Origin: Bdellovibrionota bacterium | GTDB taxonomy: Bacteria > Bdellovibrionota > Bdellovibrionia > Bdellovibrionales > JAEYZS01 | NCBI GenBank assembly: GCA_040386775.1 | Contig: JAZKEU010000012.1 | Span: 186,001 to 250,000 of the forward strand | Direction: 5' to 3' | Length of the DNA: 64,000 nucleotides | In this document: one piece after another, positions 1-64,000 of the stretch | How the letters are laid out: the number at the start of each line of letters is the position of its first letter | How positions within the stretch are numbered: position 1 is the first letter of the stretch | The notes under the pieces: generated by a model | Seen by the model: only the letters and a program-made list of their open reading frames with translations | Told to the model about the DNA's origin: nothing | Databases searched by the model: none | Program-made: the position numbers and the translations under genes

Positions 1-2237
1 AGAGCTCTCTCTAAAAACTCATCCACCATAAATGGATTTTCGGCCGAAATAAATTCACCATATTTATCAAAGTACTCTTCGAGATCTTCATCGGTCTCAA
101 GCACTTCCATCCTTCTACCGCCGATCACATAACTTGGACGGCAAAGAACGGGATAGTTGATTTCTTTGACGAATTGCTTTGCTTCATCAACCGTAAAAAT
201 CATTTTCGATTTTGGAATCTTTAAGTTGAGTTCGCGACAAACTTTCGAAAATTGCCCGCGATCTTCCGCTAGATCTATGGTTTGCAGCGAAGAACCTAAA
301 AGTTCATACCCGCCATCCACAAGTTTATGCGCAAGTCCGATGGAAGTCTGCCCTCCCCATTGCGGGATAAATCCTTTTGGACCGATAAATCTCATCACCT
401 CGTGAACGAATTCATAAGTGAGAGGTTCAAAGTAAAGTTCATTGGAAGTATCATAATCTGTCGAAACAGTTTCAGGGTTAGAGTTGATCATCACCACTCT
501 CAAGCCTTCTTTTTGAATCGCCTTAACGCCTCTTACACAACCGTAATCAAACTCAATGCCTTGGCCGATTCTATTCGGTCCGCTACCGATAACCACGATG
601 GTGTCTTTCTTTGATTGTTTTTCTGAAGGCTCTGACCAGTATGTCGAGTAGTAATATGGAGTTTCTGATTGGAATTCAGCTGCGCATGTATCCACTTGGA
701 AGAAACATGGATGGAGATTGTATTGCTCTCTCAACTCTCTGATAGATGCTTCTGAAACATTTTTGATCACGGCGATTTGTTTATCGGAGAAGCCTTTTCT
801 TTTTGCCTCTAGTAAAACGTCTTTATCCAATTGAACGCCTGTAAGAACCTGTTCATGGTCCATGATTTCTTTGAATTGTTCTAGGAACCAATAATCAATT
901 TGTGAAAGCTCGTGAATATACTCTGTAGTTTTTCCTTCTCTAAAAGCCTGCGCGATATAATGGATTCTTTCACTGTTCGGGTAAGCAATTTTTTGCTCTG
1001 AGAAAGTTACAGTTTTGAAACCGATTCCATCATTTTCTAAAGAGTGCAGAGCTTTTTGGAAAGATTCTTTAAACGTTCTCCCAATTCCCATAACCTCACC
1101 CACGCTCTTCATCTGAGTTGTGAGAACATCTTCTGTTCCTGGAAATTTTTCGAAAGCAAATCTTGGAATCTTAGTTACAACGTAGTCCAATGCCGGCTCA
1201 TAACAACATGGAGTTGATTTTGTAATGTCATTTGTAATTTCGTTTAAGCGATAACCAATGGAAAGCAGGGCTGCGATCTTGGCAATTGGGAATCCCGTGG
1301 CCTTCGAGGCCAGCGCTGATGATCTACTCACTCTGGGATTCATTTCAATTACGACACGCTCTTTTGTTTTTGGATCTACAGCAAACTGAACATTTGCTCC
1401 ACCCGTCTCAAGACCAATTTCATTTAAGATCTTTTGCGCTTCATCACGCATATCCTGGTATTCTTTGTCGGTCAGAGTTTGTTGTGGGGCCACCGTGATG
1501 CTATCACCAGTATGAATTCCACATGGATCAAAATTTTCGATAGAACAAATCACCACGAATGTTCCATCGCGATCTCTCATCACTTCCAGTTCGAATTCTT
1601 TCCAACCTAAAATGCTCTGTTCAATTAAAACTTCTGTAGTCGGGCTCTCGTAGAGGGCCATTTGCAGCATGCCACGATACTCATCGATAGAATATGCAAT
1701 TCCCCCACCGGCTCCTCCGAGTGTGTAGTTGGGTCTTAGGATAATTGGAAAACCCAACTCCTGTCCGCGCTCCCAACCTTCATCAAAACTTCTTACCAAA
1801 TAACTTTTGGGAGCTTTCGCACCCACTTTATCTAAAACGTGTTTAAATTTTTCGCGGTCTTCCGCTTTCTGAATGATTTCCGAAGATGTCCCCAACATTT
1901 TTACGTTGTGTTTTTCTAGAATTCCCAAACGATCCAACTCTAGAGCGGCATTCAATGCGGTTTGCCCACCAAGAGTAGGAATCAAGGAATCAGGTTTTTC
2001 TTTCTCGATGATGCGTTCGATAAATTGCGCTTTGAGAGGCTCAATGTAAACTTTCGTTGCAATTTCGGGATCTGTCATGATGGTCGCAGGATTGGAGTTG
2101 ATGAGGACAACTTCGAGTCCTTCTTTCATTAGAGCTTTACAGGCTTGGGTTCCTGAATAATCAAATTCACACGCTTGTCCAATGACTATGGGCCCACTGC
2201 CAAGAATCAACACCTTTTTTATCTTCGGATCTCTCAA
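1..2237 (-). CDS. carB: Carbamoyl-phosphate synthase large subunit, C-terminus cut by window edge
   Basis: Makes carbamoyl phosphate from bicarbonate, ATP and the ammonia delivered by CarA; first step of pyrimidine and arginine synthesis, cytoplasmic. About 745 of the usual ~1070 residues are visible. The N-terminus reads [20 protein letters not shown], and the duplicated half begins again near 1600-1660 ([17 protein letters not shown] is encoded near 560-600), so the first synthetase half is complete and the second half is partial. I chose a TTG start at 2237 because GAGGAG lies 7 bases upstream and no ATG comes before the conserved N-terminal strand. It is last in the pyrB-carA-hypothetical-carB operon. 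Identity is certain; the missing end is only a window effect. Confidence 0.97.
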
Positions 2238-2272
2238 GGATTAGCTCCTCTGATCAAACGATCAGCTTTGTG

Positions 2273-2920
2273 CTATACTCTAAAAGTGTTTTCGTTCGTA
2301 TAAATAAATTTTGGTAAAATATGTTTATACTGATCCACTTTATTTTTCATCCTTAAAAGTTTGAGCAATAGCTTTTCTTTCTCATCCTGAGAAGCTTTTT
2401 TGTTCGCTTTAATTTCTTTTAAAATATACTTTTTAGCTTCGAGCGGATGAAAACAAAATCCCTTTGCAAATACAAAAGTATCTGTATGCGGAATCACTCT
2501 TACACTGAAAAGATCATCTTTATTGAAGCCGGCATTGATGTCCGAATTTTTTATTACTATTTTATCATTAGTGAATAAATCTTTAATGTAAATATCGTTG
2601 TCTTTGATTTTTGTGAATTCAAAAACGCTGTGATTTGCATTCAAAAGAGATTTAAAATGTTCTGTATCGGACTCTCTTTTTGGAAATTTTTTATCCTGGA
2701 GAGCAAATTCGATAGGTGTGAGGGCCGGGCCGGAAAGCTTTCTAGTGAAAAGATACCAATCTAAAAATTGCGACATACGTAAATTGAATTGAGCTGTGTC
2801 ATCGTCAACACTGGGAATTGATCTTTCAAAAAATTCCACTTTTGCCTTAATGATTTCGTCAGCGTATTCATCACTTGTGTAAAGTGTTAAAAGACGATCC
2901 AAAACTTCTTCGAATATCAT
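2273..2920 (-). CDS. Conserved-looking hypothetical protein between carA and carB
   Basis: Soluble, charged protein of 215 residues with no signal peptide or membrane segment and no domain I recognise. The N-terminal half is acidic and helical-looking (IFEEVLDRLLTLYTSDEY), and the C-terminus is rich in Lys. A start 30 bases further up is open, but ATG 2920 has AAGAGG at good spacing, so I use it. It sits in the middle of the pyrimidine operon, 35 bases before carB and about 50 after carA, and is almost surely cotranscribed. Its position suggests a link to carbamoyl phosphate synthesis or only to operon expression; the sequence does not say which. Confidence 0.8.
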   Translation of the reverse strand: MIFEEVLDRLLTLYTSDEYADEIIKAKVEFFERSIPSVDDDTAQFNLRMSQFLDWYLFTRKLSGPALTPIEFALQDKKFPKRESDTEHFKSLLNANHSVFEFTKIKDNDIYIKDLFTNDKIVIKNSDINAGFNKDDLFSVRVIPHTDTFVFAKGFCFHPLEAKKYILKEIKANKKASQDEKEKLLLKLLRMKNKVDQYKHILPKFIYTNENTFRV

Positions 2921-2970
2921 TTTCTTGCCTCTTAATTCTCTGCCTAACAAGTCTCTTCGCGAATCACTAT

Positions 2971-4044
2971 TTATCGCCCTAACAACTCTACGAAATGTTC
3001 AAACAAATATCTAGCATCTCGTGGTCCAGGACTATTCTCCGGGTGGAATTGAACGCTGAGCGCATTCCACTTCTTGCTCCTAATTCCAGCAACAGTATTG
3101 TCGTACAAATTGACGTGAGTAACGTCTATATCCATGCTCAAGCTTTTAGCATCCACGGCATATCCATGGTTCTGACTTGTCATGTATATTTTCTGGGCAA
3201 TATTGTCTTTGATGGGATGATTTGCACCGCGGTGTCCGAATTTTAATTTATAAGTTTTCCCACCCAAGGCTAACGAAAGTAATTGATGCCCCATGCAAAT
3301 ACCAAAGATGGGTTTCACTCCCAAAAGCGCTTTAATTGTATCTACGCTTTTTTCTACCAGAGCCGGATCGCCTGGGCCGTTAGATAAAATAATTCCACTC
3401 GGCTTGTAATCAAGAATTTCTTTATGAGAGGTACGCGAGGGAAAAATACAAACTTCTTCTACGAGAGCCAATGTTTCTCTAAGAATATTTTCTTTTACAC
3501 CATAATCGATCATGGCAATTCTAAGGCCGTTCTTTTTTGCGCCTTTGCGGATTTCTTTTTGTTTTTTAGACACTAAGAATGCCCAGTCGGGATCAATGTT
3601 TTTTGCCTTAGCAATTAAGCTCTGAGATTTTTCTAAGGCCTCTGCCTTTGTTTCTGACTGAACTAGCGCTCCCCACTGCGTGCCTTTTCGTAAAGACATC
3701 GTAAGCTTTCGGGTGTCTACCTTATGAAATATAGGGACATTATTTTTTTCTAAGGTTTTGACCCAAGTTTTTTCGCGATCCGAGTTTTGAATTTCCAAGG
3801 CAATAAAACCTTGAATATGAACTTTATCAGACTCCCAAACCGCTGGGTCTGCTCCATAGTTTCCTTGCTGTGAAGCCGTACAGACTAAAATTTGAGAAAA
3901 GTACGATGGGTCGGTCGCCATCTCTTCAAAACCCGAGTGCGAAGTATTGAAAACGACTTCCCCTGCTTTATCGGGACCTGATATCCACTCACCTTGAAAA
4001 GTTTCGCCGGACTCCAAAACAAGAAAACCATTCTTCTTACTCAT
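2971..4044 (-). CDS. carA: Carbamoyl-phosphate synthase small (glutaminase) subunit
   Basis: Hydrolyses glutamine and channels ammonia to CarB. At 357 residues it has normal length. The N-terminal CarA-specific domain (about 1-150) is followed by a class I glutamine amidotransferase domain with nucleophile Cys250 in FGICMGHQLL and the His334/Glu336 pair in VQFHPENSPG, so the triad is complete. The ATG at 4044 overlaps the pyrB stop by 4 bases (ATGA), indicating translational coupling with pyrB upstream. Confidence 0.98.
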   Translation of the reverse strand: MSKKNGFLVLESGETFQGEWISGPDKAGEVVFNTSHSGFEEMATDPSYFSQILVCTASQQGNYGADPAVWESDKVHIQGFIALEIQNSDREKTWVKTLEKNNVPIFHKVDTRKLTMSLRKGTQWGALVQSETKAEALEKSQSLIAKAKNIDPDWAFLVSKKQKEIRKGAKKNGLRIAMIDYGVKENILRETLALVEEVCIFPSRTSHKEILDYKPSGIILSNGPGDPALVEKSVDTIKALLGVKPIFGICMGHQLLSLALGGKTYKLKFGHRGANHPIKDNIAQKIYMTSQNHGYAVDAKSLSMDIDVTHVNLYDNTVAGIRSKKWNALSVQFHPENSPGPRDARYLFEHFVELLGR

Positions 4045-4961
4045 CTGCCGTCTCCGATAATGGAATCAATTAGAGCTCGTCTAATTTTTCTACCATTCTC
4101 TACTTGTTTGAAAATGCAGTTCCTTGGATCATCTAAAATTTCAGATTGAATCTCGATTCCACGGTTGAATGGTCCCGGATGCATAATGATACCGTCTTTT
4201 TTCCAATTTTTTAGTCTTTGCTCTGTGATGGAGTAATTTTTTACGAAATTTTCTTTGAGTTTGGCATAGGATTGGATTCCATTTCCAAATTCTTCGTGTC
4301 TTTCAAATTGAGTTCTTAAAGACATTAAAACGGTTGCCCATTCCATGCCTTCTTCAAGTTTATCAAAGATTTTGATGCCATCATATTTACCTTTTAGAGG
4401 TAAAAATCCTTCTGGTGCACACAGGGCTACTTCTATGCCCAAGATTTTCATCAATTCAATGTTGGATTGAACAACTCTAGAGTGCTTGATATCCCCTACA
4501 AAAAGAACCTTCTCACCTTTAAGATTTTTTCTTTCTTTTGAAATTGTATAGCAATCAAGAAGAGCCTGGGTCGGATGCCCACTCATTCCCTCTCCCGCGT
4601 TGATGATAGGAGCGTTGATGTGCGCTGATAAATCTTTTAAATTCTCATCAGGGTAACCATGTCGAATGATAAATAAATCAAAACCCATGGCCTCAAGGTT
4701 TAAAAGTGTATCCAGAACTGTTTCGCCTTTTTTAAGTGAGCTGGATTCTGGGTTGAAAGTCACCGATTGCATTCCGCAATCTCTCACGGCCAAGTCAAAA
4801 CTGATCTGAGTTCTGGTCGAAGGTTCAAAGAACAACAAACACGCATTCTTATTTTGATATTTATAGTGTGGCGCTAGCTTATCCGCCTTATCAAAAAGGA
4901 ATAGAATATCATCTTGTTTAGAATTTATGAAATTGATGAAATGTCGGTTATGGAAGGACAT
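4041..4961 (-). CDS. pyrB: Aspartate carbamoyltransferase catalytic subunit
   Basis: Condenses carbamoyl phosphate with aspartate, the committed pyrimidine step. 306 residues, typical of the catalytic chain. The carbamoyl-phosphate loop FFEPSTRTQISF is at residues 44-55 and HPTQALLD follows near 150; HPGPFNRGIEI near the C-terminus is the aspartate-side loop. First gene of the pyrB-carA-carB operon. No pyrI regulatory subunit is adjacent. No convincing Shine-Dalgarno is seen before ATG 4961, so initiation may be weak or leaderless. Confidence 0.97.
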   Translation of the reverse strand: MSFHNRHFINFINSKQDDILFLFDKADKLAPHYKYQNKNACLLFFEPSTRTQISFDLAVRDCGMQSVTFNPESSSLKKGETVLDTLLNLEAMGFDLFIIRHGYPDENLKDLSAHINAPIINAGEGMSGHPTQALLDCYTISKERKNLKGEKVLFVGDIKHSRVVQSNIELMKILGIEVALCAPEGFLPLKGKYDGIKIFDKLEEGMEWATVLMSLRTQFERHEEFGNGIQSYAKLKENFVKNYSITEQRLKNWKKDGIIMHPGPFNRGIEIQSEILDDPRNCIFKQVENGRKIRRALIDSIIGDGR

Positions 4962-5048
4962 TAAAATTCATCGTATCTGCAAAGATTTTTGGTGTCTATA
5001 GAAAATAATCTAAAGCTAATACGATAAAAATCAATATTGTGCGTTAAA

Positions 5049-5072
5049 GAGCGTTAGCACAAGCCAACGCTC
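5049..5072 (-). terminator. Weak hairpin after the 5083-6108 gene
   Basis: GAGCGTT and AACGCTC pair around a short GC-ACAA-GC core with one A/C mismatch. On the minus strand it follows the stop at 5083 by about 10 bases, but the trailing T run is poor (TTT then AACG). It may be a weak intrinsic terminator separating this gene from the pyrB promoter region. Confidence 0.4.
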
Positions 5073-5082
5073 CAATCATCGC

Positions 5083-6108
5083 CTAATCAAATTGAGAAAG
5101 GATTACTGTTTCATACTCTACCAGTATGTTGTTTCCGTTAGCATCCAGTCTAACACTTCGACCTGATATCCCTTGTCTAAAACAAGTATTCGTTATTTTT
5201 CCAATTACTGGCTTCCAGTGCAGATTTCTGTTTCCTACAAATAAAGCATTATAGGTAGTATCTGAGGCCTCAGAACTGACAAGACTAAAATTACTAATGT
5301 CATACTTCATAATCCAACGGCCGGCACTATTACTATGGACTTCACTCACCAACTTGAATTGAGGTTTATTATTTACCAGCTGAACTGCTGCTGATCCCAA
5401 AGTCTGCGCAGAATACCCCCCACCATTATGTGGATCTTTAAGCATAAAACCACCATCATCCACGTTGTCCGTCCATGGAGAGCAATGATTTTCGAAGTAG
5501 CATGTGCGCATACGCTTATGCACTTTAAACTTACCTACCCATTTTGCAGTTTGATTTGGAAGTGGAATTTTGCTTAAAAGATCTCTCTCCGATAAAGAGT
5601 TGCCAGGACAACTTGCTGGATCAAAAGGATCATTGCTTGGAATAGGATCACAAGTGCAATTATTTCCGATAGACTCGATCGCTTGACCCACTTGATCTGC
5701 AAAAGACTCGTCAGCAATATCAAAATGATGTACAGATTCATGGGCCAAGATAGTTATTGCATCATTGATACTTTTAATACCAGGACGGCAAGATTCAAAA
5801 GACAATATGACTGTCGAATTAGGATTTGATTGCGTAAAAGCACACGTACTTTGCTCATCCGTAATCCACACATGAGGGCTCTTCATGATATCCGACGCCA
5901 GTTGCTCTTTATTTTTCATAATCCAAGATACAACTTCTGGATTCACATCCACACTGAAGGCACAGGACTTAGCACTTTGCACTCTTTCGGCAGTATAGCT
6001 TCGAGCTTCTTCAAATAGGATTCTCAATGGATCTCCTCCATTGCCTACTTCTCCGGCCACGGCGCCAGTAGTAATAATAAAAAATAACATCCATATAATA
6101 TTCTTCAT
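5083..6108 (-). CDS. Secreted HExxHH protein, putative zinc metalloprotease-like, paired with a TIGR02147 regulator
   Basis: 341 residues. A signal peptide (MKNIIWMLFFIITTGAVAG) is followed at once by GNGGDP. HESVHH at residues 123-128 fits an HExxH zinc site, with acidic residues of DIADESFADQ just after as possible third ligands. About 10 Cys in the mature part suggest disulfides and a periplasmic or extracellular location. The C-terminal half (about 190-341) is beta-rich and unrecognised. The start ATG overlaps the stop of the TIGR02147 gene upstream (ATGA), so the two are translationally coupled. Protease activity is inferred from the motif alone. The GNG..GDP motif and HExxHH core are shared with the proteins at 7131 and 8292. 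Confidence 0.75.
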   Translation of the reverse strand: MKNIIWMLFFIITTGAVAGEVGNGGDPLRILFEEARSYTAERVQSAKSCAFSVDVNPEVVSWIMKNKEQLASDIMKSPHVWITDEQSTCAFTQSNPNSTVILSFESCRPGIKSINDAITILAHESVHHFDIADESFADQVGQAIESIGNNCTCDPIPSNDPFDPASCPGNSLSERDLLSKIPLPNQTAKWVGKFKVHKRMRTCYFENHCSPWTDNVDDGGFMLKDPHNGGGYSAQTLGSAAVQLVNNKPQFKLVSEVHSNSAGRWIMKYDISNFSLVSSEASDTTYNALFVGNRNLHWKPVIGKITNTCFRQGISGRSVRLDANGNNILVEYETVILSQFD

Positions 6109-6920
6109 ACCTTCTCCCCTTCTTTGTATTTTTTTGTTAATCTAAATAAATTAAAATTTAAGCAATAAACTTCTTCAGGTCTTAGGTTGTGAGATTTGAC
6201 CCAATTGTTAATGTCTCTTCGAAAATTTTTGATTTTACTCTTTAATTCTTTCATCAAAGTCAGATCTAAAGGAATGGTAATCGTCGTTATATCTCTCTCT
6301 TCAACGCTTTGAAAATCTATTGCTTCGATGGCTTTTTCTAAAATTTGTCGATGGAAATCTTTGATGGCCTGGGAAGGAATATCGCTAGGGGTTGTTATTG
6401 TTTTGTTAAGGCCTTTTATTTTGTCTTTCTTGGCTTCAAGCAAATTGAGCTTTTTTAATCTTCTCAGCGCCTGATCGACTTGAAATTTACTTACATTTAA
6501 ACGATCCGATATCCATTTGCTATCTTCAGTAAAAGAATGGGTTTCCACCAAATCTAAAATTGCATAGTGATACCAATCAGAAATAATTTTAAAAGTATCT
6601 AAGTTTATTTCAGAAAAGCCCAAATCTTTTTCTTTAGTTTCAGCTATATATTTTTTAGCAATTTTTCTGGTTTTATCACTTCTGCCATGGGCCGCAAGGA
6701 CCTGATTTAAAAATAATTCTTTTTCTTTCTGTGAAAGGTTCAAGTTCTTAGCTATTTTTTCAGCGTTGACTAAAGACAGGCCACTCTTAGCATTCAAGAT
6801 ATCAGACAACCGGCTGACAGGAATATCTAAGTCTCTTGCATAGGCACGCAAAGAATATCTAGGATTTTTTTTAATCCTATTTTGGAAATGATTTTTAATT
6901 ACACTTTTGTAGCTCGACAT
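6105..6920 (-). CDS. TIGR02147-family regulator
   Basis: 271 residues, cytoplasmic. The N-terminal block (about 5-65) has NPRYSLRAYARDLDIP and looks like an XRE-type helix-turn-helix. A middle winged-helix-like part (about 110-170, ISDWYHYAILDLVET then WISDRLNVSKFQVDQALRRL) and the C-terminal segment ending in an FRRDINNWV helix are typical of TIGR02147/DUF4423 proteins, a family enriched in Bdellovibrio and Fibrobacter. It is first in a two-gene operon with the secreted HExxH protein, so it probably controls that partner or is autoregulatory; ligand and operator are unknown. Confidence 0.88.
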   Translation of the reverse strand: MSSYKSVIKNHFQNRIKKNPRYSLRAYARDLDIPVSRLSDILNAKSGLSLVNAEKIAKNLNLSQKEKELFLNQVLAAHGRSDKTRKIAKKYIAETKEKDLGFSEINLDTFKIISDWYHYAILDLVETHSFTEDSKWISDRLNVSKFQVDQALRRLKKLNLLEAKKDKIKGLNKTITTPSDIPSQAIKDFHRQILEKAIEAIDFQSVEERDITTITIPLDLTLMKELKSKIKNFRRDINNWVKSHNLRPEEVYCLNFNLFRLTKKYKEGEKV

Positions 6921-7041
6921 GTAAATAGCATACGAACTTCATTTTAGGAATCAAGATCAAACGGAACATAGTGTTCTGCGAGACCTGGAACATTTTGGTA
7001 AATACTTAATTATATTGGATTAACGCAGAGGATTCGAAGAT

Positions 7042-7077
7042 TAACGGGTTTAAGTTCGACAGAATTTAAACCCGTTA
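7042..7077. terminator. 12-bp inverted repeat between the two TIGR02147 modules
   Basis: TAACGGGTTTAA and TTAAACCCGTTA form a perfect 12-bp stem with a 12-base loop. It lies about 55 bases past the stop of the 7131-8237 gene on the minus strand, where it could end transcription. There is no T run, so it may instead be an operator for the 6105-6920 promoter, which starts about 120 bases further on. Confidence 0.45.
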
Positions 7078-7130
7078 CAAGTGTCCATGGTGGGCCAAAC
7101 CAAAACTGGTCTAGCTAAGAAAACATACCT

Positions 7131-8237
7131 TTACTGAAATAAATCTTTCATTAGAATTTCGTCAGCTTTACGACAACCACCAAAAAATCTTGGTTTTTTC
7201 TTACAGAATTTATTTGGCCATTTTTTTAGTGGATCTGCATAACCTAGGTCCAAGGCCATTTGTCGAATCACTTCATACCCCTCATATGCCTTTGCCATGT
7301 CAGGAAGAGTGACTTTATAATCATAAACTCGAGCAATTTCTCTACCAAGAGCGTATGATACAGATACAAGAGGTAAATCCCACGCATTTTCTACACTTCC
7401 ATCTGGTAAATTATTAAAGTTTTTTGCGTTTAATTGTTCCTGCATATGCATAACGCTTAATTGTCGCTCCATATTCATGCCACCTACTCCAAAAGATGCA
7501 CCCTCAAGGCATAGCTTCAATCCAAAAGGGTCTCCTTTTTGTCGTATTGGACATACTTCCGTTGATTTGCTACCCATTTTTCCATTGGTCTCAGGGATCC
7601 TATCCCAATATTCAAAAATTTGGCGAACAGGAACAACTCCTTCTCTAATATAAATGCCTTTTGAAATTGCCGAAACGAGCTCTGGCTGTAATTGGCCAAT
7701 CATGATTTGCTTGGCAAACAACTCAACCAATTCTTCATCTTGAGATAAAGAATATCTGAGCGTGTGATGCAAAATCTCGTGGATTAAAAGTTTAGTAAAA
7801 CTTTCTAAATCATAATCTAGTACGCGCTTACTAAAAAAAATCACACTTCCTTCATATGGCTCTGTAACAGCGCCATAGCCAATAATTCTTTGTTTATTCT
7901 TGCGCGCATAACTAGTAGACGTCGGCCATGAGGCGATGTTCTCTAGGTATACATATTTATTTTTTGAGGCTAAGCTTTTCATTTCAGATATCGTAGAGTT
8001 GATTAATGATTGCGGTAAGTTTGAATTTAAAAGTTTATTTTCCGCAAGCTTCATAGCTTCCTCTAATTTTTGTTTATCTGGGAAACTCGTCACAGCAATT
8101 AAGTATGGATCTCCGCTTGAACCATTTCCACTTTGCCCTTCATAGATAGGTTTCTTTTCTGGCTCACCAGAATGGGCTTTACCCGCCAATGCCAGCATTA
8201 ATGTCAGTGCACAAATGCTCAATTTTTTTATTTTCAT
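7131..8237 (-). CDS. Secreted HExxHH protein, downstream tandem paralogue
   Basis: 368 residues with a clear signal peptide (MKIKKLSICALTLMLALAGK, cleavage near AHSG) and the mature-end motif GNGSSGDP at 38-44. HEILHH at 153-158 followed by SQDEELVELFAKQ fits a gluzincin-like HExxH...E zinc site. Four or more Cys lie in the C-terminal third (KFCKKKPRFFGGCRKAD). It is a tandem copy of the 8292-9362 protein; both begin MKIKKLSICAL and end LMKDLFQ. A good AAGGAG lies before ATG 8237. Third gene of the regulator-led operon. Peptidase activity is inferred. Confidence 0.8.
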   Translation of the reverse strand: MKIKKLSICALTLMLALAGKAHSGEPEKKPIYEGQSGNGSSGDPYLIAVTSFPDKQKLEEAMKLAENKLLNSNLPQSLINSTISEMKSLASKNKYVYLENIASWPTSTSYARKNKQRIIGYGAVTEPYEGSVIFFSKRVLDYDLESFTKLLIHEILHHTLRYSLSQDEELVELFAKQIMIGQLQPELVSAISKGIYIREGVVPVRQIFEYWDRIPETNGKMGSKSTEVCPIRQKGDPFGLKLCLEGASFGVGGMNMERQLSVMHMQEQLNAKNFNNLPDGSVENAWDLPLVSVSYALGREIARVYDYKVTLPDMAKAYEGYEVIRQMALDLGYADPLKKWPNKFCKKKPRFFGGCRKADEILMKDLFQ

Positions 8238-8291
8238 AAGTTACTCCTTAATTTTTTCTTTGGTTATCTGTTGCAAACTAACATCTAGCTT

Positions 8292-9362
8292 TTACTGAAA
8301 TAAATCTTTCATTAGAACTCTATCCGTACCATTGCATCTTCCTGTAAAAAGAGTTCGTTTTTTCTTACAAAAAATGTCAGACCATCTATTAAGAGGATCC
8401 TGATAACCTAGATCCATCACCATTTTTCTAATCGCCTTGTATCCACGCACATGTGTAATCGTTATACCTTGATAACCCTCCACTCGCTCTATTTCTTCAG
8501 ACACAACTTCAGACACAAAATCTACAGGCAGATTCCAAACGTTTTCTGATTTTAATTTCGTTATCATATTAACTCCATTTATCCCATAGCGTGCAGCTTC
8601 CAGGCATACACGTACGACAAACTCCTCCATTTCTTTTGTCTTCTTCTTCTTATTTAAATTTTGTAAACATACTTTAAACGCTCTGGTCTCAAGTTTGGAA
8701 TTTACAACAGGTATGCGATTCCAATATTCAAGAATTTGACTAGCACGAACCACGCCTTCTCTAATGTAAATTCCTTTAGAAATAGCCAAAAGAATCTCAG
8801 GCTCAACTTTGCCTAGCATAACTTGCTGAGCGATCAACTCCACAAGCTCTTCATCTGTAGAAAGATTGTAATCTAAGCTATGATGGAGAAGCTCATGAAT
8901 TAGATGTTTTGTAAAAGCTTCGAGATCATACTCAAGCGCACGCTTGCTGAAGTAAATGATGGTCCCCTCAAATGGCTCTGTTAATGCACCAAAGCCAGTG
9001 AAAATTTTCGCAGCTTCTGAGTCAGCACTAGACATTTTTTCTTTCAATAAAACTAAACTCTCTAAATAAAGATATTTATCATCTGCGGCCAGTTTCTTCA
9101 TTTCAGCTATAGTAGAAGTGATTAGAGAATTAGAAAGATTAGAACTGAGAAGCTTTTTTTCAGCAAGCTCCATAGCTTTATTTAACTTATCCTTGTCTGG
9201 GAAAGTTACTGCATGCACATCATATGGATCTCCACTATTACTCGATCCATTACCACTCTGACCTTTGTAAACTGGCTTTATTTCGGACTCGCCAGAATAC
9301 GATACACTCGCCGATGCCAGTATTAGTACCAATGCACAAATGCTCAATTTTTTTATTTTCAT
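8292..9362 (-). CDS. Secreted HExxHH protein, upstream tandem paralogue
   Basis: 356 residues. Signal peptide MKIKKLSICALVLILASAS, then GNGSSNSGDP at 38-46, HELLHH at 156-161 and STDEELVELIAQQ behind it, the same putative zinc site as its neighbour. It follows the regulator stop by 10 bases with AAGGAG upstream of the ATG, so it is cotranscribed with it. The middle region (about 105-120 and 225-275) differs from the 7131 copy by several indels, while the ends are nearly identical, indicating a duplication kept similar at its ends. Confidence 0.8.
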   Translation of the reverse strand: MKIKKLSICALVLILASASVSYSGESEIKPVYKGQSGNGSSNSGDPYDVHAVTFPDKDKLNKAMELAEKKLLSSNLSNSLITSTIAEMKKLAADDKYLYLESLVLLKEKMSSADSEAAKIFTGFGALTEPFEGTIIYFSKRALEYDLEAFTKHLIHELLHHSLDYNLSTDEELVELIAQQVMLGKVEPEILLAISKGIYIREGVVRASQILEYWNRIPVVNSKLETRAFKVCLQNLNKKKKTKEMEEFVVRVCLEAARYGINGVNMITKLKSENVWNLPVDFVSEVVSEEIERVEGYQGITITHVRGYKAIRKMVMDLGYQDPLNRWSDIFCKKKRTLFTGRCNGTDRVLMKDLFQ

Positions 9363-9372
9363 AAATTACTCC

Positions 9373-10146
9373 TTATTTTTTTGTTTCTTTGGTTAGTGGG
9401 AAAAACGAGACAGTGAGTTGGTAAACCTCATCATACTTTCCGTCATCTGCAGATGGTTGAAAGTACGCGTCTAATTCATCTCTAATTTTTTGTAATTTTT
9501 CTTTAAATTCAAGAACCCGATCTTTCCTCACCGCAACGGTTAAAGACCCATGATCACGCTTTTGAAATTCTACATCTTCAACTGCTACTTGGGCTTTAGC
9601 CAGAAGAGACTTTTGCAGCTCTTGTCTCGCTACAGTTGTTGCCGCTGTATTGGTCCAATTGTTGTTGGGCTTGAGAAGGACAACTTTATTTTTTTCAATT
9701 TTCAAGTAGCCCATACGAAGAAGGCGCTCGATAGATTCTTGAATTTCCGTTGGGTGGAGATCCAGTCGATCGGAAATCCATTTTATATCCATTTTGAAAT
9801 TTTTTGTTTTAATGAGCTCCAAAATTGCAAAATGTGACCACTCTGCCAATACACTCACTTGGTCATCGGCCATCTGCTGGTATTGAATACTTTCAGATGT
9901 ATTGAATGGATAAAAGAAACCCGCCGCCTCAGAAGGTTTGATCTTAAGCTTTGGCGTAATTTTTTCGGCGATTGTCGTACTTATGGTGCGCTGACCATTC
10001 ATTAGCTTGGAAAGCAGAGATTGATCTACATCCAAGTACTTTGCATAAGCTCGCAGTGAATAACTACGATTACTTTTACGGCGCTTCACAAACTCTCTTT
10101 GGAGTTCAGCACGAAGATTGATTATTTGGTTCTTTGTTAATCTCAT
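9373..10146 (-). CDS. TIGR02147-family regulator (second module)
   Basis: 257 residues from ATG 10146. A TTG at 10182 in frame is also open, but family members begin close to the RSYSLRAYAKYLDV helix, so the ATG is favoured; neither start has a good ribosome binding site. N-terminal XRE-like helix-turn-helix, middle EWSHFAILELIKT plus WISDRLDLHPTEIQESIERLL block, and an EFKEKLQKIRDELDAYF tail match the regulator at 6105 in order and spacing. Leads the operon with the two secreted HExxH paralogues, so it is their likely regulator. Confidence 0.87.
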   Translation of the reverse strand: MRLTKNQIINLRAELQREFVKRRKSNRSYSLRAYAKYLDVDQSLLSKLMNGQRTISTTIAEKITPKLKIKPSEAAGFFYPFNTSESIQYQQMADDQVSVLAEWSHFAILELIKTKNFKMDIKWISDRLDLHPTEIQESIERLLRMGYLKIEKNKVVLLKPNNNWTNTAATTVARQELQKSLLAKAQVAVEDVEFQKRDHGSLTVAVRKDRVLEFKEKLQKIRDELDAYFQPSADDGKYDEVYQLTVSFFPLTKETKK

Positions 10147-10288
10147 GAAGGGCGTTGTAACAGCCTCGATTAAACACCGCAATTCAAATGTACTTATAGT
10201 GAGGACGAAGAGTACTCAACTCTGAACAATTTATAGAATACTCAGTTTTTTTGGATGAAACACCTTGGACTATACCAGGAGGTTACGA

Positions 10289-10399
10289 ATGCGCTATACA
10301 ACCTATAGAGTATTTCGTCAGATTTTGAGTGTTGCTTTAATCGTTTTGAAAATTTTGTGGCTTTTGCTGCAGATTTTGAATCAGTTTAAGTCATCTTAA
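10289..10399 (+). CDS. Small hydrophobic ORF, 36 residues, perfect Shine-Dalgarno
   Basis: Too short for routine calling. AGGAGG at 10277-10282 sits 6 bases before ATG, the best ribosome binding site in this stretch. The peptide starts MRYTTYRVFRQILSVALIVL, has a basic head and then one hydrophobic span rich in Leu, Ile and Trp (about residues 12-30), and ends NQFKSS. It resembles a single-span membrane micropeptide, such as a type I toxin or a small regulator. It lies divergently upstream of the TIGR02147 module (9373-10146). Expression is not shown by sequence alone. The remainder of the 10147-10515 gap shows nothing else I can name. Confidence 0.5.
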   Translation: MRYTTYRVFRQILSVALIVLKILWLLLQILNQFKSS

Positions 10400-10515
10400 G
10401 AGAATATCTTTAAAGTTCTAGGTCATGGACGGAATTAAAATCCGGACAAGGTTGTTTCAATTGGAGATCTTGCGGGGCACACGATTCCATCTGATTTTTG
10501 AAGTTTCTAGGTCTA

Positions 10516-11118
10516 TTATTGATTTAAAGCAGAGTAATCTTTTTCAAATGATTCACGTTCTGTATCTGATATGCATTTATAAAATGAACCAGAATTTGCA
10601 ACGGACTCCAACGCTTTGAAGGCTTTTGTGCGATCATCTTTTTGGTTACGATCAGCATAGCATTGAGCGACTTTGCGAATAGATCGACTAATTCCGTCTA
10701 CGTCTGGGCATCTCCATTTTTTAGTTTTTTTGTAAGTCTCTCTTCCTAGATATGGAGCTTGAACTTTTTTAATATCTGCAGGTATGCACAATCCAATGGA
10801 GGTACGAGAATCTGGATTTTGGGAAGCCGCTGCTTGTACCGCAATTGTAGGTGCACATAAAATAACAGCAGCCCCAGTTGTTGCAGTCACATCCCATAAT
10901 ACTTGAACTGTGTAAGCAGCCCCCGTAGCCGAATAAGACATCAGCGTCTTTGACAGCTCTTCCACTTTGGAAATCAATCGAAAATCTGTTTGTTTTTCGG
11001 GAACTATATCAAAGGCCTCTTCACAATTCTGTTCACTGATTTTCTGATCAAATTTTTTCGTGGACGTACATTGAACTAATTGAAACGATAAAATAATTAA
11101 AAATATTTTTTTAAACAT
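10516..11118 (-). CDS. Putative lipoprotein of unknown function
   Basis: 200 residues. The N-terminus MFKKIFLIILSFQLVQCTST has a lipobox-like LVQC, so it is probably lipid-anchored. The middle (about 65-100) is small-residue rich (SYSATGAAYTVQVLWDVTAT) and could be a membrane-associated or amphipathic stretch. Cys at about 87, 106, 136 and 149 may pair. No domain recognised. Monocistronic by spacing. Confidence 0.72.
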   Translation of the reverse strand: MFKKIFLIILSFQLVQCTSTKKFDQKISEQNCEEAFDIVPEKQTDFRLISKVEELSKTLMSYSATGAAYTVQVLWDVTATTGAAVILCAPTIAVQAAASQNPDSRTSIGLCIPADIKKVQAPYLGRETYKKTKKWRCPDVDGISRSIRKVAQCYADRNQKDDRTKAFKALESVANSGSFYKCISDTERESFEKDYSALNQ

Positions 11119-11257
11119 AAAGATAGCCTAGTCTAAGTAGACTTTTTGTGAATCAAAATCAGCTCGATTGACACAGAGTTTCTACGGCGCCGCAAATGCA
11201 AACGCCGACCAATAAGTCAGCGATTTGCAGATGGTTGAGTGAATAAAAATGTAGGGA

Positions 11258-11800
11258 TTAGTTCACGAATATTTTTGGATTAAAAAGTCCTCTTCGTACC
11301 AAAATTGGTTCTAATGCTACATATGCTGAGAGTATGAGTAAAACTGCTAAATAGGCCCGTATTCCAATGCTAGTATCCTCGAAATCCACCTCGTTAAAAA
11401 TAGAAAAACTTAAACCCAAGTTTAAAATACATAATAATAAAACACTCCAAAATAGGTTAGTGTTAATGCCATTCACTAATCTAGTGACAACAAAACCTAT
11501 TGGGAACCATGTTAAAGCCCAGATATTAGATAGTTTAAAGTAATAAGCTCCAAAAATAAGAGTAAAGATATATACAACGGTAATTGCGGCCAACACTTTT
11601 AATCGAATTTGATATTTATCAAAAATATTTTTAGGTGCAGTATTTAAAAATTGTTTTTTTACATATTCTTCGTTTAAATAGACATCATCTTCCTTCAAAC
11701 TAAGGATTATTTCACCCAAGGATTTTCCTTCGAATTTTTTATTTCTGATTTCTTTATCTAATTTAAAGACCACTGTTAATTCCTTTTCTGGACGTATCAC
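11258..11800 (-). CDS. Hypothetical membrane protein
   Basis: 180 residues from a GTG start. The first ~65 residues are soluble and charged (DKEIRNKKFEGKSLGEIILS); then about four membrane segments follow (near 68-88, 92-108, 113-132, 145-165). The C-terminus RRGLFNPKIFVN is probably cytoplasmic. No recognised family. No strong Shine-Dalgarno precedes the GTG, so the true start could be internal. Stand-alone gene by spacing. Confidence 0.6.
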   Translation of the reverse strand: MIRPEKELTVVFKLDKEIRNKKFEGKSLGEIILSLKEDDVYLNEEYVKKQFLNTAPKNIFDKYQIRLKVLAAITVVYIFTLIFGAYYFKLSNIWALTWFPIGFVVTRLVNGINTNLFWSVLLLCILNLGLSFSIFNEVDFEDTSIGIRAYLAVLLILSAYVALEPILVRRGLFNPKIFVN

Positions 11801-11929
11801 AAAATGCTATTCACGTCATATCTTTGGGACAAACTATAGGTCAACATCGGAATGATTTTGAATCAGAGCCCGGTCATTAAAGTCCTAGAAAATGATTTGC
11901 AGATTTAATGTATACGCTTAAGAAACGTA

Positions 11930-11951
11930 GCAACACCGCCAGCGGTGTTGC
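11930..11951 (-). terminator. GC-rich hairpin after the 11985-12332 gene
   Basis: GCAACACCGC and GCGGTGTTGC form a perfect 10-bp stem with a 2-base tip, 33 bases past the stop on the minus strand, followed by a modest T-rich stretch (TACGTTTCTT). Probable intrinsic terminator. Confidence 0.6.
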
Positions 11952-11984
11952 ATTGCATGCCTGAGGTGTAATATTGATCTGGAT

Positions 11985-12332
11985 TTACTTAGACACCGGT
12001 TCTTGCGTTAGTAATTCTTTGTAGCCAGCAGCCACACACTCTGTTTTCCAAACACCATCGTTTTTGGGCCAGCTAAAAATAACAACTTTGCATGCGCCTT
12101 CAACTAATTCAGTGCCTTTGATTCCTTTAAGAATTAATTCCGTCCCACGCGCATAACACCAAGAAACGTTATTTGGTGAACCATCTGTATCTGGAAGATT
12201 TCGGTGCTTGTCCCAGTAATTTGAAGCATTACAAGCTGCTCTTAAAACTTTTAGTGATTTATCTTGATCTGAATTAGCGTAAGAAACTGAGCCTGCCAAT
12301 ATGGTGAATACAAACAAAAATACAACTTTCAT
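11985..12332 (-). CDS. Small secreted Cys-containing protein
   Basis: 115 residues. The signal peptide MKVVFLFVFTILAGSVSYA leaves a mature protein of about 96 residues with four Cys (near 34, 59, 82 and 98), suggesting two disulfides. The size, Cys spacing and an LxGxCK-like segment (ELVEGACKVVIFSWP) faintly recall Rap1a/Tai-type periplasmic immunity proteins, but no toxin gene is adjacent and I do not claim that identity. Confidence 0.65.
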   Translation of the reverse strand: MKVVFLFVFTILAGSVSYANSDQDKSLKVLRAACNASNYWDKHRNLPDTDGSPNNVSWCYARGTELILKGIKGTELVEGACKVVIFSWPKNDGVWKTECVAAGYKELLTQEPVSK

Positions 12333-12436
12333 AACTCTCCCCTGTTTATTTTAGAGACAACATTAAAATTCGACAAATCAGGTGTCAATGGTCAAATAAT
12401 TTTGAATTAAAGGAAATCAAGTCGGCCTTTGTAGAT

Positions 12437-13120
12437 TCAAAGACCTCGGAAAACTCTATTCCATCTTACTTTAGAAGTTTCTGGATCCACGGAAAACCAC
12501 ACTAGGACAACTTGCCCATCCAAATTCTTTTTGGGCACCATTCCCCAGTACCTTGAATCGTCGCTGTTATCGCGGTGATCACCCAAAAGGAAAACTTCAC
12601 CCTCGGGAACAACTATCGGTCCTAATTCCTCCGGTTTGTGATCTTTATTGTAGATAACTGTATATTTTGAACCACCATTAAGACTTTCACTGTAAAAATC
12701 GAGATCTTCGGAACTTTTAATTGCGGTAAAAGGTGCTGAGTCCAAAAGTTCATAACCTAAAACCTGTCCATTGATAACAAGCTCTCGGTTTTTATACTCA
12801 ATTTTATCTCCCGGTAATCCCAAAACTCTTTTGATGAATTTGGTATCAGGATCGCGACTGTAAGAGAATAAAACGACATCGCCTCTTTCAATTTTTTGAA
12901 TCTCGCCAGTTTTTTTGAAGAAAGGAATTTTTGCGCCGTAAGGAAGTTTAAAAACAAAAACATAATCCCCAGAAAAAAGTGCTGGCATCATCGTACTTGT
13001 TGGAATCTTGTAAGGAGCTATAACGAAAAGTCTAAGAATAACTCCCACAATCAAAGTGATCGCTAAAGCTTCCAGGTAACTTCGATAAAATTTCCTAGAT
13101 CTTACAGTGTATTTTCTCAT
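12437..13120 (-). CDS. lepB: Signal peptidase I with Thr at the catalytic Ser position
   Basis: Type I leader peptidases cut signal peptides from exported proteins at the outer face of the inner membrane. 227 residues; one N-terminal membrane span (about 16-36). The catalytic-Ser box reads KIPTSTMMPAL, so position 43 before the Met is Thr (ACG), whereas the neighbour has PSGSMLPSL. The general-base Lys97 (KFIKRVLGLPGD) and box E (GDHRDNSDDSRYWG) are intact. It lies 15 bases downstream of the second lepB. It may be active with a Thr nucleophile, may use Ser42, or may be a specialised or inactive paralogue. Confidence 0.9.
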   Translation of the reverse strand: MRKYTVRSRKFYRSYLEALAITLIVGVILRLFVIAPYKIPTSTMMPALFSGDYVFVFKLPYGAKIPFFKKTGEIQKIERGDVVLFSYSRDPDTKFIKRVLGLPGDKIEYKNRELVINGQVLGYELLDSAPFTAIKSSEDLDFYSESLNGGSKYTVIYNKDHKPEELGPIVVPEGEVFLLGDHRDNSDDSRYWGMVPKKNLDGQVVLVWFSVDPETSKVRWNRVFRGL

Positions 13121-13135
13121 GCTAAAAAAATTATC

Positions 13136-13915
13136 CTAATGAATTGGATGAAAGAACCTTTTCCAACGAACTTCAATAGGGTTACAAAGGAACGTCAATA
13201 CCGGCAATGTTTCATCGCAAGAGAGCCATACAAACATTGCTCTGCCAATGATGTTTTCATTCGGTACAAAGCCCCACACACGGCTATCAGCAGAGTTGTC
13301 ACGGTTATCACCCATCACAAATAGACTGTCTGGAGGAACGGTAATAGGACCAACACTCATATGGTACCAACCTCTTCTAAGAAGAGTGCTGTGCGGATAA
13401 TTTTCTAAATCTTCGATAAAATGCACGTAGTCGGCCTTTCCGCCCGGAACATCGCCTTCAGCCACGCCGTTCATGGATTTTTCTTGATCCTCTGTTGGCG
13501 CTTGTTTTTCAACCTTAGCATCGTTGATAAATAAGTTTCCATCTTCATAACGGATCACATCGCCAGGAAGACCAATGATTCTTTTGATGTAGAATGTGCT
13601 TTCATCTTGAGGGTATCTAAAAACTAAGACTTCGCCTCTTTTCGGTTGAGCAAATTTAACCATCCATTTTTTGCTGAAAGGTGCTCTAATTCCGTAGATG
13701 AACTTGTTTACAAAGATATGATCATGAATTAAAAGCGATGGAAGCATACTTCCTGATGGAATCACATAAGCCTCGATCAAGGCCCATCTTATAAAAAGTG
13801 CTACACCGATGGCCAAAGCTAAAGAGCCAATTCCATCCGAGAAAGTACCTTTTTTATTATCAGTTTTAGGAGCTTTACCAAATAACACTGAGAAAAATGC
13901 TTTTAATTTGTCCAT
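13136..13915 (-). CDS. lepB: Signal peptidase I
   Basis: 259 residues, normal catalytic set: Ser56 in VIPSGSMLPSLL, Lys111 in YIKRIIGLPGD, and box E GDNRDNSADSRVWG. One N-terminal membrane segment (about 30-50). An insertion of about 30 residues between Lys and box E (EKSMNGVAEGDVPGGKADY) is common in larger family members. Located between lepA (49 bases upstream) and the variant lepB (15 bases downstream), which matches the classic lepA-lepB arrangement. This is the likely housekeeping enzyme of the pair. Confidence 0.95.
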   Translation of the reverse strand: MDKLKAFFSVLFGKAPKTDNKKGTFSDGIGSLALAIGVALFIRWALIEAYVIPSGSMLPSLLIHDHIFVNKFIYGIRAPFSKKWMVKFAQPKRGEVLVFRYPQDESTFYIKRIIGLPGDVIRYEDGNLFINDAKVEKQAPTEDQEKSMNGVAEGDVPGGKADYVHFIEDLENYPHSTLLRRGWYHMSVGPITVPPDSLFVMGDNRDNSADSRVWGFVPNENIIGRAMFVWLSCDETLPVLTFLCNPIEVRWKRFFHPIH

Positions 13916-13964
13916 CTTGTTTCCTACTTATCTTACTCTAAAGGTGAAGGTTGATAAAAATATC

Positions 13965-15764
13965 CTATTCCTCTACTTTTAGGATTGCAAGGAAAGCTTC
14001 TTGAGGTAAATCCACGCTGCCGATTTGCTTCATGCGCTTCTTACCTTCTTTTTGCTTCTCGAGGAGCTTTCTCTTTCTAGAAATATCACCACCGTAACAT
14101 TTAGCGGTAACGTCTTTTCTTAAGGCCGCAACCGTTTCCCTAGCTACGATCTTGGCACCAATGGCCGCTTGGATTGCAATTTGGAATTGTTGTCTTGGGA
14201 TTGCTTCTTTCATCTTTGCTGTAAGTAGACGACCACGGTTTTGTGCTTTTGATCTATGAACGATGAGTGATAGCGCATCCACGGGATCTCCGTTGATCAA
14301 TACATCGAGTTTTACTAGATCAGATTCCTCATAACCCGCAAGTTCATAATCCATTGAAGCGTAACCTTTAGAAATTGATTTTAAGCGGTCATAGAAATCC
14401 ATAACCATTTCGTTCAACGGAAGTTTATACTCAATGATCACTTTGCTCGCGTTGACGAATTCCATTTTAATTTGATGGCCACGCTTGTCTTCACAAAGTT
14501 TTAAAACCCCACCCACGTAATCTTTCGGAGTATGAATTGTCGCCTTAATGCATGGCTCTTCCATTTTCAAAATTTTAGTAACGTCTGGAAGATTTGCGGG
14601 GTTTTCGATTCTCATTTCCACACCATCAGTGGTTGTGATGTGGTAAACCACGCTCGGCGCTGTCGTGATAAGATCAAGATTGAATTCTCTTTCTAATCTT
14701 TCTTGAACAATCTCCATATGAAGAAGCCCTAAGAATCCACAACGGAAACCCAACCCCAATGCTGCTGAAGTTTCCAATTCAAATGTGAGTGAAGAATCGT
14801 TTAAGCATAATTTATCGAGAGAATCTCTGAGCTTGTCATAATCTGTAGAGTCGATTGGGAAAATTCCTGAGAATACCATTGGCTTTACAACTTTGAATCC
14901 CGCTAGCTGTTCTGTCGCCGAGTGTTTTGCCATCGTAACTGTGTCACCCACTTTTACGTCTCTGATGTCTTTGATACCGCAAATGATAAAGCCCACTTGA
15001 CCGTCATTGAGTGTGGCTTGCTCTTCTACGAACGGTGTAAATGCTCCGAGTTTTAAAACTTCGTAGTCTTTATCTGTTGCCATGAATTTTACTCGGTCAC
15101 CTTTTTTAACGGTACCATCGACAACTCTAACCAAAACTACAACGCCCTGATAGGAATCGAACCAAGAGTCAAAAATCAAAGCCCTAAGAACTGCTTTACC
15201 ATCACCTTTTGGATGAGGAACTTTTGCGACAACAGCTTCTAAGATTTCTACGATACCGATATTTTCTTTTGCAGAAGCCATAATGGCTTCTGATGTATCC
15301 AGTCCAATTGTGTCTTCGATCTGTTGGCAAACACCTTTGGGGTCTGCAGATGGAAGATCAATTTTATTGAGTACAGGAATAATTTCTAAATTGTTATCGA
15401 TCGCAAGATAGACGTTTGCGAGAGTTTGTGCTTCGACACCTTGAGCTGCATCCACCACTAGGACTGCGCCCTCACAAGCGGCAAGAGATCGGGAAACTTC
15501 GTAGTTGAAATCCACGTGCCCCGGAGTATCAATCAAATTCAACTCATAAGTGTTTCCGTCTTTGGAAGGAAACATCAAGCGAACCGTTTGAGCTTTGATT
15601 GTGATTCCACGCTCACGCTCAAGATCCATGTTGTCTAGGAATTGGGCTTTCATCTCTCTGTCGGTTAAAGAATTTGTTGCTTTCAAAAGAGAATCGGCAA
15701 GCGTCGACTTGCCATGATCAATATGAGCGATGATAGAGAAATTGCGGATAAACTTCGGGTCCAT
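13965..15764 (-). CDS. lepA: Elongation factor 4 (LepA), ribosome back-translocating GTPase
   Basis: 599 residues, full length. G1 [16 protein letters not shown]3 DTPGHVDF and G4 NKIDLP are in order in the first 140 residues, followed by the EF-G-like domains and the LepA-specific C-terminal domain ([19 protein letters not shown] near the end). Starts 31 bases after metK on the same strand and leads into lepB. Confidence 0.98.
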
Positions 15765-15795
15765 TGAATCCTAACGTTTCTAAAGATGTTCGTAG

Positions 15796-16947
15796 TTACT
15801 TCACAAGATCTTTAAGAGCTTGTGCTTTGTCTGTTTTTTCCCAAGTGAACGAATCTTCATTGCGTCCAAAGTGGCCATATGCTGCTGTCTTTAAATATTT
15901 TGGTTTTATCAAATCAAATTGTTTTGTGATCGCTGCTGGTCTTAAATCCCAAAGTTTTGAAACAGCTCCTTCGATTTTTTTAACATCTACTTTTGCAGTT
16001 CCGTAATCTTGTACCATCACCGAAAGTGGATGGGCCACACCAATCGCGTATGACAATTGGATCAAACACTTTTCCGCTAATCCTGCCGCTACGATGGTCT
16101 TCGCAACATTTCTTGCTGCGTAAGCAGCTGATCTATCCACCTTTGATGGATCTTTACCAGAGAATGCACCGCCACCATGAGCTCCATGACCACCGTAAGT
16201 GTCTACGATGATCTTTCTGCCCGTGAGACCACAGTCCCCTGTTGGACCACCGATAACAAATCTACCGGTTGGGTTGATATAAAATTTTGTTTTAGCATCG
16301 AACCATTTTGAAGGAATTGTTTTTTTAACAACTTCTTCAACGATAAATTCTCTCAATTGCTCAAGAGTTACATCTTCTGAGTGCTGAGTTGAAATCACCA
16401 CTGAGTCCAATCTAGTCGCAACACCGTTTTTGTATTCGAATGTCACTTGGCTCTTCGAGTCTGGTCTTAAGAAATTTACTTTTTTGCTTTTTCTAATTTT
16501 TGCTAGGTCTTCAACAAGTTTGTGAGCATAGCTGATTGTGAGCGGCATAAATTCTGGAGTTTCATTTACAGCATAACCAAACATGATTCCTTGATCGCCA
16601 GCACCCTGATCTTCGTTCACACGATCAACGCCCATTGCGATGTCAGGACTTTGCTTTCCGATAAAGTTGTAAAATTGGCAGGATTTGTCATCGAAACCTA
16701 AAGCCGGATCATCATAACCGATATCTTGAATAGTTTTTCTAACGATTTTTTCGAAATCAACATTTGCAGATGTTGTGATTTCTCCAGAGACTATGGCTCT
16801 TCCCGTTGATACCATAGTTTCACAAGCAACGCGGGCTTTTGCATCTTGAGCAAGAATACTATCTAAGATGGCATCGCTGATCTGGTCAGCAACCTTATCT
16901 GGGTGACCTTCGGAAACGGATTCACTGGTAAAAAAGTAATCTTTCAT
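15796..16947 (-). CDS. metK: S-adenosylmethionine synthetase
   Basis: Makes SAM from methionine and ATP. 383 residues, normal. Motifs: [18 protein letters not shown] at 10-27, [12 protein letters not shown] near 116-127 and [16 protein letters not shown] near 259-274. GGAG lies about 9 bases before the ATG. The leader holds two hairpins, one followed by six T (see 17022-17048). First gene of the metK-lepA-lepB-lepB stretch, transcribed away from the kinase at 17183. Confidence 0.98.
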
Positions 16948-17021
16948 GGACTTTATTCTCCGTAAAAATGTCTGTGATTTATGAAAAAACAGTTCTAGCT
17001 ATATATTGAGGCTTTGTATGT

Positions 17022-17048
17022 AAAAAACACGATGCGTTGTAATATCGT
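17022..17048 (-). promoter_or_regulatory. Possible metK leader terminator/attenuator hairpin
   Basis: On the minus strand ACGAT pairs with ATCGT around a 10-base loop and is followed by GTTTTTT, about 75 bases before the metK ATG. Just upstream (17047-17065) GCAAGCT can pair with AGCTTAC; on the plus strand that same hairpin is followed by GACATTTTTT. Overlapping hairpins with U runs can act as attenuators, but the stems are short and I see no known SAM riboswitch consensus. Confidence 0.25.
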
Positions 17049-17182
17049 AAGCTTAAACAGCTTGCGACATTTTTTACACTCTTGGAATATTGACTGATTT
17101 TATAGGTACCCATAATCTCAATTCTTTATGCAAGTTTGCTCTATGCATTGGTCTCCTAATGTTCATCTAAAGCGAGAATGGA

Positions 17183-20029
17183 ATGAAGAACTTCAGTAAG
17201 TCTGAAAAATCTCTAATTAAAATGCAAAAATCGGCAGCACGCATCCCGGTCTGGTGTATCTTTCTTTTGTGTATATCACTGACTGCCCTAGCTACATTTT
17301 ACTCTTATCAGCGCTATATTTCCGAACAAGAAGCGCGCTTTGAGCGTTTAACACGAAGTCTGACTGCCACTATTGAGCAACGATTTGAAATTTATATTGC
17401 TTCTCTATATCACACTCGAAGTCTTTTAAAAATTTATCCGGATATCACGTTGAAAAAATTCGATACATTTATTGAAGCCCTCAAGCTTGACGAAAACTTT
17501 CCTGGCATCCGAGGAATTGGCTATACTCCCAAAATTTTAACCAACGAAATTCCTATATTTGAAAGAAAAATTTCTCAAAGAGATTTTCCAGGCTACAAAA
17601 TTCATGGAGGAGAAAACAAAAATCATCTCCAGAACGAGGTTCATTATCCTGTAGCAGCCTTTCATCCCATGGATGAAATTGTACGTAAAGCAATGGGATA
17701 CGATACCTACAGTGAGCCAAATCGACGAGCTGCCATGGATAGAGCTATTGAGAGCGGCAGACCTTCCGCTACTCCACGATTGGAATTTATGAGAGGGAGC
17801 GATAACCAACGCAAACAAGGTTTTATTATTTATGTTCCTTATTTTAAATCCAATATGCCTATAGATACTCCTGAAGAACGCCGCGCTGCTATTGCCGGAT
17901 TTGTTTATAGCACTTATAGATCTGAAGTATTTTTTAATTTTTTATCAGCACTTCATAATGGCCAAAAAAAACAATTTCATATGGAAATTTATGAGGGAAT
18001 CCACAATTCCAATGAAGCGCCGTCTCAAGATCAGTTGATTTTTAAAACTATCGACGAACCCCAAACCAAAGAAAATGGAATTTGGGGCAGAACAATTCTC
18101 AAAACTACAGAGGTCGATGTTGGAAACCTTAAGTGGACAATTCACTTTTCTTCTTTATCAGGATTCACGCCGATAGAAATTTATAGATTTCCTCTCTACG
18201 CTGCGATTTTTGGATTTATTATCAGCTGCTTAATTACCTTAATACTTTTACTTTCTAAAAATCAAAGTCGTATGCTAATGAAAGATATAGAGCTTAGACA
18301 AAAGGCAGAGCATGAGCTCGCTGATGAAAAAAGAATGGTGGAGCTCATTTCTAAAATTGGACTGAATTTAAAAGCGGAATCAGATTTAAAAGATATTGTG
18401 CAGATGGTGACGGACACAGCGACAGATCTAACAGATGCAAAATTTGGCGCTTTTTTTTACAATACCATCGACGCTACAGGAGAAATTTTGACTCTTTACA
18501 CTCTCTCTGGCGCGCCACCAGAAGCTTTCTCAAAATTTCCAATGCCTAGAAAGACTGCAATTTTTGGTCCGACTTTTGATGGAGCCGCTACTATTCGCTC
18601 GCACGATATTTTAAAAGACCCTCGCTATGGGAAAATGGGCGCACCTTATCATGGTATGCCCGCTGGACATCTACCTGTCCGTAGTTACCTCGCGGCACCC
18701 GTAAGATCTGCAAAAACTGGAAAAGTTCTAGGAGGATTATTTTTTGGCCATCCAGAGCCAGGAATTTTTACAGAAAATGCGGAGAAAATTGTAGAGGCCA
18801 TTTCAGCACAGGCAGCTGTTGCGATGGACAACGCAAATCTCTATGCCGAGTTGAGGGAAACTCAAATAGCTGCACAAGATGCCAATCAAGCTAAGAGTAA
18901 TTTTTTAGCAAATATGAGCCATGAAATTAGAACTCCGCTCGGAATCATCATTGGCTATGCTGACCTTGCATTGGAAAAACAAACTAAATTTCCTGAAAAT
19001 TTACCGGAATATTTAAGCACGATTAAAAAAAATGGCGAAGAACTCACTCGAATCGTAGGCGAAGTCCTGGATCTTTCAAAAATTGAAGCTAACCGCCTAG
19101 AGATAGAAAAAATTAAATTTAATTTACCTAAATTCTTAGACGATGTGGTTTCGTTCTTAAATCTAAAAGCCAAAGAAAAAGGTATTTTGCTCTCTTTAAA
19201 TAAAGATGCGAATTTACCAGAAAACATTATTTCAGATCCCACAAGGCTCAGACAAATCATCACAAACCTTGTCGGAAACGCAATTAAATTCACTGAAAAA
19301 GGAAGTGTGACTTTATTTGTACGATCACTTGATAATGATAAAGAATTTAAATTGGCTTTTACAATTGAAGATACTGGTATCGGAATTTCTAAAGATCAAA
19401 AATCAAAACTTTTTAAACCTTTCTCTCAAGCTGATACCTCTACCACTCGTAAATATGGCGGCAGTGGTCTGGGCCTTCTTCTGTCGCGCCAACTTTCTCG
19501 CGTAATGGGTGGAGATCTGGACATCGAATGGAGTGAACCTCTAAAAGGAAGTCGATTTGTTTTCACAATCACAGCTGAACCAGCTGAAAATCATGAATCC
19601 ATTAGAGTGAATTGGACTCAAGAGAAACCTAAAAATTCTTCTTCGAGCGGAGTGGTTAATCTAAGCGATAAAAAAATTCTTGTTGTAGAAGATTCCGTAG
19701 ATAATCAGTTTCTTATTCAACATTATTTAAAAATTTTTCAGGCCCAGGTACAGATTTCCAACAATGGACAAGAAGCTATAGACGAGGTTGAAAAATTTAA
19801 CCCGGATTTGATTTTAATGGATATTCAGATGCCTATATTGGATGGGTATTCTGCAACTGAGCAGCTTAGGAAATTGGGTTTTAAAAAGCCCATCATTGCA
19901 TTAACAGCTCATGCTATCAATGACGAAAGAGATCGGGCTCTGCAAAGTGGATTTGACGATTATTTGACTAAGCCATTAGACAAGGACTTACTAGCAAAAA
20001 CTATGCAGAAGTTTTTAGCTCCTGCATAG
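17183..20029 (+). CDS. Hybrid sensor histidine kinase: CHASE-TM-GAF-HisKA-HATPase-REC
   Basis: 948 residues, inner membrane. Span near 20-40, a periplasmic CHASE-type ligand-binding domain (about 75-300, with GIGYTP-like motif GIRGIGYTPKIL), a second span near 335-355, a GAF domain (about 400-560), then HisKA with His580 in ANMSHEIRTPLG, an ATPase domain with N, G1 (DTGIGIS) and G2 (GGSGLGL) boxes, and a receiver with Asp880 in LILMDIQMP. All phosphorelay residues are present. No response regulator is adjacent, so the output partner (an Hpt protein or an orphan regulator) lies elsewhere. Signal unknown. Confidence 0.93.
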   Translation: MKNFSKSEKSLIKMQKSAARIPVWCIFLLCISLTALATFYSYQRYISEQEARFERLTRSLTATIEQRFEIYIASLYHTRSLLKIYPDITLKKFDTFIEALKLDENFPGIRGIGYTPKILTNEIPIFERKISQRDFPGYKIHGGENKNHLQNEVHYPVAAFHPMDEIVRKAMGYDTYSEPNRRAAMDRAIESGRPSATPRLEFMRGSDNQRKQGFIIYVPYFKSNMPIDTPEERRAAIAGFVYSTYRSEVFFNFLSALHNGQKKQFHMEIYEGIHNSNEAPSQDQLIFKTIDEPQTKENGIWGRTILKTTEVDVGNLKWTIHFSSLSGFTPIEIYRFPLYAAIFGFIISCLITLILLLSKNQSRMLMKDIELRQKAEHELADEKRMVELISKIGLNLKAESDLKDIVQMVTDTATDLTDAKFGAFFYNTIDATGEILTLYTLSGAPPEAFSKFPMPRKTAIFGPTFDGAATIRSHDILKDPRYGKMGAPYHGMPAGHLPVRSYLAAPVRSAKTGKVLGGLFFGHPEPGIFTENAEKIVEAISAQAAVAMDNANLYAELRETQIAAQDANQAKSNFLANMSHEIRTPLGIIIGYADLALEKQTKFPENLPEYLSTIKKNGEELTRIVGEVLDLSKIEANRLEIEKIKFNLPKFLDDVVSFLNLKAKEKGILLSLNKDANLPENIISDPTRLRQIITNLVGNAIKFTEKGSVTLFVRSLDNDKEFKLAFTIEDTGIGISKDQKSKLFKPFSQADTSTTRKYGGSGLGLLLSRQLSRVMGGDLDIEWSEPLKGSRFVFTITAEPAENHESIRVNWTQEKPKNSSSSGVVNLSDKKILVVEDSVDNQFLIQHYLKIFQAQVQISNNGQEAIDEVEKFNPDLILMDIQMPILDGYSATEQLRKLGFKKPIIALTAHAINDERDRALQSGFDDYLTKPLDKDLLAKTMQKFLAPA

Positions 20030-20046
20030 TCAGAAGAAATATTACA

Positions 20047-20421
20047 TCAACCTAATTTGCGTCTCGTTTGAACCATTTCACGGTAGTCTTCCAGAGAAAT
20101 CAAATTATTTAATTCCTTGGCTGGATGCTTGATCTTGTGGTTCTTTACTTTCGACATTTTCTTATGCAATTGCTTATGCATTTTTTCTACGGCGTCTTCG
20201 ATTGCGCTATAAAAATTTTCGTCTTTGGCTTCGGCTTTATAATAAATATTTTTGGCCGTCAGCGTGAGGACCACTTTGTGATTAAATTTTTCCTGAGAAA
20301 ATGTGAAGTGTCCTTTTATTGGCCCGGTCATAAACTTTTCAACTTTACTTAAGAGCGTTTGCGCATGGCCTTCCACATGCTCCGATCCCTCTACCTTGAT
20401 GTATGTAAATTCACATTTCAT
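20047..20421 (-). CDS. hpf: Ribosome hibernation promoting factor, short form
   Basis: 124 residues from ATG 20421, chosen because AGGAG lies 8 bases upstream; a longer frame to 20463 has no support. The beta-alpha fold with MKCEFTYIKVEGSEHVEGHA and the basic helix AVEKMHKQLHKKMSKVKNHK matches HPF/RaiA proteins, which bind the 30S decoding region and promote 70S/100S dimers in stationary phase. It lies downstream of rpoN, the usual order lptB-rpoN-hpf. Lacks the long C-terminal dimerisation domain. Confidence 0.9.
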   Translation of the reverse strand: MKCEFTYIKVEGSEHVEGHAQTLLSKVEKFMTGPIKGHFTFSQEKFNHKVVLTLTAKNIYYKAEAKDENFYSAIEDAVEKMHKQLHKKMSKVKNHKIKHPAKELNNLISLEDYREMVQTRRKLG

Positions 20422-20526
20422 GACTGAGACTCCTACTGTTGCACCTGTTTCACCAAAAGCCACAGGTATTATTGATAATAATTTATCGGAGTTTGCTGGA
20501 CTGGACCTGAGGCCTGTCTAAAAGAA

Positions 20527-20539
20527 TCTCAAAATGAGA
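20527..20539. promoter_or_regulatory. TCTCA-N3-TGAGA site after the glycine-zipper gene
   Basis: TCTCAAAATGAGA directly adjoins the stop of the 20540-20935 gene and is followed on the minus strand by TTCTTTT, so this copy could also act as a weak terminator. Confidence 0.4.
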
Positions 20540-20935
20540 CTAATCCCAACCAATGACTTCGTAACCTCTCTCTGCGAGACACTTATTGACGAAATTACGC
20601 TTGAGTTGATCCGGTGAAATCGCTCCACCCGCTGCACCACCAGCGCCGCCCATGACTGCACCTTGCCCTAAACCTCTACCGAAATTTCCGGTTAGCAGAC
20701 CGAAGGCTCCACCGACGGCAGCACCTACTATGGCCCCGCTACCAGCACCCTTTGCCACTTGCTTTCCCTTACTAGACTCCAAGTAATTGTCCGCTAGTTC
20801 CTTACACTTTTCGATATCCGCTTCTGCCTGCTCTTTACCTACAGACTGAAGTTTCTGATTCGGATAAAGCTTTGGCGAAGACGAACAGCCAACCAAAGAC
20901 AGGGTCACTACAGATAATAATATTAGTTTTTTCAT
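20540..20935 (-). CDS. Glycine-zipper lipoprotein
   Basis: 131 residues from ATG 20935, the start that gives a lipoprotein signal MKKLILLSVVTLSLVGCSSS (lipobox LVGC). An upstream extension would overlap rpoN and is rejected. Residues about 62-110 are a Gly/Ala-rich zipper (GAGSGAIVGAAVGGAFGLL) that can insert in or associate with membrane. Two Cys in the mature C-terminal part (NKCLAERGYEVIGWD and EKCKELAD) may pair. Sits between rpoN and hpf, likely in the same transcript. Role unknown, envelope-associated. Confidence 0.82.
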   Translation of the reverse strand: MKKLILLSVVTLSLVGCSSSPKLYPNQKLQSVGKEQAEADIEKCKELADNYLESSKGKQVAKGAGSGAIVGAAVGGAFGLLTGNFGRGLGQGAVMGGAGGAAGGAISPDQLKRNFVNKCLAERGYEVIGWD

Positions 20936-20954
20936 ATCATTAAATTCTAGCATA

Positions 20955-22379
20955 TTAGAACATTTTCTTGCGTTTGCTGGATGGTAAAATATTGAGAGCA
21001 TCACGGTACTTCGCTACAGTTCTACGAGCGATTTGGATACCTTCCGCTTTCAACTTATTTACGATCTCTTGATCAGAGAGTGGCTTTTTGTTGTTTTCTT
21101 TAGTCACTAAATCTTTGATTTTTAATTTCACAGATTCAGAAGCCAGTGAATCGCCGTCTGTTTTCGACACTCCAGAATTAAAGAAGTATTTTAATTCAAA
21201 AATTCCTTGAGGAGTATGAACGTATTTAGAAGTAGTCACTCTCGATACTGTCGACTCATGGATTCCCACATCATTAGCAATGTCTCTTAAGATCATGGGC
21301 TTAATGAAGGCCGCACCCTTTTCAAAGAACTCTCTTTGGTGCTTAACAATACTTTCTGTCACCTTGTAGATGGTTCTTTGTCTCTGATGAATAGATTTAA
21401 TCAACCACACCGCGCTCTTTAGTTTTTCTTTGATATAATCTTGAGTCACGTTGTTCTCAGCTTTTCCGGATAAGATGTTCTTGTATAAATTGGAAACTCT
21501 TAAACGCGGAAGACCGTCTTCGTTTAATGAAATAATAAACTCATCGCCCACTTGTGCAACATACACATCTGGAGTCACATAAATAGTCTCCGGAGGCATA
21601 AATGCTCTTCCTGGCTTTGGCTCCATTTCATAAATGATCTTGCACATTTCGACAACGTCGCCGATTTCTCTTCCGATCGATTTTGCAATCTTGTCATAGT
21701 TCTTTTTTTCTAAATCTTTGATGTGATTTGTAATGAGATCCACAAGATCATTCGTATCTTCTTGCAAATGCTTTGCTTGGATCAATAGACATTCTTGCAG
21801 GTTTCTTGCGCCCACTCCTGGTGGATCGAATTCGTGAATGAAGGGGAGGATTTCTTCAAGTTCTTTTACCGGAATTCCCTCTTCTTCTGCGATCTGGTCA
21901 AATGGAGTTTTAATGTATCCATCATCATCAATGTAATTCACCAGAATCGCAGCAATGGCGCGTTCTTCATCATTGAAGCCAAAGAGATTCACTTGCCACA
22001 TCAAATATTCATAGAGAGTTTGCGTCGCCGTGATCATGTTTTCGTAATTCATGATCTCATCAAAATCTTGGCCTTGCGCTACGGGCGAAGGCTTGTTTTG
22101 ATTTTCAACGTAAGATTCCCAATCAAATTCTTCTTGTTTTCTTGGATCTAAATCTGGAGTTGATTCCGCAGTGGGATCTTCACTCTTTGCCACTTTTTCT
22201 GCTTGATCACCAGCGCCGTCAGAGGCTTCTTCCAATACGGGATTTTCTTCGATCTCTTTTCTGATTGCTTTTTCAAGCTCAAGGCGAGACAGCTGTAAAA
22301 GTTTAATAGCCTGCTGTAACTGAGGGGTCATCCTTAGTTCTGTAGTCTGCTTTAAACTCAACTTCTGATTCATGCCCAT
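20955..22379 (-). CDS. rpoN: RNA polymerase sigma-54 factor
   Basis: 474 residues. The Gln-rich region I (LSLKQTTELRMTPQLQQAIK) contacts activators, an acidic region II follows (about 50-110), then the core-binding and DNA-binding parts, ending with the RpoN box ARRTVAKYRDAL at about 453-464. Downstream of lptB, as in many proteobacteria. Likely partners in this window are FHA/sigma-54 activators such as the one at 41079. Confidence 0.98.
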   Translation of the reverse strand: MGMNQKLSLKQTTELRMTPQLQQAIKLLQLSRLELEKAIRKEIEENPVLEEASDGAGDQAEKVAKSEDPTAESTPDLDPRKQEEFDWESYVENQNKPSPVAQGQDFDEIMNYENMITATQTLYEYLMWQVNLFGFNDEERAIAAILVNYIDDDGYIKTPFDQIAEEEGIPVKELEEILPFIHEFDPPGVGARNLQECLLIQAKHLQEDTNDLVDLITNHIKDLEKKNYDKIAKSIGREIGDVVEMCKIIYEMEPKPGRAFMPPETIYVTPDVYVAQVGDEFIISLNEDGLPRLRVSNLYKNILSGKAENNVTQDYIKEKLKSAVWLIKSIHQRQRTIYKVTESIVKHQREFFEKGAAFIKPMILRDIANDVGIHESTVSRVTTSKYVHTPQGIFELKYFFNSGVSKTDGDSLASESVKLKIKDLVTKENNKKPLSDQEIVNKLKAEGIQIARRTVAKYRDALNILPSSKRKKMF

Positions 22380-22462
22380 CTACTAGTCCTTTGTATCTAT
22401 TTGATAGAAACCTATCGGTATTTTCGATATTGAACTATCCGATCCTGACAGTTTTTTTCTTC

Positions 22463-23197
22463 CTATAGTGTAAAATTCTCGCCCAAATAGAATTTCCTAG
22501 CCACTGGTGAATTTGTGATCTCCTCACTGGACCCTGAAACCTGTATAGCACCGTCTTTAAGTATATATGCCCTTTGACATATTCTCAAAGTTTCTCGTAC
22601 GTTATGGTCAGTAATCAAGACCCCAATTCCTGTGTCTTTGAGTTCCGAAATTAATTTTTGAATGTCTCCGACGGCAATGGGATCAATCCCCGCAAAAGGT
22701 TCGTCCAGCAATAAGAACTTTGGTCTAGAAGCAAGTGCTCTTGCGATTTCGACTCTTCTTCTTTCACCACCAGAAAGTGCCATTCCGATACTTTCTCTAA
22801 CGTGTCCCAATTTGAAATTTTCAATCAGCGCATCTAAACGCTTTCTTCTTTCTGCTCCCCGAAATCCCTGAGCTTCAAGGGAAACCAAAATATTCTCTTC
22901 AACCGTGAGTCTTCTAAAAATACTAGGTTCCTGCGCAAGATAACTCAAACCTTCACGTGCTCTCTGAAACATGGGTTGATCTTGGATGGCTTTATCATTG
23001 ATAAAAACCTCTCCGTCATCCGGCTTTACAAGACCTGCCACCATGTAAAAGCTGGTGGTTTTACCAGCACCGTTAGGTCCTAGCAATCCTACGATCTCAC
23101 CCGATTCCACCGAAAAAGAAACATCGGAAACAACTTTTCTAGCTTTGAAAGATTTATTTAATTTTACTGCTGTCAGTTTACTTTTTTCTTCAGTCAT
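22463..23197 (-). CDS. lptB: LPS export ABC transporter ATPase
   Basis: Powers extraction of LPS from the inner membrane through LptFG to the Lpt bridge. 244 residues from ATG 23197; the open frame runs further to 23263 but would overlap the lptC/A gene, and the family begins near here. Walker [13 protein letters not shown], signature [15 protein letters not shown], Walker [14 protein letters not shown] and H-loop TDHNVRET are intact. Directly follows the LptC/LptA gene and precedes rpoN. Confidence 0.96.
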
Positions 23198-23237
23198 CCT
23201 TACTCTAATCCTTTTCTCTAATCCTGTTCTAAGGGTT

Positions 23238-24272
23238 CTAAAGACCTTTTGTGTCTTTATCAAAACGGGCTTTAGGTTTTTTCACCTGAATCTGTTGAGT
23301 TTCTTCGAAGAATGTAATCTCTTGGCCCGAAAGCTCGTTATTATTTTGAATCAATCTAGGTGATCCACTCAAGACCATTTTTCGGCTTTGAGTGTAAATT
23401 GCTACTTTATCTGCCACTGCCCATCTCTGGATATCAGAGAGCCTCACTTGGTCTGAAATTGTGACTAAATCTACGTTGTGATACTTAGGATCTACTTCAA
23501 GCTTCGCCTGTTGTCCAGTTACGCGGTATGGGCCATAATCCGCCACAACATTTTTGTGAAATTGCGCAACGTAGTTTTCAGAGTTGAATGAGGCAGTCTG
23601 ACTCGAAACTGTCACCAATTGACCTTGTTTTAGAGTTTTCTTTGCTTTGATATTGTCTAGAATTTTTAATTCATTTGTTTTTAAATCCGTGAGCATTCCG
23701 TAGCCCGTCAATTCCAAACGAGATTCTCCTTTGATTTCGGGGCCAAACATTTTGATCTCCGAGTCACTGCGAATCTGCTTCATGTCTGTATCATAGATAA
23801 CTTTTTTAGTTTTCAAGAGGTAGCCATTTGAAGTAAGGGTTTGCACATCTCCCTCTCCGCCATCAATCACAATATTTTTCTTCTTTGGATCGATTTGTCC
23901 CCTTTCGCCAGTCACATCATAATAAGTATTTTTTTGACTCGAACCATCTTGCTGACCAAAAATTCTGATCTTTACTTTTTCAATGACCCAACTTCCGTCG
24001 TCTTTAAAGTTGTATGCTTTTTCTGCCCAAAGCTCCCAGTCTTTTCCAGTCTCATGTGTCTCAACAAGATGCACTCCCAGCATTACTTGCTGATTTTGGT
24101 CTGTTGCCACTGATGGAATGTCTGCATCCAGAGCAAGGTCTTTGCTCTTTTCGATTTTTGCAGGAGCAATGATTAAAATTTCGACAACTATTCCTAGCAT
24201 CAAAATTGGAATCATATATCTGTAAAAGATTTTACTCTTAAATTTGTTCGATAACTTATTCAGTAACTTCAT
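23238..24272 (-). CDS. lptC: LptC-LptA-like LPS bridge protein (apparent fusion)
   Basis: 344 residues, much longer than LptC (~190) or LptA (~185) alone. One N-terminal membrane anchor (about 15-33, [19 protein letters not shown]), then a first beta-jellyroll segment (about 60-190, [14 protein letters not shown] typical of LptC) and a second OstA/LptA-like segment (about 200-335, with [31 protein letters not shown] and [13 protein letters not shown]). It should sit in the inner membrane and reach into the periplasm as the start of the LPS bridge. Followed by lptB; no separate lptA lies between them. Reading it as a fusion is my inference from length and motif order. Confidence 0.82.
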
Positions 24273-24429
24273 AAAATGATCATTCTATTCTACTTGGTTT
24301 CTCGAGGAAAAAAAGTGTTAAGATTTAATTAATATATATTCTCTATGTATACCAAAATTAATAGACTAGACTAGATTTAAAGAAATGTTTCATAAAGAAA
24401 GCGGTTAAAAGTACCGATCAAATCTGGCT

Positions 24430-25122
24430 ATGAGTCTCATCTGGTATATTTATTTTAATGATGTCGTAAGCGGACCGTTCTCAACTGAGAGCGTTGAAGC
24501 TGGCTTGGATCAAAAAAAATGGTCTAATCAAGCTCTTATCTGGTGGAAAGGTCAGCGCGACTGGGTTTCTATCGATGTTTGGCGTAAAGACTTAAGTACA
24601 ATCTTAGAAAGTCTCAGAAACAATATTCAAACAGTGGCGTGGTACGCAGAATATCTAGGAACACAAAAAGGTCCCATGAATTCTAAAGAACTTCAAAACT
24701 TTGTTCAAACCAATGGAATCATTGGCAGCTGCCGTGTATGGCATGTAGGAATGGATCGCTGGATGAGTATTTTTGAAATTCCAGAGCTTGTTACTTATTT
24801 TGGAATTACTCGCAGAAAACATCCAAGAGCTCCGTTCAAAGGTGATTTGCTACTTAAAAAAGCAAGTGACATCAATGATACTCTTATTGCACATGCAGGA
24901 TCTATCAGTGCAGGCGGAATGGGCGTAAGAGGTTTAGAAACAGTGCGAACTGGCGAGGATGTGAATCTTCAACTGAAAAGTCCACTTCTTGAACAAGGAA
25001 TTCAAACGAATGCTGTTGTCGTGTATAAAGATCTTGGCGGCTACACAGGTCTCGAGTTCAGAGATCTTCCAAAAGAATTTGAATCTATCATTGTAGATTA
25101 CGTAAATCAGTTCAACGCCTAG
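24430..25122 (+). CDS. Tandem GYF_2-like domains plus PilZ (c-di-GMP receptor)
   Basis: 230 residues, cytoplasmic. Two related N-terminal repeats, WYIYFNDVVSGPFSTESVE (about 5-60) and WYAEYLGTQKGPMNSKEL (about 73-120), have the W-Y-x-GP pattern of GYF_2 domains, which bind proline-rich peptides. The C-terminal PilZ domain has RRKHPRAPF and ISAGGMGVRG, the RxxxR and (D/N)xSxxG-type c-di-GMP contacts, though the second begins SIS rather than D/N. Suggests a protein that docks on a partner and reports c-di-GMP. Stand-alone gene divergent from the lpt operon. Confidence 0.85.
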   Translation: MSLIWYIYFNDVVSGPFSTESVEAGLDQKKWSNQALIWWKGQRDWVSIDVWRKDLSTILESLRNNIQTVAWYAEYLGTQKGPMNSKELQNFVQTNGIIGSCRVWHVGMDRWMSIFEIPELVTYFGITRRKHPRAPFKGDLLLKKASDINDTLIAHAGSISAGGMGVRGLETVRTGEDVNLQLKSPLLEQGIQTNAVVVYKDLGGYTGLEFRDLPKEFESIIVDYVNQFNA

Positions 25123-25195
25123 TCGTAGGTCTTATTTTATTTCTTATTTTTTCAAAGCAGTTCGAGGTCGGGGCTACTCGGTATATACTTTCTGT

Positions 25196-25639
25196 ATGTT
25201 CTTTTATCAAGTCATCGAAACATTAGAAAGAAACGGAATCCCTTACATCATCACAGGTGGTTACGCTGTAGCTCTTCACGGCTACATTCGTAAAACTTTT
25301 GATATTGATATCATCACAGACAATTCGATCGAAGGATTCATCGAAATTGAACACGCTTTAAGAGACTGTGGTCTTAAGGCAGAAAAATTTGGTGCCCAAA
25401 GCATTTCAAAATTAAAAGACGTGGAAGACTCTTGGTACTTCATCAATCCAAAGGATGAAACCCAAAGAGTGGACGTGCATATCAAGTACAATGCTTTAAC
25501 CATGAATTCTCAAGTTAAAAGAATGCACACGTACCAAGTCCCTATTGTTACTTTTGAAGATCTTATTAAAATGAAAAAAGCCTCGACGGATGAGAAAGAC
25601 CAAACGGATCTTAAGTTTCTATTGGAGATTCCAAAATGA
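25196..25639 (+). CDS. Nucleotidyltransferase-fold protein, possible toxin of a TA pair
   Basis: 147 residues. IITGGYAVALHGYIRKTFDID holds the GG...DxD core of minimal nucleotidyltransferases (Gly21-Gly22, Asp36, Asp38), and a third acidic residue sits in RVDVHIKYN near 102. Family members include AbiEii/MNT-type proteins, some of which are toxins that modify tRNA or other targets, others housekeeping. The stop overlaps the start of the next gene by 4 bases (ATGA). The pair looks like a small two-gene unit, so a toxin-antitoxin reading is reasonable but unproven. Confidence 0.8.
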   Translation: MFFYQVIETLERNGIPYIITGGYAVALHGYIRKTFDIDIITDNSIEGFIEIEHALRDCGLKAEKFGAQSISKLKDVEDSWYFINPKDETQRVDVHIKYNALTMNSQVKRMHTYQVPIVTFEDLIKMKKASTDEKDQTDLKFLLEIPK

Positions 25640-25887
25640 GCGAAGCTGTGAAGATGAATAGCTTCATCAAGCAATGCTTAAAACTTAAAAGCCATGAAGT
25701 GATCAAAATCCTCGAGGACTATAGAAATCTCGGGAATATTCCTGAAGTTAAATCCAAAGACGAAAGTATTTTGATCAGTATCAAAATTCCTGAGAGTCTA
25801 CTTACAGAATTTAAAGCTGTTTGCTCTGCAAAAAACGTAAAGTATCAAACTCAAATAAAAACAATAATGAAAGAATGGCTTAAATGA
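25636..25887 (+). CDS. Small CopG/BrnA-like protein, possible antitoxin
   Basis: 83 residues. The C-terminal part, ISIKIPESLLTEFKAVCS then VKYQTQIKTIMKEWLK, follows the beta-strand plus two-helix pattern of ribbon-helix-helix (CopG/BrnA) antitoxins. The N-terminal 40 residues are helical and may contact the partner. Translationally coupled to the nucleotidyltransferase gene. Note that the antitoxin would be second, the reverse of the usual order. The stop TGA directly abuts repeat copy A. Confidence 0.7.
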   Translation: MSEAVKMNSFIKQCLKLKSHEVIKILEDYRNLGNIPEVKSKDESILISIKIPESLLTEFKAVCSAKNVKYQTQIKTIMKEWLK

Positions 25888-25888
25888 A

Positions 25889-25926
25889 AAAGGTACCCCC
25901 TAGTTTTTCGTACTGTCATCGCGTCA
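25889..25926 (+). repeat. 38-bp stop-abutting repeat, copy A
   Basis: Begins AAAGGTACCCCCTAGTTTTT, contains CGTACTGTC and ends GCGTCA. Starts one base after the stop TGA of the CopG-like gene, in the same orientation. Matches copies B and C at all but a few positions. Nothing else was recognised between 25927 and the HNH gene. Confidence 0.9.
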
Positions 25927-26159
25927 ATTAAAAAATATTTTTACAAATTTATTGACGAGTTTTTTGGTTAATTAGAAGAGCTAGATTGAATTTATTTTTT
26001 CTTTCCTCTGGTTCTTATATTTTTATTCAATCGTTACAATCTAAGGCTGATGAGAAAGCGTAAATCCATTTTATCAATTACACTTTCAAGTTTCAAAATC
26101 GTTAAAAATTGAATTCTAGAAACATATGCTATGTTCTTCTTCATTCAGAGGAGAAACAC

Positions 26160-27191
26160 ATGACCTATAAACACTTATCAGATATCGATCTAGAAATATC
26201 ACTTAAACAATCTGTAGCCGATGAAACTCATCATAAAATTATTGTTCTTCATAAATTAGCAGAACTAGAAAGAAGAAGACTTTATTCTAAGAACTATCCT
26301 TCACTCTTTGAGTATTGCGTGAAAGTGTTAAAATATTCTAGTGCTTCCGCTCAAAGAAGGATTGATTCCATGAGAGCCATGAAGTTGATTCCGGAATTAG
26401 AAGAAAAGATCATTTCAGGGGATTTGAATTTATCTTCTATATCTCAAGCGCAAAGCTTTTTTAGACAAGAGGCTAAAGTAGGCAAAAGCTATTCGGTAAT
26501 AGAAAAGAAAGAAATCTTAGAAAAATTAGAAAACAAGTCTTCTCGAGAATGCATCCAAGAATTGATAACGATTTCCCCGCAAAGCGTTCCTCAAGAGAAA
26601 AGAAGAGAACTAACCGTTAATAAGACTGAGCTTAAGGTGGTTTTAAATAAAGATCTCATCTCAAAGTTAGATAAGATCAAAGCTCTTATGTCCCATAAAA
26701 ACCCAAGTATGACAGATCAAGAGCTAATCGAAGCAATGGCAGAGATTGTAATACAAAAGATAGATCCAATTGAAAAAGCTAACAGAGCAAAGATTAGAAA
26801 ACAGAAAAATAACACGCCTCAGCTTCCGATAGAGGAAGTAAAAAAACAACAGAGTAAAAATATTCTTGAGACCAAGCCCTCAGGGTCGAGACTGGATGCC
26901 TCGAGTCTCAAGAATCGACAATCACGGACGAGCGTCAGTCATACTAGATACATCCCATCCACGATAAAGCACGCAGTCTACAAGAGAGACAAAGGCCAGT
27001 GCACACACAAGAGTTGCAACTCAAACAAGTTCCTCGAATACGACCACATCACACCAATCGCAATGGGCGGTAAAACCACCATCCAAAATCTAAGATTATT
27101 GTGCAGAACCCACAACCAAAGAGCAGCCATCGAAAAGTTTGGATTCCAAAAGATGCAACCATACCTTAACTTTAAAATACAAAATCTATAG
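26160..27191 (+). CDS. HNH endonuclease-domain protein
   Basis: 343 residues from ATG 26160, chosen for AGAGGAG 6-7 bases upstream. The N-terminal ~200 residues are helical, with a DUF222-like layout (IVLHKLAELERRRLY, YSSASAQRRIDSMRAMK, SGDLNLSSISQAQSFFR). A basic linker follows (about 205-275), then an HNH domain with CTHKSCNSNKFLEYDHITPIA and NLRLLCRTHNQ, giving two Cys plus the DH and H residues of a beta-beta-alpha-metal nuclease. Similar HNH proteins are numerous in Bdellovibrio genomes; target unknown. Codon use changes near 26880: the HNH end is C-richer than the N-terminal part. Confidence 0.85.
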   Translation: MTYKHLSDIDLEISLKQSVADETHHKIIVLHKLAELERRRLYSKNYPSLFEYCVKVLKYSSASAQRRIDSMRAMKLIPELEEKIISGDLNLSSISQAQSFFRQEAKVGKSYSVIEKKEILEKLENKSSRECIQELITISPQSVPQEKRRELTVNKTELKVVLNKDLISKLDKIKALMSHKNPSMTDQELIEAMAEIVIQKIDPIEKANRAKIRKQKNNTPQLPIEEVKKQQSKNILETKPSGSRLDASSLKNRQSRTSVSHTRYIPSTIKHAVYKRDKGQCTHKSCNSNKFLEYDHITPIAMGGKTTIQNLRLLCRTHNQRAAIEKFGFQKMQPYLNFKIQNL

Positions 27192-27275
27192 TGATAGTTT
27201 TATAAAATAATTTTCTTATTTTGAAACTCAAAATTGAGAAACAATCAAAATAGGAAGGTTAGACGAGCGAAGAGC

Positions 27276-27683
27276 TCAAGTGATCGGCTTTATATCCGCA
27301 AAGTTTTTCTTCTGGATCCAACGGAACATGATAGCGTTGACTATGAACATTGGAAACACAAAGTAAAAAAATCCAAGGAAGAGATAACTTGCACCACCAA
27401 TAAGCGCAATAAGACTGAAGCGCATACTTACAAAAAACCCTAGTACTGGAATCAGATACGATAAAACTAAGCTCATCGCTATAGAAATCCAGAGAGGTTT
27501 TTTATCTTTTAGGTAGTTGGCAGTTGGAATTAGTAATAACACAGCTATTAAGGAAAAATCAGACCAAGACATATCAAACTGCTCTTGTTTTCTAAGATAT
27601 ATTTCATGAATGTACAAAATAGAATTACCCAAGACTAGATTCACAATAATCAATATCAATACGCGCAAATTACGTTTACTCAT
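27276..27683 (-). CDS. Small hypothetical membrane protein
   Basis: 135 residues with about four hydrophobic spans (near 8-25, 42-58, 65-85, 88-118), a short basic start (MSKRNLRV) and a basic tail. No recognisable family. Convergent with the HNH gene, 84 bases away. Could be a small integral inner-membrane protein; nothing points to a function. Confidence 0.6.
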   Translation of the reverse strand: MSKRNLRVLILIIVNLVLGNSILYIHEIYLRKQEQFDMSWSDFSLIAVLLLIPTANYLKDKKPLWISIAMSLVLSYLIPVLGFFVSMRFSLIALIGGASYLFLGFFYFVFPMFIVNAIMFRWIQKKNFADIKPIT

Positions 27684-27781
27684 ACTTCTTTTTAAATGGA
27701 TTCTTCTGATAATTCAAAATATTTCGAAGCTTTCAAATTAAAGTTAGACTTATTCCATTCGAGAGCTCCAATTTTCTTTCT

Positions 27782-27810
27782 AAAAAAGCTCTGATTACCA
27801 GAGTTTTTTT
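27782..27810. terminator. Bidirectional intrinsic terminator after the motility operon
   Basis: CTCTG and CAGAG pair around ATTAC; a run of A precedes and a run of seven T follows, so both strands have a hairpin plus U-tract. It lies 22 bases past the aglS stop on the minus strand. Confidence 0.8.
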
Positions 27811-27831
27811 GTTTTAGTATATTTTTTGATA

Positions 27832-28422
27832 TTATTTTGGTAATGCGCCCAAATCGCCTTTTTCAACTACCATTACAGCGAAGTTGATTTCTTCGGCGCC
27901 GGCTTCTGTGACGGTGTACATGACTTTTTTGATCGTTAGGAAATCGATCTTTTTATCAGCTTGTACGGTTACGCGTCGGAATTGGTTGATTTCTTTTGTT
28001 GGCTTTTGTTGGTTGCCGACAACTTTTTTGATTTGAGTTTTTAAAGCTTGGCGGTTGTCCACTTCGCTCTTTTGAATCGCATCAATTAGTTTTTGATAAA
28101 GAGGTCGGACCAACCAATCTCTCTGCTCTTTCACTTCTTTGAAATCAACTAATGGCTCTTGATCCAAGAATACAAATTGATTGGAAATTGTCACCACGTG
28201 AGCTGGTGTTAATTCTTTTGTTTCAGCTGCATTTGGAAGAACTACTTCTTTTGGAATAAAAAGTACTTCCCCTGTCGATTTGTAGTTTTGTAGAAGGAAT
28301 ACTGTCAAAACGGTGAACATGTCCACCATGGCAGTCAACGAAAGGATCGCCACCACACTTCTTTTCCCACCACTCAACTGTCTATTTTTTCTGTCTCTTT
28401 TTCCTGGTGCGTATATTGGCAT
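27832..28422 (-). CDS. aglS: TolR/ExbD-family gliding motor protein (AglS-like)
   Basis: 196 residues from ATG 28422; a longer frame would overlap the preceding gene. One membrane segment near 25-43 (SVVAILSLTAMVDMFTVLTV) with the Asp34 typical of the proton path in TolR/ExbD/MotB motors, then a periplasmic domain. Follows a second TolR-like and a TolQ-like gene, the same trio as AglR-AglQ-AglS that powers Myxococcus gliding. Last gene of the operon. Assignment to AglS rather than AglQ is by position. Confidence 0.85.
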   Translation of the reverse strand: MPIYAPGKRDRKNRQLSGGKRSVVAILSLTAMVDMFTVLTVFLLQNYKSTGEVLFIPKEVVLPNAAETKELTPAHVVTISNQFVFLDQEPLVDFKEVKEQRDWLVRPLYQKLIDAIQKSEVDNRQALKTQIKKVVGNQQKPTKEINQFRRVTVQADKKIDFLTIKKVMYTVTEAGAEEINFAVMVVEKGDLGALPK

Positions 28423-28423
28423 A

Positions 28424-28897
28424 TTATGGAGCTCCCCCGCCCGCTGCGACTGAAATCTCTTCGAACCCACCACGGAGTAACATATCCATTCCGTGGATCA
28501 AATCGTCATACGTTAATTCTTCTTGAACCGTAATGACGCCATCTTTTTTGTCTGGATATTCTTTTTTAATTTTCTGAAGTTCCGCCATCAATGTTCTGTC
28601 GTCGTAAGCTGCGCTCACTTTAGGAATGCTCAATTGATTTTTCCCAATCTTCACAACATATCCACTTGAAACCACATCGAGTCTAAATGCTACCTCTGGA
28701 CGTGGTGGAGGTTCATCGGGTGTTGCCTCTGTTCTTTTGCTGTAAACCGAGCTTCCAATCTGAATCATGGAAACCTGAGTCCACACCGCAGTCACAAGAA
28801 GAAAGATAATGCACACACACATAAGGTCAATAAAAGGAACGATGTTCAAATCAACGTTCGTATCCCTACCGTTACCTTTTTCTGTAATTTGAGCCAT
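28424..28897 (-). CDS. aglQ: TolR/ExbD-family gliding motor protein (AglQ-like)
   Basis: 157 residues. Membrane segment near 18-38 (LNIVPFIDLMCVCIIFLLV) with the proton-path Asp24, then a periplasmic domain with the VTVQEELTYDDLIHGMDMLL block typical of ExbD/TolR. Only 1 base separates its stop from the next start, so translation is coupled. In Myxococcus, two TolR homologues partner one TolQ homologue in the gliding motor; the same composition here supports the call. Confidence 0.85.
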   Translation of the reverse strand: MAQITEKGNGRDTNVDLNIVPFIDLMCVCIIFLLVTAVWTQVSMIQIGSSVYSKRTEATPDEPPPRPEVAFRLDVVSSGYVVKIGKNQLSIPKVSAAYDDRTLMAELQKIKKEYPDKKDGVITVQEELTYDDLIHGMDMLLRGGFEEISVAAGGGAP

Positions 28898-28947
28898 ATC
28901 AAATATTCCTAACTAGTTACTAAATTTAACGATCAAAACAATATTGC

Positions 28948-29661
28948 TTAGTACTTCATTTTATCGCGGTTGCTTACTACAACGTTGATAAGGTTCATTG
29001 AACCTTCTTGCATTTCCGTGATTGCTCTACCGATTCTATGTTGAAAGTATCCGTAGAAAATGATCGCTGGAATCGCAACTAAAAGTCCAAACGCTGTACA
29101 ATTCAGAGCTTCTGCAATACCTTTTGATAATAATTCTGCTTTTTTTGCAGGATCGGCGTCGGCAACCGCACCGAATGATGTGATTAGACCCACGATCGTT
29201 CCAAGTAGTCCGATCAATGTTGCCACGTTACCAAACACCGCAAGGAATGTTGTCCATCCTTCAAGTCTTGGTGTTTCTTTTAGTGCGGCTCCATCCATTG
29301 CCACTTGAATTTCTTCATCTGGCCTTTTATTAGCAGCAGAAACTAATCCTGCTTTTAATGTATTTGTTAAGGGAACCGGGCGTGAATCACAGAAAGTGAT
29401 CGCTCCACGTAGATCTCCTCTTAAAACCATTCCAAGGATTTTGTCCATGAAATCATCTTTATCTACCGTTAATTTCATAAGAGCCATAAATCTCTCAACG
29501 ATGATAAATACTGTTAATACTCCAACAATCGCGATGATGTACATCGGCCATCCACCATCGTGGAAAGCTTTTTGAACAAAGTTCATCTGAACAGCAGTTT
29601 CTGCTGTCGCTGTTGCTACTACTTCTTGTGCGTGTGCTATTGAAATCAAGGGAACCTCCAT
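28948..29661 (-). CDS. aglR: TolQ/ExbB/MotA-family gliding motor protein (AglR-like)
   Basis: 237 residues. Three membrane segments: near 40-60 (YIIAIVGVLTVFIIVERF), near 130-155 (FGNVATLIGLLGTIVGLIT) and near 180-205 (LNCTAFGLLVAIPAIIFYGY). The GLLGTIVG loop and the conserved small residues in the last two spans are those of proton-channel subunits. The first ~25 residues (IAHAQEVVATA) are an unusual extra leader. Forms the stator with the two TolR-like proteins downstream; expected to drive the Glt envelope complex. Confidence 0.88.
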   Translation of the reverse strand: MEVPLISIAHAQEVVATATAETAVQMNFVQKAFHDGGWPMYIIAIVGVLTVFIIVERFMALMKLTVDKDDFMDKILGMVLRGDLRGAITFCDSRPVPLTNTLKAGLVSAANKRPDEEIQVAMDGAALKETPRLEGWTTFLAVFGNVATLIGLLGTIVGLITSFGAVADADPAKKAELLSKGIAEALNCTAFGLLVAIPAIIFYGYFQHRIGRAITEMQEGSMNLINVVVSNRDKMKY

Positions 29662-29776
29662 TATTGTCCTTCAATTTTTTAAGTAATTTCCAATTCTAAA
29701 TATTCGGTCCAATTCTAAATATTAAACATTCTCAACTTCTAATTTTAAATCCTAAATTCTAATTCTCAATATCCAA

Positions 29777-31777
29777 TTACTGTGCATTGAACAGGAACGG
29801 ATAACTTACTACAGCTTCCTGATCTGGCGGCGGCTCTGGGAATTTCCATGTTCTCAATCTTGAGAGAATACATTGTTCCACTTCAGAGTTTTTGAGTGTT
29901 GAACTCGATACCCTAGCCGAAGATACTCTACCATTTCCAACGATCACCCATTCCAAGATCACTTTACCGTAAAGATTTGGATTTTTATTTAATGTCTTTT
30001 CATAACAAGCCGTAATTTGTCTTTGGTTTTCTCTTATCACTCTTCTGATCGCTTCCCTATCGATCGAACCAGAGAAAGTTTCACCTTCACCACCAGGAAC
30101 AACTGATGCACGACCTTTCGCTCCGAGACCACCCGTCCCGTAACCTGAAACACCTCCGCCTCGACCTTTTGTGTTCACGCCGGCGATACCATAAGTGGCA
30201 GTTCCTTCACCACCAGCACCAATATCTTTCAATCCTGTACCAGGTGTATTCCCTGCTCCAAGTGCCGCTTGTCCGCCAGTTCCTGTTGCTTGACCAGCTG
30301 CGCCCGCTAAGTTTCCAGAACCCGAATATGTTTTAGATAATTGATCGTTGAAACCTTTTGATCCGAAAGCACTGAAGATACCTTGCTTCGTTGGATCCGG
30401 AGCTTTGCTCTTTGCGCTACTATCTGGTTTCGCCTTTGCTGAAGTTGTTGCCTTCACGACACCTTTTCCGGTTCCTGGATTTGGAGTCGTTGGCTTTTTA
30501 ACTGTAGACTGAGATTTGTTTGGCATTGCTGCTGAAGCTGCACCCTCTTCGCCACGGCTTGGAGCCTTCTCTTGATCTTTGAAAGCTTCAGTTGCAGATT
30601 CTGCGCTTTTTGCTTCTTCAGAAAGATCTACTCTTTGCTTTGGACGATCATAAACGAAAGCTGCTTTTTTTACTATTTCCTCAACAGGTGGCTCCTCTGG
30701 AGCATCTGGAGTATAAATTGCAAAATAAATTCCTAAGATACCAAAAAACATCACCGTCGAAAGTAATGTCGCAATTTCACTCGTAGCTAAAAGTAAGAAC
30801 GGAGCCGCAATCGCCTTAGGAGTAGCCGCAACGAAGCGAACGTAAACACTCACGCCACTTCCGAGATCAATTCTAATTACATAGGTTTGGTCTAAAGGAA
30901 TTGCATATCCCGCACCTTCGCGCGGAAGCTTTCCTTGTAAAATTAAATCATTGATCGTTGTCACAGTTTCATTCACTCTCACTTCACCATTCATATCTGG
31001 AGTAATGAGCACTCTCACTTGCGAATCAATTTTAACCAATGGATGAGAAACCGTATTATCAAATACAGGAATACTAATTGTATTTTTAGGGCTGCTACCA
31101 ATCGTAACAACTTGTGTAGAGTCAAAATGATATGTATCTAGAATTCTTTCGTTCCAAGCTACCGTCACCTCAACAACAGTTCCTTTTACAGGTCTCATTT
31201 GCTCACTCAAGTTTTTGATTTCACTTGGAGGAGCGTATGTTCCTTTTAATCCTGTGGGTTGAACATAAGGTTCGTGTTTTTCTACGCCACCTAATGAAAC
31301 TGGTTTTTCAACTTTATGAACACTTGGAGTTTCCTTCGGTGCAACGGGTGCCACGACAACCGGCGCTGGTTTTGGAACTTGCGGAACTGCCTTAGGCGCT
31401 GATACAGGAATTACTTTCGGTGGCTCTGGGACTTTTGGCACTGATGCAGCCGGCCCCGCAGAAACTGGCTTTGGCAAACCAATAAAAAATTCTAATCTGT
31501 ATCCGCCGATTTTAATTTCTTCTCCAGAATTAATTCTATCATCCAGAACTTGCTGTCCATTTTTGAATGTTCCAGACTGCGAACCTAAGTCACAGATATA
31601 AAATCCATCTTGTCTTTTTTCGATAAGAGCGTGAACCGAAGAAATATCTGAACCTTTTAGTTTTAGATGGGCTTCACCTTCAGATCCAATAACGATTTGA
31701 GATTCACCAGACTGAAAAACTTCAACTAAATCTTGCGCTAAGTAAACACGTATAAATACGCGATCCGTAATACTCAT
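29777..31777 (-). CDS. gltG: FHA- and TonB-like-domain gliding protein (GltG-like)
   Basis: 666 residues spanning the inner membrane. Cytoplasmic FHA domain at about 25-95 (SSVHALIEKRQDGFYICDLG, SGTFKNG) for phospho-Thr binding; a Pro/Ala linker (about 105-165); a second folded region (about 190-320); one membrane span near 325-352; a Gly/Ser/Ala-rich periplasmic region; and an AgmX/PglI-type C-terminal domain (about 565-666, REAIRRVIRENQRQITACYE ... RTWKFPEPP) akin to TonB. This layout matches Myxococcus GltG, which links cytoplasmic signals to the outer envelope. Its start overlaps the stop of the preceding gene by 4 bases. Confidence 0.88.
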   Translation of the reverse strand: MSITDRVFIRVYLAQDLVEVFQSGESQIVIGSEGEAHLKLKGSDISSVHALIEKRQDGFYICDLGSQSGTFKNGQQVLDDRINSGEEIKIGGYRLEFFIGLPKPVSAGPAASVPKVPEPPKVIPVSAPKAVPQVPKPAPVVVAPVAPKETPSVHKVEKPVSLGGVEKHEPYVQPTGLKGTYAPPSEIKNLSEQMRPVKGTVVEVTVAWNERILDTYHFDSTQVVTIGSSPKNTISIPVFDNTVSHPLVKIDSQVRVLITPDMNGEVRVNETVTTINDLILQGKLPREGAGYAIPLDQTYVIRIDLGSGVSVYVRFVAATPKAIAAPFLLLATSEIATLLSTVMFFGILGIYFAIYTPDAPEEPPVEEIVKKAAFVYDRPKQRVDLSEEAKSAESATEAFKDQEKAPSRGEEGAASAAMPNKSQSTVKKPTTPNPGTGKGVVKATTSAKAKPDSSAKSKAPDPTKQGIFSAFGSKGFNDQLSKTYSGSGNLAGAAGQATGTGGQAALGAGNTPGTGLKDIGAGGEGTATYGIAGVNTKGRGGGVSGYGTGGLGAKGRASVVPGGEGETFSGSIDREAIRRVIRENQRQITACYEKTLNKNPNLYGKVILEWVIVGNGRVSSARVSSSTLKNSEVEQCILSRLRTWKFPEPPPDQEAVVSYPFLFNAQ

Positions 31778-32055
31778 TTAACACCTCTTGGAACAACTTC
31801 TGAAGTCTTTCTCATTTCAGGTAAGAAATTTTCTCTTAACTTGATCAATCTACCAAAGTTGAATTGCTTCTTTTGCATAATATAAAATAATTCTGGTTTT
31901 TGAACTTCACCGCGAATGAGCTGATCTTCGAAATTGATATTTGTTCTCTTCTTTTCTTTTCCTTGCGCAAAAGAATGCACTCCCGAAAATAGGAATGCCA
32001 AAAAGGTAATGATTACAAATAATTTGAATGGTCTAAAGTAATTCAAGCTGAACAT
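31774..32055 (-). CDS. Small exported protein at the GltF position
   Basis: 93 residues. The hydrophobic N-terminus FKLFVIITFLAFLFSGVHSF with AQG after it looks like a signal peptide; the mature part (KRTNINFEDQLIRGEVQKPE, then LFYIMQKKQFNFGRL) is short and basic. It lies between the GltE-like and GltG-like genes, the place held by gltF in Myxococcus, and overlaps gltG by 4 bases. The GltF identity is inferred from order only. Confidence 0.7.
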   Translation of the reverse strand: MFSLNYFRPFKLFVIITFLAFLFSGVHSFAQGKEKKRTNINFEDQLIRGEVQKPELFYIMQKKQFNFGRLIKLRENFLPEMRKTSEVVPRGVK

Positions 32056-32069
32056 CCTTGTTGCCGTCT

Positions 32070-32945
32070 TTATTTAGTTACTTCTTGATCCAACTTTTGA
32101 GTTAACGTATTAACTTTCTTAAGTATAACAGGATCAGTTGTTATAAATCTAACTTTATTCAAAATCTCTTTTGCTTCCTTAGAATCTTTTTTAAATTCAG
32201 CCCAAAGTATAGCTTGGTTCAGCAAAACTGGAACCTTTTGATTTTTAGAATCTATACTTTTGTACACACTAAGAGCCTTATCTACTTTGCCTACACCACG
32301 AAGTGCGATGGCATAATTATTTGCAATGGCAGGATTACTCTTGTCTTCATCGTATGCATTTTCTAACAGAGCCAAAGCTTTATCGTAATCTAAATATTTT
32401 AAATAATAGGCGCCAAGATTTGCACTTGCTCCTAAATGGTCATTATCACCAAGCAGTGCTTTTTTGAAAGATCCTTGAGCCTCATACTCTTTTCCTTCTT
32501 TCATTTGAATCACACCAATACCATTGTTTGCGTCCGCATTCTTTGGATCTTTTGCTAGAACTCTATCAAAATAAATTTTTGCAGCGTCCGGCTCATTGTT
32601 CTTGAGATAAAAAATCGCAAAGCCATTGAGGATCTTAACGTTTTCAGAATCACGCGCAAGGAGTTCACTGCCCGTAGCGATCATCTCATTTTCTCTTTGA
32701 GAATTTACGGCAGCTTCAAATTTATCTCCTAACTCACTACTAGAAACCTTTGGAGTTTCTTTCTCATCGACTTGTGGAGAAGACTTTCCTCCCGGAGTTG
32801 CAGATTTTGGGCTGCCTTCCACTTCGTTATCAAATTCTCCAAAAGATTTTTTATCACCTTCGTTGTAATTTTTTACCTTGCTCGAAGAACAACCCACACT
32901 TAAAAGAATCAACCCTGCCAATATTAAATTTTTATTGTTCATCAT
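32070..32945 (-). CDS. gltE: TPR lipoprotein of the gliding complex (GltE/AglT-like)
   Basis: 291 residues. Lipobox in LILAGLILLSVGCSSS; an acidic Ser/Lys linker (about 22-70), then five or so TPR units (about 85-260, for example NAKILNGFAIFYLKNNEPDA-like repeats). Lipidated TPR proteins of this type sit in the outer membrane. Overlaps the upstream gene by 4 bases (ATGA at 32942). The GltE/AglT assignment rests on the lipoprotein-TPR design and gene order. Confidence 0.8.
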   Translation of the reverse strand: MMNNKNLILAGLILLSVGCSSSKVKNYNEGDKKSFGEFDNEVEGSPKSATPGGKSSPQVDEKETPKVSSSELGDKFEAAVNSQRENEMIATGSELLARDSENVKILNGFAIFYLKNNEPDAAKIYFDRVLAKDPKNADANNGIGVIQMKEGKEYEAQGSFKKALLGDNDHLGASANLGAYYLKYLDYDKALALLENAYDEDKSNPAIANNYAIALRGVGKVDKALSVYKSIDSKNQKVPVLLNQAILWAEFKKDSKEAKEILNKVRFITTDPVILKKVNTLTQKLDQEVTK

Positions 32946-35900
32946 AAATCCACCTTCGGAATGATGTAATCGATAGATACTTCTTCGAGAACTTTTTCTG
33001 ATTTGTTCATTCTGTCGAGAGCCTGGTAAGCCGTTCTCACGTACTCGCTATAGATATCAATTTGACGAGCTTTATTGATGGCGTTCTTATAATTATCCAA
33101 CCCTTGCTGCTTGAGTGGCCCCGCAACCTTATCCACTTCCGCCATATAAACCTGCTGTTGTTCAGCATTTAAACCCTTAGGGAGTGGAACTTTATAAATT
33201 GCATCGCTCATGTGTTCATAAGCCTGTCCTGCTGTTGCAAGAGACGCTACCACGTATTCACCCACATCCAATTTTACAATTGGTTCTAATTCTTTATTCA
33301 TTTTATTGATGAGAGCCAATTTCTTTTGAATTGCTGGTCCTTGTCCTCTTGGATCGTTTGGAATTCTAATCGCCATCATTTCATTCAATGTTGGCAATAC
33401 AAATTTGAATTGGGCCTCAGCGGATTCTCTCGCACCTATGTCTCCACCAGCTCTGCGCTTTAGACCAATGATTTTTTTGTACCATTCCTCAGCCTTTGCG
33501 CGATTTCCTGCCTTTTCAGCATTTTTGGCAATTCTATAAGCCGCGGTGATCACCAATCTCATATCTCTCGGACCTGCATTCAAATATTGCTCATAATATC
33601 CATTAGCCATCGCTAGACTATTTCTCTTCTCATAGATCTCGCCGATCAAGAAGAGGGCATCCACTTTGTTGGCTTTCTTACTTGTCTTTTGGAACATCTC
33701 GTAGTTTTTAATGGCTCTTGAGTAATTTTTAAATCCGGCCCAAATCACTGCCGAGTTAAAATACAAATCTGCAGCCAAAGGATCATTTGGATATTCATTT
33801 GTGAATTTCTCAAACTCTTCAGCGGCTTTCTTTAATTGTCCCGTTCTCTCATAAATACGACCCACGAGGCGTCTGGCTTCTTTCTTTTGCTTTTCGTTTT
33901 CCTTACTGCCTGAGTTTAAGAATCCTGTATACATCTGAACAGCTTTTGGCAACTCGCCAGATCTTTCGTAGTTAATTCCAGAGTTGAATTTAGCAATCGG
34001 AGCCAGAGTTGATGCTGGGTAATTTTTAGAAAAATTCTCAAAAACTTTTGCCGATCCTGGATAGTCTTTTTTGACTTCAAGGTCTTGAGCTTCTTTAAAC
34101 TTTGCTTTCTCCACAACGCTCTTGATGTCCATATTCACATCAGCAGACTTTAAACCCGGAGTATTGAGAAGTTCTTGGCCAACTTTCGATAAACCTTCGT
34201 AATCTTTTCTTAAGTTATAGATATCTAGAATCAAATTCGCTGAATATACCGCAAACTCTGTCTTTGGATGCTTGCTAATGATTTCTTTGAAGATCACAAG
34301 AGCGTGGTCAAAATAATTGTGCGTGTAGTAGAGCCTGCCTGTTTTAAATCTGATATCCAAAGATTTTTCGGATTTTGGGAATTTAGCAAAGTAGTTTTCT
34401 GCAGCTGTTACGAATTCTTGTTCTTCTGCATTGAATGGGAATGGATCTAAACTTTGACCTCTAATTTTTTCAAGTTCTTTTTCTGTTGGTAAAGATTTTT
34501 CTAGTGCTAAAATCACGTTGAGAGTCGCTGGTCCGTAATATTGACTGGTTGGCGCGTTCTGAATCACCCATCTGTACTGAGCAGAGGCTGTCTCAAATTC
34601 GTTCATGTCATAGAGCAATTCCCCAAAGAAGAATCTCATCTCTGCCGTGTTCTTTGCTTTATCAAATTCTTTTACATAAAGTTCATACAAGTTCTTGGTT
34701 AACTTTTGCCCTGTTGGATTTCTAGATTTTTGCAAAGCTTTGTGCTCATTCAAGATAATATTTCTGAGTGTTGATTCTCTGGTATCAAAAGATTTTTGAA
34801 CTTCTTTGGGGTTGGCTTGCGCCCAAGAACTTTCAGAATTGTAGTTAGTAATCCAATTGAATAACTCTTCTCTGAAAGTTTGGCGACTTCCGCCTACAGC
34901 GTAGTTCTGTACGATTTGATTTTGGAAATCAAAGTTTTTCGGCGCATCTGGATTCATTTCGATCAATTGGGCAAAAACATATTTGGCCGCTTCCCTTTGG
35001 CCACGATCAGAGTACAAATATCCTAATTTTTCTAAAGAACTATAAACTCTTTTCTCTCCGCCCATTCTTTCGAAATAAGTGGAGGCTTGCTCATAGGCTT
35101 TAACATCGGGATAAAAAAGAATTAAATCATTGTAGGCCTCATCCGCAAGTCGAATTTTATTTATAGCTTTTCCGTCTTCCGATTCTTGATTTACGTTCTC
35201 TTCAGCAATTTCGATTACTTTTTCTAAATGATTGATGGCAATCGCAGTTTGGCCAAGTCTATAATAGCACCAAGCGACTTTATACATGGCAAATGGGTAA
35301 ATTCTGCTTCTTGGAGATTTTAAAACTGCTTTGTAATTTTCGGCAGCTTTTTTCCAATCACTATTTTCAAAATAAAATTCTGCGGTAGCGAAGTATGATT
35401 CTGTTACATATATAGAGCGAGGAAATTCTTTGGTGAGTTTTTCATAGTATGCTGTTCCTTTTTTAAATTGCCCAAGTTCAACAAAGTTGTAACCCATAAA
35501 GAAATAAGCTTGATCTAATTTTTTACTCTTAGGAAAATCCTTAATGTACCAACCGTAGAGTTCTATCGCCTTCTTATTGTACACTTGTGGTGCGTTCATT
35601 TGAATTTGTGGTGGATTGCCTTTTCTGCCTTTTGATTCCCACACCGCAATCTTTTTATCGAAATCACTTTGAATTCTGTATTGAACAAGCTTTGCTTTCT
35701 CAACATAGAGCTCACCAAGTCTTAGCCAGATCTCGCCACGTTCTGGACTTTTTCTGAATTTTTGACTGAGTGAATAGAGTTCATTGATTTGCTGATCTAG
35801 AATTTTTTCTAACTGAGCTTCTTTTTCATTACTCTTAATAAAGAATTTCATCGCTGATGGAGGTTTAATTTTTTTGGTGTTACGTATCACCACCTGCTTT

Positions 35901-36139
35901 GGAGCTGCTGCATCTGGAATGATTTTAGTGAATTTACTGATCTGAACATTACCGCCCCTATCACTGTCTTTGTAACGAGAAAGAACGTCCGCTACGGTGG
36001 CGGCTTTCTTTCCTGGAGCTGATTTATTCGCCGGCGCTATTCTTCTCGCTCGATCTTGCGCATGAGAAACGTCGACATTAACAGTCAAGCCACCAGATAT
36101 TAAACTTAAGGCCAAAGCTGAGTTGATTAATTTTTTCAT
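32942..36139 (-). CDS. gltD: Large periplasmic TPR protein of the gliding complex (GltD/AgmU-like)
   Basis: 1065 residues with a signal peptide (MKKLINSALALSLISGG, cleavage near SHAQD). Most of the protein is tetratricopeptide repeats, with clear units such as AYFFMGYNFVELGQFKKGTA and FRTGRLYYTH-type pairs from about 120 to 980. The length and all-TPR composition match AgmU/GltD, a periplasmic scaffold that moves with the gliding machinery in Myxococcus. Cotranscribed, with 13 bases to the preceding gene and a 4-base overlap to the next. Confidence 0.82.
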   Translation of the reverse strand: MKKLINSALALSLISGGLTVNVDVSHAQDRARRIAPANKSAPGKKAATVADVLSRYKDSDRGGNVQISKFTKIIPDAAAPKQVVIRNTKKIKPPSAMKFFIKSNEKEAQLEKILDQQINELYSLSQKFRKSPERGEIWLRLGELYVEKAKLVQYRIQSDFDKKIAVWESKGRKGNPPQIQMNAPQVYNKKAIELYGWYIKDFPKSKKLDQAYFFMGYNFVELGQFKKGTAYYEKLTKEFPRSIYVTESYFATAEFYFENSDWKKAAENYKAVLKSPRSRIYPFAMYKVAWCYYRLGQTAIAINHLEKVIEIAEENVNQESEDGKAINKIRLADEAYNDLILFYPDVKAYEQASTYFERMGGEKRVYSSLEKLGYLYSDRGQREAAKYVFAQLIEMNPDAPKNFDFQNQIVQNYAVGGSRQTFREELFNWITNYNSESSWAQANPKEVQKSFDTRESTLRNIILNEHKALQKSRNPTGQKLTKNLYELYVKEFDKAKNTAEMRFFFGELLYDMNEFETASAQYRWVIQNAPTSQYYGPATLNVILALEKSLPTEKELEKIRGQSLDPFPFNAEEQEFVTAAENYFAKFPKSEKSLDIRFKTGRLYYTHNYFDHALVIFKEIISKHPKTEFAVYSANLILDIYNLRKDYEGLSKVGQELLNTPGLKSADVNMDIKSVVEKAKFKEAQDLEVKKDYPGSAKVFENFSKNYPASTLAPIAKFNSGINYERSGELPKAVQMYTGFLNSGSKENEKQKKEARRLVGRIYERTGQLKKAAEEFEKFTNEYPNDPLAADLYFNSAVIWAGFKNYSRAIKNYEMFQKTSKKANKVDALFLIGEIYEKRNSLAMANGYYEQYLNAGPRDMRLVITAAYRIAKNAEKAGNRAKAEEWYKKIIGLKRRAGGDIGARESAEAQFKFVLPTLNEMMAIRIPNDPRGQGPAIQKKLALINKMNKELEPIVKLDVGEYVVASLATAGQAYEHMSDAIYKVPLPKGLNAEQQQVYMAEVDKVAGPLKQQGLDNYKNAINKARQIDIYSEYVRTAYQALDRMNKSEKVLEEVSIDYIIPKVDL

Positions 36140-36152
36140 TCTTATCCTAACC

Positions 36153-37841
36153 TTATTTTTCGCAACGAGATTTACCTAAGTAGTAGTAGTTTCCAATTTC
36201 ATCCAGCCAGTATTCACCTTGGAACGGCCAGTACTCAAAACCGTTTTGGATGTAGAAACTTCTATCTTCATCTTCTTGTTCTTTTTCTTCACCTTCAGGC
36301 TTTAACATCTTCTTTTTCATTTGGTCTTTTTTACCATTTAACATTTCAAATCTAGCAAAATCATGCTGCTTGAATAGCTCCAGAAGATCCTTGTGTATAT
36401 CCACTACGTACTTCTTAACCAGTACGCCTGTATTTTCACGAGCACGTTCGGCACGAGTTGCTAATACTTTCTTGGCATACATGCCGAGAGGAGAAGATCT
36501 CCATTTTGAGCTTTTTTCGCTGATCAACTTCAATTCATGATCAATCATTTTAATGTAATCATAGCTCTTGGCAAAATCTGTTTCTCTCATAATTTTTCTT
36601 GCTACGATGAATGGGATTCCACTATTTTTTCTGATTCCCATGTCTTTTTTATACTTATCAAAACCTAAAATAACTTTTTCGACTTCTTTATAGTATTTAT
36701 CAGTGGTCTTATAACCTTTGATGATGTCTACAAGATCTTTTCTCACTGGTTGATATATCTTCTCAAATAAATCCAATGTTTTTTCCATCTCTTCATACTG
36801 ACAAATGTACATATAAACCAAAGATCTCAATAACAAACTCTCTGGAATATAAAAATCTTCATAATAAGGAGAGTGAAGAGCATGCATATTCCCTAGCACC
36901 GATCTAAACTGCGCAGCTCTCATCTGTGCCCAAGAAATTTCAAATAAAGCATCATGATAAAATTCGGTATCTCTCGGGACTTGTCTGTAGTAAGACATAC
37001 CCTGATCCCATTCTTTGTTTTGATAATGAGATCTTGCAAGACCCATTAACGCGGCCACTCTTGTTGTATCCGTGATGTTCTCAGGATTTCGAGAGCTCAA
37101 TAGCTCATTGAAAGATCTGATCGCCATTTCATTTTTATTTTGTGTAGCATACGAAAGAGCTTCCATGTATTTTGCTTTGCCGTAAAGCGGAGTTCCTTCA
37201 TCCACAGCCGAGAAGCTCGCTGCAGATTTTGCAAGCTCACCATTTCTAAATTGATATTCACCAATTCTATATCTCAGCATGTCTTGGCTATCAGCTGGAA
37301 AATCATTCAATTCCACTTTCGAAATTGCGTAGTTGAGTAAGGTCACATCACCCAGTTGATCCGCAGCCAGTGATAATTTTTCTAAAGATTTTTTGATATA
37401 GGAACTGTTTCCATCTCTTACAACATCCACAAAATGGAAAGCCGCTGCTTGATACATTTTCATGTCGTAGAGCATAAGCCCCAAAAGATATTTAATCTGC
37501 ATTCTTTCTTTTAAGTATCTAGGAGAGCGGCTTAAATTAAAGAGTCTTAATGACGCTTCTTCATAATTTCCACCCTTAGCTAAAGACAGTGCATCTTGTA
37601 ATTCTGAATTGCTTGATCTTGCTCCTGAGATTGCAGATTTTTTGGGAGGAAGTTTTTTGGCTGACGTAGTTTTTTTTGTCGGCTTCTTACTGGAAGTAGA
37701 TTTTCTTAATTTCTTTTTGGTTGGTTTCTTTTTTACAGTTTGGGCTTGGGCTCGCTCCGTAAAATTAGACAACGGTGCCGCCTGTATAAGTCCTAGCATT
37801 AAGATGTAAATTAATATTTTCTTCGTCATCATTGACCCCAT
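36153..37841 (-). CDS. gltC: Periplasmic TPR-type gliding protein (GltC-like)
   Basis: 562 residues. A signal peptide (TKKILIYILMLGLIQAAPLS) is followed by an extremely Lys/Thr/Ser-rich stretch (about 35-75, KKPTKKKLRKSTSSKK), then TPR-like helices (about 85-330) and a helical C-terminal half. In-frame ATGs at 37832 and 37829 are alternatives to the start at 37841, which overlaps the previous stop by a few bases. Sits between two outer-membrane barrels and the big TPR protein, as GltC does next to GltA/GltB. The assignment is by layout. Confidence 0.75.
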   Translation of the reverse strand: MGSMMTKKILIYILMLGLIQAAPLSNFTERAQAQTVKKKPTKKKLRKSTSSKKPTKKTTSAKKLPPKKSAISGARSSNSELQDALSLAKGGNYEEASLRLFNLSRSPRYLKERMQIKYLLGLMLYDMKMYQAAAFHFVDVVRDGNSSYIKKSLEKLSLAADQLGDVTLLNYAISKVELNDFPADSQDMLRYRIGEYQFRNGELAKSAASFSAVDEGTPLYGKAKYMEALSYATQNKNEMAIRSFNELLSSRNPENITDTTRVAALMGLARSHYQNKEWDQGMSYYRQVPRDTEFYHDALFEISWAQMRAAQFRSVLGNMHALHSPYYEDFYIPESLLLRSLVYMYICQYEEMEKTLDLFEKIYQPVRKDLVDIIKGYKTTDKYYKEVEKVILGFDKYKKDMGIRKNSGIPFIVARKIMRETDFAKSYDYIKMIDHELKLISEKSSKWRSSPLGMYAKKVLATRAERARENTGVLVKKYVVDIHKDLLELFKQHDFARFEMLNGKKDQMKKKMLKPEGEEKEQEDEDRSFYIQNGFEYWPFQGEYWLDEIGNYYYLGKSRCEK

Positions 37842-37843
37842 CT

Positions 37844-38716
37844 CTATCTATACGTCGCATCTGGGAAGAAAAAACTCATCCCCAGGCTCAGTTGTACATC
37901 CGTAAAAGAATCGCTGTTTTTTCCTGTACCGTTGGACTTAGTCACTTCACTTGAATACATATACCCTGACAAATCCCAGCGGAACGCCATCCACTTATTC
38001 AACCCAAAAATTTGCCCTGTTCCAACATGAATAGCTAATGGCGAATCTTCTTGGTTCGTGTCCATGATTCCCGCACCCAAAGAGAAGTACATATCAAAGG
38101 GAACAATACCTTCGCTGAAAGAACCCATTTTTCCGTAGATCGGGCTCCATCTGATATCTGCTCCATAATACATTTCTGGCAAGAGCAAACTAGTTGTCTG
38201 AACGCTGGCTTCATCTTCTAAATCTTTAGTTACTTTGTATTTCTGATCCATAAATACAGCAACGATGGCTTCAATAGCCCATTTCTCTGTGATGGCATAG
38301 GCTAGGCGCCCCTGTAAGAACGTTGTCATAAAGAAAGCATTGTTGGTGATCAAGCCTAAGTTCGGATTGAATTCAAAACGCTGAGACTTTGGTAAAAATC
38401 TTTTTTGAATAACGGCGATATCGTTGAATGGAGTTAACTTATCTAGTTCAGAAATGCTTTTTAGTTTTTCAGATTTAGGTGCATCTTCGGTGAAAGTCTC
38501 GGGTTTCTTTTCTAGTCTTTCAACTTTATTTTCCATAAGCGTATCCGCTTCATTTTTGTATAGAGATTCTTCGGGAATAGCAGGTTCTTCCAGAGCAGTC
38601 GAATCCGCCGTTCCAACGTTTTCCGATACCTCTTCAGACAATTCCTCTTGTGCATAAGCATTGACCGCAAATGTACTTGCTGTCCCAAGGATTATTAAAA
38701 CTAAAAGTCTTTTCAT
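37844..38716 (-). CDS. Outer-membrane beta-barrel protein, gliding locus (GltA/B type)
   Basis: 290 residues. Signal peptide MKRLLVLIILGTASTFAVNAYA, an acidic Glu/Ser linker (about 22-90), then about eight amphipathic strands ending SFFFPDATYR. AYAITEKWAIEAIVAVFMDQ and WSPIYGKMGSFSEGIVPFDM are typical of the myxobacterial OMP_myx barrel group. It is close in design to the barrel at 38750, and together they occupy the place of GltA and GltB. Confidence 0.78.
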   Translation of the reverse strand: MKRLLVLIILGTASTFAVNAYAQEELSEEVSENVGTADSTALEEPAIPEESLYKNEADTLMENKVERLEKKPETFTEDAPKSEKLKSISELDKLTPFNDIAVIQKRFLPKSQRFEFNPNLGLITNNAFFMTTFLQGRLAYAITEKWAIEAIVAVFMDQKYKVTKDLEDEASVQTTSLLLPEMYYGADIRWSPIYGKMGSFSEGIVPFDMYFSLGAGIMDTNQEDSPLAIHVGTGQIFGLNKWMAFRWDLSGYMYSSEVTKSNGTGKNSDSFTDVQLSLGMSFFFPDATYR

Positions 38717-38749
38717 GTTGTATCCTTACTCTTCAACCTATTGTCGTAA

Positions 38750-39451
38750 CTAAAATAAAAATCCCGCACCAACTGTCAGGATCGAATTGAACTGTGCTCT
38801 ATCCGGTAACGTTTTATCAATTGATCCGTTTGAGCCTTGATCCACTTCATTGATGGGATCTTTTGCATTAAAGAAAAACCATCTGTAATCCAAACGAATA
38901 TTAAATCTTTTTGTTAAATAAATTTTCGAACCAAGACCTGCGCTCATTGCAAAACTATTATCTCCCGAAACAGCATATGTACCAATGCCGGCCGTTCCGT
39001 AGAATGACATGTTGGTAACACCTTGTTTTGTTAAGCTTAATTTTCCGTAATAAGGTGTGATCTGGTACGCAAGAAGCATGGCTGAATCAGGAACTGCAGG
39101 ATTCGGAATATCTACGCCAGTTTCTGAGTCAATTTGCGAAGGATAATCGTTTTCTTTTGCAGAAAATTTATTGTAGTAAAATTGCAAGCCATGAATTTCT
39201 GTGAAGTGATAAGTAGCAATGCCACCAAATGTGAGAGGATCAACGAATACATCGTTCAATGTCCAACCGAACATTCCCGTGATCTCGAATCTTCCCTTGG
39301 TCATTATATTTCTATTTTTCACTGGCTCTGGATTGTCAAACTTTGGTAATACAGATTCGCTCGCCAATTCATCTTCGGGAAATTGAATTTTAACGGCATA
39401 GCTCTCGATCGAAAAAATTGAGAGTAATATTAAAAACACGATGAATCTCAT
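38750..39451 (-). CDS. Outer-membrane beta-barrel protein, first gene of the gliding operon
   Basis: 233 residues. Signal peptide MRFIVFLILLSIFSIESYA; beta-barrel-like alternation with FEITGMFGWTLNDVFVDPLT, KLYFTKRFNIRLDYRWFFF-like strands and a terminal aromatic end (TVGAGFLF). The C-terminal Phe favours BAM-mediated insertion. It leads the minus-strand operon that runs to aglS; the 39452-39719 gap upstream must hold the promoter. The gap also has the 10-bp palindrome GACCTAGGTC at 39570-39579. Confidence 0.78.
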   Translation of the reverse strand: MRFIVFLILLSIFSIESYAVKIQFPEDELASESVLPKFDNPEPVKNRNIMTKGRFEITGMFGWTLNDVFVDPLTFGGIATYHFTEIHGLQFYYNKFSAKENDYPSQIDSETGVDIPNPAVPDSAMLLAYQITPYYGKLSLTKQGVTNMSFYGTAGIGTYAVSGDNSFAMSAGLGSKIYLTKRFNIRLDYRWFFFNAKDPINEVDQGSNGSIDKTLPDRAQFNSILTVGAGFLF

Positions 39452-39719
39452 GATGCATACTCCACAGTAAAAATAACCAGCAAAAATCTGGATGCTCTAG
39501 TCTTTAATAAGTCTACAGAATGACTAAGGAAGTAAGCACCTTTTTTTGTTCTATGAGTCTAGCTCCTTTGACCTAGGTCGAGTCTCAAAGTCGAGATTCC
39601 AAACCTAAAGTCCAGCGGTAAGTCTAGAAAGAAAGCACATCAAAGTCTTCACCCTAATTTTCGTCTCAGATTGATCCGATAAAGAATGGTAAGAAAAATA
39701 ACTTACACGGAGGTAAGTT

Positions 39720-40352
39720 TTGAAATTTTTGAATGCACTAACTTTTGCAGTTTGTTTTTTAAACCTAACAATGAACGTCGCTTGCACGGGTTTACCGCTT
39801 GAGAGATCACCCAATAGCGGTTACACCAGCTACTCGGATTCGGATTTCAGAGAGGTTTCTCTAAGAGATATCAGCGGAAGACATAATGATTTTTCCTCTC
39901 GATCACTTTCTCCAAGGGAAAGTACTGAATATCAGACAACCTCTGAGAAGAAAAATTTAGAATCTAACCTTCTAACTCCAGAAGAAAGAAAACAATATCT
40001 AAGATACAAACCCTACTTGAACGAAGAAGAAAAAATCGAATTCTTGCAACTCGCAGATGTTTTCGCTAGAGAAAGATGGATTCAAGCAAGAGGGCTAGGG
40101 TTCTCTGCTGAAAGATACAACAGAACTATTGCCTCTTTGATTGAGCAAAATGACATCGCATTAGGAATGCAAAAAGATGCTGTCAGAGAAAGCTGGGGAG
40201 ATCCAGACTTCGTTGAGGTTTCAGGCAATCCACAGTTTGAAAATGAAAGATGGACTTTTTCACTACCAGTACAAACTCAAGAAGATTATAAAATCGAAAA
40301 AAGACTTGTTTATTTTGAAAATGGACGAGTTGTAGGCTGGAGCACAAGATAA
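39720..40352 (+). CDS. Putative lipoprotein, TTG start
   Basis: 210 residues. A TTG start is supported by GGAGG 6 bases upstream and by the signal peptide that follows directly (KFLNALTFAVCFLNLTMNVAC, lipobox-like NVAC). The mature N-terminus is Ser/Arg-rich and disordered (about 25-85); the C-terminal ~110 residues (LTPEERKQYLRYKPYLNEEEK, then a WGDPDFVEVSGNP segment and VYFENGRVVGWSTR) look like a compact beta-rich domain, SmpA/BamE-like in feel. Divergent from the gliding operon. Confidence 0.75.
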   Translation: MKFLNALTFAVCFLNLTMNVACTGLPLERSPNSGYTSYSDSDFREVSLRDISGRHNDFSSRSLSPRESTEYQTTSEKKNLESNLLTPEERKQYLRYKPYLNEEEKIEFLQLADVFARERWIQARGLGFSAERYNRTIASLIEQNDIALGMQKDAVRESWGDPDFVEVSGNPQFENERWTFSLPVQTQEDYKIEKRLVYFENGRVVGWSTR

Positions 40353-40393
40353 TCTATTTGCGCTGATGAGAAATTCAACTTAGAATTTCTCAA

Positions 40394-41089
40394 ATGGCTG
40401 AAAGTAAAGATCCTAAAAAACCCACAACTCCGCCTCCAGCTGCCGCTCCAGAAGCGCCTGCGGAACCACCTCCATGGTTAGTTAAAGCAAAAGCCATTAT
40501 TGCAGCTACAGGTAAAGTTTCAAAAGCCATCATTGGCTCTCCCATCATTCAAAGACCTAAAAATATCATTAAAAATTTTGGATTGATGGGTTGGATGAAG
40601 GTCTTCACTTGCTTTGCCGTAGCTCTGCTCACTTACACCGTTTATAAAACAGCTCCTCAGTGGAAAAAATTTTGGAAAATACCTTATCTCTCTACCTTCG
40701 AAAGCGTAGCTGATCAAAAGTTCAATTATGCCTCAGATTCTAAGGTGATCAGATACAGCAATGATCTTCTACTCCCACAACATGTGGTTCTTATCAATAA
40801 GATCGTAGTGAACGTAAAACCTGGCAAACTTTCCACGGCCAATCCCATGATTGCTTTTGATCTTTATGTTCGTACAGATACCAGCGAAGCTTCTGTGGAA
40901 ATTAAAGAGCGTGAAAAGCAGATCCAAGATCATTTGCAACGTTTTTGCGAAGGTCTAAATTACGATCAACTTCAAACAGAAGATGGTAAGCAAACTTGGA
41001 AGAACCGAATGAAAAGAGAACTCAACCTTGTTTTAAATAACGGCAAGGTCAAAGACATTTTCTTTAAAACTCTTCTTATCAAACCTTAG
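40394..41089 (+). CDS. FliL-like single-span membrane protein
   Basis: 231 residues. A Pro/Ala-rich cytoplasmic head (about 5-30), a basic region, one membrane span near 70-88 (WMKVFTCFAVALLTYTVYK), and a periplasmic domain ending VKDIFFKTLLIKP. The last ~110 residues follow the FliL pattern: a beta-strand start, a long helix (REKQIQDHLQRFCEGL), then LNLVLNNGKVKDIFFKTLLI. FliL supports flagellar stators; here no flagellar genes are near and a gliding stator operon lies upstream, so it may serve another motor. Its 3' end overlaps the convergent gene by 11 bases. Confidence 0.65.
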   Translation: MAESKDPKKPTTPPPAAAPEAPAEPPPWLVKAKAIIAATGKVSKAIIGSPIIQRPKNIIKNFGLMGWMKVFTCFAVALLTYTVYKTAPQWKKFWKIPYLSTFESVADQKFNYASDSKVIRYSNDLLLPQHVVLINKIVVNVKPGKLSTANPMIAFDLYVRTDTSEASVEIKEREKQIQDHLQRFCEGLNYDQLQTEDGKQTWKNRMKRELNLVLNNGKVKDIFFKTLLIKP

Positions 41090-42359
41090 CGGTTTCCTCT
41101 TTTTCTTGTTCGATTTTACTTTTTAAAAGACTTTCAATATTAATTTTGTAAGTGCGAATGCGATCATTCAGTGTACTTCTGGGAATTCCCAAATCTTCCG
41201 CTGTCTTTCTCTGGTTTCCAACATTGATTAAAAGTCTTTTCTGAATGATTTGCTTTTCAATTTCTTTAATCACATTTTTCTTTGATGAGCCATTAGCGAT
41301 GTGAATAGCTCCGAATGATTCTATGTCCACAGTTTTTTGATCAATCAGTTTTAGAACATGTCGCTTCTCGATAGAATGACCAGGAAAAACTGCCCTGGCT
41401 CTTGAAACTAAATTTTTTAATTCTCTAATATTTCCTGGCCAATCATGTGTTTTTAATTCTTGGATAGCACAGTTTGTGAATTTCACTTTCATTTCTTTAG
41501 AAAAAGTAAAAAGAATTTTGTCAAAATCCTCCATTCTTTCTTTAAATGAGGGAACATTGACTTGAATGATATTCAATCTATAAAAGAGATCTAACCTGAA
41601 TTCCCCTTTCTCAACTTTTTTCCTTAGGTCTTGGTGAGTACAGGCAATGATACGAACATTCGTCTTCACTACACGGTCAGAGCCGACAGGCTTGATCTCT
41701 CTATTTTCGAGTGCCCTTAGAAGTTTGGGCTGAAGACCAATTGGCAGATCACCAATCTCATCCAAAATCAGCGTTCCATTCTTTGCGGTCTCAAAGGCCC
41801 CTTTTCTATCTTGCGTGGCCCCAGTAAAGCTACCCTTTACGTGCCCAAAAAGTTCGCTCTCTGCTAAGGACTCCGTGAGAGCACTGCAATTCACCGTCAA
41901 TACGGCAGCATCTTTTCTTAAAGACATTTTATGAATATATTGGGACATCACTTCTTTTCCTGTTCCTGATGGACCCAAAATCAACACGGAAAGATCTGAC
42001 TTAGCTATATCTGGAATTCTTTCTAGCTGTTCTTGCCACTTCGGATTTTTACTTGTCATTTGTTCCGCTAATGAAACCGTATTAGATGAGTGAAAAATAA
42101 ATTCTGTACTTCCAATTTTAATAATGTCTCCAGGATGGAGATATCTTTCGAGAATTTGCACGTCATTCACAAAAGTTCCTCTTGCGGACCTTAGATCTCT
42201 CACCAGATATTCGCTCCCCTTCTTTTCGATTCTTGCATGCTTTTCATTCATGTGCTCTTCGGTCAGCACAATGTGATTGTCTTCAGCACTTCCAAAGCAC
42301 AGAAACTCCGTCATCTCTATGGGATCAGAATGCGGGTTTGACAGGTTTTTTAAGAACAT
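41079..42359 (-). CDS. FHA-domain sigma-54-dependent activator
   Basis: 426 residues. N-terminal FHA domain (about 15-90; MNEKHARIEKKGSEYLVRDL, SARGTFVND) in place of the usual receiver, an AAA+ domain (Walker A GPSGTGKEV, Walker B LILDEIGDLP) and a C-terminal Fis-type helix-turn-helix (NQRKTAEDLGIPRSTLNDRI). The sigma-54 loop reads GSFTGA, not the usual GAFTGA. FHA activators respond to Ser/Thr kinases. Works with RpoN (20955). Target genes unknown. Confidence 0.93.
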   Translation of the reverse strand: MFLKNLSNPHSDPIEMTEFLCFGSAEDNHIVLTEEHMNEKHARIEKKGSEYLVRDLRSARGTFVNDVQILERYLHPGDIIKIGSTEFIFHSSNTVSLAEQMTSKNPKWQEQLERIPDIAKSDLSVLILGPSGTGKEVMSQYIHKMSLRKDAAVLTVNCSALTESLAESELFGHVKGSFTGATQDRKGAFETAKNGTLILDEIGDLPIGLQPKLLRALENREIKPVGSDRVVKTNVRIIACTHQDLRKKVEKGEFRLDLFYRLNIIQVNVPSFKERMEDFDKILFTFSKEMKVKFTNCAIQELKTHDWPGNIRELKNLVSRARAVFPGHSIEKRHVLKLIDQKTVDIESFGAIHIANGSSKKNVIKEIEKQIIQKRLLINVGNQRKTAEDLGIPRSTLNDRIRTYKINIESLLKSKIEQEKEETAKV

Positions 42360-42521
42360 ACTTCCTCCTCGCGGCTAAGTTTATAGCCCACAGGACCAAT
42401 TACAAAAGCCATGCCGGGACTTTTTACGCGATTTATAGGTTTTTAAGCAAAATAAGCACTTTTTTGATCTAAGAATTTGAACTTTTCCCCGTTTTTGGAC
42501 ATACTCATTTGGGCGGCCCAC

Positions 42522-43100
42522 ATGAAACATATTTCTAAATTTATAACTAGCGCACAAAATCCAACACAGTATCCCGAGCCATCTCTAAAAGAAGTTGCCG
42601 TCGTTGGTAGATCTAACGCCGGCAAGTCTTCACTTCTCAATTCAATTCTAAAAAGAGACATCGTCAAAGTCAGCGGACAACCAGGAAAAACTCAACTGAT
42701 CAATTTCTTCACCAAAGAAGAAAAATATATTGTTGTGGATTTACCAGGCTATGGATTTGCTGGCGTTGCAGAATCTGATCGTAGAGGCTGGCGCCAAATG
42801 ATCGAAGATTATTTGATGACAAGAGACACTCTCGTGGGCGTGATCATCGTGATGGATTCAAGAAGAAATTGGGAAGAAGAAGAAAAAGACCTCAGACATT
42901 GGCTACACATGGAAGGAATTCATTTGGTCGTTGCTCTTACGAAAGTGGACAAGCTTTCTAAGGCTGAGCTTGCTAAAAAGAAACAAGAAATCGTTAAAGA
43001 ATCCGAAACAGAATTTACTTTTGCAACATCTGCAGAAAAAAATATAGGTATTAATGAATTAGAAAACTTTATTTATAACCACTGGATTAAGGGAACATAA
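42522..43100 (+). CDS. ysxC: Ribosome biogenesis GTPase YsxC/EngB
   Basis: 192 residues from ATG 42522; an in-frame TTG upstream is not supported by a ribosome binding site. G1 GRSNAGKSSLL, G3 DLPGYGFA and G4 TKVDK are in place, and the protein has normal length for the family, which assists 50S assembly. Its TAA is immediately followed by the kdsB ATG. First of the run ysxC-kdsB-pyrG-kdsD-GNAT. Confidence 0.95.
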   Translation: MKHISKFITSAQNPTQYPEPSLKEVAVVGRSNAGKSSLLNSILKRDIVKVSGQPGKTQLINFFTKEEKYIVVDLPGYGFAGVAESDRRGWRQMIEDYLMTRDTLVGVIIVMDSRRNWEEEEKDLRHWLHMEGIHLVVALTKVDKLSKAELAKKKQEIVKESETEFTFATSAEKNIGINELENFIYNHWIKGT

Positions 43101-45592
<2,492 letters not shown>

Positions 45593-45614
45593 TAATTTTT
45601 AAGGTAACAGAGAA

Positions 45615-46595
45615 ATGAAACCCGACATACAGGAATTACATCGAGTATTGGACATTGAGGCGCAAAGCATTTTGGATCTCAAAAATCAAGTGACGGAAGA
45701 ATTTCCGAAGGCACTTGATATTTTATTAAAGTGCGAAGGAAAAGTTTTTCTAACTGGCATTGGTAAATCCGGTCTGATTGGAAGAAAAATTGCAAGTACG
45801 TTGGCATCCACCGGAACTCCTGCGATATTTATTCATGCAGCAGAAAGCTCTCATGGCGATCTTGGGATGATTTCTAGCAAGGACGTTGTAATCGCACTCA
45901 GCAACAGCGGCGAAACTGATGAACTTTCAGATTTGATCAATTACGTTTCTAGAAAAAATATTCCTCTAATTTCTATCACAAAAACAAAAGAATCCACGCT
46001 CGGAAGAGCAAGCCAAGTGGTTTTGAGAGTGACCGTGAAAGAAGAGGCTTGTCCTATGGGACTCGCTCCAACTTCGAGTACAACCGCGGCTCTTGCTCTC
46101 GGAGATGCACTGGCTGTAGCGTTATTGAAGCGTCGTGGATTTAAAGCTGAGAACTTTGCAGAATTCCATCCTGGTGGAAATTTAACTAAGCGCTTAGTAA
46201 CTAAAGTAAAAGACATTATGTATTCCGGAGAAACTCTTCCACTCGTAAGCCCATCCACTTCCATGAAAGAAGTGATTTTCAAAATGACAGCTTCTGAAGT
46301 GAGAGGCGTTGCCGGCGTTGTTGACAAGAGCAAAGAACTTGTTGGCATTATCACAGACGGAGACTTAAGACGTCGCCTAGAGACACCGAAGAACATTCAT
46401 GAGGATTCTGCGGAAGCACTCATGACACTTAATCCAAAAACTATTGACCTTAACGAAATGGCAGAGAAAGCTCTGAGCGTTATGGAAAGACACAAGATTC
46501 AATCCCTCTTTGTAGTGGATGAAGCTTCTAAATATCCCCACAATCCCGTAGGTATAATTCATATTCAGGACATTTTAAAAAATGGAATTAGGTAG
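45615..46595 (+). CDS. kdsD: Arabinose-5-phosphate isomerase
   Basis: Interconverts ribulose-5-P and arabinose-5-P, first KDO step. 326 residues. N-terminal SIS domain (GIGKSGLIGRKIASTLASTG, SNSGETDELSDL) and two C-terminal CBS motifs (from about 205; EVRGVAGVVD and KIQSLFVVDEA). Preceded by pyrG, and its last 14 bases overlap the GNAT gene. Confidence 0.96.
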   Translation: MKPDIQELHRVLDIEAQSILDLKNQVTEEFPKALDILLKCEGKVFLTGIGKSGLIGRKIASTLASTGTPAIFIHAAESSHGDLGMISSKDVVIALSNSGETDELSDLINYVSRKNIPLISITKTKESTLGRASQVVLRVTVKEEACPMGLAPTSSTTAALALGDALAVALLKRRGFKAENFAEFHPGGNLTKRLVTKVKDIMYSGETLPLVSPSTSMKEVIFKMTASEVRGVAGVVDKSKELVGIITDGDLRRRLETPKNIHEDSAEALMTLNPKTIDLNEMAEKALSVMERHKIQSLFVVDEASKYPHNPVGIIHIQDILKNGIR

Positions 46596-47097
46596 AATCG
46601 AAACAGAAAATTTAATTGGAACCAGAGTGCAACAAGACGACCTTGGAGCTCTTTACCGTATGTATACCAATGAAGAAGTGATGTATACTCTTGGTGGTAC
46701 AAAACTCTTCAGAGAAGCCAAAGAGATTCATGCCAACATGATGGAACATTGGGAAAAGTATGATTTTGGTATTTACATTTTAAGAGACAAAGTAACCGGA
46801 GAGTTCGCAGGCCGCGGCGGACTAAAAAAAGTCACAATCGAAAACAAAGAAGAAATCGAAATCCTCTACGCCCTTATGCCTCAATTCTGGGGAAAAGGCC
46901 TAGCTCTAGAGATCGCTAAAAAATCCATAGATATCGCCTTTGAACATCTAGACATTAAAGATTTAATTTGCTTCACCTGGACAGAAAACAAAAAATCTCA
47001 AAAAGTAATGGAAAAAGCAGGATTCAAACACGAAAAAAACTTCACCCACTACAACCTCCCCCACACCCTCTACCGCCTAAAAAAAGGTACCCCCTAG
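46582..47097 (+). CDS. GNAT acetyltransferase (RimJ/RimL type), end encoded by repeat B
   Basis: 171 residues, with the ELGRIETENLIGTRVQQDDL start and GKGLALEIAKKSIDIAF, the acetyl-CoA loop of GNAT proteins. Similar to ribosomal-protein or generic N-acetyltransferases; substrate unknown. It overlaps kdsD by 14 bases, so it is cotranscribed. The last residues (KKGTP) and the TAG stop come from the first bases of repeat copy B, so the native 3' end may have been replaced or trimmed. Confidence 0.88.
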   Translation: MELGRIETENLIGTRVQQDDLGALYRMYTNEEVMYTLGGTKLFREAKEIHANMMEHWEKYDFGIYILRDKVTGEFAGRGGLKKVTIENKEEIEILYALMPQFWGKGLALEIAKKSIDIAFEHLDIKDLICFTWTENKKSQKVMEKAGFKHEKNFTHYNLPHTLYRLKKGTP

Positions 47098-47120
47098 TTT
47101 TCCGTACTGTCAGCGCGTCA
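47083..47120 (+). repeat. 38-bp stop-abutting repeat, copy B
   Basis: Begins AAAGGTACCCCCTAGTTTTC and ends CAGCGCGTCA. The TAG inside it is the GNAT stop codon, and the TCA at 47110-47112 is the complement of the transposase stop. It forms one flank of the transposase, inverted relative to copy C. Confidence 0.92.
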
Positions 47121-47739
47121 AATACTTATTAAGATTTATTTTCTGCCTTGATATTGGATGAATACAGTCTTTGATCTCGGTCTTTTTAAAAATTTTTTGA
47201 AAAATATTTTCTTCGAAATCCTGAGGACAAAAATTTATCCACGATGCGGGGTCTTCTTTGGGCACAAGCTCATCAATCGGATTTTTTGTAAGTTGAATTT
47301 TTTTATTTGAGACGAAACTTGTCCAAGGATAATTCTCCACGCCTTTACAAAGCTTGGCCCTCACAGGATTTCTTAAAATATATTTATACATTAAGGCATA
47401 ACCCTCAGCTGTTGAAGTATGTGTCCAAAAATACTTTCCTCCATATAAATGATTTTTTCTACCTGCTGCCAGATTAATTCCTTTGCTAGTCATTTGCATA
47501 AAATAGTTCATTGCTTTATCTAGATTTTCTTCTGGAGTAGAGCATAATAAATGAAAGTGATTACTCATTAAAGTAAACGCATGAATTTCAATCTTATATT
47601 TTTCTTTAGTTTTATTTAAATAATAAGTAAAAATATTCCAGCAATCACTAAGCGGTATAGGGAACCACTCAGCGTTATTTGTTTTTGCATTAACATGATA
47701 GGCGCCATGGTCATATTTAATTAGCTTTTGTCTTCCCAT
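47110..47739 (-). CDS. REP-associated tyrosine (Y1/HUH) transposase
   Basis: 209 residues, single-stranded DNA transposase of the IS200/RAYT group. HUH motif at 61-63 (MSNHFHLLC) and a Tyr in the conserved block YKYILRNPVRA at 118-128; the C-terminal ~50 residues are basic and may bind the repeat. It starts cleanly at ATG 47739. The TGA stop lies inside repeat B. RAYT proteins move or process REP sequences, and here both flanks carry the repeat. No frameshift is seen, so the gene may be functional. Confidence 0.9.
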   Translation of the reverse strand: MGRQKLIKYDHGAYHVNAKTNNAEWFPIPLSDCWNIFTYYLNKTKEKYKIEIHAFTLMSNHFHLLCSTPEENLDKAMNYFMQMTSKGINLAAGRKNHLYGGKYFWTHTSTAEGYALMYKYILRNPVRAKLCKGVENYPWTSFVSNKKIQLTKNPIDELVPKEDPASWINFCPQDFEENIFQKIFKKTEIKDCIHPISRQKINLNKYLTR

Positions 47740-47833
47740 ATGTTTTAGAAATGCAAACTATGAACATACGTATAAACAAACCTATTGCTTCTTACAAAGC
47801 AACGAATCCGAATAACGTATTCATATCCGAATA

Positions 47834-47871
47834 TGACGCATCGACAGTACGGAAAACTAGGGGGTACCTTT
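47834..47871 (-). repeat. 38-bp stop-abutting repeat, copy C
   Basis: Read on the minus strand it begins AAAGGTACCCCCTAGTTTTC and ends GATGCGTCA. Its first bases overlap the polA TAA stop (47870-47872), and it points the same way as polA. Forms the other flank of the transposase. Confidence 0.92.
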
Positions 47872-50422
47872 AGTGGGCGTCGAACCAGGAGTTGCCGGAG
47901 GAGATGTTTACTTTTAAGGGGACTTTAAGTTTTACTACGTTTTCCATCATGTCTTTTATTTCTTTTTGGTATTTTTCTGATTTTGATTTTTCGACTTCAA
48001 AAACCAATTCGTCATGCACTTGTAGAATCATTTTTGCATCGGACTTGGCAAAAATATCGATCATGGCCTTCTTCACGATATCGCTAGCGGCTCCTTGCAT
48101 GGGAGCATTGATGGCAGCTCTTTCACCAAAGTTTCTCACTTGGGCATTCTTGGATTTTAATTCCGGTAAATATCTTCTTCTGCCCGAAGCCGCCTCGACG
48201 TAACCTTGTTTTTTGGCGATTTCAATAGTTTCTGTCATGTAGTCTTGAACTTTTGAAAATCTTTGGAAGTATCTAGAGATAATATCCGCAGCCTCAGTTC
48301 TTGAGATTCCCAAGTTTTCAGCCAAGCCATGAGCGCCCATACCGTAAGCCAAACCAAAGTTGACTGCTTTTGCAATTCTTCTTAGGTTAGAGTCGACCTT
48401 ATCCAATTTAATATTGAACACTTCTGCCGCCGTCGCCGAGTGAATATCAAGATCATTTTCAAAAGCTTTCACTAATCCAGGGTCACTTGTTACATGCGCT
48501 AAAATTCTCAATTCAATTTGCGAATAATCGGCAGAAATCAACTCGCAACCCTCTGCTGCAATAAAAGCTTTTCGTATAGCATTTCCACGCTCAGTACGAA
48601 TTGGGATATTTTGAAGATTAGGATTGGTACTAGAAAGCCTTCCTGTCGTGGTTACCGTTTGATGAAATACCGTATGCACTCGATGATCTTTAGGATCCAC
48701 CAGCAATGGTAATGTATCCACATAAGTGGATTTCAATTTTGCCAACTCTCTGTACTCAATAATTTTTTCGGCAATGGGATGTTCTTTCTGTAATTTAGAA
48801 AGAACATCTGAGTCTGTTGAAAATCCGGTTTTAGTTTTGCGAATAGGAGTTAATTTGAGCTTTTCAAAAAGCAAATGTGAGAGCTGTTTTGGAGAAGCAA
48901 TATTGAATGTTTCTCCGGCCAACTCATAAATTTTTGTTTCTAACGCTCTGATGTCTTTATGAAGACCTTCACTTTGTTTTTTTAAAATATCTGTATCAAG
49001 AAGAACACCATAAGATTCCATTGAGTAAAGAACTTCAATAAGAGGTAGATCATAGGTCTCATAAACGCTAAGGCCATTTTGTACGATCATCTTTTCGCGA
49101 AGATGCTTTTCCACTTGCTGGTTAGCCAATAAGAGTTCTGTCCCTGATGGAAAATCTGGAAGTTTTAAGTTAAAGCATTTCTCATAAATTTCAGGAAAAA
49201 GACCGATATCACCTGCCGTAACAATGTAAGCTGCAATCTGATGGTCCCAAACAGCGCTTGCGGTTTTTAGTTTTAATGATTTCCAAAAAGCTTTAAGATC
49301 GCAACCTTTCCACTTTACTTCTTTGTCATCAAAAATTTTACTGAATTTATCGAGGTCATCTTGAAGAGTAAAGACCTTATTCTCAGTCGCTACGAATAAA
49401 GCCCGATCATTTGGCAAAATCCAAAGTGTCTCACCCTTTTTAATTTCTTTTTCAAATTCTACCGCATTTACACTTTTTTCTTCGATGCTTGTAGCATTAT
49501 CTGTAGGAGCCGTAATTGGGGTTTCAATTTTTTTCTCAATTTCTGTTGGGATTTCGACAGGAGCTTCTTGCGTCACTCCGAAAATTTTTCTCTCAAAAGA
49601 TTTGAAATCCAATTCATTCAAAAGTTCAACCATCTCGGCTTTGTTCACAGGTTTTAACTTTAGAGATTCAACATCGGCATTCAATTCAATGTCTGTTTTG
49701 ATAGTTACCAATTGCTTTGAAAGGTAAGCGATATCTTTTGAGTTGATGAGCTTCTCACGAAGTTTATCTGGCTTTACAGAATCTATATTCTTATAAATTT
49801 CATCTAGCGATGGATATTGATCAAAAAGCTTCAAGGCAGTCTTTGGGCCCACGCCCGCAACTCCCGGAATGTTATCCGAAGAATCACCAATCATAGAAAG
49901 ATAATCAATCATTTGATCTGGAGTAATTCCCCACTTTTCTTTTACACCATCGACGTCATACACAACGTCTTTCATAGTGTCGTACATTTTGATGGTTGGA
50001 GTAATAAGTTGCGCAAAATCCTTATCACCGCTCACGATGGTCACTTCGATTTGTTTTTTCGCGGCCATCACCGCTAGCGTTCCGATAATGTCATCCGCTT
50101 CAACCCCAGCCTGCTGAAAGCATGGAATGCCAAGGGTCTCGATAATTTTAGTGAAGTAAGGAAGCTGCGGAATCATCTCTTCCGGCATTTCAGATCGATT
50201 GGCTTTGTAGTCTGGAAAAAGCTCTTCGCGAAAACCATCTTCCTTAGAATCAAAGCAATAAGCCATATAGTCAGGCTTCATTTCACGAAGTAATTTAACC
50301 GTCATGGAAAGGTAGCCATACAAAGCATTAGTCGGCATACCTTTAGAGTTTGTGAGCTGTCGAATGGCGTAAAATGCCCTAAAAAACATATTGCTGGCGT
50401 CTACAAGAAAGAGTCTTTTCAT
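47870..50422 (-). CDS. polA: DNA polymerase I
   Basis: 850 residues from ATG 50422 (an in-frame TTG two codons earlier is unlikely; neither has a good Shine-Dalgarno). A 5'-3' exonuclease domain (about 1-285, LFLVDASNMFFRAFYA) is followed by a vestigial 3'-5' domain (about 320-470) without its DxE site, and by the polymerase with motif A SADYSQIELRILAH and motif C QVHDELVFEV. The missing proofreading residues resemble the Bacillus/Thermus state. Its TAA stop overlaps repeat C. Confidence 0.96.
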   Translation of the reverse strand: MKRLFLVDASNMFFRAFYAIRQLTNSKGMPTNALYGYLSMTVKLLREMKPDYMAYCFDSKEDGFREELFPDYKANRSEMPEEMIPQLPYFTKIIETLGIPCFQQAGVEADDIIGTLAVMAAKKQIEVTIVSGDKDFAQLITPTIKMYDTMKDVVYDVDGVKEKWGITPDQMIDYLSMIGDSSDNIPGVAGVGPKTALKLFDQYPSLDEIYKNIDSVKPDKLREKLINSKDIAYLSKQLVTIKTDIELNADVESLKLKPVNKAEMVELLNELDFKSFERKIFGVTQEAPVEIPTEIEKKIETPITAPTDNATSIEEKSVNAVEFEKEIKKGETLWILPNDRALFVATENKVFTLQDDLDKFSKIFDDKEVKWKGCDLKAFWKSLKLKTASAVWDHQIAAYIVTAGDIGLFPEIYEKCFNLKLPDFPSGTELLLANQQVEKHLREKMIVQNGLSVYETYDLPLIEVLYSMESYGVLLDTDILKKQSEGLHKDIRALETKIYELAGETFNIASPKQLSHLLFEKLKLTPIRKTKTGFSTDSDVLSKLQKEHPIAEKIIEYRELAKLKSTYVDTLPLLVDPKDHRVHTVFHQTVTTTGRLSSTNPNLQNIPIRTERGNAIRKAFIAAEGCELISADYSQIELRILAHVTSDPGLVKAFENDLDIHSATAAEVFNIKLDKVDSNLRRIAKAVNFGLAYGMGAHGLAENLGISRTEAADIISRYFQRFSKVQDYMTETIEIAKKQGYVEAASGRRRYLPELKSKNAQVRNFGERAAINAPMQGAASDIVKKAMIDIFAKSDAKMILQVHDELVFEVEKSKSEKYQKEIKDMMENVVKLKVPLKVNISSGNSWFDAH

Positions 50423-50448
50423 GGGCAAAATCTATAAGGGGCAAGCCT

Positions 50449-50934
50449 TTAAATCAACATAAGAATCATGGCAAAAGACATCAAAACCATTAAGAGATCT
50501 TCAAATAATGTGATGCGAGTCATGGGTAATTTAAAAATTGTCCCTAAACAGGCACATTGAAAGTCCGATTTGATTCGTAGAGTTTGAACTACGCCAATCG
50601 TACTCACCGACATCAACACCAATGTGAAGATATTTGTGTAAAGAGGTGCAATTTTAAGAGCAAAGAGAACTCCCAATCCCAACTCTAAAAAGGGATAAAT
50701 AAATCCATAGATTTTAATTTTTTTCGCCACAATATCATACGTCGCATAAGCTTTTGCAAAACCAGATAAATCTAAAAGCTTAAAGAAAGAAAATACCAAA
50801 AAGAATCCACTCATAAAGTGGCTCATCCACCTCATCAAATCAAACTCACCCGCAGTCAGTTCGATGAATGCCGTCATTCCCAAAATATAAGAAAAAATTA
50901 AAATGAGAGGGTAATATGTTTTAATCATATGCAT
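50449..50934 (-). CDS. MauE/DoxX-like membrane protein
   Basis: 161 residues, about four membrane spans (near 7-28, 34-54, 72-95, 102-120) and a short CAC motif in SDFQCACLGTIFKLP. The CxC before LG in a small four-span protein fits MauE/DoxX-like redox-associated membrane proteins. It lies between ftsB and polA with a gap of 26 bases to polA. Start alternatives: ATG 50934 and, two codons on, ATG 50928. Function unproven; possibly redox or disulfide related. Confidence 0.75.
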   Translation of the reverse strand: MHMIKTYYPLILIFSYILGMTAFIELTAGEFDLMRWMSHFMSGFFLVFSFFKLLDLSGFAKAYATYDIVAKKIKIYGFIYPFLELGLGVLFALKIAPLYTNIFTLVLMSVSTIGVVQTLRIKSDFQCACLGTIFKLPMTRITLFEDLLMVLMSFAMILMLI

Positions 50935-50975
50935 TTATTCCTAAAACACTAGATACGTATGAAGCATGACTTTTG

Positions 50976-51013
50976 TGACGCAGTATAGACGCTGAAAACT
51001 AAGGGGTACCTTT
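50976..51013 (-). repeat. 38-bp stop-abutting repeat, copy D (diverged)
   Basis: Minus-strand reading begins AAAGGTACCCCTTAGTTTTC and ends TACTGCGTCA. The middle (AGCGTCTA) differs from copies A-C, but length and both ends match. Its first bases overlap the ftsB TAA stop at 51012-51014. Confidence 0.82.
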
Positions 51014-51332
51014 ATTCGTCGTTGGAGAAGACGAAGACTATGTCGTCTTTGTTGACTAAATCGAAGCGGTCTCTGGCTTCGCGTTCGATGAATCTTGGAT
51101 CGTGGGCCATGCGAATTTGTTTTTGGAGTTTTTTGATAGAAATTTCTGTTTCAGAAATTTTTTGCTGCATGCTTTTCTTTTCTACACCCAATTCCCACAT
51201 TTGATATAAAGTGCCATCCAGCAAAATGCCCGCAAGCGCGAACACGAGACAAGTGACTAGAACTTTTCTTGGACTCATCAACAGACGACTAATGGTATCA
51301 GCTACAACAGATGCGAAATTTCTCATACACAT
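51012..51332 (-). CDS. ftsB: Cell division protein FtsB/DivIC-like
   Basis: 106 residues: short basic N-terminus, one span (about 24-42, VLVTCLVFALAGILLDGTLY), a coiled coil (about 45-75, EKKSMQQKISETEISIKKLQ) and the ERPRFIEREARDRFDLV-like end with the family's conserved RF-E-ARE layout (HDPRFIEREARDRFDL). FtsB forms the FtsQ-B-L subcomplex at the septum. Two starts are possible (ATG 51332 or 51326). A strong terminator lies upstream, so it has its own promoter region. Confidence 0.85.
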   Translation of the reverse strand: MCMRNFASVVADTISRLLMSPRKVLVTCLVFALAGILLDGTLYQMWELGVEKKSMQQKISETEISIKKLQKQIRMAHDPRFIEREARDRFDLVNKDDIVFVFSNDE

Positions 51333-51353
51333 ATACTACTTGAGATTTTGGAT

Positions 51354-51391
51354 AAAAAAAAGGAGCGCCTTTTATTTCTAAAGGAGCTCCC
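51354..51391 (-). terminator. Strong intrinsic terminator after the 51425 gene
   Basis: GGAGC and GCTCC plus CCTTT and AAAGG form a long stem with one mismatch, followed on the minus strand by eight T. A second small hairpin, CTTTAGC-TAG-GCTAAAG at 51403-51419, lies between it and the stop. Confidence 0.88.
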
Positions 51392-51424
51392 TTCTTTAGT
51401 ACCTTTAGCTAGGCTAAAGTTATA

Positions 51425-52399
51425 TTAGATAGAGAATGATGTGAGCAAGAAGTACTCAGCTTGATCTTGACTGTAAAGACCTCTTAAACCACCAACTCTT
51501 GCATCAGTAGCTTCGTCTATTTGTCTAATACCAAGGTTAAGTTCCATCCAGCTAACTGGAGTGATATACATAGATGTAGATGCATCTAGGAAATCTTTTC
51601 TATCTGTGTTTGCTCTCCACTTTTGGTACATACCAACAGTCTGTTCTACTGCGAATACGCTATTGAAAGCATATTTAACACCTGCAGAAGAGAGAAGTCT
51701 GAATTGATCAACAGATCTTTCTTGTCCATCAGCATTGATGTAAGTTTGATTTTGTTGAGCGAAAATTCTTGGATTTAACATAAAGCTAGCAGAAAGAGCT
51801 TTTGTGATCTCTCTTGAAGCAATTGCATAAAGTCTGATTTGAGCGATTTGCTCTTTGTCTTGTGATGCTTCGGAAGTTGGTAGATAAAGTCTCGCTTGAC
51901 CACTTAATCCAACGCCATTCCCAAGATCAGCTAAATCTGATTTAGAAATTCTTAAAGATGGATCTAACATAGTAGTTGAAGCTTCAGCTTCGTTAGCTCC
52001 CCACATCTGGTACCACTCAGCTACAGCTTGGACTGTTACTGTATCAGCAATTTTGTAACCAATTTTCGCAGCATAATCTGTTTCAGTATCGTTAGCACCG
52101 TTTTGTGCGATTGTTCCTTCGTTAGTTGCTTTGATTGGAGCATATGTTTCGATGTCCATACCAGCAGACCATTTCTTAGCTTGTACGATTGGTTTCACGT
52201 CAGAAAGTTTTGCTGTTTCAGTTAATTGAACATCAGAAGCAGCAGATGATACATCTTCTACTTGTGGTTTTTGTACAGCGGCAACTTTCTGACCCTTTGC
52301 TCTCACTGTTTTTGCAGTTCTTGCTTTTGCTTTTGTTGGAGCAGCTTGTACAGTCCCTGTAAGAGCTAATACTGCCGCTAATGCGATAAATGACTTCAT
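51425..52399 (-). CDS. Outer-membrane protein of unknown function
   Basis: 324 residues from ATG 52399, chosen for AAGGAGAAGGA just upstream. Signal peptide MKSFIALAAVLALTGTVQA, then a basic Ala/Lys linker (about 20-60), then repeated amphipathic strands (for example ETDYAAKIGYKIADTVTVQA and WMELNLGIRQIDEA) and a short hydrophobic end (FLLTSFSI). The mature part fits an outer-membrane beta-barrel of roughly 10-12 strands. Ends in a strong terminator. No substrate evidence. Confidence 0.78.
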   Translation of the reverse strand: MKSFIALAAVLALTGTVQAAPTKAKARTAKTVRAKGQKVAAVQKPQVEDVSSAASDVQLTETAKLSDVKPIVQAKKWSAGMDIETYAPIKATNEGTIAQNGANDTETDYAAKIGYKIADTVTVQAVAEWYQMWGANEAEASTTMLDPSLRISKSDLADLGNGVGLSGQARLYLPTSEASQDKEQIAQIRLYAIASREITKALSASFMLNPRIFAQQNQTYINADGQERSVDQFRLLSSAGVKYAFNSVFAVEQTVGMYQKWRANTDRKDFLDASTSMYITPVSWMELNLGIRQIDEATDARVGGLRGLYSQDQAEYFLLTSFSI

Positions 52400-52656
52400 T
52401 GATCCTTCTCCTTTTATAAAAGAAATCGTTTTAATTTGTAGGTTTGCACCCAAAACACTAATCCACTAAGAATGAAAGCAAAGGTCATACCACCGATGAA
52501 AACTATAAATTACCAATGATTTCAAGCCCTGGATAAGGCACTTGTATAGCGAAAGATGTACAGGATTGCCAGTATTTGTGAAAATATTCCAACAACTTAA
52601 CGTAAATTGTCATTTTTGATAGGAAACACATACCTAATTCAATATATGCGTTTTCA

Positions 52657-52710
52657 GATAACAAAAGGACACCAGTTATCGGAAATAGCGGTACCCAAAG
52701 GACACCGCTA
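52657..52710 (-). repeat. Twin hairpins with a shared loop motif after the fibre gene
   Basis: Hairpin 1 (52686-52710): TAGCGGT pairs with ACCGCTA. Hairpin 2 (52657-52680): GATAAC pairs with GTTATC. Read on the minus strand, both loops carry GGTGTCCTTT or a near copy, although the stems differ. They follow the fibre gene stop (52715). The rest of the 52400-52714 gap shows nothing I can name. Confidence 0.6.
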
Positions 52711-52714
52711 AGAT

Positions 52715-55700
52715 TTACTTCTTCTTGATTTCGTTCATCAACAATTGAACTTGTTGTTTTAAAAGATCGATCTCTTTTTGCTGTTTCACAGCTTGCTCTT
52801 CCAAAGAAGCAATTTTTCTTTCAGCTTTTGAAAGTCTTTGGTCAATTGAAGCCATTTGTTTTTGGCTCATCTTACTCATACCACCAAGTTCTTGAACCGC
52901 GTTGACCACAGCCCAATGGATCGGATCCACATTCAAAGAATAATATCCATCATCAGACAACTCCACCGCTTCTGGAATCACAGACATTACTTCTTGCGCG
53001 ATAAAACCAATCTTTGGTTTTTCTGAATCGGCATGAGCCGCATTGTTCTTTTTGTAATGATAGCGAACGGTGTTTAATTTTAAAATTTCTGCCAGACCGT
53101 ATTCATATTTTCCATCGACATCTTTTAAGCGACCATCAGAAGGAATCACCCATGCAGTTGTACCTGCCGTTTTGTAGGCCTCACCACCTACACTCAAGGC
53201 ATGCGTGCTCACTAAGGCTGAATTGATGCCTAGTTGATTGGCGCTGAAGTCACCATAAATCAATGGAGTATCGTTTGCTGAATTATCAATATAAAGTTTA
53301 TCAGAAACAGCACCTGTTGCCGTTGGACCTGATTCATAACCTAAGAATAAATTTCCTGCGCTGCCGGCATTTGCATTTTTACCTGCTTTGCGGCCTAAGG
53401 CTGTATTACTACCACCCGTTGTTACCGTGTTCATCGCTTGAAATCCGATAGCAACGTTATCAGCACCGGTTGTGGATGAATAGAGCGAATAAGAACCTAA
53501 AGCATCATTACCAGCGAATTCTCCAGGGTTCGAAACCATAAGTGCACCATAACCAACAGCAACGCTGTTACTCAACTCGTAAGATCCAAAACCTCCACCT
53601 AGCGCAGCTGCACCAATAGCAACGCTTTGAGCTCCTTTTGTCACTCCCTGCATTGCTTCGCTACCAATAGATGTATTGAATCGACCATTAGATGTGGTTT
53701 CATTCATTACCCTCAATGAATCTACACCAATTGCTATATTTCCGTCGGAAGATGTTGTCGTAGCTGTAGCTAAAGCATTAGCACCAATAGCAATGTTATT
53801 TGCACCTGTAGTGATGGCGCCTGCAGCATTAAAACCTATAGCGATATTGTCTGTACCAGTTGTTAATGCATCTAAAGCTGTGTTACCTGCTGCTAAGTTT
53901 CTTACTGCCGAACCTGTAGTGAACGTGTTGTTACCAGAGTTTGCGATAAAGAAGTTGTTTGTTCCTTTGTTACTCAATGCCCGAGTACCCGCAAGAGTAA
54001 TCTCGTTGTTTGCAGACGTGGAGTTTTGCGCAAGAAGTGAATCTCCAACCGTTGTACCACCAGCATTATTGAACATAGGCAGTGCATACTGCGTTCCTGA
54101 TCCAGTCATTCCACTTCCCGAGGTTTTACATTCCCAAGCTGTGTTACCGGCATTTCTACCGATGCTTTGATCTCCTGTACATCCGTTAGCAGCAATGTCT
54201 TCGAATAAAATTGTTGCATTGGCAATTTTCGCCGTAGTCACCGCACTGTTTGCAATTGTCACCGCTCCCGCAGCCGACATTGTAGCATCACTACTCATTG
54301 TCACTGCTGTTGCAACAGAAGGCGTCGCTCCATCACCCACTAAAAATTGTCCCGAAGTCAATGTCACTGCAACCCAGTCTGTTCCGTTCCATCTCAATAG
54401 CTGTCCATTTGCAGATCCGTCAGCGATGGCAATTCCATTCACAGCATTATCAACATATAATTTTGTAGTTGAATGAGCGTCTGCTGTCGGAGCGTTGGCA
54501 AGTACGACATCACCATCAGCTTCGATCGTTAAACCTGTTGTTGGTTCCCAAGAATCTCCATCCCATCTCAATGTATCGTTTGTAGTTCCACCAGCCGTCG
54601 GAACTCCTGTAGCATCAATTGTAATGTCGTTAGCATTTTCTGTAACCGTGATGTTTGTTCCACCAGAGATACCTCTCATCTCGAGGTCCACGCCAGTTTT
54701 TTGTTTATAAACATCCGCCGTACCACCAAGAGAAGATGCCGTATTCACTTCACCTGCACCAGTTCCTGTTACAAGCTTAGCTTCTGTTGAGCCCATCTTG
54801 ATATAAAGGCCATCACTTTTAAAATAAATTCTTCCATATCCAGCTACTGCGTCTGCCGGAGTTGTGATCTCTGGTAATTCTAAAATATTATTGATACGAA
54901 GATAGTTATCAGAAAAATCACCATAGATTAGTGGATTATCGTTGGCCGAATTATCGATATAAAGTTTATCTGTCATTGCGGTAGCACCTGAAGGCCCAGC
55001 TTCATTACCAATAAATACATTTCGCGAGCTAATGCTTGCTGCATAAAAACCTGCACTTCTACCAAGAGCAACGTTATTTATACCTGTATTAATGCTTCCC
55101 AATGAACTCTGCCCAATAGCAATGTTAGAATCTCCAGCTGTGAGTGAATTTAATGCTTGGCCCAAAGCTATATTATATGCTCCAGAAACATTGAGACCTA
55201 AAGCACCTTGGCCTACAGACACGTTATTATAACCCGTGGTATTTGAAGCCATGTTCGAAGAACCTATAGCTACGTTTTGATAACCCGTTGTAACAGAGTT
55301 TAAATTATTATAACCAAAGGATGTATTGTGATTACCAGTAACAGTGGTATTCCCTGTCATATATCCTACATAAGTACTAAAAGACGCTGCTGTATTGGCA
55401 TCAGAAGTATGAGCAAACAAAAGATCACTTCCATTCCTAGTCATAAGAATTTGTGCATCTCTCATTACAGGAGGATTTTCCATCAATACATTTGTTCCGT
55501 TATCTGTGATGGATGAGTCTACTATGTTATCACCAGTTGGATTGAACTTCGGAAGTATGTTTTGTGTACCACCAGAAATAGTTGTCCCAGTGGAAGCAAG
55601 AGTCGCTGCTTCCCAAGCTTGTGCAGTATTATCCCATCTTAAGATTTGATCATCTACAGTTCCCGGCTCTACATATTGCTCTAAATAATTAAGAGTAACC

Positions 55701-56845
55701 GCATCACCTGGGTCACTTGGATTTGCAACGTCTTTGATTTGTTGCGCACTCATATCTAGCGGAATTGAGAATGTCACCGTGGTTCCATCATCAGTTATAG
55801 AAGAGTCAGCAAGTTCGTCTGAAGCATTGAACTTTGTAAGTCTATTTGTTGCTCCCGCACCTCCGGCCATCACAACACCACCCGCATCAACAGCGGCTTC
55901 CCACTCAGAACCATTCCATTTTAAAACTTCATTGAGATTAGGAGCTGTTGTTGCAACGGGTTGACCTTGAATGGCTTCAACATTCATATTGCCATAAGTT
56001 CCAGAAACGTCACCGCCTGGATTTCCTAACAATGTACCAATATCCGAAGGTTCCCACACATCAGTTGCATCATTCCATTTTAAAACATAATTATTAGTTG
56101 CAGTGTCACCAATTACTGCCGCCGAAAACTTTGGAGTTGTCGGCACCCAAGCAGCACCATTCCAAATTTCAAATCTAGTCAATGTACGGTTGTAGCCATG
56201 AGTTGCGTTTGCAACTGGATTTAAAGGACGGGTTACTGTTGTCCAATTCAAAGTTAAACCTTGGAGAGGAACTCCATCAATCGTGTCCGCAACTAATGCC
56301 TGCGGAACTGGAGACAAAGCTTGATCTGCTAAAGTTGTCGTCGTAACTCCATCGTAAACGTGAATTCTTAAAGCTCTTGCGTCCGTTGCACCCGGAGTCC
56401 AGCCTCCCGCACAACTTCCTGCTACTATTGGGAAGTCATCTTTGTTTGTGAAAACAGTAGAAAATGCGTAACCTGGGTCATTGCTATAACCCGCAACACC
56501 AGATGTTCTTGTACCATTACCAATTTGAATTGAGAAAAGACCGCCGGTTGTAGTGGTATTCACAGCTTGATGTTCAGAATATAATAAGCAAGCTCCCGAA
56601 GGATTTCTAACTTCTATATAAAGCGTGAGGTTACCCGCAAGTCCCGCAGTACCCGAAGAGTCCATCAGACGACCTTGATAGGTGAAAGTAGACGGCATCG
56701 TATTACCCGCAGATAATGTCAGAGAAGTTAATAAAACAAACAAAAATGTTAACAATGATGCTTTACTCAAAACTGTCCTCAAAGCTGGGTCTGACATTTT
56801 TTTTGCCAGTACATATTTTTTGTTTTTATTGGATACGTTCAACAT
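52715..56845 (-). CDS. Giant mosaic trimeric fibre with C-terminal S74 chaperone domain (MAT-type)
   Basis: 1376 residues from ATG 56845 (AAGGTGG upstream). A signal-like segment (SKASLLTFLFVLLTSLTLSAG) is followed by a beta domain (FTYQGRLMDSSGTAGL), then tail-fibre-like repeats including two head blocks of GNN/NVAIG-type repeats (about 480-640 and 1030-1200). Two copies of DKLYIDNSANDNPLIYGDFS-like sequence mark a duplicated module. The end is a peptidase S74 intramolecular chaperone domain (from SDGRLKD near 1236, with GFIAQEVMSVIPEAV) and a C-terminal coiled coil (about 1325-1375). This matches the mosaic adhesive trimer fibres of Bdellovibrio, which bind prey surfaces. Trimer and auto-cleavage at the Ser of PSDGRLK are expected from the family. 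Confidence 0.9.
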   Translation of the reverse strand: MLNVSNKNKKYVLAKKMSDPALRTVLSKASLLTFLFVLLTSLTLSAGNTMPSTFTYQGRLMDSSGTAGLAGNLTLYIEVRNPSGACLLYSEHQAVNTTTTGGLFSIQIGNGTRTSGVAGYSNDPGYAFSTVFTNKDDFPIVAGSCAGGWTPGATDARALRIHVYDGVTTTTLADQALSPVPQALVADTIDGVPLQGLTLNWTTVTRPLNPVANATHGYNRTLTRFEIWNGAAWVPTTPKFSAAVIGDTATNNYVLKWNDATDVWEPSDIGTLLGNPGGDVSGTYGNMNVEAIQGQPVATTAPNLNEVLKWNGSEWEAAVDAGGVVMAGGAGATNRLTKFNASDELADSSITDDGTTVTFSIPLDMSAQQIKDVANPSDPGDAVTLNYLEQYVEPGTVDDQILRWDNTAQAWEAATLASTGTTISGGTQNILPKFNPTGDNIVDSSITDNGTNVLMENPPVMRDAQILMTRNGSDLLFAHTSDANTAASFSTYVGYMTGNTTVTGNHNTSFGYNNLNSVTTGYQNVAIGSSNMASNTTGYNNVSVGQGALGLNVSGAYNIALGQALNSLTAGDSNIAIGQSSLGSINTGINNVALGRSAGFYAASISSRNVFIGNEAGPSGATAMTDKLYIDNSANDNPLIYGDFSDNYLRINNILELPEITTPADAVAGYGRIYFKSDGLYIKMGSTEAKLVTGTGAGEVNTASSLGGTADVYKQKTGVDLEMRGISGGTNITVTENANDITIDATGVPTAGGTTNDTLRWDGDSWEPTTGLTIEADGDVVLANAPTADAHSTTKLYVDNAVNGIAIADGSANGQLLRWNGTDWVAVTLTSGQFLVGDGATPSVATAVTMSSDATMSAAGAVTIANSAVTTAKIANATILFEDIAANGCTGDQSIGRNAGNTAWECKTSGSGMTGSGTQYALPMFNNAGGTTVGDSLLAQNSTSANNEITLAGTRALSNKGTNNFFIANSGNNTFTTGSAVRNLAAGNTALDALTTGTDNIAIGFNAAGAITTGANNIAIGANALATATTTSSDGNIAIGVDSLRVMNETTSNGRFNTSIGSEAMQGVTKGAQSVAIGAAALGGGFGSYELSNSVAVGYGALMVSNPGEFAGNDALGSYSLYSSTTGADNVAIGFQAMNTVTTGGSNTALGRKAGKNANAGSAGNLFLGYESGPTATGAVSDKLYIDNSANDTPLIYGDFSANQLGINSALVSTHALSVGGEAYKTAGTTAWVIPSDGRLKDVDGKYEYGLAEILKLNTVRYHYKKNNAAHADSEKPKIGFIAQEVMSVIPEAVELSDDGYYSLNVDPIHWAVVNAVQELGGMSKMSQKQMASIDQRLSKAERKIASLEEQAVKQQKEIDLLKQQVQLLMNEIKKK

Positions 56846-57062
56846 ACATACCACCTTACCAATAAAATATTAATTAAATTACTTACTTATACTTATCGTT
56901 AAGATTTATTAAAAAGTTGAGAGATTATATTAAGGAAAAATTGAAGCAATTAAAACGGGACCTGGACGTACGATAGTGAGACAATGTTTCAAGATGAGTG
57001 TCTTAATTCAAAATAGACTATGGTTTTAGAAATTGGATTTTTATTTAAAGATCATTTACGAA

Positions 57063-57099
57063 GAGATTATTTACTACAGAGATTATTTACTACAGAGAT
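57063..57099. repeat. Tandem 16-bp repeat at the end of a lipoprotein gene
   Basis: GAGATTATTTACTACA occurs twice in a row (57063-57078 and 57079-57094), followed by GAGATA. On the minus strand each unit reads CTC TGT AGT AAA TAA, so the codons for the last residues and the stop are duplicated; the second copy is untranslated. Confidence 0.85.
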
Positions 57100-57445
57100 A
57101 TTCAAAGCGAATGTCATCGCGACGATTTACAAAGACACATTTTTGATAAGCACTTGTTTCCACATCATGCTTATAAAATTCATTGGGTATTTCTTCATCT
57201 GTCACCGAAAGCTTGTTACTCAAATCACCCTCTGCAGCAGAAGAAGTTTCTGTTTTGGCTACAGTGACTTTACAAGTGGATTCCAATGAACAATCCGAAT
57301 CTACAATTAAAAAATCATCTATGACAATTCCACCCTCAGCAACGGGCGCTTGGCCACTCTTGGATTGTCCGCAGTTTTGGAAGAATAATATTAAGACAGA
57401 TGCCATGGTGATCGTTATTCCGACATAAATATTTTTTTTGATCAT
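57083..57445 (-). CDS. Putative lipoprotein with FQNCG signal end
   Basis: 120 residues from ATG 57445 (GGAG upstream at 9 bases). Signal MIKKNIYVGITITMASVLIL then FFQNCGQ, where the Cys is the likely lipid site; this FQNCG end recurs in Bdellovibrio exported proteins as I recall. The mature part is acidic and Ser/Thr-rich with four Cys. Sits between the fibre and the lyase gene. Role unknown. Confidence 0.72.
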   Translation of the reverse strand: MIKKNIYVGITITMASVLILFFQNCGQSKSGQAPVAEGGIVIDDFLIVDSDCSLESTCKVTVAKTETSSAAEGDLSNKLSVTDEEIPNEFYKHDVETSAYQKCVFVNRRDDIRFEYLCSK

Positions 57446-57486
57446 CTGAGAATTCTCCAAAAATTGTATAACTATTTATCGGAGCC

Positions 57487-57519
57487 AAAGTCCTGGAAGT
57501 TTAATCTTTCCAGGACTTT
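57487..57519. terminator. 12-bp perfect hairpin after the lyase gene
   Basis: AAAGTCCTGGAA and TTCCAGGACTTT form a perfect 12-bp stem with a 9-base loop, 49 bases past the 57568 stop. T-rich flank follows on the plus strand (ATTTAG) and weakly on the minus strand. Likely terminator for the 57568-59685 gene. Confidence 0.75.
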
Positions 57520-57527
57520 ATTTAGAA

Positions 57528-57540
57528 TCTCATTTTGAGA
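57528..57540. promoter_or_regulatory. TCTCA-N3-TGAGA site
   Basis: TCTCATTTTGAGA, a 5-bp inverted repeat with a 3-base spacer, lies 28 bases past the stop of the lyase gene. The same pattern occurs at 20527, 59796 and 59872. Confidence 0.45.
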
Positions 57541-57567
57541 TAAATTGAATTGGATTATTAAATTGGA

Positions 57568-59685
57568 TTACGGAGCGCTCAATTGAACTTGGAATGAACC
57601 ACTGCCCGCTGGGCCGCGAACTTCAATTCTATGACCTCTGCTGAAAGTGTCAATTCCTGAGCTTGTCCAATTCATCACGCTTATGGTTGGATTGGCTGGA
57701 GCCTGCACTGTAATTGTCAGACCACCCGCAGTGATCATATTTCCATTCACGGTGGGTTGAGACGGAACTATCACTTGGAAAACGGCTTGTGTTCCCGCGC
57801 TCACGGTAAAGTTATCTCGCACAACCAATGATCGATTGGCAAAATCAATATTTCGAGTCCAAGAAGTGATGTTTGCATTTCCAGCATAGGCAGGAGTTAA
57901 GTTTGCAGTTGCATTCACTGCTCCCGTCGTAGAGTTTTGACTATTGATAGTCATCGTCGAAGTCGTACCTTCACGTTGTGGAATGGTAGTACCACCATTT
58001 ACAAATTTCACTAGATTATGAATCTCTGTAGATTGATTGATACCACTATGACTCCAAATATTTGAAGTGATCGCTAGATAGTCTGTTGAAGCTAAACTAA
58101 ATGCACCTTGATCTTGGTGAGCGTGCGATTCATTGTATGTCCCTGCACCAAACTGCATCCAAAGAGCATTTGTATCCCAACTTGTTCTTGCGAAAAGTTG
58201 TCCTGCTCCTGAAGCTCTATAAACTAAACCTTCTGTGGGAGCAGCGGCGTTGTTCATTGGAGGAGTTAAGATATCATGCCTTCTTGTAAAATATTGGGAC
58301 ATTTGTTGAACGCTGATGTGACTCAACCACCATGCACCAATCGCCTTGTTCGCAGCATTGTTTGTCAAGTGAGCCGCATAAAGTCCCAAGATTCTATGGT
58401 AATCAAATATTGTTGGCTCCGAAGAACGTGCTTGGTCACCAATCGCCGCAAGCTTTGCTCTCGATGGAATAGTAGCATGCAACCAGTACTTCACACTGTC
58501 TGTTAAATGCGCGTTCATGTTTGCGTAGTCTTCCGTCGTAGAGTCTTCCCACACTTGATACAATTCAAATAATCCCATGTGTGCCGTTCCGTAACCTGTA
58601 CCCTCTAAGCTACCTCCACCCGGCATTGCTGAGAAATAGGTATTGATCATATTTAATTTTGAACGAGCTAGATTTATTGTCGTAGAATTATTGCTTGCAA
58701 GCCCCCAGTAGATGGTAGCTTTTGTAAAGCTGTAAAAATAGTTGTTACCAGGATTATTCACCGACCAACCTGACCATGGATATGCTCTCCCACCCCAAGT
58801 CGCAGAATTGTAATTCCATACGTTGTAAATAGTTTGGTTTGCATAAGCTGCCCAACGAGTTCTTTGTGCCGCAGTTGTCTGTGCGCTACACCAATCGTAA
58901 GCTATCGCTACTTCCGATAATAAGTGACCTACTTCTAGATAAGAGTCTCCCGCAATTACGGGTCTACCACCGCCTGCGATAGCTGCTTCTGCAGCAGCCA
59001 CTTGTTGTTCTGCTGTTGTCACTGCAAGGTTACAATAAGCGACGTTATTGGTAATACGATACATGAAGGCCGCATCCACTCCTGAATATCCGTATGGATT
59101 GCCTCCATTTAACTTCATGTCTACGTAATCTCTAAATCGAGTGTACTTAGTTGAAGCGACATCCACATAACTTAAATCAATTTCAATTCCATTTGCAGCT
59201 CCTGGAGGAGGCAGCACCGTACATGATGGATAAGTGTAGGAACCGCTCAATGTTCCATTATTACAAGTTCTTGTCTGAGGAGCTGCACAGGTTTGACCGT
59301 TGGGAACCGTGGCCACTTGATAAGCTTGAATTGTGCTCGCATGTGCAATGGTTCCACCACCCAATGACTCAGGAAGAGCGCAAGAAGCACTTCCGCAAGG
59401 ACCCACTGAACACGATTCAGATGTTGCAGGTCTTGGCCCCACATTTGTAAGACAGAAAGAATCGGCAACAACCGCATTAGCACTATCTCTGCAATTTACG
59501 GTTCTAGTGCGCGTGCCTGTTTGTCCACAAGCTGTTACGCTACAAGCACCCCAACTCGTTTCAACCCAATCATATATCGGATTGCTACTTGCGCCAGTGG
59601 AAGAACCAATGGATTTTACGCCGCTCTCAAGGCATCCGGTCAATAAAAATGAAATTGCTAAACCCAGTAATATAAGACTTTTCAT
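57568..59685 (-). CDS. TSP1-domain lipoprotein with heparinase/polysaccharide-lyase-like domain
   Basis: 705 residues. Lipoprotein signal MKSLILLGLAISFLLTGC. Residues about 38-80 are a thrombospondin type 1 repeat: WVETSWGACSVTACGQTGTR then TVNC, with W, C-S-x-T-C-G and R-x-V-x-C spacing. A second Cys-rich block follows (about 98-155). From about 165 to 560 is an alpha/alpha barrel-like region with WGGRAYPWSGWSVNNPGNN and, near 520, SHAHQDQGAFSL, the HxHxD site of heparinase II/III and alginate-lyase-like enzymes; a beta domain ends it. Secreted or anchored glycan degradation is likely; the substrate cannot be told. Confidence 0.82.
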   Translation of the reverse strand: MKSLILLGLAISFLLTGCLESGVKSIGSSTGASSNPIYDWVETSWGACSVTACGQTGTRTRTVNCRDSANAVVADSFCLTNVGPRPATSESCSVGPCGSASCALPESLGGGTIAHASTIQAYQVATVPNGQTCAAPQTRTCNNGTLSGSYTYPSCTVLPPPGAANGIEIDLSYVDVASTKYTRFRDYVDMKLNGGNPYGYSGVDAAFMYRITNNVAYCNLAVTTAEQQVAAAEAAIAGGGRPVIAGDSYLEVGHLLSEVAIAYDWCSAQTTAAQRTRWAAYANQTIYNVWNYNSATWGGRAYPWSGWSVNNPGNNYFYSFTKATIYWGLASNNSTTINLARSKLNMINTYFSAMPGGGSLEGTGYGTAHMGLFELYQVWEDSTTEDYANMNAHLTDSVKYWLHATIPSRAKLAAIGDQARSSEPTIFDYHRILGLYAAHLTNNAANKAIGAWWLSHISVQQMSQYFTRRHDILTPPMNNAAAPTEGLVYRASGAGQLFARTSWDTNALWMQFGAGTYNESHAHQDQGAFSLASTDYLAITSNIWSHSGINQSTEIHNLVKFVNGGTTIPQREGTTSTMTINSQNSTTGAVNATANLTPAYAGNANITSWTRNIDFANRSLVVRDNFTVSAGTQAVFQVIVPSQPTVNGNMITAGGLTITVQAPANPTISVMNWTSSGIDTFSRGHRIEVRGPAGSGSFQVQLSAP

Positions 59686-59795
59686 TTTCCCCCCCGGAAA
59701 ATTGCTTGGACGAATTCAAAGTTAAAAAACTAACTATATTTTAACTATCGTCCTAAGTTTACCGTACCTTAAGAAATCATTAAGAGGCGTCCTTG

Positions 59796-59808
59796 TCTCA
59801 TATTGAGA
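59796..59808. promoter_or_regulatory. TCTCA-N3-TGAGA site upstream of the lyase gene
   Basis: TCTCATATTGAGA, 111 bases before the lyase start at 59685 on the minus strand, with the second copy 64 bases further up at 59872. Possible operator. The rest of 59686-59993 shows only AT-rich intergenic sequence. Confidence 0.45.
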
Positions 59809-59871
59809 TACTCTAGAGTTCTTAACCGATCTCATGCGTCCCCGGGTTTTAAAATGCAAATGGAATACCAG

Positions 59872-59884
59872 TCTCAGAATGAGA
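59872..59884. promoter_or_regulatory. TCTCA-N3-TGAGA site upstream of the lyase gene, second copy
   Basis: TCTCAGAATGAGA with the same 5-3-5 layout as at 59796. Paired operator-like placement upstream of the lyase gene. Confidence 0.45.
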
Positions 59885-59993
59885 TGAATTTGCCAAATTC
59901 TCACTTCGTGAAGATGGTTGTCTTATTTTGATATTTATTTTTGAAGAGATGTCCAAGCATTTGATACTGCAAAGTAAATCTACAACTCGGTAA

Positions 59994-60032
59994 TTATAAT
60001 GTAAGCATTAGGAACCAATACTTACATTATAA
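59994..60032. terminator. 12-bp AT-rich hairpin after eno
   Basis: TTATAATGTAAG and CTTACATTATAA form a perfect 12-bp stem with a 15-base loop, beginning 10 bases past the eno stop. There is no long T run; it may be a terminator or operator. Confidence 0.5.
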
Positions 60033-60042
60033 GAATGGATTG

Positions 60043-61314
60043 TTATTGTTTGAAAGCATCCAAACCAAAAAATCTCGCTTGACCACCCAGCTCGTGTTCG
60101 ATTCTTAAAAGCTGATTGTACTTCGCCGTTCTTTCTCCGCGACACAGACTTCCTGTCTTAATTTGGGCGCAGCCAAAACCCACAGCAAGATCCGCAATGA
60201 TCGAATCTTCCGTTTCGCCCGATCTGTGCGACATCACCGTGGTGTATCCACCTCTGTGGGCCATGGCTATCGCATCTGCGGTTTCAGAAAGAGTTCCAAT
60301 TTGATTTACTTTTATTAAAACTGAATTTGCTACGCCTTGTTCTAAACCTTTATGAATTCTTTTTGGATTGGTCACAAAAAGATCGTCTCCAACAAGTTGC
60401 ATTTTATCGCCAAGTTTTTGTGTGACCGAAGCCCATGATGCCCAATCATCTTCCGCTAAACCATCTTCGATCGAAACCATTGGGAAGGTCTTACTCCACT
60501 CGATGTAAGTTTGGATCAATTGGTCTGGCGTAATTTTTTTGCCTTCCCATTTGTATTGACCACCATCGTAGAGCTCTGTCGCCGCTACATCGAGAGCCAA
60601 GAAAACATCTTGTCCTAAACGGTACCCTGTTTTTTCAATTGCGGTGGTGATCAGCTCTAATGCTTCACGATTATTTTTCAACTTTGGCGCGAATCCACCT
60701 TCGTCACCCACCGCGGTACTATAGCCTTTTTCATTTAAGATTTTTTTCAATGAATGAAAAATTTCGGATCCGCATCTCAAGCTTTCAGAAAACTTACCAC
60801 CGCAGACAGGCGCAATCATAAACTCCTGCACATCAAGCCCATTGTTTGCGTGCGCTCCACCATTCAATACATTCATCAATGGAACAGGAAGGGTATTTGC
60901 CAATACTCCGCCAACATATTCATAAACAGGAATTCCCAATTCAAGAGCGGAAAGTTTTGTGCAAGCGAGCGATACTCCAAGTAGAGCATTCGCTCCTAAA
61001 TTGGATTTATTTTCTGTTCCATCAAGATTAATTAAAATTTGATCAATGTCTCTTTGCTTTAAACAATCAAAGCCTATCAATTTATCGGCAATTGTTTCTT
61101 CTACGTTTTGAATAGCTCTCAAAACACCTTTTCCGTGATAACGTTTCTTATCATCATCTCTCAATTCCGCCGCTTCATGCGCTCCGGTCGAAGCCCCAGA
61201 AGGAACCGCCGCATAAGCCGAAAATCCAGAAGATCCCGTGATCTCCACTTCCACCGTTGGATTTCCACGACTATCTAAAATCTCTCTAGCTCTAATATCC
61301 AAAATTTCCGACAT
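60043..61314 (-). CDS. eno: Enolase
   Basis: Interconverts 2-phosphoglycerate and phosphoenolpyruvate. 423 residues, normal. [33 protein letters not shown] and [18 protein letters not shown] carry the metal ligands and catalytic Lys. The AAGGAG ribosome binding site lies 2 bases beyond the 25-bp inverted repeat at 61329, so that repeat could affect its expression. Confidence 0.98.
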
Positions 61315-61328
61315 AACAAACTCCTTCA

Positions 61329-61406
61329 GAAAAGGTGAGCCGCACCTTTTCCAAATGTTTGCGTCAATTGACGCTGATCTGTGGAAAAGGTGCGGCTCAC
61401 CTTTTC
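61329..61406. repeat. 25-bp perfect inverted repeat with nested palindromes
   Basis: Arm 1 (61329-61353) and arm 2 (61382-61406) are exact reverse complements, separated by 28 bases. Each arm is itself a hairpin: GAAAAGGTG, 5-base loop, CACCTTTTC. The spacer contains the perfect 14-bp palindrome GCGTCAATTGACGC (61361-61374). Arm 2 starts inside the stop codon of the histidine kinase and arm 1 ends just before the eno ribosome binding site, so the element fills the whole gap. It could be a cruciform, a terminator or a REP-like insertion. Confidence 0.92.
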
Positions 61407-62931
61407 AGAGGGGTAAGTCTATGGAGAAAGTTGAACCTCTTCCTGGTTCACTTTTGACTTGGATGTCTCCAGAATGCATTTCAATAATTGAATGGGCAAT
61501 ACTTAATCCAAGACCTGTGCCTTTGCCGGGCTGCTTCGTGGTGTAAAATGGTTTAAAGATGGATTTAAGCTTTTCGTCGTCCATACCAATGCCCGTATCA
61601 GAGATTTCAATCTCCGCTCGCGTGCCGCCTTTTATCATCCGATGGCGAGTCACAACTCTTACAACGCCTTTTCCATCGATGGCTTGAACGGCATTGTTTA
61701 AAATATTAACCAGTGCTTGTTCGAGCCTTACCGGAAAAACAGAAACATTTTGGCTGAGGAGTAAGTGACTGTCGATTTTTACATTTTCAGGAACTTGATG
61801 ACTCACCATTTTTACGGCGGAGTTTACAATTTGATTGAGATCAATGCTTACTTTTGGTTCATCCGAAGCTTTTCCGGTGATGAAAGATAAATCCTTAACG
61901 ATGGCTTTTACTTTTTGTAAACCCTCATGAACTTCTCTGACAATTTCAGGAAAATCTTTTTGCACAAGAGACCAATCCGTTCTTCTCATGGCTTCTTGTA
62001 CGGGAGGAGTTAAACGATCTTGACCAATAAGAATCGTGATCAACTGCTGAGCTCTGATAAAGTAATCATTGATTCTCATCATATTGCTCATCACGTAAGC
62101 AAGAGGATTGTTGATCTCGTGAGCAATGCTGGATGCAAGCTCGGAAAGCGTGGAGAGTTTTTCGGAATAAATTTTTTCTTTGTACTGACTCTCTAATTTT
62201 TTTTGTGCTTCCTCGAGGAGTTTATTTTTTTCTAATAGCTCACGGTTCTTAAACTCGAGTTCTTTTTGTTTTTTCTCTAATGACTTCATTAGAGTTTCAA
62301 CGAGATCGGGTTTTACGTTTCTTTCTAGCGCCGCGGTCTCAAACAATGAATCCTGATTCGTTTCCCAGTTGATATCGATGATTTTTCCGGTCCACTTCAC
62401 AAAAGCATTATCTCTACCAAAGAAAGTCGGTAGTGCCTCTAAGGCTGCTTGAAGGTATTTTGTGGTCAGCGGATAATCAAAACTAGAAATTGAAATTTCA
62501 AACGAAGATTTTTCTGCCGCTTCATTTGCCGAATTCAAAGCCAAAAGTGGCGGTGTTGGTGAAATAAAATATGATAAAAATCTTTCTGGATGAAGATAAA
62601 TATCTTGAGGTTTATCCATCATTCTAAGAACGCTATCCAAAACTCCCCACGAATGAAGCTTCAAACAGTCATGACCCACTAGCTCAGCTAAATTTTCGCT
62701 GCTGCTTTCTGCTTCGGATCTCTCTCCGGATTTTTCTCCGGATTTTTCTAAAGAAAAATAATTCGAAGCAACCTTTAAGAAATTTTCCATCTGTTTTGCT
62801 TCCATCCATGAAGACGGATCACGCAACAGTTCTTCAGGAATATCAAACGATGAGTAAAGCCCTTCAAGGCTCACCCTTTGATTCTCTAAATACGTCAAAA
62901 TGGAGTTGGAAATTTTACTGCTAAATAACAC
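61405..62931 (-). CDS. Soluble sensor histidine kinase
   Basis: 508 residues from a GTG start (weak ribosome binding site). The N-terminus to about 200 is an unrecognised sensor (SILTYLENQRVSLEGLYSSF begins it) containing a short charged repeat (EKSGEKSGERSE, 62-73). A coiled coil follows (about 210-255), then HisKA with His271 in SIAHEINNPLAYV and an ATPase domain with DTGIGMDDEKLKSIF and GKGTGLGLSIAHSII. No membrane segment. No adjacent response regulator. The stop overlaps the inverted repeat. Confidence 0.92.
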   Translation of the reverse strand: MLFSSKISNSILTYLENQRVSLEGLYSSFDIPEELLRDPSSWMEAKQMENFLKVASNYFSLEKSGEKSGERSEAESSSENLAELVGHDCLKLHSWGVLDSVLRMMDKPQDIYLHPERFLSYFISPTPPLLALNSANEAAEKSSFEISISSFDYPLTTKYLQAALEALPTFFGRDNAFVKWTGKIIDINWETNQDSLFETAALERNVKPDLVETLMKSLEKKQKELEFKNRELLEKNKLLEEAQKKLESQYKEKIYSEKLSTLSELASSIAHEINNPLAYVMSNMMRINDYFIRAQQLITILIGQDRLTPPVQEAMRRTDWSLVQKDFPEIVREVHEGLQKVKAIVKDLSFITGKASDEPKVSIDLNQIVNSAVKMVSHQVPENVKIDSHLLLSQNVSVFPVRLEQALVNILNNAVQAIDGKGVVRVVTRHRMIKGGTRAEIEISDTGIGMDDEKLKSIFKPFYTTKQPGKGTGLGLSIAHSIIEMHSGDIQVKSEPGRGSTFSIDLPL

Positions 62932-62973
62932 GTGCTCTATTTATCAGTCAGAGTAGAAGTCTTGCAAGGATGA

Positions 62974-64000
62974 TTACGCTGCTTTATTGAATTTTGCTCT
63001 CGTAAATGGAATTTTATTGGCTTCGATTTCATCCATAAATGAAGGGATATGGCCGACTGGCTGTAACTGCCCGACAAGACGTCCATCTGCTGATTTTTTA
63101 AGCTGCCCTAAATCGAATATGTGGTCTACTTGATAAGCCTTACCATCATGACCAAGGACTTCGGAGATATTCTTAACGCGTCTGCTTCCGTCTGGGAATC
63201 GAGATATTTGTACAATAACATCTACTGCGGCGCCGATCAAATGCTGTAAGGCACGTTCAGAAATTTTTGAATCTCCACCCATCGCGAGACCTTCAAGTCT
63301 TACCATTGCATCTTCTGGAGTGTTCGCATGGATTGTACCTAGGCAACCTTTGTGACCCGTGTTCATCGCATTGATAAGATCCAACGCTTCAGAACTTCTC
63401 ACTTCTCCTACAATAATTCTGTCCGGACGAAGTCTCAAACTGCTCTTCACCAAATCTTTCATATCCACTTCGCCAACACCTTGAGCGTCAGCCATTTGCG
63501 TTTCGAAAAACACTAGATGTTCATATTCAATTTGAAGTTCAGAGGAGTCTTCAATCACGATCACCCTTTGTGCTTTTGGAATTCTAGAGGCAAGGACACT
63601 GAGTAAAGTTGTTTTGCCCGAACCCGTTCCTCCGCTCACTAAAATATTTTTTCCTAAGTACATGCAAAGATCCAAGAACTGAGCGGCATCTGCCGTGATC
63701 GTTCCTTTCTCTACACAATCTTTCAAAGTCATTTTTGTTTGGGTGAATTTACGAATGCTCACCGTCGTTCCGCTTCTCGCCACCGGAGGTACAACCACGT
63801 GAATTCTTGATCCATCTGGTAATCTAGCATCAAGGGTTGGTTCTTTAGGAGAAATTCTGCGCCCCACACTCTGAGCAATACTATTCACCGCTGATAGCAA
63901 ATCATCTTCATTGACGAATTCCGCATCCGTCTTAATGAGCTTTCCGCCTCGCTCGATAAAAATTTCTTTGGGACCATTAATGAGAATTTCTGTAACCGTA
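62974..64000 (-). CDS. CpaF/TadA-family secretion ATPase, N-terminus cut by window edge
   Basis: About 342 residues visible. The frame continues to the right edge without a stop; ILINGPKEIFIERGGKLIKT near the edge is the start of the conserved CpaF region, so the N-terminus lies outside. DARLPDGSRIHVVVPP, Walker A GGTGSGKTTLLSVLA and Walker B RPDRIIVGEVRSSEALDLIN, with GTIHANTPEDAMVRLE, are complete. Powers Tad/Flp pilus assembly or secretion. Neighbouring Tad genes should lie further right. Confidence 0.93.
   Translation of the reverse strand, partial: TVTEILINGPKEIFIERGGKLIKTDAEFVNEDDLLSAVNSIAQSVGRRISPKEPTLDARLPDGSRIHVVVPPVARSGTTVSIRKFTQTKMTLKDCVEKGTITADAAQFLDLCMYLGKNILVSGGTGSGKTTLLSVLASRIPKAQRVIVIEDSSELQIEYEHLVFFETQMADAQGVGEVDMKDLVKSSLRLRPDRIIVGEVRSSEALDLINAMNTGHKGCLGTIHANTPEDAMVRLEGLAMGGDSKISERALQHLIGAAVDVIVQISRFPDGSRRVKNISEVLGHDGKAYQVDHIFDLGQLKKSADGRLVGQLQPVGHIPSFMDEIEANKIPFTRAKFNKAA

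Follow-up and report, generated by a model that had tools for sequence, protein, structure and literature searches.

The window, our name for the whole 64,000-nucleotide stretch analyzed, belongs to a draft genome of 2.86 Mb from a predatory-type bacterium with its relatives among the Bdellovibrionota. Between two convergent genes, a GNAT gene and polA, it carries a 789-bp element (47083 to 47871) whose limits are exactly those given in the original prediction, which had been made from the sequence alone. The two arms of the element (47083 to 47123 and 47831 to 47871) are 41 nt each, 90% complementary, and 707 nt apart, and a 29-nt core, AAAGGTACCCCCTAGTTTTCCGTACTGTC, is identical in both, with zero matches expected in shuffled sequences. 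The arm pairing and the open reading frame at 47110 to 47739 on the reverse strand bore out the predicted layout, a Y1/HUH transposase gene between inverted copies B and C of a repeat (here R1). Three genes use repeat bases to stop at this element: the GNAT frame ends with a TAG inside copy B (AAA GGT ACC CCC TAG), the TAA of polA consists of a T plus two As from copy C, and the transposase TGA, the complement of 47110 to 47112, lies within copy B, as had also been predicted. Elsewhere in the window, the divergent R1 unit has an altered inner part (TACTGCGTCA) and lies at the end of a 106-aa gene (51012 to 51332) that we take, from its appearance, to be FtsB/DivIC-like.

Features of the window, with positions counted from its first nucleotide.
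Feature	Position	Strand	Description
R1 copy A	25889..25917	+	1 mismatch in 29; upstream of HNH-nuclease-like gene
GNAT acetyltransferase gene	46582..47097	+	flanks element; stop codon within copy B
R1 copy B, terminal inverted repeat	47083..47123	+	outer end AAAGGTACC, inner tag GCGTCA; holds GNAT TAG and transposase TGA
RAYT-type Y1/HUH transposase	47110..47739	-	209 aa; HUH motif N60-H61-F-H63; candidate catalytic Y120 (Y-x3-N-P)
R1 copy C, terminal inverted repeat	47831..47871	-	inverted relative to copy B; gives AA of polA TAA
polA (DNA polymerase I)	47870..50428	-	flanks element; conserved C-terminus ...WFDAH, then TAA overlapping copy C
Divergent R1 unit (fourth copy in window)	50960..51013	-	at TAA stop of 106-aa gene
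R3 REPIN	61331..61404		74-bp head-to-head pair AAAGGTGAGCCGCACCTTTTCC...GCGTCA/TGACGC...; R3 belongs to another RAYT of the genome (contig C16)

The transposase frame matched the Pfam family Transposase IS200-like (PF01797) above the cut-off (E value, 5e-9). Its best NCBIfam family was REP_Tyr_transpos (E value, 2e-16), with a score of 60 bits that lies below the curated cut-off of 80, and there was also a weak match to NF033573; all 42 of the aligned members matched the REP-associated tyrosine transposase family. The residues N60, H61, and H63 and the motif Y120-x3-N124-P125 were invariant across these 42 members. An AlphaFold model (pLDDT, 91.8) had as its best PDB match 4ER8, a REP-bound RAYT (E value, 6e-9), followed by the transposases of IS608 and ISDra2. 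The C-terminal extension of approximately 65 residues gave no helix-turn-helix match. Because of the family matches, the invariant HUH and tyrosine residues, and the structural match to 4ER8, we take the 209-aa enzyme to be an intact Y1 protein of the RAYT type that is extended at its C terminus. The locus has the HUH motif, a candidate catalytic tyrosine, and an IS200-like fold nearest to TnpAREP, and its gene, which is single-copy in the genome, lies between two inverted copies of a genome-dispersed repeat, while the NCBIfam curated cut-off is not reached.

R1 (AAAGGTACCCCCTAGTTTTCCGTACTGTC-N2-3-TGCGTCA) was found in 21 copies in the genome with up to 3 mismatches in 26, and the reversed control pattern was found in none. 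R1 was absent from all of the 98 related genomes searched, among which two belong to the same family; the observation that would have spoken against the original prediction, a repeat present in genomes lacking any RAYT, therefore did not occur. Two further RAYTs are encoded in the genome (39% and 49% identical to that of the window), each with its own different terminal repeats. R2 (CCAAAAGGCGCTTAGTCGCTTTTGGCGACTA) is present in 8 copies and R3 (AAAGGTGAGCCGCACCTTTTCC-N6-TGCGTCA) in about 54, and R3, like R1, was absent from all 98 relatives. The R3 copies are nearly identical, and many or most of them form 74-bp head-to-head pairs joined at GCGTCA/TGACGC, i.e., REPINs. A head-to-head pair of R1 is also present (L013/L021), so that inverted pairs of the unit, a trait of REPINs and MITEs, were observed for both R1 and R3. 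The inner GCGTCA tag is common to these two repeats; that of R2 is looser, reading GAATCA/GAGTCA at its RAYT and GACGC elsewhere. Around the R3 RAYT (L024, C16:71725-76005), two more R3 units, inverted in the same sense as its own arms, lie approximately 1.7 to 1.8 kb beyond them, resembling a nested larger element.

The association between transposase and repeat extends across the phylum. A set of 134 RAYT loci was collected, nearly all from Bdellovibrionota (a few records are labeled Deltaproteobacteria or Proteobacteria), and 100 of them had flanking inverted repeats that scored above 99% of mis-paired arms, a conservative count since this null includes some near-identical loci. The terminal inverted repeats (TIRs) have a common consensus, GGT[A/G]CC...CTTTT...GCGTCA, with variable stretches between the conserved parts. 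In genomes with several RAYTs, the best partner of a left arm was the right arm of the same locus in 31 of 38 cases (P of about 1e-9 versus one in three). The family-wide correlation between TIR distance and protein distance was weak (Mantel r, 0.12; largest value in 999 permutations, 0.18), because TIRs and proteins are similar in parallel only among close relatives, and TIR similarity is lost below about 50% protein identity. The RAYTs of this genome fall into at least two clades, as judged from a quick tree. All three have an identical inter-arm distance of 707 nt, which we take to be chance since element lengths vary from about 670 to 890 nt across the family. Two more RAYT-like genes of this genome (on C19 and, with one internal stop, on C17) had no detectable TIR, and neither did a tandem pair of RAYT-like frames, one with an internal stop, in another genus of the same family (L139; G001:C51:4198-5275). 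The lineage-wide RAYT family is real and, in the literature searched, undescribed, and it is of an already known kind.

The absence of a clear REP hairpin, noted in the original prediction, holds for R1 and does not hold for the other repeats. R1 folded no better than its shuffles, and for a possible GGTAC/GTACT stem the changes seen among copies break the stem, with no compensation; on these grounds a conserved R1 hairpin was rejected. R2, R3, and the neighboring repeat R5 (AAAAGGTGCCCTGCACCTTTATGTGTCGCAATTGCGTTATT) do fold when compared with shuffles. The weak hairpin thus characterizes R1 and is not a general feature of the repeats in this genome. A search of Rfam gave no match.

Sister strains had been proposed as the place to look for mobility, and the comparison gave present and absent states for related Bdellovibrio elements and no empty site for the window element. 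An entire RAYT element of one Bdellovibrio species (L147 in G028) is missing at the corresponding locus of G031 and G015 (about 90% identical) and of G055. Compared with the empty site, the occupied one is about 40 nt short, among them the final codons of the gene upstream, whose reading frame now stops at the TAG of the repeat, and the junction is not clean. In addition, a single unit in G028, located between a stop-codon context, TAAAA, and the native terminator, is absent from G031, and both genomes keep the terminator (L271/L272). One whole RAYT element and one single unit were thus gained or lost between sister species, with the direction suggested by outgroups. The other comparisons between G028 and G031 showed shared, decayed, or complex sites, none of which was a clean insertion. 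At one of them (L277/L278), G031 has a full unit pair between convergent genes, and in G028 all that spans the two stop codons is a 17-nt core (AAGTTCCTGGTTCTTTT), either a deletion remnant or a preinsertion site.

No empty GNAT-polA site was found in the relatives, where GNAT has no clear ortholog (only matches of about 30%) and polA keeps its native protein end (...WFDAH/WDEAH) with R1 absent. In the genus G001, of the same family, the place that R1 occupies in this genome, directly at the polA TAA, is taken by another repeat family (GGTACCAGGTTGCTTTTCCGAATTATAGGGG...; L299), which would reflect either a shared hotspot or an old unit that was overwritten. The transposase gene occurs once in this genome, and no sister species with an unoccupied GNAT-polA junction turned up, so mobility is supported for the related elements and is presumed for the window element itself.

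Repeat ends lay at stop codons much more often than expected by chance, most clearly for R3. Among R3 ends, 19 of 32 lay at the stop codon of a convergent frame (-3 to +20 nt), compared with 3% of random intergenic positions, and 14 were in the exact T|AA or TA|A register, compared with 8% of intergenic TAAA sites; the random positions behind these nulls were drawn from this window alone, and ends that belong to the same pair are not independent of each other. Six of the 21 R1 copies were at stop codons, as were 67 of 179 TIR sides in the family, with a sharp peak at +1 to +4. The original prediction had taken stop-codon anchoring as a possible mark of a distinct REP class. That part of it fails, because such contact has already been reported for REPs: their termini often supply a TAG stop, and REPs between convergent genes are mostly within 20 bp of both ORF ends (Di Nocera et al., PMC3733652), while REPs within 15 nt of stop codons are discussed as translational regulators by the authors of RepRanger (PMC12306157). 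We consider it doubtful that insertion in this RAYT family is targeted to stop codons, i.e., that the transposase prefers a TA(A) context at gene ends, with the unit joining as T|AA(A)GG or T|AGG and the native protein end left intact, rather than the pattern arising from selection alone.

We hold it to be very probable that the locus is a RAYT/TIRYT element, in which a Y1/HUH transposase has its own cognate repeat and nonautonomous copies throughout the genome. The anatomy of the element, the match between each transposase and its own repeat, the existence of private repeat populations, the presence or absence of two units between sister species, and the stop-codon register are the observations behind this reading. 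Most likely, the transposase would recognize its own cognate unit (outer end AAAGGTACC..., inner tag GCGTCA) in single-stranded form, with binding, cleavage, and strand polarity inferred from the transposase family. The cognate unit bounds the transposase locus as an inverted pair and elsewhere makes up what would be the nonautonomous copies (singles and head-to-head REPINs), and several such transposase-repeat pairs, each with its own repeat sequence, coexist in the genome. Copies would persist mainly at gene 3' ends because the outer end of the unit (T|AA or T|AG) provides a stop codon or keeps one intact, a position that may reflect target choice or selection.

The strong position at stop codons could also mean that the repeats are host elements, acting as bidirectional terminators or 3'-end stabilizers beside a domesticated transposase, with copy numbers set by selection at gene ends and not by mobilization. 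R3 and several family units do resemble intrinsic terminators (AAAGGTG-CACCTTTT), and roles for REPs at gene ends have been published (PMC12306157). However, three RAYTs go with three different repeats, R1 and R3 are absent from 98 relatives, R1 is not a terminator hairpin, and a unit is present or absent between sister species next to a retained native terminator, which together leave this explanation improbable.

The HNH-type genes of this genome suggest a second alternative. At least 9 of the 21 R1 copies lie in a shared block upstream of such genes, which are multicopy, fall into three subfamilies, and are in some cases broken. In the window (25889 to 27191) and at loci L176 to L186, R1 is located about 180 to 320 bp upstream of HNH-nuclease-like genes, and at several HNH loci R5 and a similar leader lie between R1 and the gene, forming an R1-R5-leader block. 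No matching right end of the R1-HNH block was seen. Since so many copies share this block, some of the R1 copies were spread by a route other than transposition of single units. If R1 were primarily the left boundary of a dispersed cassette of HNH-nuclease genes, and the RAYT locus had picked it up secondarily, the common block and the three HNH subfamilies would be accounted for, but the remaining R1 copies have no HNH gene noted alongside and RAYTs are paired with their own terminal repeats family-wide, so we give this explanation very little weight. Least credible is a classical insertion sequence of the IS200/IS605 type, with the usual asymmetric ends, for although the Y1 fold and the weak NF033573 match agree with it, the terminal inverted repeats are symmetric, RAYT is the better match in family and structure, and the repeats are dispersed without the single-copy gene.

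The family offers many transposase-repeat pairs within one phylum, several of them per genome. How REP-type repeats insert and choose their sites is still poorly understood. Because the pairs are many, the private repeat populations (such as R3) are very uniform, and sister species differ in single insertions, the rules of recognition between repeat and transposase and the choice of target become testable.

The REP/RAYT assignment made in the original prediction is supported by the coupling of repeat and transposase in the genome, by the absence of R1 from 98 relatives, and by the related elements present or absent in sister species. Among published systems, the layout fits TIRYTs/TIRtrons best (PMC3733652, PMC6006769). 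In such elements, as defined by Di Nocera et al. (2013, PMC3733652), a RAYT-like gene is bounded by long TIRs that have no relation to GTAG REPs, and the TIR families are dispersed; they correspond to subclass 2.1 of Quentin et al. 2018 (PMC6006769). The Bdellovibrionota elements share with them a Y1 gene within long non-GTAG TIRs, several genes per genome with different TIRs, and TIRs dispersed singly and as dimers. They differ in that their TIRs share one consensus across a phylum and that the GGGGWSAS motif, which is found in many published TIRYT TIRs and is not required of all (PMC3733652), is absent from R1, R2, and R3 by inspection. Of the subclass 2.1 traits, NHFH is present and the C-terminal extension is without a helix-turn-helix match, whereas the tyrosine motif is Y-x-Y-R-N-P instead of YIELNP or Y[IV]HLNP. 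We found no paper linking RAYTs to Bdellovibrio in the literature searched, which excluded most subscription journals, and the main texts of PMC3733652 and PMC6006769 do not mention the genus. Within that coverage, this is a known kind of element in a bacterial phylum for which no earlier description was found.

As in RAYT/REP systems (REPtrons) and REPINs (Nunvar 2010, PMC2817692; Bertels & Rainey 2011, PMC3116915), the transposase lies between two inverted repeats, the repeats occur as singlets and inverted pairs, several repeat-transposase pairs coexist per genome, and repeats abut gene 3' ends and can supply a TAG stop. Unlike those systems, R1, R2, and R3 have no GTAG head, the inner tag is GCGTCA (TGACGC), and R1 has no stable hairpin, which places them outside the GTAG REPs. 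In CGTC-REPs, as in the dRS3 repeats of Neisseria, the stem follows a 5' CGTC. The repeats described here share with CGTC-tagged REPs (PMC3733652) a CGTC at one end and head-to-head dimers, but the repeat core is 5' of the CGTC, and this opposite polarity separates them from that class. CGTC-REPs were reported without a dedicated transposase (PMC3733652), whereas the CGTC-tagged repeats of this family, though of opposite polarity, are paired with one.
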